The notes under the pieces were generated by a model, which saw only the letters and a program-made list of their open reading frames with translations, was not told where the DNA came from and ran no database searches. The position numbers and the translations under genes are program-made. A stretch of DNA of 64,000 nt from Syncephalis fuscata. Its lineage: Eukaryota; Zoopagomycota; Zoopagomycetes; Zoopagales; Piptocephalidaceae. Every line of letters starts with the position of its first letter. The stretch's first letter is position 1. Below, in pieces: positions 1-64,000 of the stretch. The DNA lies in assembly GCA_025786725.1 (NCBI GenBank), contig JAHLTZ010000043.1:62001-126000 (forward strand), in the 5' to 3' direction.

Positions 1-1298
1 TATAAGCGCTAGACACACATTGTCTTGGTTATTGTAAATCGAGTTCATCATTGTAATAGTTTTAAGTAGCATGTTGGCCGAATTTTTATCTAGACTAGGG
101 CTGGGATAGCTTGGCGTGTCGTTTAAATTATCAGGTAGTGGTGTGCCATCTAATGGAACGTAGCGGTACGTGGTACGTGCTTCTTTTATCAATTTGGCTA
201 TATTGTCAGGTGTTTGCCCGGCAATGGGTCAAATATGGCCCTAAAAATATTTTCTAAGGCTTTATAGGCTCCTGGTCGCAACTTATCCTCGAAAGGAGGG
301 GGCGTTCCTGTAATGGATGTGTACATCTTTTCAACAAACTTGACGTTTTCCGTGCGACATAGCATAGATGCAAACAGTGGGTTAAGCTTATCGAGAGGTG
401 TAAGGTTATTTGTTTCCAAAATGCTCTTCTTTTCATCGACTATCAGACGCGTCAGATCATAGTCGACTACGGTAGCTTTGATTGTTTTTGACCCGCCAAT
501 CTGTTCAACAAGAATATCTATACACATCGTTAGCTTATTAAACGTATCTAATTTATAAGCTTACTATCGTGAATAATGTCATTGTGCACAAGATTAGCAT
601 AGCGCAAATACATAAGGCCTATTAATTGTTAGCAAAGCGTATATAATAGATAGCAATGCATACTAACCTTGTATACTTTGCATCATTATTTGAGGTAAGA
701 AGATGGCTTTGTCCTCCCAGGATTTCTTTTGAAGGAACACATCCGATCCAACACCATTGGCAAGCGTGTAAATAAAGCAGAGTGTATTGTGCGGTTCAAT
801 AGTTTTTGGGACCTTAAAACTATACAAAGGATGCTGAATATAAGGCGCATAGACTTTTGCAGCATCTTTAAGCAAAGAATCTGCTTTTTCTAGTACCTAA
901 AAATATTCATTAATTAGCACTTTACAATAATAACTACACAAATCACTACCTTAAAAGTTTTAGCTTCGTATATAAAATTTGCAGCTTCTGCCATGCACTT
1001 GAGAAATCCTGGCTGTCCATTCCACTCCACTTTTGCCACATTTATCGATATGTTGCCACCAACCCAATCAAGCTTCGTTATTTTTTGTGTCTTCATGTTG
1101 TTGGCATCACTTAAATATTTGTAGCCTGGCCATTGGGATTAACCTTGGTTTCTAGTTCATAGGTCAGTTACCATTAATTATTACATTTATTTTATACTTA
1201 CCGTCGAGCTCTGTGCCAATAGCATCAGTTTCTGCCGTCTTGAAAGTGGCAGCTATAACGCAAGCAGCGACGATAGAAAATAAGCAGAGTCTGGCCAT
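1..1298 (-). CDS. Secreted hypothetical protein, multi-exon, runs off the left edge
   Basis: I do not recognise the family. The ATG at 1298 opens a classical signal peptide (hydrophobic core LCLFSIVAACVIAATF). Exons that keep frame are 1202-1298, 950-1125, 668-896 and one starting at 547, joined at GT-AG sites. The last of these stays open to a TAG at 198-200. Immediately beyond it, a branch-like CTGAC and an AG at 198-199 precede a second frame that is open for 65 codons to base 1, so the gene probably continues left through an intron whose donor I could not place in phase. The product is secreted, mostly alpha-helical looking, with few cysteines. The signal peptide is well supported. The 3' structure is uncertain. 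Confidence 0.6.
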
Positions 1299-2611
1299 AT
1301 TGTTGAGTGTCGTTTCAATCAATGTTGTCTATTTTAAAAGAGAAGAGAAAAGAGGGTAGAAAGATGTGATAAAGATGTAAGCTTGGAATAAGACTTATTA
1401 CCGCCATATTTATACTGGAATAAAAAGATAAATTTGAAAACACATTAAGATAGTTACAAATGCATTTGACAATCTAAAACATTTTTGCATGCCAGAAAGC
1501 ATATTTAGTAATGCAAATACGCATTTGACAATCTAAAACATTTTTGCATGTCAGAAAGCGCATTTAGTAATGCAAATACGTATTCGGCAATTGTAAACGC
1601 GTTTGATAGCCATAAACGTATTGACGATACAGAAGCGTAATTATTTAATTAAAGACTACTATTTATAGTGCGTTAATTAAAATAAAATTTCTTTATTTTA
1701 AAAAAGTCATGCAATGGAATGCTGAAAGAAATTTTATTGTAAAAATACATGGCTAAATGATCCATTTGAGCCAAGTTAGCTTTTATAACAATTTTTATTC
1801 AATAGATAGTAACAAGTAACTGTTGGTTTGTAAATAACCACGTATTCTTGTTTTAACTTATTTTACTATAGCTCTATTTAAATATAATGTTCAGTATTGT
1901 AATAATGTTACAATTCTGATGATACAATCATATTGTTATGATAGTATAACTAATAAATAGACCATATAACTGAATAATTTGTTAAAATCATATTTTAACA
2001 GATAATGACTGTTTCTATTTTTTGTCTTATTTCTATTCAGTATCATACGAATGATTCAGTTATATAGTTAAAACTCTGGTGATTAATTACCAATAGAAAA
2101 TAGCTACTATTAAATCAATATCAACTAACCAACACATTGTATTTTGAGTGTTAATAAGCATCAGAAACTAACGTTATAGGATAACGCTAGGATAAAGTGC
2201 TGTTTGTTTATACAAATTGCAGCTTCTTTAATTAGAATTGTAACATTGTCTTAATGTGCTATTATTATAAATATATCTAATTGTAACAGCATTGCCGTAT
2301 CTGTTGGCTACAATACGTAGCTATAAAATTACGATATGCCATGGTAAAAAGACTATCTACTAGCCAAGTCTATTCAAATTAATCATATGACGCAATCGCT
2401 ACATTTTCACTGGTAAGATTGTATAATAAAAATAGTTTATAAACAAATGCAAACATAGTGCAAAAAAGAGCACATTGACATTCGATGTCGTCATCGTGGT
2501 ATAAACAAAAACCATCTCAAATTCTACAAACTCTTCATCTCAATGTGATTGCGGCCATAATGTCCGTCCAGGTGCAAAAAATAATTGTATTATAAATCTA
2601 GGCTGAATCCG
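1299..2611. other. Gene-free stretch, AT-rich
   Basis: Upstream region of the left-edge secreted gene and downstream region of the 2612-3094 gene. It contains the 59-bp tandem duplication at 1462-1579. I see no credible ORF or RNA gene. Confidence 0.6.
1462..1579. repeat. 59-bp direct tandem duplication
   Basis: Two adjacent copies begin GCATTTGACAATCTAAAAC at 1462 and 1521 and differ at only a few positions. A third, decayed partial copy follows from about 1580. The repeat lies within 170-300 bp upstream of the start codon of the secreted gene at 1298, so it is in promoter position. Confidence 0.85.
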
Positions 2612-3094
2612 CTATTCCATCGTAATGACTGCGCTAGTGCTGGCTTCAAAGTTCATCAGATTGAACTGGCCGTCCCTATTGCTCAGACCAAGCACTAGAC
2701 CATCTTCTTTAAATGCTCGAATGGCCTCTTGAGCCTCGGCCGCATCGTCAAGTACGTCCATCCAATCGTTTGTGGCATCGTTCGCGGCATCAGTGGCTAT
2801 TGCAGAAGACTGTGTGGATGACGTCAATGGGTGATTGCCATTGTGATGGCGACGTATTTCATAGTCTGGTGACAATTCGGATGCGGTGGTAACCGACGAT
2901 TGGTAAGGTGTGATGGAGGCTGACAGCCAGCCAGTCTGGTGCCTTGGTGTAGTCGAAAAAGCGGCGGCCAATGCGTTGGTTGACCTTGGCCAAGACGTGC
3001 GTGTGGCCAGGCCAGTTGCCCTTGGCAGTCGTAGTGCTTGTTGCATGAAGGCAGCACTGGCCGGTGACGAGAGAATACGTAAGCGGGACAACAT
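2612..3094 (-). CDS. Hypothetical, probably mitochondrial-targeted protein (160 aa)
   Basis: An intronless 160-residue ORF starts MLSRLRILSSPASAAF, is rich in Arg/Ser/Ala with almost no acidic residues for about 50 residues, and contains RAFSTTP-like text (AAAFSTTPRH) around residues 43-52. This is a typical mitochondrial presequence with a processing-site motif. The C-terminal half is acidic, and its last ~50 residues (from WMDVLDD) look folded and helical. I do not recognise the family. GC content is higher than in flanking DNA, which supports real coding. The function is unknown, and the location is inferred from the presequence only. Confidence 0.6.
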   Translation of the reverse strand: MLSRLRILSSPASAAFMQQALRLPRATGLATRTSWPRSTNALAAAFSTTPRHQTGWLSASITPYQSSVTTASELSPDYEIRRHHNGNHPLTSSTQSSAIATDAANDATNDWMDVLDDAAEAQEAIRAFKEDGLVLGLSNRDGQFNLMNFEASTSAVITME

Positions 3095-4635
3095 GGCGAT
3101 AATCCAGTAGATGTAGTCGATACACAGAACAAGCAGAAAAAGATAAAATTAATAAACCGTTAGATAGCAATAATTGGGATAAAAAAGTATCAACAATAGC
3201 GTATGTAAATATAGGCAAGTGTGGTAACAGACAATCAGCAATAGATCTGATAATATAACTTGATAGCACTGTTTGATTCGGTTAAGCTTTGCGCTAACAA
3301 GTATATATATATATAAGACCGCTAGAAGTATTGAGTCGCCCTGGTAGATGGTTGTTATGGTTTAATTACAAATCAGCAAGGTTGGAGACGGAGCAGTTAA
3401 CGAAAAACGTATCGTTGGTAACAACCACTAGACGGTCTTTTTATACGGGTGGATATGGGAAAGGAAGGCAGGAAACATAAGGATGGATGGACGGATGGTG
3501 AGCGAGACTTACGAAACATGTGGAAGCCGGAACGACTATGCAACTAAATCCAGCAGGTTAAACAAAACCATGGGTGCAAATAGTAATAGTAATGATGATT
3601 TCATGTGTTTCGGATTGTTTAAATACCGAGTTATAGTTACAATGGCCGATTAAAGGCGCTGTTATTATGCCAGCTTGGAGGGAAAAGTGGTTTTATTTCG
3701 CTATATAGTGTGTGTAGTAAATAGAAGATTGTGTATGTGCGCATACAAAACAACAGCAGCGAAGACGACAAAACGACGGGAATAGCGAGATGGCGTGAGT
3801 AGCAATGGCAAACTAAGGGTGGTACATATTGGTGAACGAGCAAGCCAGTTTTCTCGTGTAGCCATGACGCCTTAACAAGAAGGTAAGGCTGTCATTAGCG
3901 TCTGTGGTAATAGTAAGAAATGGTGAGCTTGTACACTAGTTGCTGCAGCTGCAGCTACAATGGCTACAGCGACAACAGTGACAACGAAGACTATGCGTGC
4001 TACCTTGCTTGCAGAGCAGCGTCTCTGTTATCCTATAACGAATAGCAATGCGCCTTTACGTGCAGTCTGGGGATGCGTGTAACATCATCTGTTCTCTTGC
4101 ATGACTGATAGCTTAATGCGCAACAAGCGACTTGACTTTTATCAAAAAAGCGATTGAATTTCTGTTTTACTTTTATAGTGTGTAAATTGATAATTCATAA
4201 TACATTTGTACCAGTAATTAACAAATTAAATACTTGTTATTATCAATGCTCAATTATTATAATAACGATGATACATTGTTTATAAACTACTGGCTATTAT
4301 GTTACTTTTGATTAACAAGTTTGATATTATCTACAATATGAGATGTTGCTTGTTTGTTTACATTGCGAATAAAGAACATTACTAATTTACACAGCTATGT
4401 AAAGCCTTTGTCCCATTGGATTAACATGACACGAATAAACAAGATTATAGCCAATAATATACTGCAGATGGCTGCAGACAAAGAGTACGTCAATATATTT
4501 TGGATTTTATAACAACTAAACACAGATCGACGAAAGGTAAGCACATAGATGAGCATAAAGCAGTGGTGCAATTAAACGAGTAATAGGGCCTCAAGAGGTA
4601 GCTTTGGTGCACATAGGCACACGCACACACATACT
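3095..4635. other. Gene-free stretch between the mitochondrial-type gene and SOD
   Basis: About 1.5 kb. It has a (TA)n run near 3301-3315 and a CTGCAG/GCTGCA-rich patch near 3940-3975. A 68-codon antisense ORF at 3637-3843 has no recognisable features and I do not support it. Confidence 0.5.
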
Positions 4636-5313
4636 TTACATGAACATCGATGCAATCGAAGTAACAATCAAAGCAGTGGCTGAAAGTGCACCAGCACCGA
4701 TGCCAGTAATGGCCATTGAGGCGGCACCGCTTGTTGTTCCTGCCTTGGAGTTATTTAAACCATCTTTGACACTAGATGCTTGAACGAGCTGAATGTTGGC
4801 ACAACCAATACGGGTGCTATTAGGTGCATGGATTACGACCGATCGGTTAACGATGCTGTTCTCACCGGTCATGGTGAGTGTTGGGTCCTCGAAGATAAAG
4901 GGAATGACGGCACGGGCTCCATTATCGCGCACCTCGATTTTGCCAAACTTGCCGCTAAGATCGCCCATTTCACAATGGTCAAGTGTGGTCGAGGTGCAGG
5001 CAGTACCGTTGCGGTTCTGTGGGTCCAAATGGCCGCCAGTAGCTGTGCAGTTACCATCGGCAGGAACAGGGAACTTATGGATATGGTAACTATAGTTGCC
5101 ATTATCAGTAAAGCCAGAGTCAATTAAGCCGCTTAGCACGATGGAGTTGTTTCGTGTCTCAAAGCTAAAACTAGCATGGACCGTTGGACCATTTATGACT
5201 GCCTCGGCCTTTTCGGCGCTGACCAAATCAAGGGGCTGGACGGCCAGGGTGGCGATTAAGCCTACACACACAGCAGCGGTAAAACGGGTGTAACGGGATG
5301 TTGAAGCAACCAT
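4636..5313 (-). CDS. Cell-surface Cu-only superoxide dismutase, GPI-type
   Basis: This protein dismutates superoxide to peroxide and oxygen outside the cell, typically protecting fungi from oxidative bursts. The 225-aa protein has a signal peptide (residues 1-33) and an SOD_Cu fold. Copper ligands are visible at H77 and H79 (SYHIHKF), H95 (GGHLDP) and H162 (VVIHAP). Cys89 and Cys171 are placed for the structural disulphide. The zinc-loop histidines of Cu,Zn-SOD are absent: after H95 the loop reads CTSTTLDHCEMGDLSG, retaining D118. This is the pattern of the fungal Cu-only SOD family (Candida SOD4/5/6). A Ser/Gly-rich stretch and a hydrophobic C-terminus (last ~20 residues) indicate a GPI anchor. 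The gene has no introns. The family assignment is strong. The exact ortholog is not assigned. Confidence 0.9.
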   Translation of the reverse strand: MVASTSRYTRFTAAVCVGLIATLAVQPLDLVSAEKAEAVINGPTVHASFSFETRNNSIVLSGLIDSGFTDNGNYSYHIHKFPVPADGNCTATGGHLDPQNRNGTACTSTTLDHCEMGDLSGKFGKIEVRDNGARAVIPFIFEDPTLTMTGENSIVNRSVVIHAPNSTRIGCANIQLVQASSVKDGLNNSKAGTTSGAASMAITGIGAGALSATALIVTSIASMFM

Positions 5314-6284
5314 GGTGGTGTATTTGTATGTATGCGTGTTTAGCGTAATAATATCAATAATAAACGTAGAAAGTGTATTGGTGTGTTAGCGTGTTGTAAA
5401 TGCGAGATAGTAGAGTAAAAGTTGTAATAGAATGAAGAAATAACGACTCAGAACCGGCCTAGTGGTGTATTCCGTAAAGATCAATCAATGTAGAGAGCTA
5501 TCGGTAGTCAACTACCAAAGTAAGAAGCAAGAAAGCGTGTATGTTATGGAAGCGATGAAATGTTGCTAGTGTTAGCAAATAATAATTGTACTATCAAGTT
5601 AAGGAAATGCGCCAATGAAGAATAAACATATTATCTTGAACACAGACCGTTCTTATACTTTTGAGCAGTATACTGCTCCAACCGTAAAATCGATGCAACA
5701 AGTTTAAATTGCCTTTTTGAGCGCCGCAATAAGGAGAGTGAATAGCAGTCATAAAGGTAGGAAAATGGATAAAATATGAACGGAAAAGGGAACTGATACA
5801 TGTTGTCCGTTTCAGTATCGGGAATAAGCAGCAATGTTCTATTAGCACTGACGGGATTAAATGTTTAAACTCAGTATTCTATTTTTACAACATTAATTGT
5901 GAGCAATTTATAAATCAAACACCGAACATTAAATATCCATAAACAGTAACACGGCTGGGTTGGGTGGTTAAATTGTATTGAGCAATTAACATTTTATTAT
6001 GTACTCCGACGTACAGCTACTGCCATTGTTCTACCTAGTACAATCATGCTGAGCTATAGTTTATTCCAAAAAGCATCAAGGAGTATTTTAGAAACACCAT
6101 GTGGAAAATGTAGTTTTATCCAACCAAGACCATGAGGTAAGACAATCTGTTATTAGCGTGCATACTGTCTAATCCCGATACTGGTATACTAAACAAAAGA
6201 CTCTAACGGGTAGGGGGGAAAATGAAGATAGTAAAAACAATGTTTTAGGCATAGAAACATTTCAATCGTATTTCCTCTTTTCTA

Positions 6285-6318
<34 letters not shown>
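5314..6318. other. Gene-free stretch with a TC/AC microsatellite
   Basis: Promoter side of SOD and 3' side of the Jjj1-like gene. A (TC)n(AC)n simple repeat runs from about 6284 to 6318 and abuts the Jjj1 stop codon. Small antisense ORFs near 5594-5848 look like chance. Confidence 0.5.
6284..6318. repeat. (TC)n-(AC)n microsatellite
   Basis: An uninterrupted CT dinucleotide run passes directly into a CA dinucleotide run, ending next to the stop codon of the J-protein gene, so it forms its immediate 3' UTR. Confidence 0.95.
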
Positions 6319-8743
6319 TTATAAGCGTGTGCCTTTCTTCTTTCGGCTACCACTGCTATTTTTAACACTGAGCGGAACAGCGTGACCAGTCGCTGCTATA
6401 TGTTTGAACATAGCATTACGTGTTTCAAATTTGGCCCGGCAAACTACACAAGTAAACTGGCGGTATTAATCAATTAATCATCCATTTTGATTAATCGTCA
6501 TAAATTAGTCGATAACTTGAATGGCTATAACAAGTATAAGACTTACCTGATCTGTACTATTACTGTTAATGGCCGCTGCTGCTCCTGCCATTTTACGTCC
6601 CGCCTTTTTCTTGTCGCGAGTTGTCGTTTGACTATTTTCACCGTCCGATTCAAGCGGACTTGTTGTTTCAGCGGTAATTAGCTCCACAGGCCGGCTGGGT
6701 TTAGCACGTCTGCGACCACGACCTGACTTGCGATCCCGTGCCCGTTGTCCAGACGATGTGGTCCATTCCGCTGTATCGCTATCCTCGTCAGCAGAACCTT
6801 CTTTAGGCTGATGAGTGGATTTATCATCGCTTGATTTGGCCGTAGATGATAGTGTGCTTTTAGCCAACAAATCAGCAAGCTCATCCGGATTCAGCGCCCC
6901 ATCTATAGGCAAATCAGCTTCGGTCAATATGACGTTGCGACCGGCACGCCGCTTGGCAGCTGCCTTTTTCTGAGCCTTTTTACTGCGTACACTAAATGTG
7001 GCTATTTCCTCTTGCTCTTCCCTGCCTTGTCCCTCCTCTTCGTCTGAAGTTGCCTTATCGGATGCCTGTGTCATGTTACCTAACATTGATGTGAGATATA
7101 AACGCTACCTTTTTCTTAACAATAAACTATCCAATTACCTTGGGCCTTGGCCTCACCTTCTATCTCTTCGGTCTCAGAATCAGTGGTAGCTGCATCCGAA
7201 CCAATAGACACTTCATTGTCTTCACTATCACTGTCGTCGTCTTCTTCTTCAACGCCATCCTCAGCTAATAGTTCTTTTCGTAATATCTCTACCATTTCTC
7301 GGTGCTTTTTGGTAGATTCATGATTTTTAAACTGTCGTTCATTTTTAAAACGCTTATTACAGGCTTGACACTCCCATTGTTCTTCTTCTTCCTCCCATAC
7401 ATCATCTAACTCATCGAGCACTGCGTCGTGCTCTTCGCTTTTGGCCCAGGCCGGCGCTTCATAATTCTCGAGACGTTGTAGCCGTTCCGCCTTTTCTGCC
7501 GCCAACCTTGCCTTTTGTGCTGCCTCGCGTTCTTTTCGCAGTACTTCTTGTTCTTGTAAAAATTGTTTATAACGTGGATCACGCCTCCGTACAAATGCCA
7601 CTAAATTCTATATATAGCGCACATACATATGTCATATAAATCATCAATTTTAAGTAAATAAAATTAAATATTTCGTTTCAACAACTTACACGAACTGCAT
7701 CGTTGTAAGCACGTCGGCCTACTTCACGGTTCTTTTTGTTTTCTTTTTCCATGTGGCGTTTCACAAACCGATTGGGTGCCTATTGTGTCGTGTATAAATA
7801 TACAATAAATGCTATATAAGCCATGATATACCAGTAATAGAACAATGGTACTTACATCAGATAGACGCCATTTATCAAGCCAGCGGAAGCTTTTACGCGT
7901 AGAAAAGTTGCTCCATTCATTATAAAACACTTTAATACTGCGCTCTGGCCTATTATCATCAATATACGCTGTAGTATTATTGCCAAAGCTACAGCTGGAC
8001 AACCAGTCCAATCTTGTAGCTGTTGTATCATCATCTTCAATGTCTGGATTATGTGCCTCGACTTCTTCAGTCGCCAATTGAGCAAATAATTCACGATAAA
8101 TTGTATAAAACGACTTAATTAATAATCAATATGAATAACAACAGTGTTGATTTAATATACATTTAATTGTTTAATTCATTCTACCTACCTTGCTACTATC
8201 ATCAAATCCAGTATAACAATCTGGACTAAAGTAACGCATTAATGACTCGGGTGTATGTCCTGATACCGTACTATATGATTGACCACCAACATCTCCTCCA
8301 TAATCACCATCTAGTCATATAATTAATACTGCTGTAGAATAAATTCATTGTATGGCAATTACCTTCCCGTAGTATTTCATCGCGATGTCCATCATACCAG
8401 GCTCGTTCATGTGGATCTGACAATACTTCATACGCATGTTGGATCAACGCAAATACCCGTGTAGCTTCATCGATATTATCATAGTTTTTATCTAATAAAC
8501 AGACGATGTATTAAATATTTAATAACTTTTGTTAATTAAATGGATTTGTTACTCTTTACCCGGATGCCATATCAGTGCTTGTTTTCGATACGCTTTCTTT
8601 AATTCGTTGTCAGTCGCTGTACGTTCAACACATAGCAATTCGTAGTAGCACGTCTTCATGGTATAGGTATCTGCTGTTTTCTTCTTATTATCTTCTCGTG
8701 CGCTGCTATTGTCTGCAAATGAACTAGACTGACTGGCTCCCAT
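6319..8743 (-). CDS. JJJ1: Jjj1/DNAJC21-type J-protein co-chaperone (60S biogenesis)
   Basis: Cytosolic Hsp40 that acts with Hsp70 and the Rei1/ZNF622 system to recycle shuttling factors from late pre-60S ribosomes. There are eight in-phase exons: 8560-8743, 8363-8491, 8189-8310, 7856-8113, 7690-7779, 7139-7607, 6547-7079 and 6319-6456, giving about 640 aa. The J domain starts at MKTCYYELL. Its HPD tripeptide is completed only by splicing, because exon 1 ends CCG-G and exon 2 supplies AT. The family hallmark [13 protein letters not shown] follows, then a long coiled coil, a first C2H2 finger (CQACNKRF...H...H), an acidic and basic linker, and a second C2H2 finger in the last exon ([17 protein letters not shown]). 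Translation may start at 8743 or at the internal Met in front of TCYYELL. It is divergent from COPG across 388 bp. Confidence 0.95.
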
Positions 8744-9131
8744 ACGCTAATAGCAACAGCAATAATAAAAAGATATAAATGCTAATAACAATGGCAATAG
8801 CAATGACAATATTAACCACGGTTATAAAGTATCCTTTCAATGCTATAAGCAAGCCACTTCCTATGCTTGAAAGCGTTTTTTTACTATGATTCACTATGAG
8901 AAGGAGAATTCGACCATGAGTCATAGTCAAAAATAAAATAAAAGACTATGAATTCAATGTTATATCTAATTTAGCTCTAATTTTAATACAATTAGATTAT
9001 ATCCAATCTACGTAGCTGGCCAGTAAACGTCGACCACGATATGTGCGTCAGTTATACACCGACAACAACAACGACGACACCATCTTTCATTTTACACTTT
9101 CATATTAGCTACAATCACTGGTTCATCCAAC
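8744..9131. promoter_or_regulatory. Divergent promoter region between JJJ1 and COPG
   Basis: 388 bp separate the two divergent start codons. There is no convincing TATA box. The sequence is AT-rich with a poly-purine stretch near 8870-8935. Confidence 0.5.
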
Positions 9132-12100
9132 ATGAGTTTTTATAAAAAAGACGAGGACACAGGTCAGTATATAGGCTTATATACGTATATACGTATAAGT
9201 GGAAAAGACTAACAGTGTCATCTAACGATGTCGCGAATAGAAGAAGCGGTCTTTAGTCATATCGACAAGACTGGCGTGATTCAAGAAGCGCGTATATTCA
9301 ACGCTTCACCTGTCAAGGCTCGACAATGCCGTATTATCTTGGCCAAAATGATCTATATTCTTTACCAAGGCGATACATTTGCTACCAATGAGGCCACCGA
9401 ACTATTCTTTGGTATTACTAAACTGTTTCAATCTAAAGATGTAAGTATTGACACGACTATTACACAGTATATCATTAATGACTGGCCTATTACGCGTCTA
9501 CAATAAACAGCCATCCCTTCGTCAAATTGTCTATTTAGCCATCAAGGAACTGTCTACTATAGCCGAAGATGTAATCATTATTACGAGTAGTTTAATGAAG
9601 GATATGCAGCCCAAAAGTGAAATCACTTATCGGGCAAATGCCATTCGTGCACTGTGCCGTATTACCGATGTAAGCTAGACGAGACAATATAACAATTTAT
9701 TGACGGTGTTTTACGATATTAAATTTATGTATTTAGGCCTCCATGCTACAAAGCATTGAACGATTTATTAAAGCGGCCATTATTGATCGATCCCACCAAG
9801 TGTCAAGTGCTTCATTGGTATCGGCCTATCATATGTTTCGTAATGCAGCTGGTGCACGTGATGTCATTAAGCGCTGGTCGAACGAGGTTCAAGAAGCACT
9901 TCAGGCCAAGTCGGGTGGTGGTCTTTCCTCGTATCTAACTTCAAGCAGTCAACAAGTGAATGCAGGCACGAGCAATGTTGTGCAGTATCACGCTCTTGGT
10001 CTTCTCTACCAGCTACGACAACACGATCGTATGGCGGTGACCAAGCTTGTACAGAGTCTAGGCTCACGGGCTGGTGGTGGTATAATGGGCGGTGGACCAG
10101 TATTAAAGAGCTCGCTAGCAACATGCATGCTTATTCGCTGTGCTTGCCGTGTTATGGAAGAAGATCCAAGGTAACGCTAAGCTGAAACGAGCATTGATTT
10201 ATAATTTATGGTATAACTTACTATTTAATATATTAGCGCACGTCAGGAGCTATATGAATTGCTAGAAAGCTATCTACGCCACAAGAGTGATTTAGTTAAC
10301 TTTGAAGCAGCCAAGGCCATTTGTAATTTACCAAATGTGTCAAGTCGTGAAGTTTATCCTGCCATTTCAGGTAAGCAAATCATGATACAATTAGCTATAC
10401 GATACATATACTTATAAGTGGATAGTTTTGCAGCTGTTGCTATCATCTCCCAAGGCTACACTGCGATTTGCATCGATCCGAGCATTGAACACACTGGCTC
10501 AACGCAACCCAACAGCAGTTGCCCAGTGCAACATTGATATGGAAAGTCTTATCACAGATAGTAATCGTTCAATTGCCACATTTGCTATCACTACACTGCT
10601 TAAGACGGGCAATGAAGCCTCGGTCGATCGTTTAATGAAGCAGATTCAAAGCTTTATGACGGAAATTACCGATGAGTTCCGCTGCATTGTCGTGTCGGCT
10701 GTGCGCAGTCTAGCCTTAAAGTTCCCTGCTAAGCAGCAAGTAATGCTTGCATTCTTAAGCGGTATCCTTCGAGATGAAGGTGGCTACGAGTACAAACGTA
10801 GCGTTGTAGAAGCTATATTTGATTTGTGCAAATACATTCCAGATGCCAAACCGACAGGTAAGCAAAATATTAATTAATTATTGTTCAACTAACTAATATT
10901 TATCATAATAATTATAATAGCACTTTCTCATTTATGTGAATTTATTGAGGATTGTGAATTCAGTAAATTAAGTGCACGGGTATTGCACTTTTTGGGTGCC
11001 GAAGGTCCACAAATGCCTAATCCCACAGTGTACATCCGCCATATCTATAATCGGGTTGTATTGGAGAATGCTATGGTACGTGCTGCTGCTGTCAGTGCAC
11101 TGGCGAAATTCGGTGTTAATTGCGAGGATGAACAAGTTAAGCAGAGTGTGCGTGTACTATTGACACGGTAAGTATGATGTAGATCAAATAAGCGTTTATT
11201 AAGCAATTGATTGTCCATATGCTTTAGCTGTCTTGACGATCGTGATGACGAAGTACGTGATCGTGCGACCATGTATGTTAAAATCATTGATGATCAAACA
11301 GCAGCTGATCACTATGTGCGCGAAGGTAAGTTAAATCTAAATAAATATAATAAATTAATTAAATGGCACTAGATACAACGTATTCTATGGCGGCTTTGGA
11401 ACGGTCATTGGTGGAGTACTGTAAACATTTGGAGACTGCGGCAGAACAGCCATTTGATACCAAGACTGTGCCACGTATTTCACGTGAACAAGAAGCGGCC
11501 GAGACACTACGTAAGTTGTCGTATTGCTACTAAGCTAATTAATGCTTACTATGAATTAGGTATTAAAATGGCCGAGCTGGATGAGTTGCCTACAGCGACG
11601 ACTTCATCAAGCAAAACTGCTGCTGCTGCTGCTGCCTCTAGCGGTGGTACACCAAATTTGGGAAGCAAGCCGCGTGCTGTTGATCAACAGCGTATTTATG
11701 CTGAAAAATTGGAACAAATACCTGAATTTGCTAGCTATGGTCCACTATTCCATAGTGCACGTCCAGTGGCACTTACCGAAAGCGAGACCGAATATGTTGT
11801 TTCATGCGTACGACACGTATTCTCCGAGCATATTGTATTCCAATTCGACTGCACCAATACTATCAACGATCAATTGCTGGAGAATGTTGCTATTCAAATG
11901 GAAGCATTAGAAATTAGCGATGAGGATGCACTGGAACCAACTGCACTAGTACCAGCTCCATCGCTTAAATTTGACGTACCAGGCGTGTCTTATGTTGCTT
12001 TCCGTCGTACCGACACAACAATCTATCCATCAGGTAAGCGAAGATAAATGGCGATAGAATGGTGATACTAATAGATCTTTTTTGTACACTTATCTAGCTA

Positions 12101-12692
12101 CCTTCTCGTGTACTCTCAAGTTTATTGTTAAAGATTGCGATCCAACTACAGGTGAACCAGATCCCGAAGGCTATGAGGATGAATACCAGGTGTGTATTAC
12201 TCGTGATTAAAGCATACGTATAATTAACAGTAGAACATTTTAGATTGAAGATATTGAATTAAACACAGCCACCTATGTCACACCAACATTTTTGGGCGAT
12301 TTTGACTCGGTATGGAAAAAGTTGGGCGAAAGCGACTACGAAGCAGTTGAAACGTTTGCTCTTACCGCTCTTAATAGCTTACAAGGTAAGATGAACGACT
12401 GAATAGGAATAGCAATAGCAATGGCTAATATGTTACATGTACTTGTTAATATTTATTAGCGGCCATTACATCTGTGGTTGAAGTATTGGGTCTGCATCCA
12501 TTGCCGGAAACAGTGACGCCTAGTTCAGCGGCTGTGCATACACTATTGCTGCAAGGTACCTTTGTAGGTGGCGCTAAAGTGGCCGCTCGTGTACGTATGA
12601 CCTATGCGGCAAGCAGCGGTGTTACAATGGAATTGGCCGTTCGAAGTGATCACGAAGACGTGCCACCAGTAATGATCAATGCAATTGCTTGA
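9132..12692 (+). CDS. SEC21: Coatomer subunit gamma (COPI coat)
   Basis: A subunit of the COPI adaptor-like core that coats Golgi-to-ER and intra-Golgi vesicles and binds cargo tails and Arf1. Thirteen exons keep phase throughout: 9132-9162, 9241-9440, 9511-9669, 9737-10170, 10237-10370, 10426-10857, 10921-11167, 11228-11325, 11373-11510, 11560-12033, 12098-12189, 12244-12385 and 12460-12692. They encode 937 aa, close to the family's usual length. The N-terminus [15 protein letters not shown] matches fungal gamma-COP once the acceptor at 9240 is used instead of an internal ATG at 9228. Diagnostic stretches include [41 protein letters not shown] and [12 protein letters not shown]. The N-terminal HEAT solenoid, a Ser/Ala-rich hinge and the C-terminal appendage are all present. 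Confidence 0.97.
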
Positions 12693-14037
12693 GTTTAATA
12701 AATATGACTAATTTATTAGTCCATAAATCTTGATGCTTATCAATAGTTGTTGTCAACTTAACGGTATGAATGTATTTATTGGGATAACGGTATATAAATA
12801 TTACATCTTCATTTGTATTGCAATAAATAAATGGTCAAAGTAAATTAAATAAATTCTATGTCAAATACACTTGGCAATATACAAATAAATTTTATCATTA
12901 TTAATATTTAATTACTAGACAATAATACTCTACACAATAGAATAGCGATGTTGATTGCAATGTTAATATGGTCATTGAACAAGTTCACAACGCCAGTACA
13001 GATGGCTTGTTAATGTTTGGATTACATGAATTGTTGTAGTATACACTAAAATAATGTTTATGAAAAATAAGACTATTTAATAAAGTTTTGGCCATATATA
13101 TGGTGTGTGGACGAATAACTAATGAATAAATAATATTAATTGCGAAAGAAGAGAAAAAGAAAGGTGATAATGTAGATGGTCAGTTACACGATTGGTAAAT
13201 TGTTTGATGATTATGTAGGACAAAGTAATAAAAATATACATGTTAAATATGATTGCTTTTGTTTAATTACTCAAAGTTCTTTTTTACGATTATGGATGTG
13301 CGTTATTAGAAATAAAATATTTATTATTCAAAATTTAACAATAGAACGTATTTGTATGCAATTTTATGTGAGCAAAAAAGATAAACATAAGCGGATTGCC
13401 ATAATTGTAATAAAGCTTAGTTAAATAATACTGTTACTATTCTACTAAGTAGAATAATAAATAGATTACTAATATTATGCTTGATCTTGAATGATCTATA
13501 ATGTTAATAATTAGTGTTATCTAAGACTTGCTTAATTGTTTTTATAAATAAAGATTATCAACCTTTAATTAATAATTTCCACAAAAGTAGAATAAATGAC
13601 TAAAATAGTGTTAACTCAGATAAAAAGATCAGTTCAGTCTAGCAATCACTGCAAGACTGAAATGATCAAAAAGGTTCAAAATTCAAATAAAATAAAAAAG
13701 AATTTAAAACCAACATAAGATAATGTTTATTAAGATTAAAAAAATATGGTTGCCATTTTATAGCAAATGGTCTTGAATATTACGAAGGAAGAACTTGAAC
13801 GGCTTGTCTGTTCAATTTCTTCTTCAAGCAATATGAAACTAGTTTTATTTTAATAAGTAATATGGGGCCGTAAATTGAATGTATTTATAGACGCTGTGTT
13901 TCTTACCAAGAGTTAGAAACGATTGTAGTGTTGGAATCGCCGTGTCTTAACCGAAAGAATGGCCATCTTTTACTAGGACCCTGACTATTACCGGAAATGG
14001 AATAGTCACGTGATGCGGTTATTGCTAATTAAGTTTT
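12693..14037. other. Gene-free AT-rich stretch
   Basis: About 1.3 kb downstream of COPG. It contains an 82-codon ORF (13176-13424, +) rich in Ile/Lys with no recognisable motif, which I regard as chance in AT-rich DNA. Nothing else is seen. Confidence 0.45.
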
Positions 14038-14898
14038 CTACCAAATATGGTAAATAACGCAACTTACACCACAATTAGGCTGGTGAAATAGTAACAATAC
14101 CATTAGTGATGTTAGTAGCAATAGCTGCGTAATGAGTCCCGACGTGTAAAATAGATGAATGGCGCTGGAGGATTGGTTGAACTGTGTTAATCCATTAGTT
14201 GTTACAGGGAGATCACAACGCTTGGCCGCTTGGTACAACGTCGCAAGTGACGTATTTACCTCCTTATTAACGGATACAAATGGAGTGGACGGTGGCTTCC
14301 ACTGTAGTATAGTGGCAATGGTGGCTTTTGTGCAATAATCACAAGTAAAGTCGCCAAGTTCTGCCATGTCTTTTGGCAAGCCAATGATAGCGTTGTCATG
14401 TAAGACACAGTAGTTGCTGCTGCTATTATTACTGCTGTTGCCGCTATTGTCGTCGCGTAGACATATAGTCTGTCGATCAAGTCCAAAAGTATACCAGAGC
14501 TCATATGTGTCGACTACCATTTCATCGCCTGACTGCAGCTCGGTAGCACATCCTTTTCCTATTATTTCAAGTGCCAAGTTTGCCTGTTTTGGTGTACAAT
14601 AGTTGCTTGGCATTTTACCCGCAGTTGTGTTGCAAATATGCGGTAGCATATCGGAAAACGACATAGGTTCGCGAGTAAATACACCACAGTTTGGAAGCGA
14701 TTGAGAATCCAACGCTTTACGACAGTCGTTGCTCAAGCTACCTTCCGACATAAGCGTTTCCAATTTGCCATGTGGCTCTTTGACAAATGAATCGGTGGAG
14801 TCGGCTGCAAAACAATAATGCCATTGTCCGGCAACACCTATCAATAATAGCCACAATTTAAACACTTTAGTAACATCAGTAAACATTGTTTTTGTCAA
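14038..14898 (-). CDS. Cys-rich secreted GPI-type protein, family A copy 1 (286 aa)
   Basis: First of five paralogs in this window. It has an N-terminal signal/anchor ending near FAADSTDS, then a conserved cysteine framework: NDCRKAL, a CG pair, HICNTT, YCTPKQANLALEII, CATEL, then YELWYTF with a downstream TICL, YCVLH and CDYC, then LQWKPPS and a final RCDLPV. It has several N-glycosylation sequons and a hydrophobic C-terminal segment followed by an unusual 15-residue polar tail with two cysteines. The tail differs from the other copies, so this one could be a transmembrane rather than a GPI protein. The molecular function is unknown. It is likely a cell-surface or secreted structural or effector protein. 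Confidence 0.8.
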   Translation of the reverse strand: MTKTMFTDVTKVFKLWLLLIGVAGQWHYCFAADSTDSFVKEPHGKLETLMSEGSLSNDCRKALDSQSLPNCGVFTREPMSFSDMLPHICNTTAGKMPSNYCTPKQANLALEIIGKGCATELQSGDEMVVDTYELWYTFGLDRQTICLRDDNSGNSSNNSSSNYCVLHDNAIIGLPKDMAELGDFTCDYCTKATIATILQWKPPSTPFVSVNKEVNTSLATLYQAAKRCDLPVTTNGLTQFNQSSSAIHLFYTSGLITQLLLLTSLMVLLLFHQPNCGVSCVIYHIW

Positions 14899-15214
14899 TA
14901 TTCTTATAGCACTGGAATGTGAACAAGTGGCTGCGATTTGTTAGTCAATGTGTACTAGCGTAAAATAGATGTATGAATGATGGTAATATGTAGTATAGTT
15001 ATGCAGTAAAGGGGATAGTAATTGGAAAAAGATTTAATAATGAGACAAATGGTCAAGCATGTCTATTTAATTCTTTTTAGGATCGGCATAAATGTCTGAC
15101 AATACTTTATTATAAATAGAACATATGGCAGCAACAGGTTTTGATAGTGTAGAAAAAGGGGATAAATGTTAGAGTAATACTTGGTAGAATTATCAATATT
15201 TTATTATGGTGTCA
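14899..15214. other. Intergenic, upstream of family A copy 1
   Basis: About 316 bp separating two co-oriented paralogs. No ORF or repeat was recognised. Confidence 0.5.
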
Positions 15215-15976
15215 TTAAAAATGGAACAACAACAGGCCTATGACTGCGATAATACCTGCTGATGTTATTAGTGGTCGGGTGGATGTGGCAGCATTGACAG
15301 CGATTTTGCACTCTTTGGCAGATTGCTTGAAAGAATCTATCTTTGACGTGTATTTCTCACCGGCCAATGTTGCCGAACGGGGTGGCTTCTGCTTCAGTGC
15401 GTTCTCCAACATAACACGGCTGCAATCGCTACATTGCCCGTTTTGATCGTTCGTAGGTTGCGTGTTATTGCTAGTGGCAGCTTCCATGCAGTAACTGCCA
15501 TTGGGCAATTTTGTGCAAAAAGTATTGGCGTCTAGCGAGTACATCAGCCAGTCGGCGTACACGCTCTGAACGTCACCCTGTGCTGCTTTGAGTTCCTCTT
15601 GACACTCGGACTCCATCGTATCAAGTGCTTTATTGATTTGCGTCATTGAGCAAAAATGACCGCTGGCACCGTCAATAGGTGCGGCACATGCCATAGAGAT
15701 TGATTTGCCAGGCGGTACAATTGTTTCAATGCTTGCGCAGGGCGGTGCCACATCAGATCCTAAAAGTGCTTTACGGCATTTGTCCGACGCTTTAGAAAAG
15801 GAACTAGCAGTATCTTTACTGTTAGTGTTTACGTTATTGTTATTGCTGCTGCTAGGAGCTGGTCCTGCTGCTACTGCTGCTGACGTTGAAGGTGTGGCAG
15901 CCAAAACTGTCTGCATCACATTTACGCCTACGAAGACAGATAGTAGCAGCAGCAAGGCATTAGTAAGACGTGTCAT
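15215..15976 (-). CDS. Cys-rich secreted GPI-type protein, family A copy 2 (253 aa)
   Basis: Cleanest member of the family. A signal peptide (residues 1-27) is followed by a low-complexity Asn/Ser/Ala linker (about 28-60) and the conserved core DKCRKAL, APPCASI, MACAAPIDGASGHFC, TQINKALDTMESECQEEL, YADWLMYSL, TFC, SYCMEA, CSDC, LKQKPPRS and ECKIAV. A hydrophobic tail (ITSAGIIAVIGLLLFHF) preceded by small residues predicts GPI anchoring. It has no introns. It lies in tandem with copies 1, 3 and 4, all on the minus strand. I know of no assigned function. It is probably a surface glycoprotein. Confidence 0.82.
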   Translation of the reverse strand: MTRLTNALLLLLSVFVGVNVMQTVLAATPSTSAAVAAGPAPSSSNNNNVNTNSKDTASSFSKASDKCRKALLGSDVAPPCASIETIVPPGKSISMACAAPIDGASGHFCSMTQINKALDTMESECQEELKAAQGDVQSVYADWLMYSLDANTFCTKLPNGSYCMEAATSNNTQPTNDQNGQCSDCSRVMLENALKQKPPRSATLAGEKYTSKIDSFKQSAKECKIAVNAATSTRPLITSAGIIAVIGLLLFHF

Positions 15977-16563
15977 TGTATATTATAAATAGTAAAGTCG
16001 TTCGTAGTAAATTGCAAATAATGGCGAAATAATAGAAAAGGTTGAAAATTTCATGATGGAGGGGCAAGTTTCATAACCAGACCGTGCACCATGTTCACGT
16101 GCTACAGTTAAAATAAAAGGCCTCTTTCGTCTCAATCATTTTGTGCACGAAGACAAATAGAAAATTTAGTTTCTCTAAAAAGACTAAATACTTAGCTTTT
16201 CAGGAAAAGAACATTTGATCATAGAAAAGTGTAAGAGTTGTAATCGATCATACGGAAGAAAGGAAGGGAAGTTGATGATTGGTCAACAGGTTAATTACTA
16301 TTACCGCATTTGGTAATAGTAATTTATTTGTTTTTACACTAAAAAGTCGTATTTACACATATTTTATCGTATTTCAAGTGATATTGTCTGTTTACACAAA
16401 TAGATATATAGTTAATTAGATTGTATTACTAATAGAAAAGATCTAAAGATCTAAAGTCTACATTATCGCCCATTCATATATGTCTTTAATTATTGCTGTA
16501 TTTTATAGTATCATTTAAAGTTATTACATTAATAAAATAATAGCAGTGTTATTTATTATAGGT
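15977..16563. other. Intergenic between family A copies 2 and 3
   Basis: 587 bp with no credible gene. A short direct repeat of ATCTAAAG lies near 16440-16456. Confidence 0.45.
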
Positions 16564-17283
16564 TTAAACGTTAAACATTAATGCAGCAACAGTTGCAATA
16601 ACTACAGCACCAAATGACTTGGGTGCTGAGGCCGATGAACTTTTAGTTTTGGATTCAGAGTCAAAAGCTATGGAATTAGAAGATTTTATGTTGCACTGTT
16701 TAGCCGCTCTAAAAGGATCTGCGGTCAGTTTTTTATAGGCTTTTTGTTCGTAATTGGTTGTTAATTGAGGATTCCAATCAATCCAGAGCTGGAGTTCAGC
16801 CTTGTCACAATCGTTGCATTTGTCCGATTGTATTTGTGGGTCTTCCGAGTCTTCAGACCCTGAATTGCAGTAAGATCCTTCGGAGTTTTTAAGGCATTTA
16901 ATTGTGCTTGTTACAGGATACTTCATCCATTTCTTATATCTTGACTTGACTGGTTTTACTGACGATTCCAATTCTTTTTTACAATCTTTCTTTAATGCAT
17001 CTAGTGCTTTGGTGACTTGCTCGGCAGAACAACGGCGGCCAACGGTGTTGTCATCTGGTGTACTGCAAAACTTATTGAGCTCGATGGACTCTTTGTCTTT
17101 TGCATGGTTGTTGCAAGGTGGAGAAACATCTGTGCTATTAAGTGTTTTTTGACATTCAATAGATATGTTCGCAGAAGAACCCGAATCAGTTGACTTTGGC
17201 TGGGCTGTGGCCAAGGCTGCTATAGCCAATAGGAGAATGCCAATGCTAATGAATCGCACCATTATGTGAAGAGTTAATACCAA
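16564..17283 (-). CDS. Cys-rich secreted GPI-type protein, family A copy 3 (239 aa)
   Basis: A signal peptide (ISIGILLLAIAALATAQ) is followed by the family framework: IECQKTL, SPPCNN, KFCSTPDD, RRCSAEQVTKALDALKKDCKKEL, YKKWMKYPV, TIKCL, SYCNSG, KCNDCDKAELQLWIDWNP, QCNIK. The C-terminal hydrophobic segment (FGAVVIATVAALMFNV) fits a GPI signal. It is more Lys/Ser-rich and lacks the APIDGA segment seen in copies 2 and 5. It has no introns. The function is unknown. Confidence 0.8.
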   Translation of the reverse strand: MVLTLHIMVRFISIGILLLAIAALATAQPKSTDSGSSANISIECQKTLNSTDVSPPCNNHAKDKESIELNKFCSTPDDNTVGRRCSAEQVTKALDALKKDCKKELESSVKPVKSRYKKWMKYPVTSTIKCLKNSEGSYCNSGSEDSEDPQIQSDKCNDCDKAELQLWIDWNPQLTTNYEQKAYKKLTADPFRAAKQCNIKSSNSIAFDSESKTKSSSASAPKSFGAVVIATVAALMFNV

Positions 17284-17793
17284 GTAATAAGAGAGTTCAA
17301 AAAGAATAAAGACAAGAAATTTAATCAGGACTGATAGGTTTATATAGAAAAATGGTACTCATCATGTAATAGATATTTAATACTCATTCTATTCTATTTT
17401 AAAATAAAAACCAGATTTGTTGTGCCAATTGGTTACAGTAGATATAGATAGTTTCAGTTTTTTATCTTCAAGGAGAGTTGACAAATGAGTAATTTTACTA
17501 GCTCATGAAAGCTATGAACCCATTGGCTGTACTTGCCATCAAGACATTAGGCCTTAGATTTTGTACACGACGGGTTTCAGCTTCCGTCCAGTTGTGCGAA
17601 AAAAGGGATTACAGATATAATATGGCGCACCATTATAGCAGTTTTAAATAAAGGCATACTGAAGTTAACAACTTTATTATGAGGTGCAAGTGTAAGGTTA
17701 TATTGAAACAAATGACGACAGCAGCTGATTTTGATAGCAATAACATGATGATGTTTATTAATAAAATTTACTAGTTGTTATTACGTGGAATAT
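17284..17793. other. Intergenic between family A copies 3 and 4
   Basis: 510 bp, AT-rich, with no ORF or RNA recognised. Confidence 0.45.
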
Positions 17794-18532
17794 TTAGACA
17801 CAGAGCATGAGCGCTCCAATCATTGCAACGATGGTAAGATTAATTAAGTTGGTGCTTGGGGATTGGAGGATTGAAGACGCATTAGGAGTAGTGGTGGTGG
17901 TGGCGGCGATTGGTTTTGTGCTAACATTGCACTGTGCAGCCCGCTGTTTGTGCAATTCAGTCATTTGAGCTACTAGTGCCGATGTGTCGTTATTTGACCG
18001 CGATGGCGTCCATTTGACCCACTGCTCGGCCAAAATACGTTGACAATCAGTACACTTGTTTTGTTCCTGGGTTTCCCTCGTGGCATTGGCCAATGATGCA
18101 AGACAATAGTCTCCTTTGGAGTCTTTGGAACAAGATACAGCATTGCCTACATCATTTCCTAGCCATGAGATGTATACGTTGTTGACAAATTCGTGCGATT
18201 TTTGCAGCTCTGACTTGCAGCTTTTCTCAAGAGCATCCAGTGCCTTGTTAGTTTGCGCGTAGAGCAACGGTGGCCGTTGGCATCATCCGCTGGCGCAGAG
18301 CATACTGCAGTGGCGTTGGCAGGGTTTTCGACATTAACGTCTTTTTGCAGGGCGGGCTGACATCAGGTCCAGTGATTGTCTTCATACAGTCGTCAGAAAC
18401 ACCAGGTATAGGATTAGGACGAGATGGAAATTGAGCTGGAGGTTGAGCTGGAGGTTGAACTGGAGCTGTCTGGGCCAGGGCCATGCCTGTTACAGCCAGC
18501 AATCCGATGTAAATGCAGATGAGTCGAGACAT
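17794..18532 (-). pseudogene. Cys-rich GPI-type family A copy 4, frame broken twice
   Basis: The N-terminal part (18532 inward) has a signal peptide, a Pro/Gln repeat (QPPAQPPAQ) and the family text DDCMKTI...SPPC in one frame. The expected CSAPADDANGHRC segment then lies in a second frame, and QTNKALDALEKSCKSEL to the GPI tail (ending TIVAMIGALMLCV) lies in a third. Each break is explained by one missing base: one at the T5 run 18342-18346 (A5 on the coding strand), the other near 18255-18270. Because both intervening frames keep family-conserved residues, the damage is very recent or is an assembly error. If the sequence is right, the gene is a pseudogene. If not, it is an intact 240-250 aa paralog. 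Confidence 0.75.
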
Positions 18533-19639
18533 TGTGAATTTAGAGATATCAATTAGTAAAAGGAAACCAGGAATAATATGAAATGAAAGCGGAAATGGTG
18601 TAAATACCGCCTATTTAAAGTCGCGAAAAAGATTGGTTTCAGTAGTAAAACGTGTAGTCCGAAAAAATCAATTAAGGGGTATATCTATGCAACCACTATT
18701 GTCGCCTGAGACATTTTAATGGTGTGTTTATAATTTACTAAAAGGGACAAGTTATATGGGTAGTTCAACGTATTCGTCTCCTGTTTGTTGTCGTTATAAA
18801 TAGCCAGCATCATAATAATCGAGTGCAATAAGTAAATGATCGTTTGTGACCACAAATACCTCACATGTTGCCTTGCTCCTAGTAATCGTTCGCTATGAAG
18901 CAATAAATAAACGCCTCATGTTGCAAAGTTTGTATTTCAAAACTTTATAAAAGTGCTTACTTTGAGCCATCAGTCATTAAATAAATTAATACAACGTTCG
19001 TTTGTATATGTTTGATCATCTGATTTTTAAAACAAGCCAATAGTAAATCTGCTCAAAGCGTATTGCTATCAAACAGTGTTTTATAATATTCCTGTTTAGA
19101 AAGGCAGGTGGAATATGACAAAACCGGTACAGCATTAGGTAGTACGGCATAGTGTACGCAGTTACACATATGGGCACCGTTAATTAACGTTAAATAAATT
19201 AAAAACATTAGATGAAATTTGAGTAATTGGTTTGTTGAAATAAAATAATAATAATCTCAAGTACTATAAATGAAGAGATACTCATTCAATTTGATATTAA
19301 TAGACTTCCTACAACAAAAGTGCCGTTTTAGCTAATAGTAGCTACGATTGATATGCAATGAGTATGATGGTACTGTTTGTAATTGATGCAATTATTTTAA
19401 AGCATATGATAATAATATTGTCATGTTTAGTAAGTATAATTTGCAGTATTTATTGTATTGAATAGCATACGCAATCGTGTAAGATTATACTATAAATAGA
19501 ATGCATCGCACGAGCATGCACAGCCGCTATTTTTATTTATCTACCGCTATTTATTCTTTTTATCGTATATTAGTTTTACTGCAATTATCTTTAATTGCCC
19601 ATATTTTCAAATATTTATAACAAACGTATATGGCAAAAC
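18533..19639. other. Gene-free stretch, AT-rich
   Basis: About 1.1 kb. One 72-codon antisense ORF (18685-18903) has no signal or motif and I do not support it. Nothing else was recognised. Confidence 0.45.
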
Positions 19640-21585
19640 CATGACGTTTTATTGCATTTATGTCGCTTCATGGATGGTCAAAAACTAGTTTTTTACAAAT
19701 AGCTGTCGTCTTATTTATCAAACAATAGTTGGCCTATCTGGTTATTGGAAACAAAAATATAGACAAGCATTTTGTTTAGACGATAAATTTGAACAAGAAT
19801 GGCCTACACGGTATAATTGGACATTAATGCTAAAGCAAAATTTGAAGGCTTTAAATTTGATGCAAATCAGACAGAAAAAGAACATTTAATATTATTTGCT
19901 AGTACAACTATTGATAATATCGATAGCAAATTTATACTACCTGTTAGTGATTTATCGTTTGTTTTTAATTTTGATACCATTCGGTGGTTTTATGCTTATC
20001 ACCGACGCCAACAGACCTATTGCAGCTTTATGGCAGGCCGCTTCAAAAAGTACATATGCCAATTACCAATTAATGGACACGCTCAGTTGAGTCTTATCGA
20101 CGTCAATCCTTGGTATACATTAGTGCAGGACGTAAAAAAGTTAAAAGTGTGGTCAGTTCAGCATGATGTTTTTAGCAAGAAAGATGAGCGTAGCAATAAG
20201 GAGTTACTTTGGAAAAAGCTAACTATTCCTTCTTCATCTTTATTCGATAAAAAGTTCAAATTTGCTCTGTCAAGAGAACAAATTAATTTATTGTGGCTTA
20301 TGCCTCTATAGACACATTTAAAGGCGTAAAATCTGTGAATATTGGCAATCCAATAGGTAACTGATAATCAATATTAATGTTTATACAAGCATTTATTAAT
20401 ATTAATAATAGTAAACTTATATCAAATAAAAGCCCAATTATTAAAAAAATGAATCTAAATATCTTGGTGATTTAATCAATATTCCAGTATGTCTTTGACA
20501 ATTAAAGCTTTAAAAAAGCAAAACATTGAATGACGAGGTTCAATTCTAGTATGGCCTGATGCTGGCTATTCGCCTCCGAGTATTATTCATTTTCAATGTA
20601 GAGATAAATTTAAGAGAAGCGCAGAGAATACTTATGTAATTGGATTTTATAACGACTGGATCTTTTTACAAACTAGCTATATAAAAGAGACATATCACAC
20701 ATTCAATTTATTTGACTTGAACAAAACCCAATGGTATAAAAGGTTAAAAAAAAGACCAATTTCAATCTAAAAGAATATTATTGGATTAAATTAGCATTCC
20801 ATATTGCTCGAGCAACATAATTGAGGCCGAGAGGTATTCAGAAAAGACGTGTTAAATCATTGTATTGGTATAAAAGACAGATCAAACGGTAATACTTGTG
20901 GAATTTAGTGCAACATTGTCTTTGTTTGCACGGGGCAAGTTTTTACTAAATAATTCGATAGAATCAATATTCGACAGCAGAAATGACGATCAATTACTGC
21001 CAATTAACAAATTTGATCGAGGACTTGTATTATGGAAGAGACCTATAAATAATATTAATATTACAAAATTATATAGTGAAAAACTGGTTGTTGTTCAAAA
21101 TCATAACACATTAGATGTGCTAAATGCACGAGATGGAAGTTTATTGTGTTTAATTGCTTGTCCATTTTATTCAAAATTTACCTCATTTCTCGGATCTTTA
21201 TGTAGAATTCTCAGTGGAGAACACGGTGAAGTTGGTTTGTCGATATTCAAACTAGTCGCATTTATAAATCACCAAATTGTCTTAACAAAAAACAAATTAA
21301 AGATGGCATTAAATATGAGTCTTTAGGTCCTATTGAAGCAATACTTCCGCAGACCCAATAGGACATGTGGAAGGCAAACTTTCCAAATATTATGTATCTA
21401 ATGCTGTTGTTGGCCGAATTGACGCTAACGGCGGTAATTTATACGAAGCATATATGATAAATAAAAAATTATTTGAAATATTTATTACAGGCAATTATTA
21501 TAATTTATTATATCGTTGTTTGTTTCTTCGAATCGTTCACTTTATCAAAAGAAAGTGTTTTTATGAAACATTTCTTGATTTTTAG
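19640..21585 (+). pseudogene. Decayed F-box/beta-propeller-like gene
   Basis: Three blocks on the plus strand (about 19750-20311, 20550-20760 and 20898-21585) translate to text that reads as one degraded protein, interrupted by stops and frame changes. The first block has an F-box-like end (WKQKYRQAF...FEQEWPTRYNW) in one frame, continuing in another (FEGFKFDANQTEKEHLILF). The later blocks hold propeller-like strand repeats such as YVIGFYNDWIFLQTS and VVVQNHNTLDVLNARDGSLL. No continuous gene can be made with GT-AG introns. The F-box/propeller reading is by resemblance only. The evidence for a broken former gene is better than for its identity. Confidence 0.45.
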
Positions 21586-22025
21586 TTCATATAACACTGC
21601 TGAAATGTCTAATATTTTTTAATTAATTAACTGCATCTATAGACTACCGTCATCTTAATGCATGTAAAAGTATGTTAATGTTTCTAGATCACCAATCGGC
21701 AACTCGTAGTAATTTGGGTACTTTTCAGCATATTTTTAAATAACTCTACAGAAAAGCTCAGGATAGTTTTGCGCCATAAAGATTAAAGAATTAAGGTTAT
21801 TAGTATAAATCAATTGTTAGTATGCCTACATGTCTAATGCATACAGATTTTTATATGCAAAAACAGACACTAAAATAACTAGAATAACAACTTATAATTC
21901 AAATAAACCATATATTTATTACTACAAGTTTGAACAAGTGTATAGATACACCTAAGTGCAGACCTGTTGTTAATATAATAGAAATATTGATTGAAAGTTG
22001 AGTATCCAAATGCATTGATTATAAT
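21586..22025. other. Gene-free stretch, 3' of the micro-exon gene
   Basis: 440 bp, AT-rich. No ORF was recognised. It probably carries the 3' UTR and terminator of the gene on the minus strand. Confidence 0.4.
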
Positions 22026-23398
22026 CTAATATATGATAAAGTCGAACAGCAGTTTAAATGTCCTTGGTTCTACCGAATGCATACCTAAAGTGTATGTGAC
22101 TAGCAGTTCAATTAGATTACCAACGCTAGTTTTCAAATCTATTAGCATTATTTCAGACCATAGTTACATATAGCGTATTTCATATAATTAGTAAATAGCC
22201 GATAAATATACAGTATAGCTTACCATCTATCCGTACAAGTATTAAGTAAACATAGCAATGATATGTAATTAGTGTACAGTTGATTGATATACAATGTTAC
22301 TTACTGCTTGTTAGTATTATGTAATAACTACACACTATTCATAACATATGGTTAATGTATATTCAATTACCATATACTACAGTTACAGTCTGCTAAAAAT
22401 ATCTTACTAAACATGGGCAGAGCATAATGTGCTATTAGATTATAGTTGCTTTATATACAATGTCACTTACCTTCTATTGATATTAAGTTGTTAGGCACAA
22501 AGAGTGCACAGAATTTGATTAAAATGTAACTTATTAATACATGATCTTACTTGCGAACTATTAATATAGGTTACCAAACACACAAAATACATAGCATGTA
22601 ATTAGTATATATTTAATTAATGTATAATCTCACTCACTAACTATTGATACAAATTATTAAACACATACGGTCTATTTTATATGATTAGTATACACTTGAT
22701 TATTATATAATGAAACCTACATGCTATCAATACAAGTTATTAGGCAGACATGATGCGTATCATCTAATTAGCTTATAGCTACTTAATATACAATGGCACT
22801 TACGATCTATTAAAGTTGATTTAAAATATAAATGTTATTTGGTCAGTTAAACAACTAATTATTTCTAGTTTAATTTACCTCCTAATAATATAAATATGAT
22901 GTATTAATATCATAAGTGTGTATTTTATTCACTGTTATATATTAAACTTATTCTTAGCCAGTGGCGCTAATTTACCCGTTGTGTATTAATAAACAATCGC
23001 TAATTAGCACATCAATGGCTATGTATAATTCAAACCTACCGTCTGTTTGTGTGTTTATTGTGTTTAGCATGTGCGTAAAGTGCACAGTAAGTGCCAGAAC
23101 AATAATCCATAAGTATAACTTACCATCTAACATCATCGTTAGTTAAACATGACACTAGTAAATATATACTATTGCATATTGGTTGTAATTGCAACATACC
23201 ATGAGGGGCCGAGACTGGCATAGCATCCACCATGATCATATCGACCACAAAAGCCGCGACAATAATGCAGATGATGGCAATGGAAATATTTATAATAATG
23301 GTGTTTTTGAAGCAACAATGGAATGAAATGCAAGATGCTTGAAATATAGTGGATAAAAGCGGTGTTTGAGCAGAAAGTAGAATGCAATAATAAAGCAT
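22026..23398 (-). CDS. Secreted micro-exon gene: 11 consecutive 3-nt exons
   Basis: Exon 1 (23200-23398) encodes 66 residues with a long hydrophobic signal/anchor (INISIAIICIIVAAFVV) and ends in phase 1 at a GTATGT donor. Downstream, eleven AG-NNN-GT sites follow. The triplets are at 23124-23126, 23040-23042, 22879-22881, 22804-22806, 22721-22723, 22638-22640, 22555-22557, 22471-22473, 22387-22389, 22301-22303 and 22224-22226. On the coding strand they read atg, acg, gag, atc, cat, tta, ttc, aag, act, taa, atg. In phase 1 the chain has no stop and gives D-D-G-D-P-F-I-Q-D-L-N before a last exon (22026-22138) of 37 codons ending in TAG. Introns are 72-85 nt apart from one of 158 nt, and one uses GCAAGT. 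The tenth triplet could instead be a 2-nt exon, which would end the protein early. No family is recognised. This is sequence-only evidence, with no transcript data. Confidence 0.6.
22139..23199 (-). repeat. Degenerate tandem array of intron + micro-exon units (~83 bp)
   Basis: Successive units share a layout on the minus strand: GTAAGT-like donor, CATTGTATAT-like block, TACTAATTA-like block about 35 nt in, CCTAATAACTTGTATCAATAG-like end, then a triplet, then the next donor. Unit length is about 77-88 nt, except for one double-length unit (22882-23039) that may contain a lost micro-exon near 22970-22985. Sequence between units is strongly diverged while the AG and GT positions are kept. Confidence 0.75.
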
Positions 23399-24356
23399 TG
23401 GCTAGTTGCGCATAATACGTGAGCTATTTAAATCTATTACTGCAACAAAACTACAGTGGCACGTGTTGTGTAGAGTATACCGTGTATTACAATGTAAACC
23501 AGTAAAACGCAACTGGATTGTGATTTGAAGCACATGTACATAAATAGATTCATGGCATGGTGTTATACAAACTAAATCTTTGTTTTGACTTGCTCGGCAT
23601 TTACACAAATATAGTGGCAATACCTTGTATCCAATGCATATTTACTATAGATTTACATATCAATGTACTGTTACACGTTTTAGCAACGATATGCTAAATA
23701 AACACGTTAGTCTTATGGAAGCAATGACGTTAGTATCACTACGCCTTTGTAGCCACCTTTTCTAAAATTTATATGTGCCCACACAAAGTTCACTAATTAT
23801 ATTGCAACATATCTATGCAGTAAAGTATATCTTTTTATAAATGTTTACTGTTTTTTGTAAACCAATGCGATTTCGAGTAATAATAAAAATACTGATTGTT
23901 TTACGAACATACTCGGATTAATACTATTTTTTTGTTACAGTTATAGAAAATGAATCAAATTTGCAAAGACAGCATACACATACAAAGCACTCTACACGCC
24001 ATGCGATTGCTGACATTTCACCTAGTACATCGCCAAAGCTGCCCAAAATTATTTGTTCAATTTTTACTGCAGCATGGTGCACCATAACACTTTCCACAAT
24101 AAAAATGCATTTAGACACTAATGTCAGCAACTTTGAAGTCATCTGACGATGTAAATCAGTCAAATAGTACTTGCTACAGTGTAAAAATACTATATTAAAA
24201 TCACAGAGCTGCCATATTCTAATACGGCTATATTCTCTATAATAATTTTTGCACAGTATATTATTACTACAAGCAATACAAATAAAAGTTAAAAAAACTA
24301 GGCATGTTTTTAAAACCGGTAATAGTCGGAAATTAAATAAATTTATTAAGAAATGA
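23399..24356. other. Gene-free stretch upstream of the micro-exon gene
   Basis: About 960 bp. It contains a 146-codon antisense ORF (23924-24364) that overlaps the stop codon region of the next gene, has no recognisable domain and is probably chance. I see nothing else. Confidence 0.4.
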
Positions 24357-25049
24357 TTAGGCACTGAACAATGCTGCGCTAACTACAACAAAGAGTGCCG
24401 ATCCAAACATAGCAGTGCTAATGGTGGAGTGGCTGGAATCTGAAGACGATGTCGATGATGATGAGGAATCGTCGATAGTAATATTGCACGCTTGGGTCAT
24501 ATTGTTGAGCGATGCTTTTTGCTGCTCATAGAGTTGAGTGGCAAGCGGGGTTGATCGAGAAGGCTTCCACTTAAGGCCCGCTTTAAGGAAAGTAAGTGTA
24601 CAACCTTCACACTGGTCCTTTTCAGTGGCGTTCTTCATTGCTTCGAAGCAGTATGCGCCACTGCTATCCTTTATACAGGCATTGTCTCTGCTCAAAGGAT
24701 AGACGAGCCAGACTTCATAGAGTCCTGGGACTACTGACGTCTTATCATTCATCTCAGTTTTACACGCGGTCTCGAGAGTTTCGAGTGCCTTAGAGATCTG
24801 TGCATCTGTGCAAAAATGACCGACAGCCCCATCAATAGGCGCTTTGCAAACTGCTTCGCTTAAACCGCCCGATGTGCTTTTATAACAATCAGGCGCAACA
24901 TCGGTGCTTTTTATCGCTTGCTTGCAGGTATCTGTTAGGTTGGCCGTACCAGGAGAAAGAATTACTGTGCCACTGGAGTCCGTTGACTGTCCCACAGCCG
25001 CTCCCACAATGGCCAGCAGTGGAATAATTGTCTTTAAAGAAAGAACCAT
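24357..25049 (-). CDS. Cys-rich secreted GPI-type protein, family A copy 5 (230 aa)
   Basis: A signal peptide (IIPLLAIVGAAVGQ) is followed by the family framework: DTCKQAI, APDCYKS, AVCKAPIDGAVGHFC, AQISKALETLETACKTEM, YEVWLVYPL, NACI, AYCFEAM, QCEGC, LKWKPSRS and ACNITI. It ends in a Ser-rich linker and hydrophobic tail (MFGSALFVVVSAALFSA) typical of GPI signals. It is closest to copy 2. It lies 5.8 kb from the tandem block, on the far side of the decayed F-box-like gene and the micro-exon gene. It is intronless. The function is unknown. Confidence 0.82.
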   Translation of the reverse strand: MVLSLKTIIPLLAIVGAAVGQSTDSSGTVILSPGTANLTDTCKQAIKSTDVAPDCYKSTSGGLSEAVCKAPIDGAVGHFCTDAQISKALETLETACKTEMNDKTSVVPGLYEVWLVYPLSRDNACIKDSSGAYCFEAMKNATEKDQCEGCTLTFLKAGLKWKPSRSTPLATQLYEQQKASLNNMTQACNITIDDSSSSSTSSSDSSHSTISTAMFGSALFVVVSAALFSA

Positions 25050-25757
25050 AGTAACTAGATAAGTATAAAGTAAATAAGCGATTTAAAAATGCTAAAGCTA
25101 GTGGACAATCAATAGTAGAAAGAAAAATAGTAGGAATAGGAATGGTGGAGCAACAACCGTACAGAAAAGTGTCGTTTTATAGGAATGATTATAAACGGCG
25201 CGACATTGAACGATACTATTAAAGGTACTCCAACCACGAGTTATTAGCGTGTCTAGTGTAGATTTCCTGAGAATATTCCAAATAAGTACAAAAGCCACAT
25301 TTGGGCAAATCATTGCTTGTTAAAGCTATCACAATTTACCATTTATGTAGTTCATTGGCGGATTTATTACATGGCATTATAATAATTTATTGGAGTTATA
25401 TATTAAAAATACCGATAGATGTGAGAGCTTTTATTGTCAGTATGGCATACAAGATCGCCTTTTTATAGAATTACCAATATACACCGACTTCTAAAACTAT
25501 GGCACATGGCAGAGTTCAGAAAGATGGTCGCAATAAGCAAATACAAAAAAGGATATATCGTTGTACAAACGACTCTACTATTTGAATCGAATACGTAGTT
25601 TAGTTAAAGCTTATCATCGAAAATATTCATATTAAACTATAGTAATTCTCACGCTTTATTGCATTGATAGACGATATACTTGTGAATTTAATTATTTCTT
25701 AGTTTATTTCAAGGTATAGATGCGAAATTGTATATGTAACATAATTAAAAAGCGATT
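25050..25757. other. Gene-free stretch between family A copy 5 and MED13
   Basis: About 700 bp, with no credible ORF. It is the promoter side of the GPI gene and the 3' side of MED13. Confidence 0.45.
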
Positions 25758-28700
25758 CTAAAGCGTTGATTGACATTCTACGAGTCGTACAAGCTGTTGT
25801 AGCACACGAAGATGTACCGGCAATGGTGTCCAAGTGAAATTAGGCAAAAAGTGCAGGAAAGAGAGCGCGTAATACCGCTGTAATAGTTCCCGCAAAGTCA
25901 TATTAGCCGATACATTGGCGGGTGAACGTAGTAAATGAACCTAAATCACAGCAATTATAGTTAGACGGGTGTGGTGCAATCTTTCTCTATCGGTAGCACT
26001 TAATACTTGCCTGTAGCCGACGTGAACCAGCCTCTGGTAGTGTATCGGCATCGGGCAACCAGAATAACGAACCACTCGCTAATGGTAGTAGTTGGCGCTG
26101 ATGATGAGGCGAAACGATAAACTTAGCTGAGTGCTCATCGCTAACGGCAAGTCGATGACCAAGATCCACTAAATAGACTTCACCTACGGCTGTTTTCATT
26201 TGCAAGTTTGTATCGGGTGCCAGTGCCGTATGTGATTTTATAGAGCTATTAGGCGCTTCTCCACTACAGTTTTCAGTTGTGGGTAGTTGTATATGAAGTG
26301 TGGGTTCTTCTGCCGTGCAAGCCAGCACCACTTGCGGTAGATCATCACCACAAATAGCACACCAAGCTAAATTATTTATTAATAAGTGGCTAATGCAGCT
26401 CATATAGTTTACGGTATTCGTACCTTTAAACTCGGCACTGTGCATCACACCTTTTCTTACGATAGTGACGGCACATTGACCGCCTATCCATCGTTCAGCA
26501 ATGATACGTGAACGTTGCCACACTTGTTCGACCATTTGCTTGACTGACGATTCGGTAGTTGTGGCCGTTTGAAGCCACAAGTCACTCTCTAGTATTTCGC
26601 CGTTATCATCCGTCCATGCACAGGCTATCCATGCGCCAGCAAATGGCCCCGTATAGGCAACATGTAAATTTCCAGCTCGCAGCAGTGGAGGTGCATGAAT
26701 ATTAGGTGGTAGAGCTAGTTCTAGCTTCTTTAGCGCATCACTGAATATTGTATAGGGCGGTGCATAGATAGGTACTGCCGTTCCTTGCGGCTTTTGCTTA
26801 TAATCACAGCCAAATGTTAATCCCTAATAACGGTTATCATCATCATTATACAAATTTGTTAGTTATAGTGTCGGATTAGTCATAGTGTTGTTAAATTACA
26901 TGATTGGCTATAAGTGGCACCCGCTGAAATGCCCGAGCATAAGCAGAAAAGGCCAGTGCCTTGCAAACAGATGAATGGTCAGTAGCCCGTTGGACAGGAT
27001 CGTTAACAAGCTGAAAGGGAACAATCTAGCCGTCATAATATTACATTAGTACAGCTATCAATATATTATATTGCTAAAGCATTACTTGAAAGGCTAGCTG
27101 TTCTGCATTAAATCCTCGTTTCTGATAAGCACGCACGGCTGATTGAAAGCACTGGCAAAGCGCAAGTAAATGATGGAAATGATCTGAAAATGGATTAATT
27201 ACATAGATCATTATAGTAGTGGCATCACTTGATGACAGTGCCGGTAATTGGCTCCCTATTAGTATAAATTAATTATCTTGTTATTATTACTACATCAATA
27301 ATAAATACCTAGTTTATCGAATGCGGCTGACAAACTACGTAATTGTCGATCATGAATAGATTCTCCCATCATAGATGCTATTCACAAGTGTATTAGCATT
27401 AGTATTAGTATTCCACTTTTAATTTGACAGTTGTCCTACTTACGTAATAAAATGGCCGGCACTACTTCTAATCCATTCGTTGCTCGATGTGTACCAAGTA
27501 AACAAGCCTAATAGCATAACATAAATAAACTATATATATGCAATAGTACATTAATACTTGCCTCGTAGACAGCGCCTACTTCTTTTATAAGCTGACGGGC
27601 TGATGTTTCCATTGCCTCACCAACTGGACATACCATAATAGGTATAAGTGCTTTCTTGCCACCATATGGTTCAAGCCGTAGTGCTTCCCAGAACCGTATA
27701 GCTGCCACACTTAATGCTAATGCCTGTTCTTGTTGATGCACCATTACTTCAGGTTCTTCGGTCACTAGCTCGATGCAGCCTTGTTTATGTGTACGTTTCC
27801 GTACTTGATATCGACCATATTTCGATTGTGGTTGACCCGATTCTATCACAATAAATTAAGCACTAATAAAACTAAAAAATCTAATTGTTACTTACCATAG
27901 AGTTCGTATAGCTGCTTAACCGACAACTGTCCCCGTACTGTAGAATGTGTTCGTTGTGGTGGCAATTGAGAGGCATCTTGTATGAATAACTTTTCCGCAA
28001 CTTGACTAATCATTTCAACTGTGTAATAATCGTCACCTTGTTCAGCTAAAGTAGTATTTGATGTATCTATTTACATAATATATTACTTAGTTAATTAATT
28101 AATAGTTATTAAATAAGTAAACCTACCAGTAGCATCGGCAGCCAAGCGATGTAGATTTAAAGAATAAAGTGCTTGCCATGTAAATTCCCGCCATGCTGCT
28201 TCATCATATCGATTGAGTATCTTCCCAGTATTTGTTATAGAGGAGTCGATAGATGATACATCAGTTAGCTCTTCAGTATCAATATTCGACGGTGTTAACC
28301 AACAAGTAATTTGAGATGCATCCGATAAATGAATATAGTCCAGCTCATCCAAATCTGTATCTGTATCAGATGATGAAGTAAATGAAGAGTTGTCATCATC
28401 ATCATCATCATTATCATCGTTATCATGATCATTGACTGTTTGTTTCATTGCCGTCACTAGTGACTTATTTAATCCAGTTACTGGTCTATTCAATATAGTA
28501 GGCGGTTTTGCATGACTTGATGGTTCATAGTCAACGGTATACGGTGCTTTCTTTTCATTCTGATCATTACTATTACTTGATGTTAATTCAGTAGCAGTTA
28601 AATCAGATGTTATATAGGCATATCGGCCACCGTAGTTATATTTAGCATCTAATACAAGGGCTGTACTATCAACTAGTGGTGCAAAATCTACAGGAATCAA

Positions 28701-31271
28701 AGCAGTACGTAGTTCTGATAACGATAAGGGAGATGCCAATGCTGTGGTTGTAGTGCCGATACCGCCCACCATACCACAAACTGCTGCAGTTACCGGAAGT
28801 GCTATATTCGGTGTAGTAGCTATAGGACTAACAGTGTTATCATGCCGTTGTATATCCTTGGGCGTTAATAGCATAGTAGCATTGTCGATGGGGCCTGGTA
28901 ATTCTGTAATATTCATACCAGATGGTTGATGTAATAGCTCGTTGTTCATAGATTCAATATCCATAGTAGTAATCTCTGGTTGCCTTGTATTATTACCAAG
29001 TAATGATGATGAGGATGGTGCTACTGCTGCTGCTACTGATGGATGTCTATCATTACTGGGTATAGTAGTGGTGGCAGCTACTGCAGCTACTGCGGCAGCA
29101 GTCAATATTTCATTAGAAAATACATCAGTAATTGTCATAGTCTCTGTGGCCAATCCAGAGGCATGTGGTTGTGATTCCATAGACCGTCCCCCTACCGGTC
29201 CCTATTAATTAAATACATACTAATTAATTAATTATCAATATATTAATATAATCTACTTACATCATCAAAAAAGTTAAAATCATCTTCTGTCACCATTTCT
29301 GTATCTGGATCATCAAAATTATAAAAGTCGGTTAAACTGTCTAATGCAGCTAATCCACTATTTCTTTCTTCTTCATTATTATTATTATTATTGTTGTTGT
29401 TGTTGTTGGTATGATCACCAGTATTCGTATTACCATTACCAATACCAACACCACTTATTGTATTAATAGTAGGCGCGGGTGTAACAACACCTGGATCATT
29501 TGGTGTGGTGACTGAAGCATTAAACGTATTACTTGGTGTAACAGCCATCTCATTGGTTACCAATGGACTATATAGATGCTATTAATAACAATAACTCTAT
29601 GGTATAGTCATAATTCACTTACTTGACTTGAAATAGATCACATAATTGGGTTAAAATTTGATTCTCATTATTTGGATTAGACTCTATTGTTATGGCCATA
29701 GTATCTTCCAGTGTATCATCTGACTCTACTACTACGGGTTTCCAATCACTATCATTGGACTCTTCAGTTAATGGTGTGGGTTCATGGGCTGCACATTGAG
29801 CAAGTACAGCAGAGGCCAGATTGGAGCAATGATCGGTATATGACCAGGCTGTAGATTTGCTCGGATCTCGTATCGATAGTCTTAATGGAGGGTTGGCTAC
29901 GGTTGAATCGTCACTTTTAAGCGTAGTAATGGGGAATACAAGGGCAGTTGGATATGACATTACTTTCTTGCCTATACGCACTATAACAAACAGTGGCATA
30001 TTTGATTCAATGGGTGATTTTAACAAACTTAAAGGCAATGCGTGAATAGTTGACCATATAAGGAGTTGCTGTTCAGCTACTACACCATCAATAGGCCGTA
30101 GTATAGCATGATTACATATTACTTGACCCATAATACCAAACGGTGATAATTTCACTATATATATATAAATAGATTATAATAGCCATAAATATTAAATAAT
30201 AATAAACCTACCCGATAAATACTGATGTGGTCTAGTATCTAAAACATGTTCATTCAAGTCTGATGGTTGAAGTGAACGGATAGGCAATTTACAACGTTTA
30301 GGTAATAGTAGTGCATTGGATGCGGTAATATGAATATGAAGACGGAATCCATCTAATCTACAATGGTATTTAAAACAGTGCATTAATTAGATATAGACAT
30401 TTAATACGAATACTAATACAGATAACATAATAGCCACTACTATAAGCAAACTTACCCTTGATTCGATACAGATGATGACAATCTATGATCTTTTTCAGTA
30501 AGAATAAGATATTTACCTAAGGATTTTATACCGCGATGAGCCAATCCGCTATTCAATATCAATATCAATATCAATTAGAACTAATAAGAACATGTTATGT
30601 ATAAATAAATTACCGAGTACAAAGATTTCTTAATGCTTCTAAAAATATATCACATTCTTCTGGTAAAGTCGACGCCAAGTGAACAGCTAGACGTGAAGCA
30701 GCACCGGCCGATGAACTAATGGCATCCCAAGAGAAACTGCCTAGACGAGATACTATATAACATAATAAGTTACTTATATTCTATAGTCATTAATTAACAT
30801 ACCTCCTTGTTCAATATCTAATGAAAGTGCTGGCTCTTCTTGCCCCCACCAAAACAACCATAATTCATGTTGTTGTTGTTGTTGTTCTAGATGAATAGTG
30901 GTTGTTGTAGTCGCGTCTTTATCGATAGAGTCTACTTCCATCATGGTATCTGTCTTTACATCCACATTATCTAATGGTGCACTATTCACCGTGTTTATTA
31001 CTGTACGCCAATAACAAGCAACACCAGCAGCTAGTAGTTGTTGATAGGCCGTCAATATAGTATCGTCGGCGTTGTTCAACCGACTTGTTGTTGTTGTTGT
31101 TGTTGGTCTAGGACGCGTTATACAACGCCATTTAACCTGTGCCAATCCCGACTAATGAATGACGTAAAGTGTTAAGTAATAACAGTTAATAGTTTTATAT
31201 ATACACACACACACAACAGTAAAGGATACAATGGCTATGGCGTTAGTAAGGGCGGCATCCGTTAGCCGCAT
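25758..31271 (-). CDS. MED13: Mediator kinase-module subunit 13
   Basis: Links the CDK8 kinase module to core Mediator in the nucleus, controlling RNA polymerase II engagement. The ATG at 31271 opens exon 1 (31218-31271), followed by exon 2 (30803-31151) with the MED13 N-terminal signature AQVKWRCI...LWLFWWGQEEPAL. Many short exons follow. Low-complexity stretches occur at about 29370-29400 (poly-Asn) and 28390-28440 (poly-Asp). The MID/PIWI-like half contains IRFWEALRLEPYGGKK and ALIPIMVCP (27640-27720), and the conserved C-terminus SGSLFWLPDADTLP and PLPVHLRVLQQL ends at a TAG at 25758-25760. At least fourteen introns are apparent. I did not resolve every junction, so the total length (about 1,400-1,500 aa) is an estimate. 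Family identity is strong. Confidence 0.92.
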
Positions 31272-31750
31272 GTTAAGGCTTTTGAACAAGAATCCGCTTT
31301 TTCGCTCAGTACAGGATATGATTCTGGATGCAAAGCACTAAATAGATTGTCAAAATAAATACACACACAAACAACCAAGGGAAGATGCACGTATACGTCA
31401 AGTAGTAGGTGGTGGTAGTAGTAGTGGTGAAGAAGGTAAAGCAATATAAGGCACAAATCCACGAGCTATTTGGGTATCACACAATGGATATTGTATTTCC
31501 AATTAAACACCATGATGGACATTTGACTACAAGTTGAGGCACCATAGTTTTCACACGCACACACACACTATTAATAAACTGGAGCTATTGTACTTTGACT
31601 CTCACATTTTTTATTTACTCATTTCACCATATTTTCTTATTACTATCTTATTATTCTATTCAGTAGTATATTACATGATAATGTTGAGTATAACAATATA
31701 AATAGCATGTATATTTAAACACCAATAAAAAACACTATTCGATCCCTAGT
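31272..31750. other. Intergenic upstream of MED13
   Basis: About 480 bp, with scattered (AC)n runs near 31360-31375 and 31555-31568. The sequence reading MDLCLILLYLL on the minus strand here is a shadow. No gene was recognised. Confidence 0.45.
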
Positions 31751-31779
31751 TTTGTTTCTCTTATTTACATCAACACCTG

Positions 31780-32180
31780 TTCAAGCAACCTCAACGGTAT
31801 GCCGTATATTCTGGCTACAACCGTCGCCCCAAGATCCTCCTGGTGAAAACACTCAACCTATCATTATTGCATATGGTGGAGGTCATTTGCTTTATCGATA
31901 GTCGGCAAATAAACTACACCTACCAAGTTGATACCAAGAATGCTCAAGACAATGGCGAATATCAGAAACGCCAAATATCCTACCTTCTTTGTCATCATAG
32001 ATAAGTATCTTACATCACAGATATGCCCAAAATGTAATACTAGAAAATTGAAAGATGAAACAGATTATTTAAATGCAAGAATCCATGCTGTACGTAGATG
32101 CAACAACTGCGGAACGATATGGAATTGCAATCAAATGGCTTCTATTAATATTCAATCAATCTTTCTACACATGACCAACA
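31780..32180 (+). pseudogene. Fanzor/TnpB-like RNA-guided nuclease remnant (C-terminal part)
   Basis: The zinc-ribbon and RuvC-III end of the TnpB/Fanzor superfamily is readable: IDKYLTSQICPKCNTRKLK, then VRRCNNCGTIWNCNQMASINI. The two CxxC knuckles are intact. The conserved RD before xxAS is replaced by CN, so the last catalytic Asp is lost. Upstream in other frames, IIIAYGGGH (compare the family's RuvC-II strand region) and arginine-rich text are separated by stops at about 31902 and later. No N-terminal half is found nearby. I read it as a dead copy of a mobile-element-associated Fanzor, and the 3' part is duplicated in inverted orientation just downstream. Confidence 0.7.
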
Positions 32181-32525
32181 ACAATAATAATCGGTCTCAA
32201 ATGTTCCAAAGAAATCAAATAGTATGTTACATTCTTTATTTAAATCAATTTATTAACAATATTTTAATAGGAAGTAATATAACTATGCTGCGCATAACAA
32301 CGACATGACTCTGATTGGAACAAATTTTGCATTGAAGGCTCCAAATGTGGGAGCAAAGTAAAATGTAACCATAATCTTTTAAATAAATAGTGTAACATAT
32401 CATTTGATTTTTTGGAACATTTAAGACCGATCATTGTTGGCTATGTGTAGAAAGATTAATTGAATATTAATAGAAGCCGTATGCTTGATTCCATATCATT
32501 CCGCAGTCGTTGTTGTTATTGTACT
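32097..32525. repeat. Inverted repeat with ~130-bp arms from the Fanzor 3' end
   Basis: The left arm (about 32097-32230) contains GCGGAACGATATGGAATTGC and CAATCTTTCTACACATGACC and ends GTATGTTAC. The right arm (about 32392-32525) is its imperfect reverse complement, starting GTAACATATCATTTGATTTT and ending in the complement of the zinc-ribbon coding text. The spacer is about 160 bp. The right arm encodes a degraded zinc-ribbon fragment on the minus strand. Confidence 0.8.
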
Positions 32526-32529
32526 AATA

Positions 32530-35151
32530 TATACATGCTACGTATTATTCCATTTTTAGCTTTTAACTTTTAGTATTTGTTAGTTGAGTTAAATAAACTG
32601 TATCATTATATAAAATATCGTGTGTCATTTAGCATTATTATACAATCTAATTAAATTTATCAATTATTATAGTATGGTTTGAGTACCAAATGATTGATAT
32701 TTAATAACATCCAATCTATTGAACATGATAATGGGTGGTGAGTGACATTAGTCATCAAATACTCATTATTATAGATTCGTTATCTAGTACGCGTATATAA
32801 TTAAAGTATGTGTTATTATTATGTATACCCGTTATTTTGCTTGATTAACATTAAAAGCATAACTAATTGGCATGGCCTAATTTATTTATAAATAATCTTA
32901 ATAAAATATAACTCCGTTCATATTTATATTATATGTTCTACCAATATAACTCAGTGAACAAACTAAGTGCAGTAAGTCAATTTTTATTAATAAAAGAGTT
33001 GGAATTATACCGACAACGGCTATAAACAACGTATGACCAATATATAATAAAATGATAACCATTATAATGAATGGGCAATATTGAACGAAATTAGCAATAT
33101 TCAAGTTATTGGGCACTAGCCTAATAAACGAGCTGACCGACATTAGTCGAACTTTCTTAATAATAAAGCTAGAACAAAAAGGACAACTGCAATAGCTAGC
33201 GCGTATATACCAGACAATAAAATAATATACATTATAAAAAATATACGGTGTGAAATGACGATTAGCTATGTCAAATTATTGAGTATATCTGCATAATCAA
33301 TGAGCGGAATTAGTCGACATTTATTAATAATAGTAATAGAACAAAAATAAAAGTAGTTTTGGGTAGAGAAAGGCTAGGCGAGTATAAAATGATACATAAA
33401 ATGATAAATGTATGGCAAGAAAGTACATAAAACAATGGAAGTTATAGTGCATATAATGCAATGAGGGGAATAAGTGGAGTATATTGCTACATATAATGAA
33501 TAAAATGTATTTAATATATCGTAGAATGATATATAGTAGTGTGGGATATATTGAAAGTGATATAAATGAATAAAGTATATATGTATACTGAGTATATGCA
33601 TATTGGATAATAAATCTACGATGATGAGTATTTTGGACCCTGATGTGAATTACCCCTAGTTTCATGTTCAATAGAAAGAAAGTTTAATTTAAAAGTGTAA
33701 ATATTATTAAATGTAGTCATTTGATCACAAAAACAAACAATAAATAACTAATAGACTATTTAATGTAAAAAGCTTATTTTTATTTAATTAATAAATAATG
33801 TAATATATACAAGTTATAAATTGAATGGCATTGTACATATAAAGACTATAAACAAATTGAAATACAGATGAGGGAATTGCTCAAGTGATAGAATAGAAGA
33901 AAAAATAAAGATCAATTGCATAAAAGCAAATATAATTATAGAATATGTCATCAGTAAAACAATGGTTGTAATAAGAAGAATAGATAACAAACAGTAAAGA
34001 CAAGTATATTTATAGAACAATGTCAATAGTAAAGCAATGAGTGTAATAAGAATGACAAACAACAAAAAATAAAGACAAGTATATTCATAGAACAATGTCA
34101 ATAGTAAAGCAATGAGTGTAATAAGAATGACTAACAACAAACAATAAAGACAAGTATATTCATAGAACAATGTCATTGGTAAAATAAGAAGGATAAATAT
34201 CAATGCATAAACAAATGTCATTATCATAGAACATGATATTATAATTGACAGCTAAACTTGTAAGCATTAGATTTAGTATATAAGCAACAGTATTCATTGA
34301 ATGTTAAATAAAATACTTGTAAACATACCTATTCTAAACTACACCTTGTATATATACCATTTTTAAATCATATGTATATAGAACTAGCCATAATGACACA
34401 ATCTACTTTATTACTCTAGTAGCCATATAAGCTATGTTTCTTTAGTATTCCTAATAAAACTGATCACCTTATTACGAATACAAAAAGAATACAACTTATA
34501 TAGCTGCTAAAGTAATACAAAACAAATTAGCTAAATAGTGATCTATAGTTACTACAATACAATAGATCACAACATAGTTTTATACAAAATTTAACACACA
34601 ACGGAGATTAACAACTTTTAAATAAAAATGTGCAACCATTCTTATAAATTTCACTTGTCATATTATATGGCGCAATAAGTGTAACTTTTTTGGGGCGGAT
34701 TCAGGCTCTTAGGGGACTTTTCAGATATTGAATGTAAGTTTTATTGAAATACTTAGAATTATTACTAATACAATGTCTTATTACATTTAATTATATTTTA
34801 TGGAAATGATAATGTTTTTATATTACGTTAATATTTATTGTGAATGATGATTTAAACACAAATCAATCCAATCAACTCATTACGATTGATTGCGTAAAAA
34901 GATTTGCTGCTTTGGGGGATTGAAGTAAATGTTGACACTTAAAACTACTCATTATTGTAAAACGAGCTATTAGCATTAATAACAGTTTTATTATTATTGA
35001 TTAATAATCTAATTATTGTGTGAATTGGTGTGTGTGTGTGTGTATGTGTATACATAATACTCACGACATTATCTGATGATTCTCAGCGACGTATTTAAAT
35101 TCATTATTTTTGTTTTTTAGCGTGCTGTTGTTCTTTAATTCTCTCCCCACT
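32530..35151. other. Low-complexity AT-rich stretch
   Basis: About 2.6 kb. Minus-strand ORFs at 32898-33143, 33324-33671 and 33814-34227 are extremely rich in Leu/Ile/Tyr/Phe and have no start context or splice support. The last contains the 75-bp repeats listed separately. A TG microsatellite lies at about 35030-35052. A strong acceptor-like CTTTTCAG followed by GTAAGT occurs near 34718-34738 (+), with no clear gene around it. Confidence 0.45.
33946..34230 (-). repeat. Four 75-bp tandem repeats, in frame in a hydrophobic ORF
   Basis: Copies begin at about 33946, 34021, 34096 and 34171 (anchor TGTCAATAGT or variants). The 75-bp period is an exact multiple of three. On the minus strand it would encode a 25-residue unit, TLFYEYTCLYFLLFVILITL followed by IALLL, a membrane-segment-like repeat. 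Coding status is unproven. Confidence 0.8.
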
Positions 35152-36021
35152 ATGATTTTTACAAACGAGCTACCTGCGGTTGAAACTTCTACTTTGCCGC
35201 GTGCCTTGCGCATCGGTGTACTTGGTAAGTGGCATGCCATTATAATTAAATGGATAGCATCTAAGTTTATGTTGCTGCTGTTATAGCACTGCAGGGCGGG
35301 TTCCACGAACACCTCGTTATGCTACGGCAAGTACGACCAGATATCGAAGCAGTAGAAGTACGCAGCAAAAAAGATATGGAGGATCCACTACTTGACGGTC
35401 TTATTATACCGGGCGGTGAAAGTACAACGATGGCTATTGTAGCGCAACGAAGCGGTGCATGGCCATCGCTACAAGCACTAGTGCGCTCCCGTCCCGTATG
35501 GGTAAGTAGCCATTAGATATATTATATACACTGATAATAGCAGCAATACTAATAAAACATGTATAATATAGGGCACTTGTGCTGGTATGATTCTACTTTC
35601 ATCCGATGCAGTGAACCAGAAACAAGATGGTCAAGCTTTGCTAGGTGCTCTTCCGATTACCGTACGCCGCAATCGATTTGGTTCACAGGTGGAGAGTTTT
35701 CAAGTGGTGCTTACCGAACCACCTGAAGTAATACACGTTAACGATGACCCTACTACCACTACCGACTCAACCGCCGAACCAAACGGCTTTCCTGCACTAT
35801 TCATACGAGCACCGGTCGTTGAAAAGATCAGCGAAAAAGTTGAAGTACTTACTCGTCTTACGAGAGTAGCGGGTGAACCCGGAGAAGTCGTGGCTGTGCG
35901 TCATAATGATATTCTCGTCTGTGCTTTCCATCCTGAATTAACGGGTGATAATCGCTGGCACCGGTACTTTATTAACATGACCATTGCTGCTCGTATCATA
36001 CGTGAAAAGACGACTGCTTGA
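35152..36021 (+). CDS. SNO1: Pyridoxal 5'-phosphate synthase glutaminase subunit (PdxT/SNO)
   Basis: Hydrolyses glutamine and channels ammonia to the PdxS/SNZ lyase for de novo vitamin B6 synthesis in the cytosol. Three in-phase exons, 35152-35224, 35287-35501 and 35572-36021, encode 245 aa, close to the usual family size (about 190-250). The class-I-like glutaminase core is intact: IGVLALQGGFHEH, LDGLIIPGGESTTM, the nucleophile in GTCAGMILLS, RNRFGSQVESF, LFIRAPVV and the catalytic His/Glu in CAFHPELTGDNRWH. The synthase partner is not in the window. It is convergent with the PSF2 gene. Confidence 0.97.
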
Positions 36022-36185
36022 TTAGTGATTAGGACAGTTTAATGCAACACATCTACGATTTAATAAAACAGAAATACACACACATATGTATGTATGTGTT
36101 TGTGTGTGTATTATATTTACAGCTACATGTATTCATTCTATCAATGTTACAACATATTTGTTTATTATTAAATAATGACTCCTGT

Positions 36186-36967
36186 TTAATGATTTTCTTG
36201 ATCTTCTGGCTCTAATCGTTGTAAGTGTTGAAATGCTTTTGTAAAAAAGGGCCGAATTTCATTTAATTCCATCCAGCCAATATTATCCATCTATTAATAT
36301 TGTATATTAGTTAACTTGCTGTTAGTATATCCACTAGTTATTGATTTACCTGAACATTACTGCCATTGAGTAAAGAAAGACCCAGACGTGCCTTGGCCTG
36401 TCTTACTTCTCTTAAATCTTTAAGTAGTCGCCGTATCATGGCTGATCGCGGAATATCTTCAATGCACTAGACATTTAAGCATTAGCTGTCTATCCAGTTT
36501 TATTTGCTTTTAGCTTACCTATTAAGTAATAAATTGCCAATTTCCATGTAGTTGAAGGGTAAAGCACTGAATGTTGGTTCTTCTTGTTCCTCTTCAAGTT
36601 TCTGCGTTAAAAAGTCTATTTTCTTTTAGTTGACATAAATAGCGTGGTTATGATGACACTTACCAACGTTAAACCACTCTGGTGGCACAATGCGACATTG
36701 ATTTCGTTTACGAAGCGTTAAAGCAACCCAGATTGGTACTTGCGTTAGGCGAGGCGGCTGCGGTTGAAGCGGTGCAAACGTGCCCTATGAATAGCCAGTT
36801 AGAACATGTAGTATACAGTAGTGCTATTAAACGGTTATGGTATATACCTGTATTAGCTCTAACGGTTTTGTTCTAACCGATGGCTCAATAGTAATAAGCG
36901 CATTCTCGGCTAGAAATTCAATCTCGGCTGGTGATAAGCCATTACTTAACTCGACGGATAGTGCCAT
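36186..36967 (-). CDS. PSF2: DNA replication complex GINS subunit Psf2
   Basis: Part of the CMG helicase at replication forks. Exons are 36848-36967, 36664-36784, 36519-36615, 36350-36466 and 36186-36290. Diagnostic text: LSPAEIEFLAENALITI, VPIWVALTLRKRNQCR, IVPPEWFNV, FNYMEIGNLLLN, then EDIPRSAMIRRLLKDLREVR and WMELNEIRPFF. All junctions are in phase except exon 3 to exon 4. Exon 3 ends in phase 2 at GTAAGC, but exon 4 needs phase 0 to read EDIP. One missing base just after the junction (coding TGCATTGAAG) would restore LLLN-SA-x-EDIP as in other Psf2 proteins, so an assembly indel is the simplest explanation. Confidence 0.9.
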
Positions 36968-37285
36968 TAGAATGACAGTAGCAAATACTAACACTAATAC
37001 TATAGTATTAATATGTTGATATTAATAATATTAAGCGTAAAAGAGCAATAAAATAACACACATTCATAGTTTTTATTGTTATCATATCATCTAAAGGCTC
37101 ATTTAAAGTGGATATTATTAAATTCTATCAAATTTTTATTCAACTCCGACGACCCATAGCGCTATTTTCTTTTCGTTTTCAGTATTGATACGGCAGCGAT
37201 TGATCTGTTGCTTGTATAGTCGCTATACATCGCGTGTAATTCTTGCTCCAGCGCTTTATACATATTAATATTCCATACAATTAAA
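36968..37285. promoter_or_regulatory. Divergent promoter region between PSF2 and eIF5B
   Basis: 318 bp between divergent start codons. It is AT-rich with no clear TATA box. Confidence 0.45.
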
Positions 37286-40200
37286 ATGGCCAAAGGAAAG
37301 GGAGGAAAGAAGAAGAAGGCCCAGGATGATTATTGGTAGGATGCACTGCAGTGTTAATACTGTATCGACACCGATCGTGTATCTAACTAACAAAAAAAAT
37401 ACTACAATATGATAATACTATTAGGGATGAGGCATTTGAACAAGACGCCGAAGCCATAGCCACTGATGCAGGAGCTGAGGCTACACCGGCTGCAGCACCA
37501 GTAGAATTGAGGTGACCGCAATTAAGCCGGGCTTTGAGATTGGCGAAGAGCCAGACTATGACGAGGAATATGGCTTAATGGCTCAAGCATCACGTGCCGC
37601 CAAGAAGGGCAAAAATAAGAAGAAGCAACAACAACAACAGGATGATGATATAGATGAGCCAGCCGAAGCTGCAGCAGAGCCGACCAAGGCCGCTGAAGAT
37701 GATGGTGAAATACGCATTAAATCAAAGAAAGAAAAGGAGCGCGAGAAGAAAGAGCGTCAAAAGGAAGCCAAACGCTTAGCAGCTCAAAAGGCCAAAGAAC
37801 AAGGTGGCGGTAAAGGAAATAAGAATAATGCAGCAAGTGAACAAGCAAAGGAAGCAGCAGTAGCTGAAGCAGAACCCGAGGAAGACACAAGTGCATCGGC
37901 CAAGGGCGCTAAAGGAAAGAAGAAGGGCAGCGTCCCAGCTAAACTACGTGTAAGTATTGGCAGTACACTATATGTACAATATAGCATAGATAGACTCATT
38001 CTGCATGCATTAATAGAAAATGCTTGAAGCACAACGAGCTGCTGAGGAAGAAGCACGCCGACTAGAAGAGGAAGAAAGATTACGCATTGAAGAGGAAGAA
38101 AAACGCATTGAAGAAGAGGAGCGATTAGCAGCCGAAGCAGCCGAACGTAAACGTGAAGAAAAGAAAGTAAGCATTTATTAGTCAACTGTAAAAATAATTA
38201 TTAATCTATTATTTAGTTGAAACGTGAACAACTTCGCAAAGAAGGTAAATTGCTTAGTAAGACGGAAAAGGAAAAGCAGCGCAAAGCAGAACAAATGCGC
38301 GAACAGTTATTGGCATCTGGTATGATTCCGGCCACTACAACTGAATCTACAGAAGGAGAGACTACAAAGAAGCGCGTTGTTTATGCCAGCAAGAAGAAGA
38401 AGCCACAAAAGGGTAAACAAAATGATGCTGAAGATAACAGGGCAGCCAAAGAAGCAGCCATAGCCGCAGAAGAAGTCAAGAAGCGTCAACAAGAAGCAGA
38501 GGCAGCAGAGGCAGCCAAAAAAGAAGCAGGTACAGTAGCTGTTCTACATTCATATATATTATGTGTATATATATTTACTTACTATGATATAGAAAAAGAC
38601 TCATGGGAGAATCAAAGCGAAGAAGAAGAGGAGGAAGAAACGGCAAAGGGTTCATGGGAGGATGAATCGGATAATGAGAACGTAAAAGATAGTTGGGATG
38701 CATCATCAGGTGAAGAGGAGGAAAAGAAGAAAGAGACTGCAGTAGCAAAGAGCGGAAAGAAACCAGCACAAAAAGGTAAATAAATAGTAATAATGAATTA
38801 ATTACATTTATTAATATAATAACTATTAATATAATAATAGATGATGATAAATCAACTAAATCTGCTGCTGCTGCTGCTGCACAAAAGAAGAAAGCAGTAG
38901 TAGAAGAGGATGAAGAGGATGAAGAGGACGAAGAGGATGACTCTGAAGAGGATGAAGATGATTCTGAAGAAGACTCTGATAGTGAAGATGATTCTGAAGA
39001 AGAATTGACATCAACACAGAGACAAGCATTGGAACGAAAGAAGCAAGCTGCTGAACGTCGTCAGGTGTGTAAATAATAAGATCTAATTTAATTTAACTTA
39101 TATTTATATTTATATTTATTATTTGTATAGAAACGTATTGAAGAAGCGATGGCTGCTCGTAACAAAGATGATCTACGCTCGCCTATTTGCTGTATTCTAG
39201 GTCACGTAGATACTGGCAAAACTAAGTTGTTAGACAAGGTATTTATTGATTATTTAATAGTTACCCTTAATTAACACTATATAATAGATTCGTCAAACCA
39301 ATGTACAAGAAGGTGAAGCTGGTGGTATTACTCAACAAATTGGTGCTACCTACTTTCCAATTGACGCAGTTAAACAAAAGACCGAATGTCTTCCCAAGGT
39401 AATTAATATGATTAATATATGATTAATATATTTAACTTATGTGTTTATTAACGGTTATATAGGAACTTAAAATTGAGTATAAACTACCTGGTCTTCTAGT
39501 TATTGATACGCCTGGGCACGAGTCGTTTACTAATCTACGTTCTCGTGGTTCTTCCCTTTGTAATATTGCCATTCTTGTAGTTGATATTGTGGTAAGTAAC
39601 AAATATAGCATTACTATATAAACAGTTAACGCCAAGTATGTCGTTAATATTAATAGCACGGTCTTGAGCCACAAACACTCGAATCTCTACGTCTATTGCG
39701 TGATCGTAAAACACCATTCATTGTTGCGCTGAACAAGGTAGGTTTATATTTATTATAGATGAATAATAATGATAATAGTTAACTAATATAATACGTTAGA
39801 TTGATCGTGTTTATGACTGGAAACCAATTCCCAATAATTCATTCCGTGATTCGCTTAGCAAGCAGAAACAGCATGCACAGAATGAATTTGATGATCGTGC
39901 TAAGAAAGTAATGGTGGAATTTGCCGAACAAGTAAGTCGTAATAGTTGATGATATAGAGTGGCCAATACTTATACATCTGTCTATTATCTAATAATAGGG
40001 ATTGAATGCTTGTCTTTACTATGACAATAAGAATCTGGGCCGTAATGTATCATTAGTACCAACATCGGCCATTACTGGTGAAGGCATTCCTGATTTACTT
40101 AATTTGCTCATCCAACTTACACAAACTCGCATGAATGACAAATTGATGTATCTCTCTGAACTGGAATGTACTGTACTTGAAGTCAAGGTTATTGAAGGTC

Positions 40201-41461
40201 TCGGCACCACTATTGATGTTGTTCTATCCAACGGTGTACTTAATGAAGGTGATCGTATTGTAATATGTGGTCTTAATGGACCCATTGCCACCAATGTTCG
40301 CGCACTACTTACACCACAACCGATGCGTGAACTACGTGTTAAGGTATGTATAGCAATAATATCTATTATAAAACACAAACTAATAAATTTGTGTTTATTA
40401 TTTGTAGGCGGCCTATGTCCATCACAAGACGATTAAGGCAGCTATGGGTGTCAAGATTTGTGCACCTGATCTTGAAAAGGCCATTGCTGGTTCACGTCTT
40501 ATGGTCGTTGGTCCCGACGACGATGAAGAAGAAATGATGGATGAAGTAATGTCAGATCTTCAAACGTTGTTGAGTTCAGTCGATAAAAGTGGTCGTGGTG
40601 TATGTGTACAAGCATCGACTATTGGTTCATTGGAGGCGTTACTTGAATTCTTGCGAGTATCCAAGATTCCAGTATCGGGCATTAATATTGGTCCAGTGCA
40701 TAAGCGAGATATTATTCGCGCCTCTACCATGTTGGAACGTGCGAAGGAATTTGCCGTTATGCTTTGCTTCGATGTTAAAGTCGATAAGGAAGCGCAAGAA
40801 TTGGCCGATGAACTAGGCGTTCGTGTCTTCACTGCCGATATTATCTATCACTTGTTTGATCAATTTACCGCCTACAACAAAGTAAGTCAAACAAAAATCA
40901 ATAGTTTAATCGGTGGGTATTGATGAATGGTATGTAGGAAATTATGGAACAGCGGCGTAAAGATCAGGCACCTCAAGCGGTGTTCCCTTGTATTCTTAAG
41001 ATTATTCCAGGCTGTGTGTTTAATAAGCGCGATCCAATCATTCTTGGTGTGGATGTCGTTGAAGGCAGTCTACGTCCCGGCACACCTATTTGTGTAGTGA
41101 ATGTGGATGCTGAAACAAAAGCCAAGGAAATTATTACGATTGGCAAGGTGTCAAGTATTGAACAGAATCACAAGACTGTCGAGATTGTAAAGAAGGGACA
41201 GGCTACCGCTGGTGTGGCAGTTAAGATTGAATGTGCCGTTTATGAGACGCCAAAGATGGTGGGTCGTCACTTTACAGAACAAAATGAACTTTATAGCAAG
41301 GTAGGATAATCACGGTATTATTATAGATTAATGTTAATGTTTTAAATAATTAGATTTCACGCCAGTCTATCGATGTGCTTAAAGAGAGTTTCCGTAACGA
41401 CGTGTCAAAGGAAGAATGGGCACTTATGGTCAAATTGAAAAAGATACTGGATATCCAGTAA
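37286..41461 (+). CDS. FUN12: Translation initiation factor eIF5B (GTPase)
   Basis: Ribosomal-subunit-joining GTPase. It starts [17 protein letters not shown] (exon 1, 37286-37335). It then has a very long Lys/Glu/Ala-rich charged N-terminal region with acidic blocks including [12 protein letters not shown] and tandem [11 protein letters not shown]. The G domain follows: G1 GHVDTGKT (about 39204), G2 region [15 protein letters not shown]3 DTPGHESF, G4 NKID split by an intron after NK (about 39740-39800), then [12 protein letters not shown]. Domain II, the [12 protein letters not shown]...[13 protein letters not shown] domain III and the C-terminal domain IV end with LKKILDIQ. At about 37500-37515 the frame shifts: VEL-R-stop in one frame continues as [14 protein letters not shown] in another. 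One missing base would repair it. All other junctions are in phase. Confidence 0.96.
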
Positions 41462-41739
41462 AATTAAATCATTTAATAATAAAAATCATTACGATTTAAT
41501 AAAAAAGTGTATTAGTTTATTTTTATTTTGATACTTTAATATATTCTGAGCTAATAGTTAGTTTATCACCACTTGTAATCTTGCATCGTAACTATATATA
41601 TATTATATATAGTAGGGATCGTTACTGATTGTTGGATTCATCGGTCGATCGAGGTTATTGCTAATCGGCGAATAGCTATCGTAATTTAGCGAATGCAGCA
41701 CGATTAACTTGATAGTACTGCATTCATTATAGTACTACG

Positions 41740-43123
41740 ATGGGCGACGCAGGATTCTTTAAAGTAAGTACTAGCAAGTGGTTTGAGAACAGTGCCAATA
41801 AGCTAACAGTATTATGGGTCGGTGTAGGGCACGAGTGCCGATCAGGATGCGCGGTTTAGTAATAAGCACCGAAAGTTGTTAAAGTCTATGACATTCCCTG
41901 CTTCATTTAAGAAAAAAGTATGTATAATTAAGCTGGATGGCATGAAAGTAGTAAAGTGAATTGATATTGATATGTTGATGGCTAGGTGGATATAACTAAA
42001 GTTAATGTTGATCTTATGCAACCATGGATTGCTCAGCGTATTAAAGACCTGCTGGGCATCGATGATGAAGTCGTGACTGAATTTGTGTTTGGTATGCTGG
42101 CTGAAAAGGTAATACTAACAGCAAATATTTATTAAATGGAACTATAATCTAATAAGTTGGTGCAATAGGATTTGGATCCACGAAAAATACAAATTGATTT
42201 GACGGGTTTTCTTGAAGACAAAACACCACAATTTGTAACTGAACTGTGGGATATGTTATTAAGTGCACAGGAGAATGTTGGTGGTATTCCAACTCAATTG
42301 ATCGAGCAAAAGAAAAAAGAAATTATGGAGAAAAGGGTAAGATAGCTATTTAGTAAATTAATAAAATCATGCATTTATTATTAAACACTGCTGTTAATAT
42401 CAGAAAGCAGAAGAGGAAATTAATCGAAGAATTGACGAGATGCGCAAAAAAGAAAGAGTTGAGGAAGGTGAACAAGAAAGTAGAACAAGCAGCTATAAAC
42501 CAGTAAGTGGTTGAATTAATACAGTGCAGACAATGGTTTAATTGGTTTGATATTAGGCACAGCGTAGTCAAGTTGAGCCCAATCGAGCTAGAGTAAGTCG
42601 CTTTGATCGTCAGAATGGCGATGAAGATACACGGCGCACGACAGAAAATGAACGACGTGATGTACGTCCTCGTGAACGCAACCGCAGCCATAGTCGTGAA
42701 CGTTACAACCGTCGTGATCGTGAACATAATCATAGTCACAATCGTCGTCGTCGTAGTCGTAGTCGCGAGGATCGATCATCGCGGTATCAGTCACATCGAG
42801 ATCGACATGCCACATCACGACGAGATGATGCTACTCATTACGATCGCGATACTCGACACCGTCATGAACACCGAGACCGCCAGCAAGATCGTGATCGCGA
42901 CCGTGATCGTCATTATCGTCGCCATGAGCATCAGCAGCAACATCGTGAACGATCACATCGTCGATCAAGTCCTAAACCGCACGAATCGGGTGGAGAAAGC
43001 GATAGAAGCGATGGTCTTGAACAGTCACGTCGCCAGCGTCGTCATCGTCGTGACCCTCGTGATGAACAGAATAGTCCACCTCGTTCCTCGTCTAATATAG
43101 AGGGTACTGCTATGGAGGAATAA
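41740..43123 (+). CDS. SRRM1: SRRM1-like PWI-domain splicing coactivator with RS tail
   Basis: Nuclear SR-related protein that bridges spliceosome and exon-bound factors. Six in-phase exons are seen. Exon 1 (41740-41763) gives MGDAGFFK, then GTSADQDARFSNKHRKLLKS and FKKKVDITKVNVDLMQPWI. The PWI fold continues through GIDDEVVTEFVFGML, QIDLTGFLEDK and ELWDMLLSAQENVGGIP. A charged coiled segment (KAEEEINRRIDEMRKKE) leads into an Arg/Asp/His/Ser-rich tail of about 180 residues with repeats such as RDRDRDRH and SHSRERYNRRDR. The N-terminal half is close to human SRRM1/SRm160. The tail is much shorter. The C-terminus is MEE. Confidence 0.94.
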
Positions 43124-43636
43124 ACAAAATGGTTTAGTGACGATAATAAATGCACGTTCAAGGTTGAATGATGTTTTTCGTAAAAAAAATTGTTTAATAA
43201 ACTTGTGCTTATGAAGAGTAGAATAGGTTTTATTATTTTGGTTATATAGTATTGGTAACACATAACTATCGAAAACAAACAATGTGTCCATTTAAATATG
43301 TTAAAAAAGCTATATGATTATTTCTATTCAAGTGGAAATAGCATCAAAACTATGAATAAAAAGTAGTCATTAAAGGTGCAAAAGCGTGAGAATAATTGAA
43401 TAATTTACGTACCTTTTTGGTATTAGTAATTAGTTTTGTCGACTGTAACAAGAAATTGTTGTTTTTTACATGCAGTTTACCTTTATTAGAAATGCTGCAT
43501 TCTTACAACAGCAATAATTATAATATAACTACATATAAGTTAATGAAGTATGTTAATTGTTACAATAAAAAAGAAAAAACAATTTAACTTTGCTTTAATA
43601 TATCGTTATATTTATTCATTAATGCAGCTATGTAAA
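43124..43636. other. Intergenic between the SRRM1-like gene and the first M36 gene
   Basis: 513 bp, a convergent 3' region. Its AT-rich ORFs are chance. Confidence 0.5.
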
Positions 43637-45616
43637 TTATGCGGTACAATTGGGTGGTAGGCTGTTATCTGACTCTTTACGGCCAGTTTTGGCAACAACC
43701 TTATACCCAAGACCTCGCTTGGCGAATCCACGCCAGATTTCACAAGCATGTTTACCACCTGTTAATTGCTGCTCAGCCTGAATGATAGCATCTCGGGCTT
43801 GAAGGAATGTTGGGTTACATGGCTGTAGTTTCAAAGCATCAACAACAATCTGAAGGAAAAGTGTATTGCCTTTTGTAAGGTCAACAGAGTATTTGTTTTC
43901 TTGGAATCCAAGCTTATTAACAAAGTTCCAATAAACTTCATATAACATTGTGGCCCAAATCTCACCAGCACTGTGCGGTTCATAAATCCACCAAAAATCG
44001 TTCAAGTAATTGTAGTTCAGAGGATTTGTAGATTGGTTAGTCGAGTAGGCAAAGTGACGAATATTTTTTCCAATAACATATCGACCCATTTCAACATTTT
44101 TGGTAGAGTTATCGGTTGGTTTCATTTCGAGCCAGGAAGCATAGAAATCGCTCCAGCCTTCGTTCATGCCTCGGGATTCAAGGTTTAACAAACATTGGGA
44201 ATTGGCCGAACCACCAGTTAAGCGACCAGATATACCATGTCCATATTCGTGTGAAATAATATCGTTTTCGAGAGAGCCATCGCGGCCTGGTGCTATATTG
44301 TCAAAGCCAAACATTGCCATTGTTGGTCGTTCACCATCAACCGAATTCGTAAAGAATGCATTGCCACGATAGCCTGGAGAATCATAGCCTGCTAATACGT
44401 GGGCAGCTACAGCGTCACTGCCCTTACCACCTTTGTTGCCATTGTCTTCTTGGAAATTGCCAGCAGCTTCATCGAAGCCGTATTGATAGAAAATATCGTG
44501 CATGAAATTGTTAACGTAAAACAGATTGGTAACGGCTGCATCGACATTGTGTTTGAGGTCTTTTTTAGCATCGTATGGGAAGTTGAAATCTAAATTCTTT
44601 CCACCATCGGGACGATGATTGTTTTTCCAGTTATCTTCACTATCATCAACGCCATCATTGTCTGTATCTGTGAAGTTATAGTTGACCTGAGCAAATACAT
44701 TGTTGCCAATTGTAGTGGTAAACTTCTTGTCTCCCTGTGTGTGCCAGCCATTTGGCGATGCATTCCTATCGGCTGGATTCGTGACGGTTTGAAGTGGTGT
44801 ATCGATAGGATTATTGTTGCCAATTTTAACAACATCATAGCTAGCAAAAGTCATCAAATCACTCAATGCAAGTATTTTGGTACCATCAGCCGATACATGG
44901 ACTAAGAACTCGTTAAGTGGCATTTTGACTAGAAATTTCCAAGCTGGTGCTACTTCATTGGCACTTGTTTGAATGTAGGATTGTGACACTTTTACAGCAG
45001 ACTTGGTAAAACCAACATTCTTAAGTAGATATGACTGACCACCATTCGTAGGTTTAGGCTGTGGTACAGCCTGGACTTTGCTAGCATCGAATGACTGCTT
45101 GATATGCGTGGCAAATGTACGCAAAGCATCTGCAGGAGAAACAAATCCGGCAGTCTGGCCATCCCATGTTTTGAATGGCTCGGCCATTAATTTGTTTGTG
45201 GTGCTTTGGCCAGCCGCATTGCTTTTAAAAAAGCTGTCGTCATAGGCAATAATCTTGTTTGCTTTACTGACATGAACACCCACAACGCCGTTGGAGACGT
45301 TAATGCCTTTGATGGTTTGTTGAAGGTAGACATGGGTGGTACCGCTGATCTTGGATTTGTGCGAGGTGGTCACAATAAAGTCGCCATCTTTGACATGAAG
45401 CTGAGAACGGGCAAACTCAAGCGCAACCTCTTGTGCATTGTGGGGTGTGAATGATGCTGGTGGCCTGTAGTTGTTTAGATTGGATGACAAAGTACGAACT
45501 GCAGAATTAACGTTAACGCTAGGAATAATAGATTCGACTTCAATTCGCTGATTGGCACATGAGACGGCACCGACAAATGCCAGAATTAAAGAAGCAGTAC
45601 GTAGGTCAATATGCAT
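43637..45616 (-). CDS. Secreted fungalysin M36 metalloprotease, copy 1 (659 aa)
   Basis: Extracellular zinc endopeptidase made as a preproenzyme. A signal peptide (residues 1-20) is followed by the FTP/PepSY-type propeptide (to about residue 265, including HVYLQQTIKGINVSNGVVG) and the catalytic domain. The zinc site is HEYGH at 456-460 in IISHEYGHGISGRLTGG, with the third ligand in NEGWSDFYASW. The conserved C-terminus is CNPTFLQARDAII...CEIWRGFAKRGLG. The length fits the family (about 600-650). A loop at about residues 320-340 reads TDTDNDGVDDSEDNW, which looks like a calcium-binding Asp-rich loop. It is intronless, unlike the housekeeping genes. Its two paralogs lie within 9 kb. Confidence 0.96.
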   Translation of the reverse strand: MHIDLRTASLILAFVGAVSCANQRIEVESIIPSVNVNSAVRTLSSNLNNYRPPASFTPHNAQEVALEFARSQLHVKDGDFIVTTSHKSKISGTTHVYLQQTIKGINVSNGVVGVHVSKANKIIAYDDSFFKSNAAGQSTTNKLMAEPFKTWDGQTAGFVSPADALRTFATHIKQSFDASKVQAVPQPKPTNGGQSYLLKNVGFTKSAVKVSQSYIQTSANEVAPAWKFLVKMPLNEFLVHVSADGTKILALSDLMTFASYDVVKIGNNNPIDTPLQTVTNPADRNASPNGWHTQGDKKFTTTIGNNVFAQVNYNFTDTDNDGVDDSEDNWKNNHRPDGGKNLDFNFPYDAKKDLKHNVDAAVTNLFYVNNFMHDIFYQYGFDEAAGNFQEDNGNKGGKGSDAVAAHVLAGYDSPGYRGNAFFTNSVDGERPTMAMFGFDNIAPGRDGSLENDIISHEYGHGISGRLTGGSANSQCLLNLESRGMNEGWSDFYASWLEMKPTDNSTKNVEMGRYVIGKNIRHFAYSTNQSTNPLNYNYLNDFWWIYEPHSAGEIWATMLYEVYWNFVNKLGFQENKYSVDLTKGNTLFLQIVVDALKLQPCNPTFLQARDAIIQAEQQLTGGKHACEIWRGFAKRGLGYKVVAKTGRKESDNSLPPNCTA

Positions 45617-46796
45617 GTTAATAATAGGAAAGCAAGAAGATGTGATACGTAAATTGAATAATCAAATAATTAGTTAGTAGAAAGATTCTTTAAGAACAAT
45701 TGTTAAGCGTAAATAAATTGCGGTGATTGATTTGAATAGTTGTTAGGTGTTGTGAGTGGACTAGTGAGTTGTAATAAATATTAACAAAACACTAGAATAG
45801 CGGCAATTTTTATAATAAATACCTTAGCACTTTATTCTCAAAATATTACAAGTTTTAATAACATACAAAATCAGATTGCACAAATAGGCCATTAGTTAGT
45901 TGAATATGCTGTTTGTTGTCGTCATTCATTGAATATTGCATTTTCTGCATTATGTTTCAATTCTTGGCAAACACGTCCAGAGTTGATAAACCATTATTAC
46001 TATTTTTGATCAGGTTTAATATTAATAAGGCCTCGTGTCACATGATTTTACAATACGTGATTGCTGATGTATACTCAACGCCTATGCGCAGACAACAGGG
46101 TAAAAATGAGCACATAATTAGAAGCATTCAAGTTTAAAAGCACTGTTCTAAATTACCATAAATTGATGGTCCATATTCATAAAGGCCTGTATAAATCCAG
46201 TATTTGTAACTTTCTAAAATTAACAGCGATCAATTTTAAATATCTACACGCCTTTTGGTATACGGCTCTTTTTTAATCAACTTTTCCACTAGTTATGCCT
46301 CAAATAAACTAAAAAATAATTTCAAGTTCAAATTGATTTTAATGCATTTCAAAATATTATTTTGTAATATTTTGATTTTTCAGTGTATATGTTAGTTTTT
46401 ATTAATAAGCTGCATCGCTTTAATATTTTTGAATGGTTTACAGGTGAAATGAGCTGTTTTCTAAAAGGCCTGGAGCGTTACGCCAATAAATCAGTGAATT
46501 GATTTCCATAAATTACACTAAGAAGTTGGCATTACCTGTTTTAGGCCTTGTTTTACTAATATATACCATTATCTTGCTTTTCAAGTTTGAAGATTGTGAG
46601 TTTACTGGTTATACTATATTGCTATTACGGGTGTCGTAAAACACAAAAGACGACTACACACGTAAAATATGCTGTCTAAGCTATTTTGCACTAATAATAG
46701 AATCTAAATCAAAAACATGCTTTATTTTAATTTGTAAAAACTATCAAGCATTTTTATGCCACTTATAAGCTGCAGCAATGTTGTATTTAACTAATC
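45617..46796. other. Gene-free stretch upstream of M36 copy 1
   Basis: About 1.2 kb, AT-rich, with a TATA-like TTTATAATAAAT near 45809-45820. A 74-codon ORF (45913-46137, +) has no features I can support. Confidence 0.45.
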
Positions 46797-47937
46797 CTAC
46801 TTTGTCTGATCATTTGAGTTTTGACGTGGCCATTTCGCTATCAACAATTCATCTGTAGAAGGTTTCTGTTTGATTAAATTATTTCCTTGAACAATCAATA
46901 GCTCATTGATATACCGTTCCGTCGTTTCCTCTATTTGCTTTTCAGGAATACCAGCGACACAAAAAATATTACTAAAATACAGTCTCATATTTGAGTTATA
47001 TTTTTGTGTAATAAAAGTTTTGACCTTTGCGTCAGATTCATGAATAACGCTGTATATGTAGTGGAAACAATCAATTACGACTTGGGACTCATCGTTGTGT
47101 TTTACACCTAATGAACCACTAGAATCATAATAGCTACGCACACTTATATAAACTTACACTGATATTAAGCTCATAATGTCATCCTAATTGTTTTGCAAGT
47201 AAAACACCTGATTTATAGACTGATTAACATTATTTATAATTGTATTTAAACTCCATACCGCGTCTTAATTGATTAAGCATATTTTCAAAATCGTGAGGAG
47301 TTTCTATAGCTACTGGTATTGCACTCGTATACTCAGTCATATAACAAATATGCTCTTGGCTTGCAAAATATTTATCGATAAAGGCAGAATTAATAATACG
47401 AAAGATCGGCTTGTTTTGGTAATTTTGATACTTCGCATAAGCATCATGGCATAATATCGTGTTACTAATAATGTTATACTGTCAGTTATGTAGAATACCT
47501 AAAAAAAATAAAAAGTTCCTATTAAAGTGACCCAAACTTGATTGATCTTTTGTGCTATATTGATCTTTGTGCGAACATAAAGGTTCAACAAATATGCCAT
47601 ATCCTTTACTTGGATCAAAAAAATCTCCAGAAGCGCGAAATATCTTATTAGAGTAGGTATTAATCAAACTAATAATTTTTAAATGCTGATTATTGAATGA
47701 TCCATTCATGTGCATAGAACTTCCATAAAATTTCCCTGTTTCTATTAATTATAATATGAGCAACTTCAATCTTAATCAAAACTAATGTAACGTACTTGGA
47801 TTAAAGCCAATCGGTTTATTTGCATTCATATTCGCATTCGTGAATGTTGCTTGTACATTTGAAACATTTTGGATGTTCGATACGAGTAACAATGCAGTAA
47901 CGAAAGTGGCAGCTGTAAATGCGTTGTGAAAAATCAT
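46797..47937 (-). CDS. Secreted hypothetical protein, multi-exon
   Basis: The family is not recognised. Exon 1 (about 47800-47937) has a signal peptide (FTAATFVTALLLVSNI). A phase-1 intron joins it to KTGKFYGSSMHMNGSFNN and on to about 47490. A third block (about 47230-47480) reads LCHDAYAKYQNYQNKPIFRI, and the last exon (from about 47158, entered at an AG after TGTAAG) reads YISVRSYYDSSGS to NSNDQTK. The third-to-last-exon junction is in phase. The second-to-third junction cannot be made in phase and falls at a T8 homopolymer (coding strand, about 47501), so an indel or unrecognised splice site is likely. Only a few cysteines are present. The layout resembles the left-edge secreted gene, but I see no clear homology. 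Confidence 0.55.
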
Positions 47938-48954
47938 TGCAATATTTTATAACTTGTCTAAAAACAAAAACTTGGTTTGAAAAAATGTTTGTAAAAGAGC
48001 GTTGAAATAATATAGGTCAAATGACAACGTTATCCGAAAGGGAAAAATAGAGAATAAAGAATAGTTACTAAAGTTTGCATGTTGTTTTTATAGCAAACGT
48101 GGCCGTTATAATCGTTAGAGAATTATATTAATGTAATAAACATGGCAACTATATGATTATATTTAGCATGAGATTCGGATATAATTAGAGTTTCAGGCAA
48201 TACAATAAGCCAATTGGCTTGAAATGGTATACTGGCATCACGAAAATTTTGAATTCTGAATTTAAAATACGGAGTTGTTTCATAGTTATGTGGCTATTGC
48301 TATATCTATAATGTAAATCTTATAGCCACTTGAATATATAGATAATTATAAGTATAATAAAAATAGTATTGTAAATAATATTTATATGCTTTATTGCTAT
48401 TTTATCCATCAAATAACTTATATCATTGTCAAAGTTTGATAACCGCTCTATATAACAACAGTTTTCTTAGCAACTATAACTTATAATAAACTTATAGACA
48501 ATTATTTATCTGTGTGTGTTTAAATGTATTGTTTGGTTGAGCAATATGCTTTTTAAGCTAATTAAAATTTTATTAATTTTGTAATATGCCAACTATAACA
48601 ATATTGGTTAAAAACAATTAATAAGTTGTGTAAAGCATAAAAATAATTAATACGTGGTAGTAACAAATTACATGTGCAGCATATTGCCGGCATGTCCACC
48701 AAGATGTTTATATTCTCATTGTATTACAAATTTAAGTTTATATCTTATAAATGTAATACCTGTTATAAAAGCCGTGCTTGTTTAAGTATTTTTGTAAAGA
48801 GCTATAGTCACACGCCATTAATCCTACGCCCAATAACTTACTAATTATGCAATTCATCTACGATATTCTACTTACGCTTAATACTATCATATAATTATTT
48901 TTATTTTAGTTTATCTAATCTACGTATCACGACTCTTCGCTTTCTACCGTCAAC
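47938..48954. other. Promoter and intergenic region upstream of M36 copy 2
   Basis: About 1 kb. The last ~200 bp carry the TATA element listed separately and a block shared with the inverted copy. Nothing else was recognised. Confidence 0.5.
48764..48770 (+). promoter_or_regulatory. TATA box of M36 copy 2
   Basis: TATAAAA embedded in TTATAAAAGCCGTGCTTG, 185 bp upstream of the start codon. The same block occurs in inverted orientation upstream of M36 copy 3. Confidence 0.7.
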
Positions 48955-50919
48955 ATGCATATCAACCTACTTATTGCCTCGTTGATCCTGGCATCTGTTG
49001 GTGCCGTTTCATGTGACAACCAACGAGTTGAGGTTGACTCTATTATTCCCAAGATTAATGTCGCTTCTGCAGTTCGCGATTTGTCGCCTGATCTAAGCAC
49101 ATACAAGCCACCAGCGTCATTCGCACCTCAAAGTGCACAAGAAGCTGCACTTGAATTTATTCGTTCCCAGCTCCACATCAAGAATGGCGAATTTATTTTG
49201 ACCAACTCGCACAAGTCCGAGACCAGCGGTACCACTCATGTCTATCTTCAGCAAACCATCAAAGACATTAACGTTTCGAATGGTGTTGTGGGTATTCACG
49301 TCGACAAAGCAAACAAGATCATTGCCTATGACGACAGTTTCTTCAAGACCAACAAAGCTAATCAGTTTGTAGCTAAACCACTCAAAACATGGGATGGCCA
49401 GACTACCGGATTTGTTTCTCCCATTGATGCATTGAGTAAACTTGCCACACACATCAAACAGCAATTCGATGCCAGCAAGGTCCAAACTGTACCACAAGCT
49501 AAATCTGCAGGTAGTGGCCAGTCATATCTGCTCGAGAATGTTGACTTTGCCACGTCTCCAGTAAAAGTGTCACAATCATACATCCAAACAAGTGCCAATG
49601 AAGTGGAACCCGCTTGGGAGTTTATGATCAAGATGCCGCTTAACAATTTCTTAGTCCATGTATCGGCAGATGGCACCAAAATACTTGCATTGAAGGATTT
49701 AATGTCTTTTGCCAGTTACAATGTTGTTAAAATTGACAACAACAATCCTATCGACACGCCACGCCAAATTGTCACGGATCCAGCCGACAAGATTGCATCA
49801 CCAAATGGCTGGCACACACAGGGAAGCAAAAGATTTACCACTACAGTTGGTAACAATGTATTTGCTCAGGCCAACTATAATATTAAAAACGCAAAAGGTG
49901 ATCGCATTGATGATAATGAAGATAGCTGGAAAAACAGTACTCGTCCAGATGGTGGAAAAAATCTAAAGTTTGATTTTCCGTACGATCCTAAAAAAGCGCC
50001 AAAAGACAATGCCAACGCAGCTGTTACCAACCTGTTCTACGTTGCTAACAGTATACATGATATTTTCTACAAGTATGGTTTCAATGAAGCTGCTGGCAAC
50101 TTCCAAGAAGACAACGGCAACAAAGGTGGCAAGGGCGGTGACGCTGTAGCTGCTCAAGCGTTGCAAGGCTACGATTCTCCAGGCTTCCGTGGCAATGCAT
50201 TTTTTACAGAATCGGTTGATGGTGAACGACCAACAATGGCAATGTTTGGCTTTGACGAGATAAAACCAGGCCGCGACGGGGATTTCGAAAATGATATTAT
50301 TTCGCATGAATATGGCCATGGCATATCTGGTCGACTAACCGGTGGCAGTGGGAAATCCGACTGTTTGTCAGATACCGAAGCCAGAGGCATGAGCGAAGGT
50401 TGGAGTGACTTCTTTGCTTATTGGCTTGAGATGAAAGCATTTGATAAATCTACTAAAAATGTTGAAATGGGAAAATACGTCGCTGGCCAAAATATTCGTA
50501 GTCATCCATATTCAACTAACATGGCTACAAATCCACGGTCATTTTATGATTTAAGCAAAGACGAATGGAGTCTTGGTGTATATGATTTTGGTGAAGTTTG
50601 GGCCACAATGCTATACGAAGTTTACTGGAATCTTGCTAATAAGCTTGGATTTCAAGCAAACATATACTCCCCCGACATTACAAAAGGCAACACTCTTTTA
50701 CTTCAAATTGTCATTGATGGCCTAAAATTACAACCATGTAATCCAACTTTTGTTCAAGCTCGAAATGCCATCATTCAAGCCGAAAAGCAATTAACCGGTG
50801 GTAAGCATGCCTGCGAAATCTGGCGTGGATTTGCCAAACGAGGTCTTGGTTATAATGCTAGCACTAAGAAGGGTATTAGATATCCGGATATTAATTTACC
50901 AAAAAACTGTAAGCCATAG
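48955..50919 (+). CDS. Secreted fungalysin M36 metalloprotease, copy 2 (654 aa)
   Basis: Same architecture as copy 1: signal peptide (residues 1-20), FTP/PepSY propeptide, catalytic M36 domain with HEYGH at 451-455 and Glu481 in SEGWSDFF. It is intronless. The propeptide and much of the catalytic domain are almost identical to copy 3 in inverted orientation. Differences are concentrated in three patches: about residues 308-340 (IKNAKGDRIDDNEDSWKN), about 466-560, and the last 15 residues. The calcium-like loop of copy 1 is degenerate here. It is probably secreted to digest prey, host or environmental protein. Confidence 0.96.
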   Translation: MHINLLIASLILASVGAVSCDNQRVEVDSIIPKINVASAVRDLSPDLSTYKPPASFAPQSAQEAALEFIRSQLHIKNGEFILTNSHKSETSGTTHVYLQQTIKDINVSNGVVGIHVDKANKIIAYDDSFFKTNKANQFVAKPLKTWDGQTTGFVSPIDALSKLATHIKQQFDASKVQTVPQAKSAGSGQSYLLENVDFATSPVKVSQSYIQTSANEVEPAWEFMIKMPLNNFLVHVSADGTKILALKDLMSFASYNVVKIDNNNPIDTPRQIVTDPADKIASPNGWHTQGSKRFTTTVGNNVFAQANYNIKNAKGDRIDDNEDSWKNSTRPDGGKNLKFDFPYDPKKAPKDNANAAVTNLFYVANSIHDIFYKYGFNEAAGNFQEDNGNKGGKGGDAVAAQALQGYDSPGFRGNAFFTESVDGERPTMAMFGFDEIKPGRDGDFENDIISHEYGHGISGRLTGGSGKSDCLSDTEARGMSEGWSDFFAYWLEMKAFDKSTKNVEMGKYVAGQNIRSHPYSTNMATNPRSFYDLSKDEWSLGVYDFGEVWATMLYEVYWNLANKLGFQANIYSPDITKGNTLLLQIVIDGLKLQPCNPTFVQARNAIIQAEKQLTGGKHACEIWRGFAKRGLGYNASTKKGIRYPDINLPKNCKP

Positions 50920-52228
50920 GTATATAAGGGCACATTAATAAATAAATATAGCGTTGAACTAAAAATAAATCAGTGTTTTAATATTGCTAAAATATAAGCT
51001 AGATAGTTATAAATACTGTATTCGAGTGCTTTGAACCTATTACATCACTATCTCGTAAAAAAAAGCGTTAATTCTTACTAGCGGTCACCAGAGGCGTGCT
51101 CAAGTATTCCTACATGGTTTATGCCAACGGATAAACATTTTGAAGGGCTGTATGTCTAGTTTATTTTTTATCTATAACAAATGGCATTAGTTTTCTACTG
51201 TATACGTTATTTAGTTTGTAGTGTACTATTAGATATATTACACTTCTTGTATTGATAGTCAAAGATATTTTTTGCAAATATTAATAAACTATTAAAGAGA
51301 ATATGCGCAGTGTTGAATTATATTAAATCAGCACTAAATATTTGGATACAACTTAAATAATAAAATACCTAAAAACAATAGACACTCATACAAAAGTGGT
51401 AGAACACACTAATGTTTATTTTATAAGAATGAAGTTTTTATATTAGAGAATGTTTATTAATAACATTCATTATAATATCTGTCATAACTTTGACATTGAC
51501 ATTAGTATCATCATCGGACCAAGAGTTTTTATTAGTATTATATTATAATTAGTTATATTTAATACAATTGCATCTAAACTGTTCATTTTAATAATAATAT
51601 TAGTAGTTTATTTAATTAATCTATTATTTATCTCTGCTGATGTTATTTTACTAATAAATCATATTCTTTTAGTTTTAAAAGTAAAAATGAAATAAAAACT
51701 AGCAAATTTATTAGTACAATAGCAGGAGCAGGAATCAATAAAATAATTGATCCAATAAACCACTAATCTTACTGTTAAATTAAATGGCGTAAATGTAGTT
51801 GTATTAAATATACTCAATTGTAGTTTATTAATATTTGCAAGGAAAGTTTTATTTCTGACTAACTACCAAAAAAGTACATTACATCTAATAGTATGGCACA
51901 AACTAAATAATGTATGTAGCAGAAAATCAGTGGCATGTGTTACAGTTAACAAATAAATTAAATGGACAGTCGGCCATCATGTCTATTTGCTGTCATAAAG
52001 CATCCTGAAACGATAATTGAGCGATCTTTAATGATCATCAGTAAAGATTGACGCGATATCTACAAAGTGATTATTGATATGCTAAATTTAAAATACTCAA
52101 ATACAGCATTTGCAACTAATTAGCTTAGATCTTTGTTTAATAATATAAAAGCAGATTTTAGGAATGTTAAAATGTTGATTTATTTCTAGTTCAACACTCT
52201 ATTCGTGTATTACTATGCGATTGTATGT
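50920..52228. other. Spacer between convergent inverted M36 copies
   Basis: About 1.3 kb of AT-rich DNA between two convergent genes. No ORF, RNA or transposon ends were recognised. Confidence 0.5.
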
Positions 52229-54193
52229 CTACGGCTTACAAGTGGGTGGTAAGCTGGTGTTTGCTACTCTAATACTACCCCTACTATTAGCACCATGACC
52301 AAGACCTCGTTTGGCAAATCCACGCCAGATTTCGCAGGCGTGCTTACCACCGGTTAATTGCTTTTCGGCTTGAATGATGGCATCTCGGGCTTGAACAAAA
52401 GTTGGATTACATGGTTGTAATTTTAGGCCATCAATGACAATTTGAAGTAAAAGAGTGTTGCCTTTTGTAATGTCGGGGGAGTATATGTTTGTTTGAAATC
52501 CAAGCTTATTAACAAGATTCCAGTAAACTTCGTATAGCATTGTGGCCCAAACTTCGCCAAAATCATACGCATCAAACTTTTGTCCAACTTTAGTTAAATC
52601 ATTAAATGATTTTGGATTTACAGTCGTGCTAGTTGAGTATGGACGGCTACGAATATTTTGACCAGCAACGTGTTTGCCCATTTCAACATTTTTAGTAGAT
52701 TTATCAGATGCTTTCATCTCAAGCCAATAAGCAAAGAAGTCACTCCAACCTTCGCCCATGCCTTTAGCTTCGGCGTCTGATAAGCAGCCGGACTTTCCAC
52801 TGCCACCGGTTAGTCGGCCAGATATGCCATGGCCATATTCATGCGAAATAATATCATTTTCGAAATCCCCGTCGCGGCCTGGTTTTATCTCGTCAAAGCC
52901 AAACATTGCCATTGTTGGTCGTTCACCATCAACCGATTCTGTAAAAAATGCATTGCCACGGAAGCCTGGAGAATCGTAGCCTTGCAACGCTTGAGCAGCT
53001 ACAGCGTCACCGCCCTTGCCACCTTTGTTGCCGTTGTCTTCTTGGAAGTTGCCAGCAGCTTCATTGAAACCATACTTGTAGAAAATATCATGTATACTGT
53101 TAGCAACGTAGAACAGGTTGGTAACAGCTGCGTTGGCATTATCTTTTGGTGCTTTTTTAGGATCGTATGGAAAGTTAAAATTTAGACTACTTCCGCCATC
53201 TGGACGGGGGTTGTTTTTCCAATTAGCTTCATTATCATCATAGTGCTCTTTTCTTGCGCTTCTAACATTGTAGTTGGCCTGAGCAAATACATTGTTACCA
53301 ACTGTAGTGGTAAATCTTTTGCTTCCCTGTGTGTGCCAGCCATTTGGTGATGCAATCTTGTCGGCTGGATCCGTGACAATTTGGCGTGGTGTGTCGATAG
53401 GATTGTTGTTGCCAATTTTAACAACATTGTAACTGGCAAAAGACATTAAATCCTTCAATGCAAGTATTTTGGTGCCATCTGCCGATACATGGACTAAGAA
53501 ATTGTTAAGCGGCATCTTGATCATAAACTCCCAAGCGGGTTCCACTTCATTGGCACTTGTTTGGATGTATGATTGTGACACTTTTACTGGAGACGTGGCA
53601 AAGTCAACATTCTCGAGCAGATATGACTGGCCACTACCTGCAGATTTAGCTTGTGGTACAGTTTGGACCTTGCTGGCATCGAATTGCTGTTTGATGTGTG
53701 TGGCAAGTTTACTCAATGCATCAATGGGAGAAACAAATCCGGTAGTCTGGCCATCCCATGTTTTGAGTGGTTTAGCTACAAACTGATTAGCTTTGTTGGT
53801 CTTGAAGAAACTGTCGTCATAGGCAATGATCTTGTTTGCTTTGTCGACGTGAATACCCACAACACCATTCGAAACGTTAATGTCTTTGATGGTTTGCTGA
53901 AGATAGACATGAGTGGTACCGCTGGTCTCGGACTTGTGCGAGTTGGTCAAAATAAATTCGCCATTCTTGATGTGGAGCTGGGAACGAATAAATTCAAGTG
54001 CAGCTTCTTGTGCACTTTGAGGTGCGAATGACGCTGGTGGCTTGTATGTGCTTAGATCAGGCGACAAATCGCGAACTGCAGAAGCGACGTTAATCTTGGG
54101 AATAATAGAGTCAACCTCAACTCGTTGGTTGTCACATGAAACGGCACCAACAGATGCCAGGATCAACGAGGCAATAAGTAGGTTGATATGCAT
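52229..54193 (-). CDS. Secreted fungalysin M36 metalloprotease, copy 3 (654 aa)
   Basis: Inverted near-duplicate of copy 2. The first ~300 codons differ at only a handful of nucleotides, including the signal peptide and propeptide. The catalytic site HEYGHGISGRLTGG and the Glu ligand in GEGWSDFF are intact. The variable patches are VRSARKEHYDDNEANWKNN, the region from about residue 466 (SGCLSDAEAKGMGEG) through the RSRPYSTSTTVNPKS segment to KVGQKFDAYDFGEV, and the tail GHGANSRGSIRVANTSLPP. It is intronless and intact. The mosaic identity suggests gene conversion with copy 2 alongside local diversification. Confidence 0.96.
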   Translation of the reverse strand: MHINLLIASLILASVGAVSCDNQRVEVDSIIPKINVASAVRDLSPDLSTYKPPASFAPQSAQEAALEFIRSQLHIKNGEFILTNSHKSETSGTTHVYLQQTIKDINVSNGVVGIHVDKANKIIAYDDSFFKTNKANQFVAKPLKTWDGQTTGFVSPIDALSKLATHIKQQFDASKVQTVPQAKSAGSGQSYLLENVDFATSPVKVSQSYIQTSANEVEPAWEFMIKMPLNNFLVHVSADGTKILALKDLMSFASYNVVKIGNNNPIDTPRQIVTDPADKIASPNGWHTQGSKRFTTTVGNNVFAQANYNVRSARKEHYDDNEANWKNNPRPDGGSSLNFNFPYDPKKAPKDNANAAVTNLFYVANSIHDIFYKYGFNEAAGNFQEDNGNKGGKGGDAVAAQALQGYDSPGFRGNAFFTESVDGERPTMAMFGFDEIKPGRDGDFENDIISHEYGHGISGRLTGGSGKSGCLSDAEAKGMGEGWSDFFAYWLEMKASDKSTKNVEMGKHVAGQNIRSRPYSTSTTVNPKSFNDLTKVGQKFDAYDFGEVWATMLYEVYWNLVNKLGFQTNIYSPDITKGNTLLLQIVIDGLKLQPCNPTFVQARDAIIQAEKQLTGGKHACEIWRGFAKRGLGHGANSRGSIRVANTSLPPTCKP

Positions 54194-56481
54194 GTTGACG
54201 GTAGAAAGCGAAGAGTCGTGATACGTAGATTGATCAACTAAAATAAAGACTGCTTAAAACCAACCAGTGGATTTCAAAAACAGCGTAATCGTAAGTTGGG
54301 TTGTTGTAAGTGGATCACGTAGTTGTTAAGATGTTGAACGTAAAATTTATGGTGTATAGTTATAATGCTTTACAAAAATACTTCAACAAGCACGGCTTTT
54401 ATAATGAACGCCGTATCTGTGCAATGAAATCTGAGCTTGTAAAACAGTAGAACATAGTCACATACTACCGATGGGTTGACACTGGATATCCAGTATAACC
54501 AATTGTTGGCTTGTAACAAGTACCCCTATACTATACACAATTTACTAGTGTTAGCTAGGTCATACCTCAGAATATGTGTATTAAATTAGTAAGGCCTTGA
54601 ATTAGACGGTTTCACAGCAAGTGCTTTATACGGTACAATAGAATATTTGATATTTTTCATTCCTTGTTTAGCATCTGAGACATACAAATGAACAAATAAA
54701 AATAGAAATTCAGTTATGAATACCATGGTATTTAATTTTTTAAAAACTTGGGCCCAATTGAATGTTTCGGCATTTCAAAATTCCTTATTGTGAGTACTTT
54801 GAGATTTTTTATTGCAAGCACTCTATGGTTCTTTATCACAAGCACTTTGAGATTTTTTTTATCGCAAGCACCCTAAAGTTTTTTATCACAATTGCCACCA
54901 GTAAATATTCAATTATACTAGTAATATAGGCCTGAAATGAAACTTGACGTAGAAGCCTATAGCAGATTTAATGACAAACTGCTTGAAATTTCAAAACACT
55001 TTTTAGCAAACGATTGTCTTTAACAATCAGCTACTCCATATTTGAATAAGCGACAAACTACCGGACAGTTTTGAATTCAAACCTGGTTTATCTATACCAA
55101 GACTTACACAACTAAATTAGTAATGATTTTTGAGTTGTGGGCACAATGACATTATTATTTACAGTTGCATATTGCATAGTTAAAATGCATATTAAAGTTG
55201 ATATTTCATGTGCACTAAAAGTACAAATGGCACTTTTTAAAATTGATACATGTATTTTAACTAAAACAATTCTGACAATTAAGCTAGCAAATTAGAATAA
55301 GAATAAAACAACGGTTTACGTTACTATTTGATGTACCAAGATACATATAAGTATATGTTATAATAAATTCACAGATGAGTGTCGATCAGTGTATATGTAC
55401 ATAAACCAGTCGATCACTCAGAGTGCTTGTTAAACTAATTAGATTTGCTGAATTGTAACACGAAAAGTACAACACTACAAAGAATGTTTACAATTTTACT
55501 AGCTAACTAATCTAATGGTTGTAGCACTGTGACCATCACTATGGGCTTGACTTGAAGTAGGCCGTGTTTTACTTAATACTATGCCGATCTGCTTTTCTAT
55601 TGATATGGGCAATGCAATAATCAAGTATAATTTTTCATTCAAACCCATTTTAATATCTGCTATAAAATACCACTAGTAATTATACTGATGCTGGATATTC
55701 AGTGGTATACTATAACTCAAAGTAGCTTCTTTAGTATTATGTTTCATATTTTTACTAACATAAAGTAAGATAATTTGATTTTTGTGCTATAATCTTTAAG
55801 TTATTATGCATTTCCGTCATGAGCTATCGTACTGCTGCAGCTGCTGTGACATTATATATGCAAGGATAGTCTATGATTATTCGAATCACTGCAATATACA
55901 GCAGCAACCATTACAGGCATTCTTTATTTACATATGCGTACATTATATCCGATAACCAAGCAGCTGAATGCCACACACACAAATGATTTATTTTGCTGAA
56001 TTTACTTGTAATAGTACAAGCTTGTATTTTAGTATCAATTGTTGTTATAATACATTACCGTTAGATATTAAATGGTAAGTGCAGCCATATCTAATACATT
56101 CAGTTTATTTAATGCATCACACCAATCAGAACATCATTGCAATGCAATAATATATTGAAGCTATACTATGTCTAGTTATATTATGTATGCTATGTGTTTT
56201 CATATGAATACTACGCGTGTAACTATGAAAATATGTATTATAAATTTATTATTATGTTCATAAATTTATAGCAACTATGCTATATTTCTTACAACTTGGA
56301 CGAATGCAATTGACATTGTTTTGCATAGTTACTGTGAGAAAAGTTAGACAGTTTATTACTATTGCCTTTTGGAATTGGCAGATTGTGTGCGCGTAGATAT
56401 ACTAAGAATTGCTATGTTTGCACCAGACTGACTATTTCTGAATAAAAATGTGTTAGCCATACCATGCATTAAAGCGTTTTC
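54194..56481. other. Gene-free AT-rich stretch
   Basis: About 2.3 kb. The proximal 210 bp hold the copied M36 promoter (TATA at 54397-54403 on the minus strand). A short minisatellite is listed separately. No credible ORF was found. Confidence 0.5.
54788..54892. repeat. Minisatellite, ~25-bp unit, about four copies
   Basis: Units of the form GCAAGCACTTTGAGATTTTTTATC recur four times with length variation in the T-run. Confidence 0.75.
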
Positions 56482-56923
56482 CTAATACTTACAATTGTCG
56501 CATTCCTTGTGACCATTGTCTCTGTTGAGTCGGCAAGAACCATTCCTGCATTGATCGGAGCTATAGCATCTTTCGCCTCTGCCAAGATCATATCTATCAT
56601 TTTTGTTATTATGATAGCACCTTTGGTCCATGTCCCTTTTGTTTCTAAAGCTATCGAAATCATTGCATATATTTTCCATATGTCGACTCCTTGAACGACT
56701 GTTTCCTCTGCATTTTTTTCCCAAGCTATCCCAACCACCGTTATCTTCTACAGTGTGGCATTCATCGGGCATATCTATTATAAAACAGACGCTAGGTTAA
56801 GTCCTGAACAATAATGCTATTATTATAAACCATCTTACTGTTATTTTTTGCCTCTGCTACCGAATATACACTTGCGAGGGTACCGATAACGATGGTGGCA
56901 ACGAATAGGTTGTTAAAATGCAT
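56482..56923 (-). CDS. Small secreted cysteine-rich protein (125 aa)
   Basis: Two exons, 56839-56923 and 56482-56774, join in phase 1. Exon 1 is a signal peptide (NNLFVATIVIGTLASVYSVAEA). The mature part has nine cysteines among many Arg/Asn/Asp residues, for example DECHTVEDNGGW, GERCYSSDQCRNGSC and HKECDNCKY at the C-terminus. The Cx5Cx4C cluster is typical of disulphide-rich extracellular domains, but I do not recognise a specific family. Size, signal and cysteine content fit an effector-like secreted protein. A GTAAGT overlapping the stop (TGT AAG TAT TAG) could also act as a donor, so a longer form is possible. Confidence 0.75.
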
Positions 56924-57816
56924 TTTGTTGTTGCTGGTATTATAGCTTGAAAATAGTGAGTGCCGGCCCAAATATTATAGTATTGCTGATTAAGGAGCTA
57001 CTGGAGTAAAGATTAAAATTCAAATGGTAGATAGATGTGCTGCTGACGATGCCTGTGATGTTGAATGTCGAGTAAAAATATGCAAACTATTGCGCTGTTT
57101 AAATAGCAACGATTTGGCGTTTTCAGTCTGTTAGCTTTGCCGATTTGTTGCAAAAAACAGCAATCAATTACAAGAATAGCATAGTTACAGGTATTTGCTG
57201 TGCCATTTCAAGCTTTGCATATTTACTAATACTGTATAACCTGTTTGCCTTGACACAAGCAACCAGGCAATTACGAGTTGAATTTCAAAAAAATACTAAT
57301 TTATTCTAGTGTTGTTAGTTCGTTACTGGTCAAATATGAAACTGGTTCGCAGCTACATTGAAACAACCAGTTTAAACCGGCGTGACTGTCAAAACTTGTT
57401 GCAATATTTCTATTTTTACTAACAAAAGCTATATTTAGAAATTCTAGAAACCTTTATTGTCAAGTTCAGTACTCCAAGCCGCCTATGCAATTCAATGAGT
57501 AAATACCAAGACATTACTCATTCGCTTTGGTACGAAATAGCTACAGTGCATTGTATGAATTAAATTATAGTAAAATAACAAATAAACTAGCAGTTGATAT
57601 TGATGTCAGTTACATTAATTTATTGTCGATATAGCATCATTTATATCTATTGAATTTAAATCAAAAATAATAACGCAAAATATAATATTAACATTCTGAT
57701 ATAAAAATACTTATACGTAATGTGCCAAAGTAAATTACAATCAATACACACAATCGCAATTAGAAATGTTTTAATTTAAATAATTGACTATTTATTTCAT
57801 TTTACTCAATAAAATG
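56924..57816. other. Intergenic, upstream of the Cys-rich gene
   Basis: About 890 bp with no ORF or RNA recognised. Confidence 0.5.
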
Positions 57817-60432
57817 CTACGCGACTACTTGGAATGTACTAGAAGTTCCGTTGTGTGAAATGATATTTTGAACAATTGTGCGGTGGTGTCCAAAGTGTTG
57901 AATCCGATAGGTGCCCGCTATAACAAATAGATCAGCATTAATATACTTTCATATATTTAGTTAGTTCGTTATACTTACGTTGAGTATCGGCCTCGATATC
58001 CCATTCAATAACTGCTTTATTTTCTCCCAAACCGTTCACCTTGACCCAGTTGTAACGAGTGCTCCAATGGCCATCGTCACGAACACGTTTCCAGGCCTTG
58101 GTGGCTGGATCTTGTCGCTCAACGGAAATGTATGATTCTTCCAAGAGCAGATTGTTGCGTGGATGGCCAGTCCAGAAGGTAACGCTCACAGTGTTGCCAC
58201 GATTATACGACGGCTTTACATCGACGTTAACATCACCAAAAGACTTCCCAATGGGGTGTGAATCAAGCACTACACCGGTTTGCAAAGTGATAAACTTGCT
58301 GGAAAAGTCCTGCGGGGCAGAAGCAGAGATGATACGAGTATTGCCGGCCATGGCCTGTACCAGTTTGACAGCATTTTGGATGTAGGCTGGCAGCGAACCT
58401 GGTCCAAAAATAGTTGAAGCGGCTTCATAGCGCTGTGCAACATATTCTTCGGGTGTGGTGGTATAGCTAGCATAGGTGTTTGATGGGCCGGACACGATAA
58501 CCGTGGCATCTTCACCGACCAGACCTTGAGCAATGGCAGCTTGTTTAATTGCTTCACGCATACGACGGCCAGACATGGTGGTGAATTCGGCTGGCACGCC
58601 TACAATGAATACTTGACCAATACGAAATACTTGTAGCTCGACAATGGTAGGTTGCCACTCATAAGGGAAGTGTGTTTCGCCAGTGTTTAATAGAATTGGT
58701 TTTGGATATTGACAGGCTACTTGTGCCTTGGATGGGCTCTTTGTAATAATAGAACCGGCAAGGTTCCAAAGTGGATTTGATGTGTTTTGACCTTGATAGA
58801 AATCAAATTGGCCGGGACCTGTAAACGACAAGAATAATAGTTACATGATTAGATGGTGTCGACAAAAACATATAAGAAATGTAAATTACCATCTGTAGTA
58901 CCGGCAGCCATCGCATAGCCCATAGCGGGTGGACAAGTGTGGCCAGCTGTGCCGTTTGCATAGGTAAATGCCATATTGGACATATCGATGTACATATGCT
59001 GGAAATCAACAGCGCCTGATAATACCTTTTGAGGTTTACCTTCATACAGTTCACGTGCCTTGCTGAACTGGCGATCGCCAATAATAGCGTTGCTGGCAAA
59101 ATCGCCTTGTTTCCATCCAGGACCACTATTAGTTGTCTCTTTATTAGTAATGATAAATAAATGGTAAATACACCTACCGAGCCACGCATAATTCGTTCTT
59201 TCCATTGCATGTGCTACGCTGATAGTCACAAGGAAGGCCAGTGTCCATACACTTTGCTCCTTCAGTGTTGGGGGAAACATCGCCATGTTTGTTTGACTGA
59301 ATGCAGCCACAAAGCCAGTTGGCAAGCCTGTTGCGCTTTCTGGTGGATTCATTGCTTGTTCAAATTTAATAGCGGCATAACTATACGATAAATGCACGTT
59401 AGATGCAATAATTCCATGTGATTTAGCTTATTTTTGTCTTATTTACCCTTTGTTATCACCGGTAACTAGGGTGTTTGTGTTGTTCATGCTTGTGCCATGT
59501 GTGGCAAACCAGTTAACTTGGCCAATGCCTTTGCCCGATGCATCGTTGAATCGCAGCAATGTCATATCTTTATCGGTATTGTACTGGTAGCGAGCTCGTT
59601 CCTCGGCCGGATTGCGTTCGTAAGAAGAAGGCGACCGATTAATACTGGCATCAAGCAGCTCACCGACGTGGACTGAAACGCTTCCTGGCTGTAAACCTTT
59701 ATGAGCACGTTCAATTGACAGTACAATGCCGGAAACAAGAGCCTCAGCGGACTGGTTGACCCAACCGAGTGCGGTTAAGTCGTAAAGGAGATAGCCGAGC
59801 CAACCTGCCGGTCCAGAGTGACTGTGTGTACCGGTAATCATCACGTTCTTTTGTGTGTAAAGGTCGGCACCAAACTTTTCTTCAAGACGCTTGATGACTC
59901 GCTGGCGTACAAACTGCGACATCATAGCCGTGTCGGTCGTAATATGTACAACACGTTTATTAGAGGCCGTATCATGTACAATAAATGCACGCGAATAGAT
60001 ACGCTGACGAAGCCCAGTGCCTTTCTGTTTAATGTTGGCATAGCCCATGAAGTTGACCTCGGCTGATTGGCACGGCAGAGGCGTAAAAAAATAAGTTTGA
60101 CGGTAAGTCATGCACGCATATTAGTGAATGCACACTATTTCATATGTTGTATAACCTACCAATAGGCCTATCGTGTCGAATGAGATGCGTGCGCAAGGTA
60201 AAAAAGCCATCAGTATCCGGTTGTTATTCCGCTCTATATTCTGATACTTACCCCGTAATATCAGCAATACCCGCACCAACCTGAGTAAATTAAATTGATT
60301 AGTTTTGATTAATTAAATAAAACACACAGCAGTATAACCTACATTGTAGCTTGCATTGACGGCCACGGCAGCAGACACAAGCGTTAATGCTAAGCAAGCC
60401 AAGCTTGCGTGTGAGAAAGAGCCAAATATCAT
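57817..60432 (-). CDS. Neutral/alkaline ceramidase, secreted
   Basis: Hydrolyses ceramide to sphingosine and fatty acid. A signal peptide (SLACLALTLVSAAVAVNA) leads into GAGIADITG, then AEVNFMGYANIKQKGTGLRQ, the metal-site text GTHSHSGPAGW and WFATHGTSMNNTNTLVTGDNK. The nucleophile motif GDVSPN follows, then CMDTGLPCDYQRSTCNGKNE, GAVDFQHMYIDMSNM, VGVPAEFTTMSGRRMRE and WTGHPRNNLLLEESY. The C-terminal Ig-like end is PGTYRIQHFGHH...GTSSTFQVVA, with the stop at 57817-57819. About seven exons are apparent. Two weak points: the exon 2 to exon 3 acceptor near 60070-60110 is not a canonical AG, and one base is missing at about 59281-59285 between SQTN and GDVSPN. The frame change falls next to the catalytic Ser, so if real it would kill the enzyme. 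Confidence 0.93.
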
Positions 60433-61197
60433 GGCTAAATAACTTGGCGATAAATAGTAAAGCTTTAAAGTTCGGTTGCTCAAAAGTTGTTGTTTGGGCG
60501 TTAAGAACTGGCTATAGTTGTGATAATATTCGTAGCGTAGTAACTATTGTGATGGAGCTACGGTAAACGTAAATATAAAAGAAAAACAGAGCGTAAATAG
60601 AGGATAGCAAGAAAACGTAGAATAGTACAAAGCATGGCAAGATGATGTGTGTGCAAACCAGACTGTTTTATAGTAAATGTGGAGTAGGGATACACAGAAC
60701 GTGGTCCTACACTGTACTGGTTTGAACAAGCCAAGTGAGTAAAAAAGAATTGGCCTGTATTTTGATATGGCCTGTTTTTTAAAAAATTAGATTAATGAGC
60801 AAAATAAACTGGAAAAAAAGAGATTTGTTTATTTATTTATATATATATATGTGGTACTAAACTGATAGATACTAAAACGAATAAATGGAATATAAAATAG
60901 TTTTATTGGCTATGCATACGTATATCATATATGAGTGTGTGTTACTATGACTAGTTAAATTATTAAACAACTCATGCAATTTCACTACACTCTTAATATG
61001 TGTTACCTTTGTTTGCTAGTTTTTGGATAAACTGTCAATATTATACAAGTAGATGCCATTGAATGGACAGTGTTGTATTCAGCGCGAGTTGTTTTCACAC
61101 TATTACAGCTACAGCAACAACACCAACACCAACTATCGCTACTACTAACAACATCACATTTTCATCTGTCACTCTATACGAGATTATTGCACAAACG
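60433..61197. promoter_or_regulatory. Divergent promoter region, ceramidase and NDUFB7
   Basis: About 765 bp. A (TA)n run lies near 60839-60851. A 61-codon antisense ORF (60544-60729) is not supported. Confidence 0.45.
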
Positions 61198-61586
61198 ATG
61201 GCCGATAGTAACCCACGCAGGATTCCAGTACCTGAACCAGCCAACGATGATTTGCATCCTCGTATGAGTGCCTCACGAGAGGACATGAAGAAAAATCGAG
61301 TTCCCCTGGAGTGGCGCGATTATTGTGCCCATAAACTGATTCCGCTTAACAATTGTCGCTACGAAACGTGTTTTATGCCATGGAAGTGCGAGGAAGAGCG
61401 ACATGCATATGAAAAGTGCCAATACGATGAGTAAGTAGATTTGTTACATTCAGTACTTGTCGCTTCAATACAAGAGCTAATAGATGTATATGTATCTATG
61501 TATTATAATTGTTATTTATTAGTTATAAGCGACGCATGAGACTAGCAACAAAGATACGCGAGGAACAGAAACACGAAACAGCGTAA
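61198..61586 (+). CDS. NDUFB7: NADH dehydrogenase (complex I) B18 subunit
   Basis: Accessory subunit of mitochondrial complex I, imported through the Mia40 pathway. Two exons, 61198-61430 and 61523-61586, encode 98 aa. The twin CX9C motifs are intact: YCAHKLIPLNNC and KCEEERHAYEKC, with RYETCFMPW between them. The C-terminus is KIREEQKHETA. The reading frame is open upstream to 61063, but the family starts at about this MADSNPRR methionine, so I chose 61198. The presence of complex I rules out lineages that lost it, such as Saccharomycetaceae. Confidence 0.95.
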
Positions 61587-61899
61587 TAATGCTGGTCAGA
61601 TAATCGTGATTGCATATAAATATACCAAGTAATTGGTAATAGCAATGATGATAATGATAGTGATTATTGATTATTAAACAAATGTTATTTGGTTCTTGTT
61701 AGAATTAGATTATTAGTATTATGTCTGTTAGTAGTAGTATTATGTTTATTAATATGTAATTAATATTGAATTAATATTGAATTAATATTGAATTCATATT
61801 GAAAGAGTCGACAATAAATGATATCGACCATTTGTTATTATTGTCATTATTATTATTTAATCCAATAGTCTTTTCACCTTTTACATTAGTTACTTACTA
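61587..61899. promoter_or_regulatory. NDUFB7-eEFSec intergenic region with an 11-bp tandem repeat
   Basis: 313 bp. Four copies of an ATTAATATTGA-type 11-mer lie at about 61759-61803, some 100-140 bp upstream of the eEFSec start codon. Confidence 0.6.
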
Positions 61900-64000
61900 A
61901 TGGCGTCTTTGTCGTCAGTCAATATTAGTATTGGCATACTTGGTCATGTAGACAGTGGCAAGACTACACTGGGTAGGACGTTATAGTAATAGCTAGTACG
62001 ACTGTTGAAGTTAACGTGTAATAACAAGAATAGCCAAACAGTTAAGTAGTATTGCTTCAACGGCGGCATTCGACAAGAACCCACAAAGCCAAGCCCGAGG
62101 AATTACACTCGACTTGGGCTTCTCTGGCTATTATACACCAGCACCTAGTCATTGGAGAGGTGAATAGTTAATGAATATGGCTATTATGTTGAAAGGCTAT
62201 TTAACAACGACCATAGAACGTGGTATCGATGTGGACCAAATACTTGTAACCTTAGTTGACTGTCCAGGTCATGCATCACTTGTACGCACAGTCATTGGCG
62301 GTAACTATTAATATATAAACATAAACATAATAACCATAATGAATAAGTGTATTTTAGGGATACAAATTATTGATGTAACACTTTTAGTTATAGATATTAC
62401 TAAAGGAATTCAAACACAAACCGCTGAAGTAAAAAAATATTATTATTTGTATTTAATATATAATAATAATACGATTATTAGTGTTTAGTGTTAGCACAGA
62501 TTATTAAACGGCCTATGGTAATTGCATTAAACAAAATTGATTTATTACCTGAAAGTATTCGATCTGCGAAAATAACCAAAGTAATGAATAATTTACTTAA
62601 TAAAATAAATATTAATTAATTTTATAATATAGATATCACAAGCTATAACAAAGGCTATTCTTCCATTGGGATTTCGTAATATTCCAATTATTCCAATATC
62701 AGCTCAAACTACCTCTAATACTAGTGCTACTGCTACTGCTAATAGTGACGGTAATACAGCTACAAGTGGTATTGATGAACTTGTACACGTACTGTGCTCA
62801 GTATTTCCAATACCAGCACCAATTGATCCACACCGTCCATTTCTATTTGCCGTTGATCATTGTTTTGCACTAAAGGGAAAAGGGACTATTATGACGGGTA
62901 CAGTATTGGATGGTACAGTAACTATTGGTGATGTGAGTATTTAACCGGAATAGCTAGTTAGACTGTAATATAATAAATGTAATAGAATGTGGAAATTGCC
63001 TTGGGTCACGAGAGAAAGGTCAAAAGTATGCAACAATTTAGACAGCCCATTTCTACAGCCCATAAAGTAATTACTCTGTTAATTAGTAAATCGATAGATA
63101 GGTGATCATAGACTAATATGTAGTATAGGGCAACCGTATTGGTATTTGTGTTAAGCAACTTGATCCTGATATATTAGAGCGAGGATTAGTTGCCACACCT
63201 GGTACAGTGCAACTTGCCTATGCAGCCATCATCGATGCTTATAGAATTCAGTTCTATAAAGGATTCTGTCTATCTCGTAGTAAATTTCATGGTAAATACA
63301 AGTATATATATATATGGAAATCTAATAGCTGTAATAGTTACTGTAGGATATGAAACTGCCACTGCCACTGTTACGTTCTTCTCTAGTAAAAGTCATAATG
63401 GTAATTAGAATGTAGTAATTGAGCATTTTTATAATCTAACTGTTTATTAGGTGAATTTCAATTAAATGAGCTCTATTTATTTGAATCATCGCTTGAACCA
63501 TCCGATAATGAAGAACAAGTAACAACAAGCAATTACTGGGCCTTACTAGAGTTTGATAAGCCAATTCAGTGTGTATCCAATGCACTGACTATTGTATCTC
63601 GACTTGATACAGATATTCGTATCCTTTAACCAGTACTAGTACAAATACCATCAATAATAACATTCTTAATAATGTAGATACTAAACAATGCCGTATGGTA
63701 TTACACGGTTATTTGCAGTTAATTATCAAAGATGCACAATATAAAACAACTGTTTTACCTCAACTACGTATTTATAAAGAACGTACACGCACAGCAATCA
63801 TTGATCGGGTAATTATTTAGCAATATGTATAACTGGCACTATATTCACTGTTACTACTATCAGATTATTGATGATTATACATTAATTGGACGGGGTCTTG
63901 TGAAGAAAGAAGGTAGTTTAGATAAATTTATTGGATTAATCGTAAAACTGGGTCGATTAGGTAAATAACCATCAACTAACTTTTATTACTAATAATTGAT
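61900..64000 (+). CDS. EEFSEC: Selenocysteine-specific elongation factor eEFSec (right-truncated)
   Basis: GTPase that delivers Sec-tRNA(Sec) to UGA codons. Twelve in-phase exons encode 485 residues before the window ends: 61900-61972, 62034-62159, 62217-62300, 62358-62428, 62482-62580, 62633-62932, 62986-63066, 63129-63291, 63338-63400, 63451-63618, 63678-63808 and 63864-63960. G motifs: GHVDSGKT, the SelB-type switch I RGITLDLGFSGYY, DCPGHASLVRTVIGG and NKIDLLPE. Family-specific text: IASTAAFDKNPQSQ, VDHCFALKGKGTIMTGTVLD, GICVKQLDP, DIHTKQCRMVLHGYL and DDYTLIGRGLVKKEG. These distinguish it from EF1A, EF-Tu and eIF2-gamma. An apparent stop near 63630 lies inside a 59-nt intron. All exons are intact, so the gene looks functional. 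About 100 C-terminal residues lie beyond the edge. Confidence 0.96.

Follow-up and report, generated by a model that had tools for sequence, protein, structure and literature searches.

A probable family of secreted-peptide genes with tandem one-codon exons in Syncephalis fuscata

Syncephalis fuscata, which parasitises other fungi, very probably carries a large family of secreted-peptide genes built from units of about 82 nt, each an intron plus a 3-nt exon, whose triplets are joined in order. The array on the minus strand of the window (the whole stretch of 64,000 nt that was analysed) would be a decayed member of this family. At the level of the DNA, we demonstrate the anatomy of the unit, the reading frame, the avoidance of stop codons at neighbour junctions and the homology of one array to uninterrupted paralogs; transcription, splicing, secretion, Kex2-type processing and a role in mycoparasitism are presumed.

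In the proposed gene, a 94-nt leader exon would encode the signal sequence, usually end in a dibasic RR and stop in phase 1. Tandem units would follow, and a terminal exon would give the last residue and the stop codon. The spliceosome would take out each short intron by intron definition, and the triplets would be joined in phase 1, so that one micro-exon yields one residue of the mature peptide. The introns are likely to be removed from 5' to 3', since removal of an intron joins the triplet to the upstream exon and turns the AG-NNN-GT clash into an ordinary donor. A difficulty for this explanation is that runs of constitutive 3-nt exons make heavy demands on the splicing machinery. If it is true, the spliceosome joins dozens of 3-nt exons serially without frame-breaking errors, far beyond what isolated micro-exons ask of it. 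This would bear on the recognition of very small exons, on the origin of introns (arrays of copied introns with codons between) and on how parasites enlarge their secreted peptide repertoires.

The array of the window and the anatomy of the family

Eleven putative AG-NNN-G(T/C) splice sites had been claimed on the minus strand, and all are present at their place, with the A of the AG at 23128, 23044, 22883, 22808, 22725, 22642, 22559, 22475, 22391, 22305, and 22228. The donor of site 22559 is of the GC type (GCAAGT). Judged by the profile matches and the genome-wide two-unit pattern described below, the eleven sites are far beyond chance. The spacing of ~83 bp given for them fits the measured distances (84, 161, 75, 83, 83, 83, 84, 84, 86, and 77 nt) except for the 161 nt between sites 2 and 3; this interval contains the 15-nt exon of the family (22966-22952), its GT donor gone. 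The gap of three bases, said to hold throughout, is found at most sites, and site 22305 is ambiguous, as a donor-preferring parser gives it a 2-nt gap. The claimed signal-peptide exon (23293-23200) is indeed the family leader exon, although an ATG is missing where the family starts, and the dibasic motif is lost. The open terminal exon supposedly entered at 22139 is not the coding exon of the family; its counterpart in the relatives is 3' untranslated sequence, and the terminal acceptor of the family (AG before NN-TAA) is absent. The array is best called a decayed family member, with intact-looking members elsewhere, because it has lost its start codon, its dibasic motif, the terminal acceptor and the GT behind the 15-nt exon, and one unit has a 2-nt gap. 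The sequence cttaaatagcc, the counterpart of the element at 23421..23436, is conserved in the alignment 5' of the leader exons at other loci.

Table 1. Features of the window array, with the basis on which each was named
Feature	Position	Strand	Basis or remark
Promoter element, TTTAAATAG-type, TATA-like	23421..23436	-	named from position and letters only
Leader exon, 94 nt, phase 1, decayed	23200..23293	-	family form MKLSIAVV...VDAKPxxxRR
Micro-exon 1 (ATG)	23124..23126	-	site check and exon chaining
Micro-exon 2 (ACG)	23040..23042	-	site check and exon chaining
15-nt exon, no donor GT in window copy	22952..22966	-	family pattern; elsewhere APLAK or close variants plus first base of R
Micro-exon 3 (GAG), completes KR dibasic site in other loci	22879..22881	-	site check and chaining
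Micro-exon 4 (ATC)	22804..22806	-	site check and unit profile
Micro-exon 5 (CAT)	22721..22723	-	site check and unit profile
Micro-exon 6 (TTA)	22638..22640	-	site check and unit profile
Micro-exon 7 (TTC), donor GCAAGT	22555..22557	-	site check and unit profile
Micro-exon 8 (AAG)	22471..22473	-	site check and unit profile
Micro-exon 9 (ACT), weak donor	22387..22389	-	site check; weak profile match, unplaced in unit-placing run
Micro-exon 10, ambiguous (good donor gives 2-nt gap; 3 nt needs poor donor)	22301..22303	-	site check and profile
Micro-exon 11 (ATG)	22224..22226	-	site check and unit profile
Terminal exon and 3' UTR remnant, acceptor AG missing	22026..22153	-	family comparison
AATAAA motif, poly(A)-signal-like, conserved at family 3' end	21915..21920	-	letters and alignment

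Elsewhere in the window lie three similar fungalysin-like (M36) ORFs (43637-45661, 48919-50919, and 52229-54253). The last of these matches Peptidase_M36 and is, by eye, near-identical to 48919-50919 in the opposite orientation. Small cysteine-containing ORFs give weak DUF7729 matches, at 14038-14940 just above the curated cut-off and at 15215-15982 and 24357-25082 below it; 16564-17358 looks like them by eye.

Paralogs of the repeat unit, for which the initial annotation had pointed to the whole assembly, are abundant. A DNA search of the S. fuscata assembly with 22026-23398 gave 180 matches, and a strict two-unit pattern (perfect GTAAGT plus CTAA) matched 1,457 times genome-wide against 0 for a reversed-pattern control. 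Forty loci, one of them the window's own, were chosen among the matches listed and fetched; as they were chosen from matches to the window array, the sample leans to window-like arrays. A unit profile grown from eight window units and applied to these 40 loci, including the window's own, gave 761-804 matches, and 800 units were placed. With 331 strict pairs falling within the 800 units, scaling the 1,457 pairs by 800/331 gives a rough figure of ~3,500 units genome-wide, duplicated contigs counted. Up to 49 units stand in one locus (L020, the longest), and 48 of these have a 3-nt exon.

The gap from AG to donor is 3 nt in 770/800 units (96%), so that the bulk of the coding sequence would lie in short exons whose length is a multiple of three, a trait of micro-exon genes. 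The other gaps are 6 nt (four units), 15 nt (four), 2 nt (three), 1 nt (two), 9 nt (two), 7 nt (one), and 4 nt (one), with none found in 13. As the gap parser favours 3 nt, the distance from each exact GTAAGT to the nearest upstream AG was also measured; it is 3 nt in 626/687 cases, 0-2 nt in 46, another length in 11, and 4 have no AG within reach. Successive 3-nt units are spaced by 70-95 nt in 688/705 cases, with a median of 82. The profile columns are conserved for the AG (.97/.89), the GTAAGT (.88-.93) and the TAA of a branch-like motif (.93-.98), and the triplet columns hold 0.02, 0.21, and 0.00 bits. The TAA core lies ~33 nt 3' of the donor and is presumably the branch-point motif.

The leader exon, with its signal sequence, was located in 39/40 loci, where it precedes the units, and 30/40 have it with an ATG, a length of 94 nt and phase 1. 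It encodes an MKLSIAVVCT-type signal sequence and a VDAKP-like stretch, mostly with RR before the donor. A hydrophobic segment at the N-terminus of the first exon was judged by eye across the leader loci. The signal sequence speaks for the secreted product proposed earlier, as a prediction. The leader junction CGTCGTGGTATGTTG, allowing at most one mismatch, has 155 matches genome-wide and 2 in the control. A protein search with P0121 scored at least 150 places; among the matches listed, some run through the mature part without a stop and many reach residues 31-38 only, as expected where the leader exon gives way to an intron.

A strict pattern finds the 15-nt exon in 9/40 loci, eight with a GT donor, and alignment reveals diverged forms in others. 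The exon encodes APLAK or a close variant and, joined with the next triplet GAG, gives K/R. An AG followed by NN-TAA lies 67-71 nt 3' of the donor of the last unit in 25/40 loci. The terminal-exon sequence of the arrays is the string that follows TAA in uninterrupted genes; in L045, the terminal acceptor is followed by CA-TAA-TCGATGGTTTCAAGACATCAGCATTGG, which from TAA on equals the string after the last codon of the uninterrupted L053. A coding terminal exon after CACTTTAG was rejected, as the identical sequence trails the stop codon in uninterrupted genes.

That the introns are relatives of one another, as first proposed, is borne out: in the unit profile and the intron comparison, near-identical introns with spliceosomal-type signals occur in many copies within and between genes. 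This likeness, as in intron-copying elements, and the varying unit numbers are what non-coding tandem repeats or introner-like elements merely resembling splice units would show. We regard that explanation as hardly credible, since the leader exon stands before the units in 39 of the 40 loci, the profile finds no unit outside the array within the 64-kb window at E <= 0.05, and the stop avoidance, codon usage and L045 homology given below also speak against it.

Reading of the triplets

The triplets appear to be joined consecutively and read as codons in phase 1, a reading supported by stop codons, codon usage and homology, with the splicing itself presumed. In this phase, which is set by the leader, a codon consists of the third base of one triplet and the first two bases of the next. 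For the stop test, eight near-duplicate loci were dropped and the triplets were shuffled within arrays, treating them as independent though units were duplicated. Joining neighbours in phase 1 gives 3/576 stops against 16.5 expected, and 0/400 shuffles were as low; the three stops (L011, L012, and L036) all lie at the last junction of their array. With one unit skipped, there are 21/536 stops against 15.4 expected, and with two skipped, 18/496 against 14.4. At join distances of 4-8 units, observed and expected stops are 9/13.2, 9/12.2, 15/11.3, 6/9.9, and 5/9.0. Avoidance confined to neighbours suggests that selection acts on the product in which all units are included in order. The counts at skipped junctions speak to selection and not to whether skipping occurs.

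These counts bear on the initial proposal of combinatorial isoforms, in which any unit may be left out and the locus would give many peptides that differ by residues. Since the units have donors and acceptors in common and almost without exception a 3-nt exon, the chemistry would allow skipping and the frame would be kept; joins over 4, 5, 7, and 8 units also fall slightly short of the expected number of stops. However, skips of one or two units give stops at or above the random rate, neighbour joining is stop-free before the last junction, and the cysteine framework of L045 needs the units in order. The data do not support the isoform proposal, which we consider improbable.

Codon usage was scored against 4,126 codons from 11 ORFs of the window, for chains of at least eight. 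The mean log2 codon probability is -5.92 in phase 1, -6.13 in phase 0, and -6.74 in phase 2, and the best phase in 31 chains is phase 1 for 24, phase 0 for six, and phase 2 for one. The exon chains used for the array peptides include some skipped or doubtful units. No TAA, TAG, or TGA triplet occurs among the 770 3-nt exons, as might be expected where the middle base is seldom A or G. Phase 0, in which one triplet is one codon, was rejected, as codon usage, leader phase and cysteine homology favour phase 1. The 3-nt exons in phase 1 claimed at first, and relatives with far more units than the window array, are supported by unit profile, leader phase, codon usage, stops and the L045 homology given below.

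An array could also be one long intron with ratchet (recursive) sites, from which the triplets are lost as the leader joins the terminal exon. From general knowledge, AG-NNN-GT resembles a recursive splice point, and every unit carries intron signals. The product would then be the leader plus one residue, and the ordered stop avoidance, the codon usage and the homology of the L045 triplets to uninterrupted paralogs all argue against it, so we give this reading very little credence.

Uninterrupted paralogs and the evolution of the arrays

Fifteen paralogs were fetched since they looked uninterrupted in protein searches of the genome. Each reads open from the shared leader into a mature part rich in cysteine, mostly of the form C-x2-C-x3-C...C...C...C. 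The frame closes with TAA shortly past the final cysteine in 14/15 and continues in L052. A cysteine profile was built from the 15 mature parts, with L052 cut. The concatenated exons of L045 in phase 1 score 28.8 bits against this profile; the best shuffle scores 12.5, and the L045 score was reached by 0/2,000 order shuffles and 0/2,000 residue shuffles. The other phases of L045 give no match (phase 0) and -0.3 (phase 2). L046 scores 12.9, with 1/2,000 order and 1/2,000 residue shuffles as good, and L047, the leader of which is damaged and which was read minus one unit, scores -6.8, with 1,945/2,000 order and 970/2,000 residue shuffles as good. These three arrays were picked for paired cysteines in their phase-1 reading; when all 35 chained array peptides were compared with the profile, two (L045 and L046) reached E < 0.001. 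The homology of L045 rests on the profile, as a genome search with its mature part alone gave nothing at E <= 1. Taken together, the array peptides are made up above all of P, G, A, R, S, and T; for two arrays of this kind, L028 and L020, genome searches with the mature peptide gave no uninterrupted relative at E <= 1.

The structure model of the uninterrupted L054 has helices at 34-49 and 54-64, with a mean pLDDT of 64, and is too uncertain to serve for comparing folds. Helical-hairpin cysteine peptides of the alpha-hairpinin type have two helices held by CxxxC pairs. Another uninterrupted gene, P0122 (G000:C1:523550-523882), has RRAVEPLAKRAPN after the leader, a start similar to the residue order that some arrays spell by micro-exons and the 15-nt exon.

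Fourteen NCBI models have the family leader. Four were placed on the genome, three on uninterrupted genes and one, P0124 (BDF19DRAFT_422765, at the L017 locus), on an array; this model joins the first micro-exon to the leader but runs on into the intron behind it. BDF19DRAFT_422765 is likely a misannotated array gene. The NCBI protein models were rejected as transcript evidence, as the only array-placed one ignores the micro-exons. Since this model misreads its array, similar genes may go unseen in other genomes, a hint of a blind spot in annotation.

The claim that the triplets vary freely is true of units with near-identical introns, where triplets differ, and fails for nine aligned locus pairs (eight near-identical ones plus L028/L030, some pairs sharing a locus), where no triplet base differs. 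Among 349 pairs of units with 94-97% identical introns, the whole triplet is shared in 28%; agreement is 43% at codon positions 1 and 2 and 68% at position 3. Position 3, the middle base of the triplet, tends to be T and matches in 45% of the distant unit pairs too, so part of this pattern is base composition. The nine locus pairs have 0/336 changes in triplet bases (~2 expected at the intron rate) and 47/7,140 in introns, so the codons seem no more mutable than usual. Hypermutation of the triplets, suggested by the unit pairs, is not supported by the locus pairs, which weakly point the opposite way. In the diverged pairs L009/L010, L026/L027, L045/L047, and L045/L046, where the register is uncertain, triplets differ by 0.38-0.80 and introns by 0.06-0.11; in four others, also of uncertain register, the values are 0.09-0.17 and 0.04-0.12. 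L031/L030 has only three comparable triplet bases and L018/L020 none. The introns seem to have been copied or homogenised around kept codons.

The promoter of the uninterrupted gene L064+L049+L065 is 82, 81, and 79% identical to those of L045, L046, and L042 over 319, 313, and 334 bp, and its 3' UTR is 89 and 92% identical to those of L046 and L045. With promoter and 3' UTR in common, genes with and without arrays are variants of a single type. Retroposition of an uninterrupted copy to a new site is not favoured for the one tested, as its promoter is shared with arrays. The economical course, we infer, is loss of the introns in place by way of cDNA.

A different origin, which we consider unlikely though by no means negligible, would start from an uninterrupted gene and insert a copy of an intron at every codon, instead of tandem duplication of intron plus codon with later intron loss through cDNA. 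The 94-97% identity of introns around different codons, and the promoter and 3' UTR that one uninterrupted paralog has in common with arrays, are compatible with such insertion. However, exons of varied lengths would be expected from random insertion, and 96% are exactly one codon. Several arrays repeat units together with their codons (CTC CAG in L039, CAA ACC in L046), and a single cDNA event would suffice for the step from array to uninterrupted gene, whereas the opposite step would take dozens of insertions.

Our tentative picture, for which we claim a little short of an even chance, is a hypervariable secreted arsenal written one codon per exon. The ~3,500 constitutive 3-nt exons behind ~150 leader junctions would be spliced faithfully in order; duplication of units would add residues, intron copying would refresh the splice signals without touching the codons, and occasional conversion in place by spliced cDNA would give the uninterrupted genes.

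In 8/40 loci (L015, L017, L019, L023, L038, L042, L045, and L047, of which L017 and L019 are near-identical), a related insert of 335-420 nt with a tRNA-like end, which we take to be SINE-like, lies inside one array intron each. The donor and acceptor are left, a point in favour of the splicing explanation, and the unit spacing there is 417-503 nt. Two large inverted duplications carrying an array were seen, each within one contig, one at G000:C2:519593-522681 (-) and C2:537175-540348 (+), ~14 kb apart, and one at G000:C1:575193-575775 (-) and C1:609977-610559 (+), ~34 kb apart.

Comparison with known systems

The initial annotation had called runs of 3-nt exons undescribed in fungi, and the passages of open-licence literature searched hold no report of them, nor any description of runs of one-codon exons, fungi included. 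Profile searches of 5.8 billion proteins listed S. fuscata only (14 at E<=10; 11 at E<=1), with word-based candidates that may miss distant kin, and gave no sequence relation to the proteins of schistosome micro-exon genes. For the latter, a passage of PMC10526429 gives exons of 3-81 bp, introns of up to 5 kbp and 35 genes. The S. fuscata family resembles them in its presumably secreted product and in a coding region made of short exons. Unlike in schistosomes, its exons are almost all one codon, its introns (~79 nt) are mutually homologous, its arrays vary in unit number, and the genome has some 150 leader junctions.

The 3-nt and 1-nt micro-exons of plants and animals are isolated between normal exons. 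Splicing of such tiny exons is described, in the passages concerned, for a 1-nt exon of Arabidopsis (PMC4674806), a 3-bp exon of Drosophila homothorax (PMC7392893) and plant microexons (PMC8831610). Like those of S. fuscata, they are too small for exon definition; S. fuscata differs in having runs of dozens. Recursive (ratchet) sites are adjacent acceptors and donors used stepwise, leaving nothing behind, whereas in our reading of S. fuscata 3 nt stay and would encode a residue.

Introner-like elements scatter among unrelated genes. In fungi, they are introns multiplied in many copies, according to a passage of PMC4457414. The introns of S. fuscata, by contrast, follow one another in tandem, with one for each codon, behind a single family of leaders. 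The aphid bicycle genes have longer exons. A passage of PMC9168663 presents these genes as a fast-evolving family of putative effectors recognised through gene structure; of the two families, the one-codon regularity belongs to that of S. fuscata alone.
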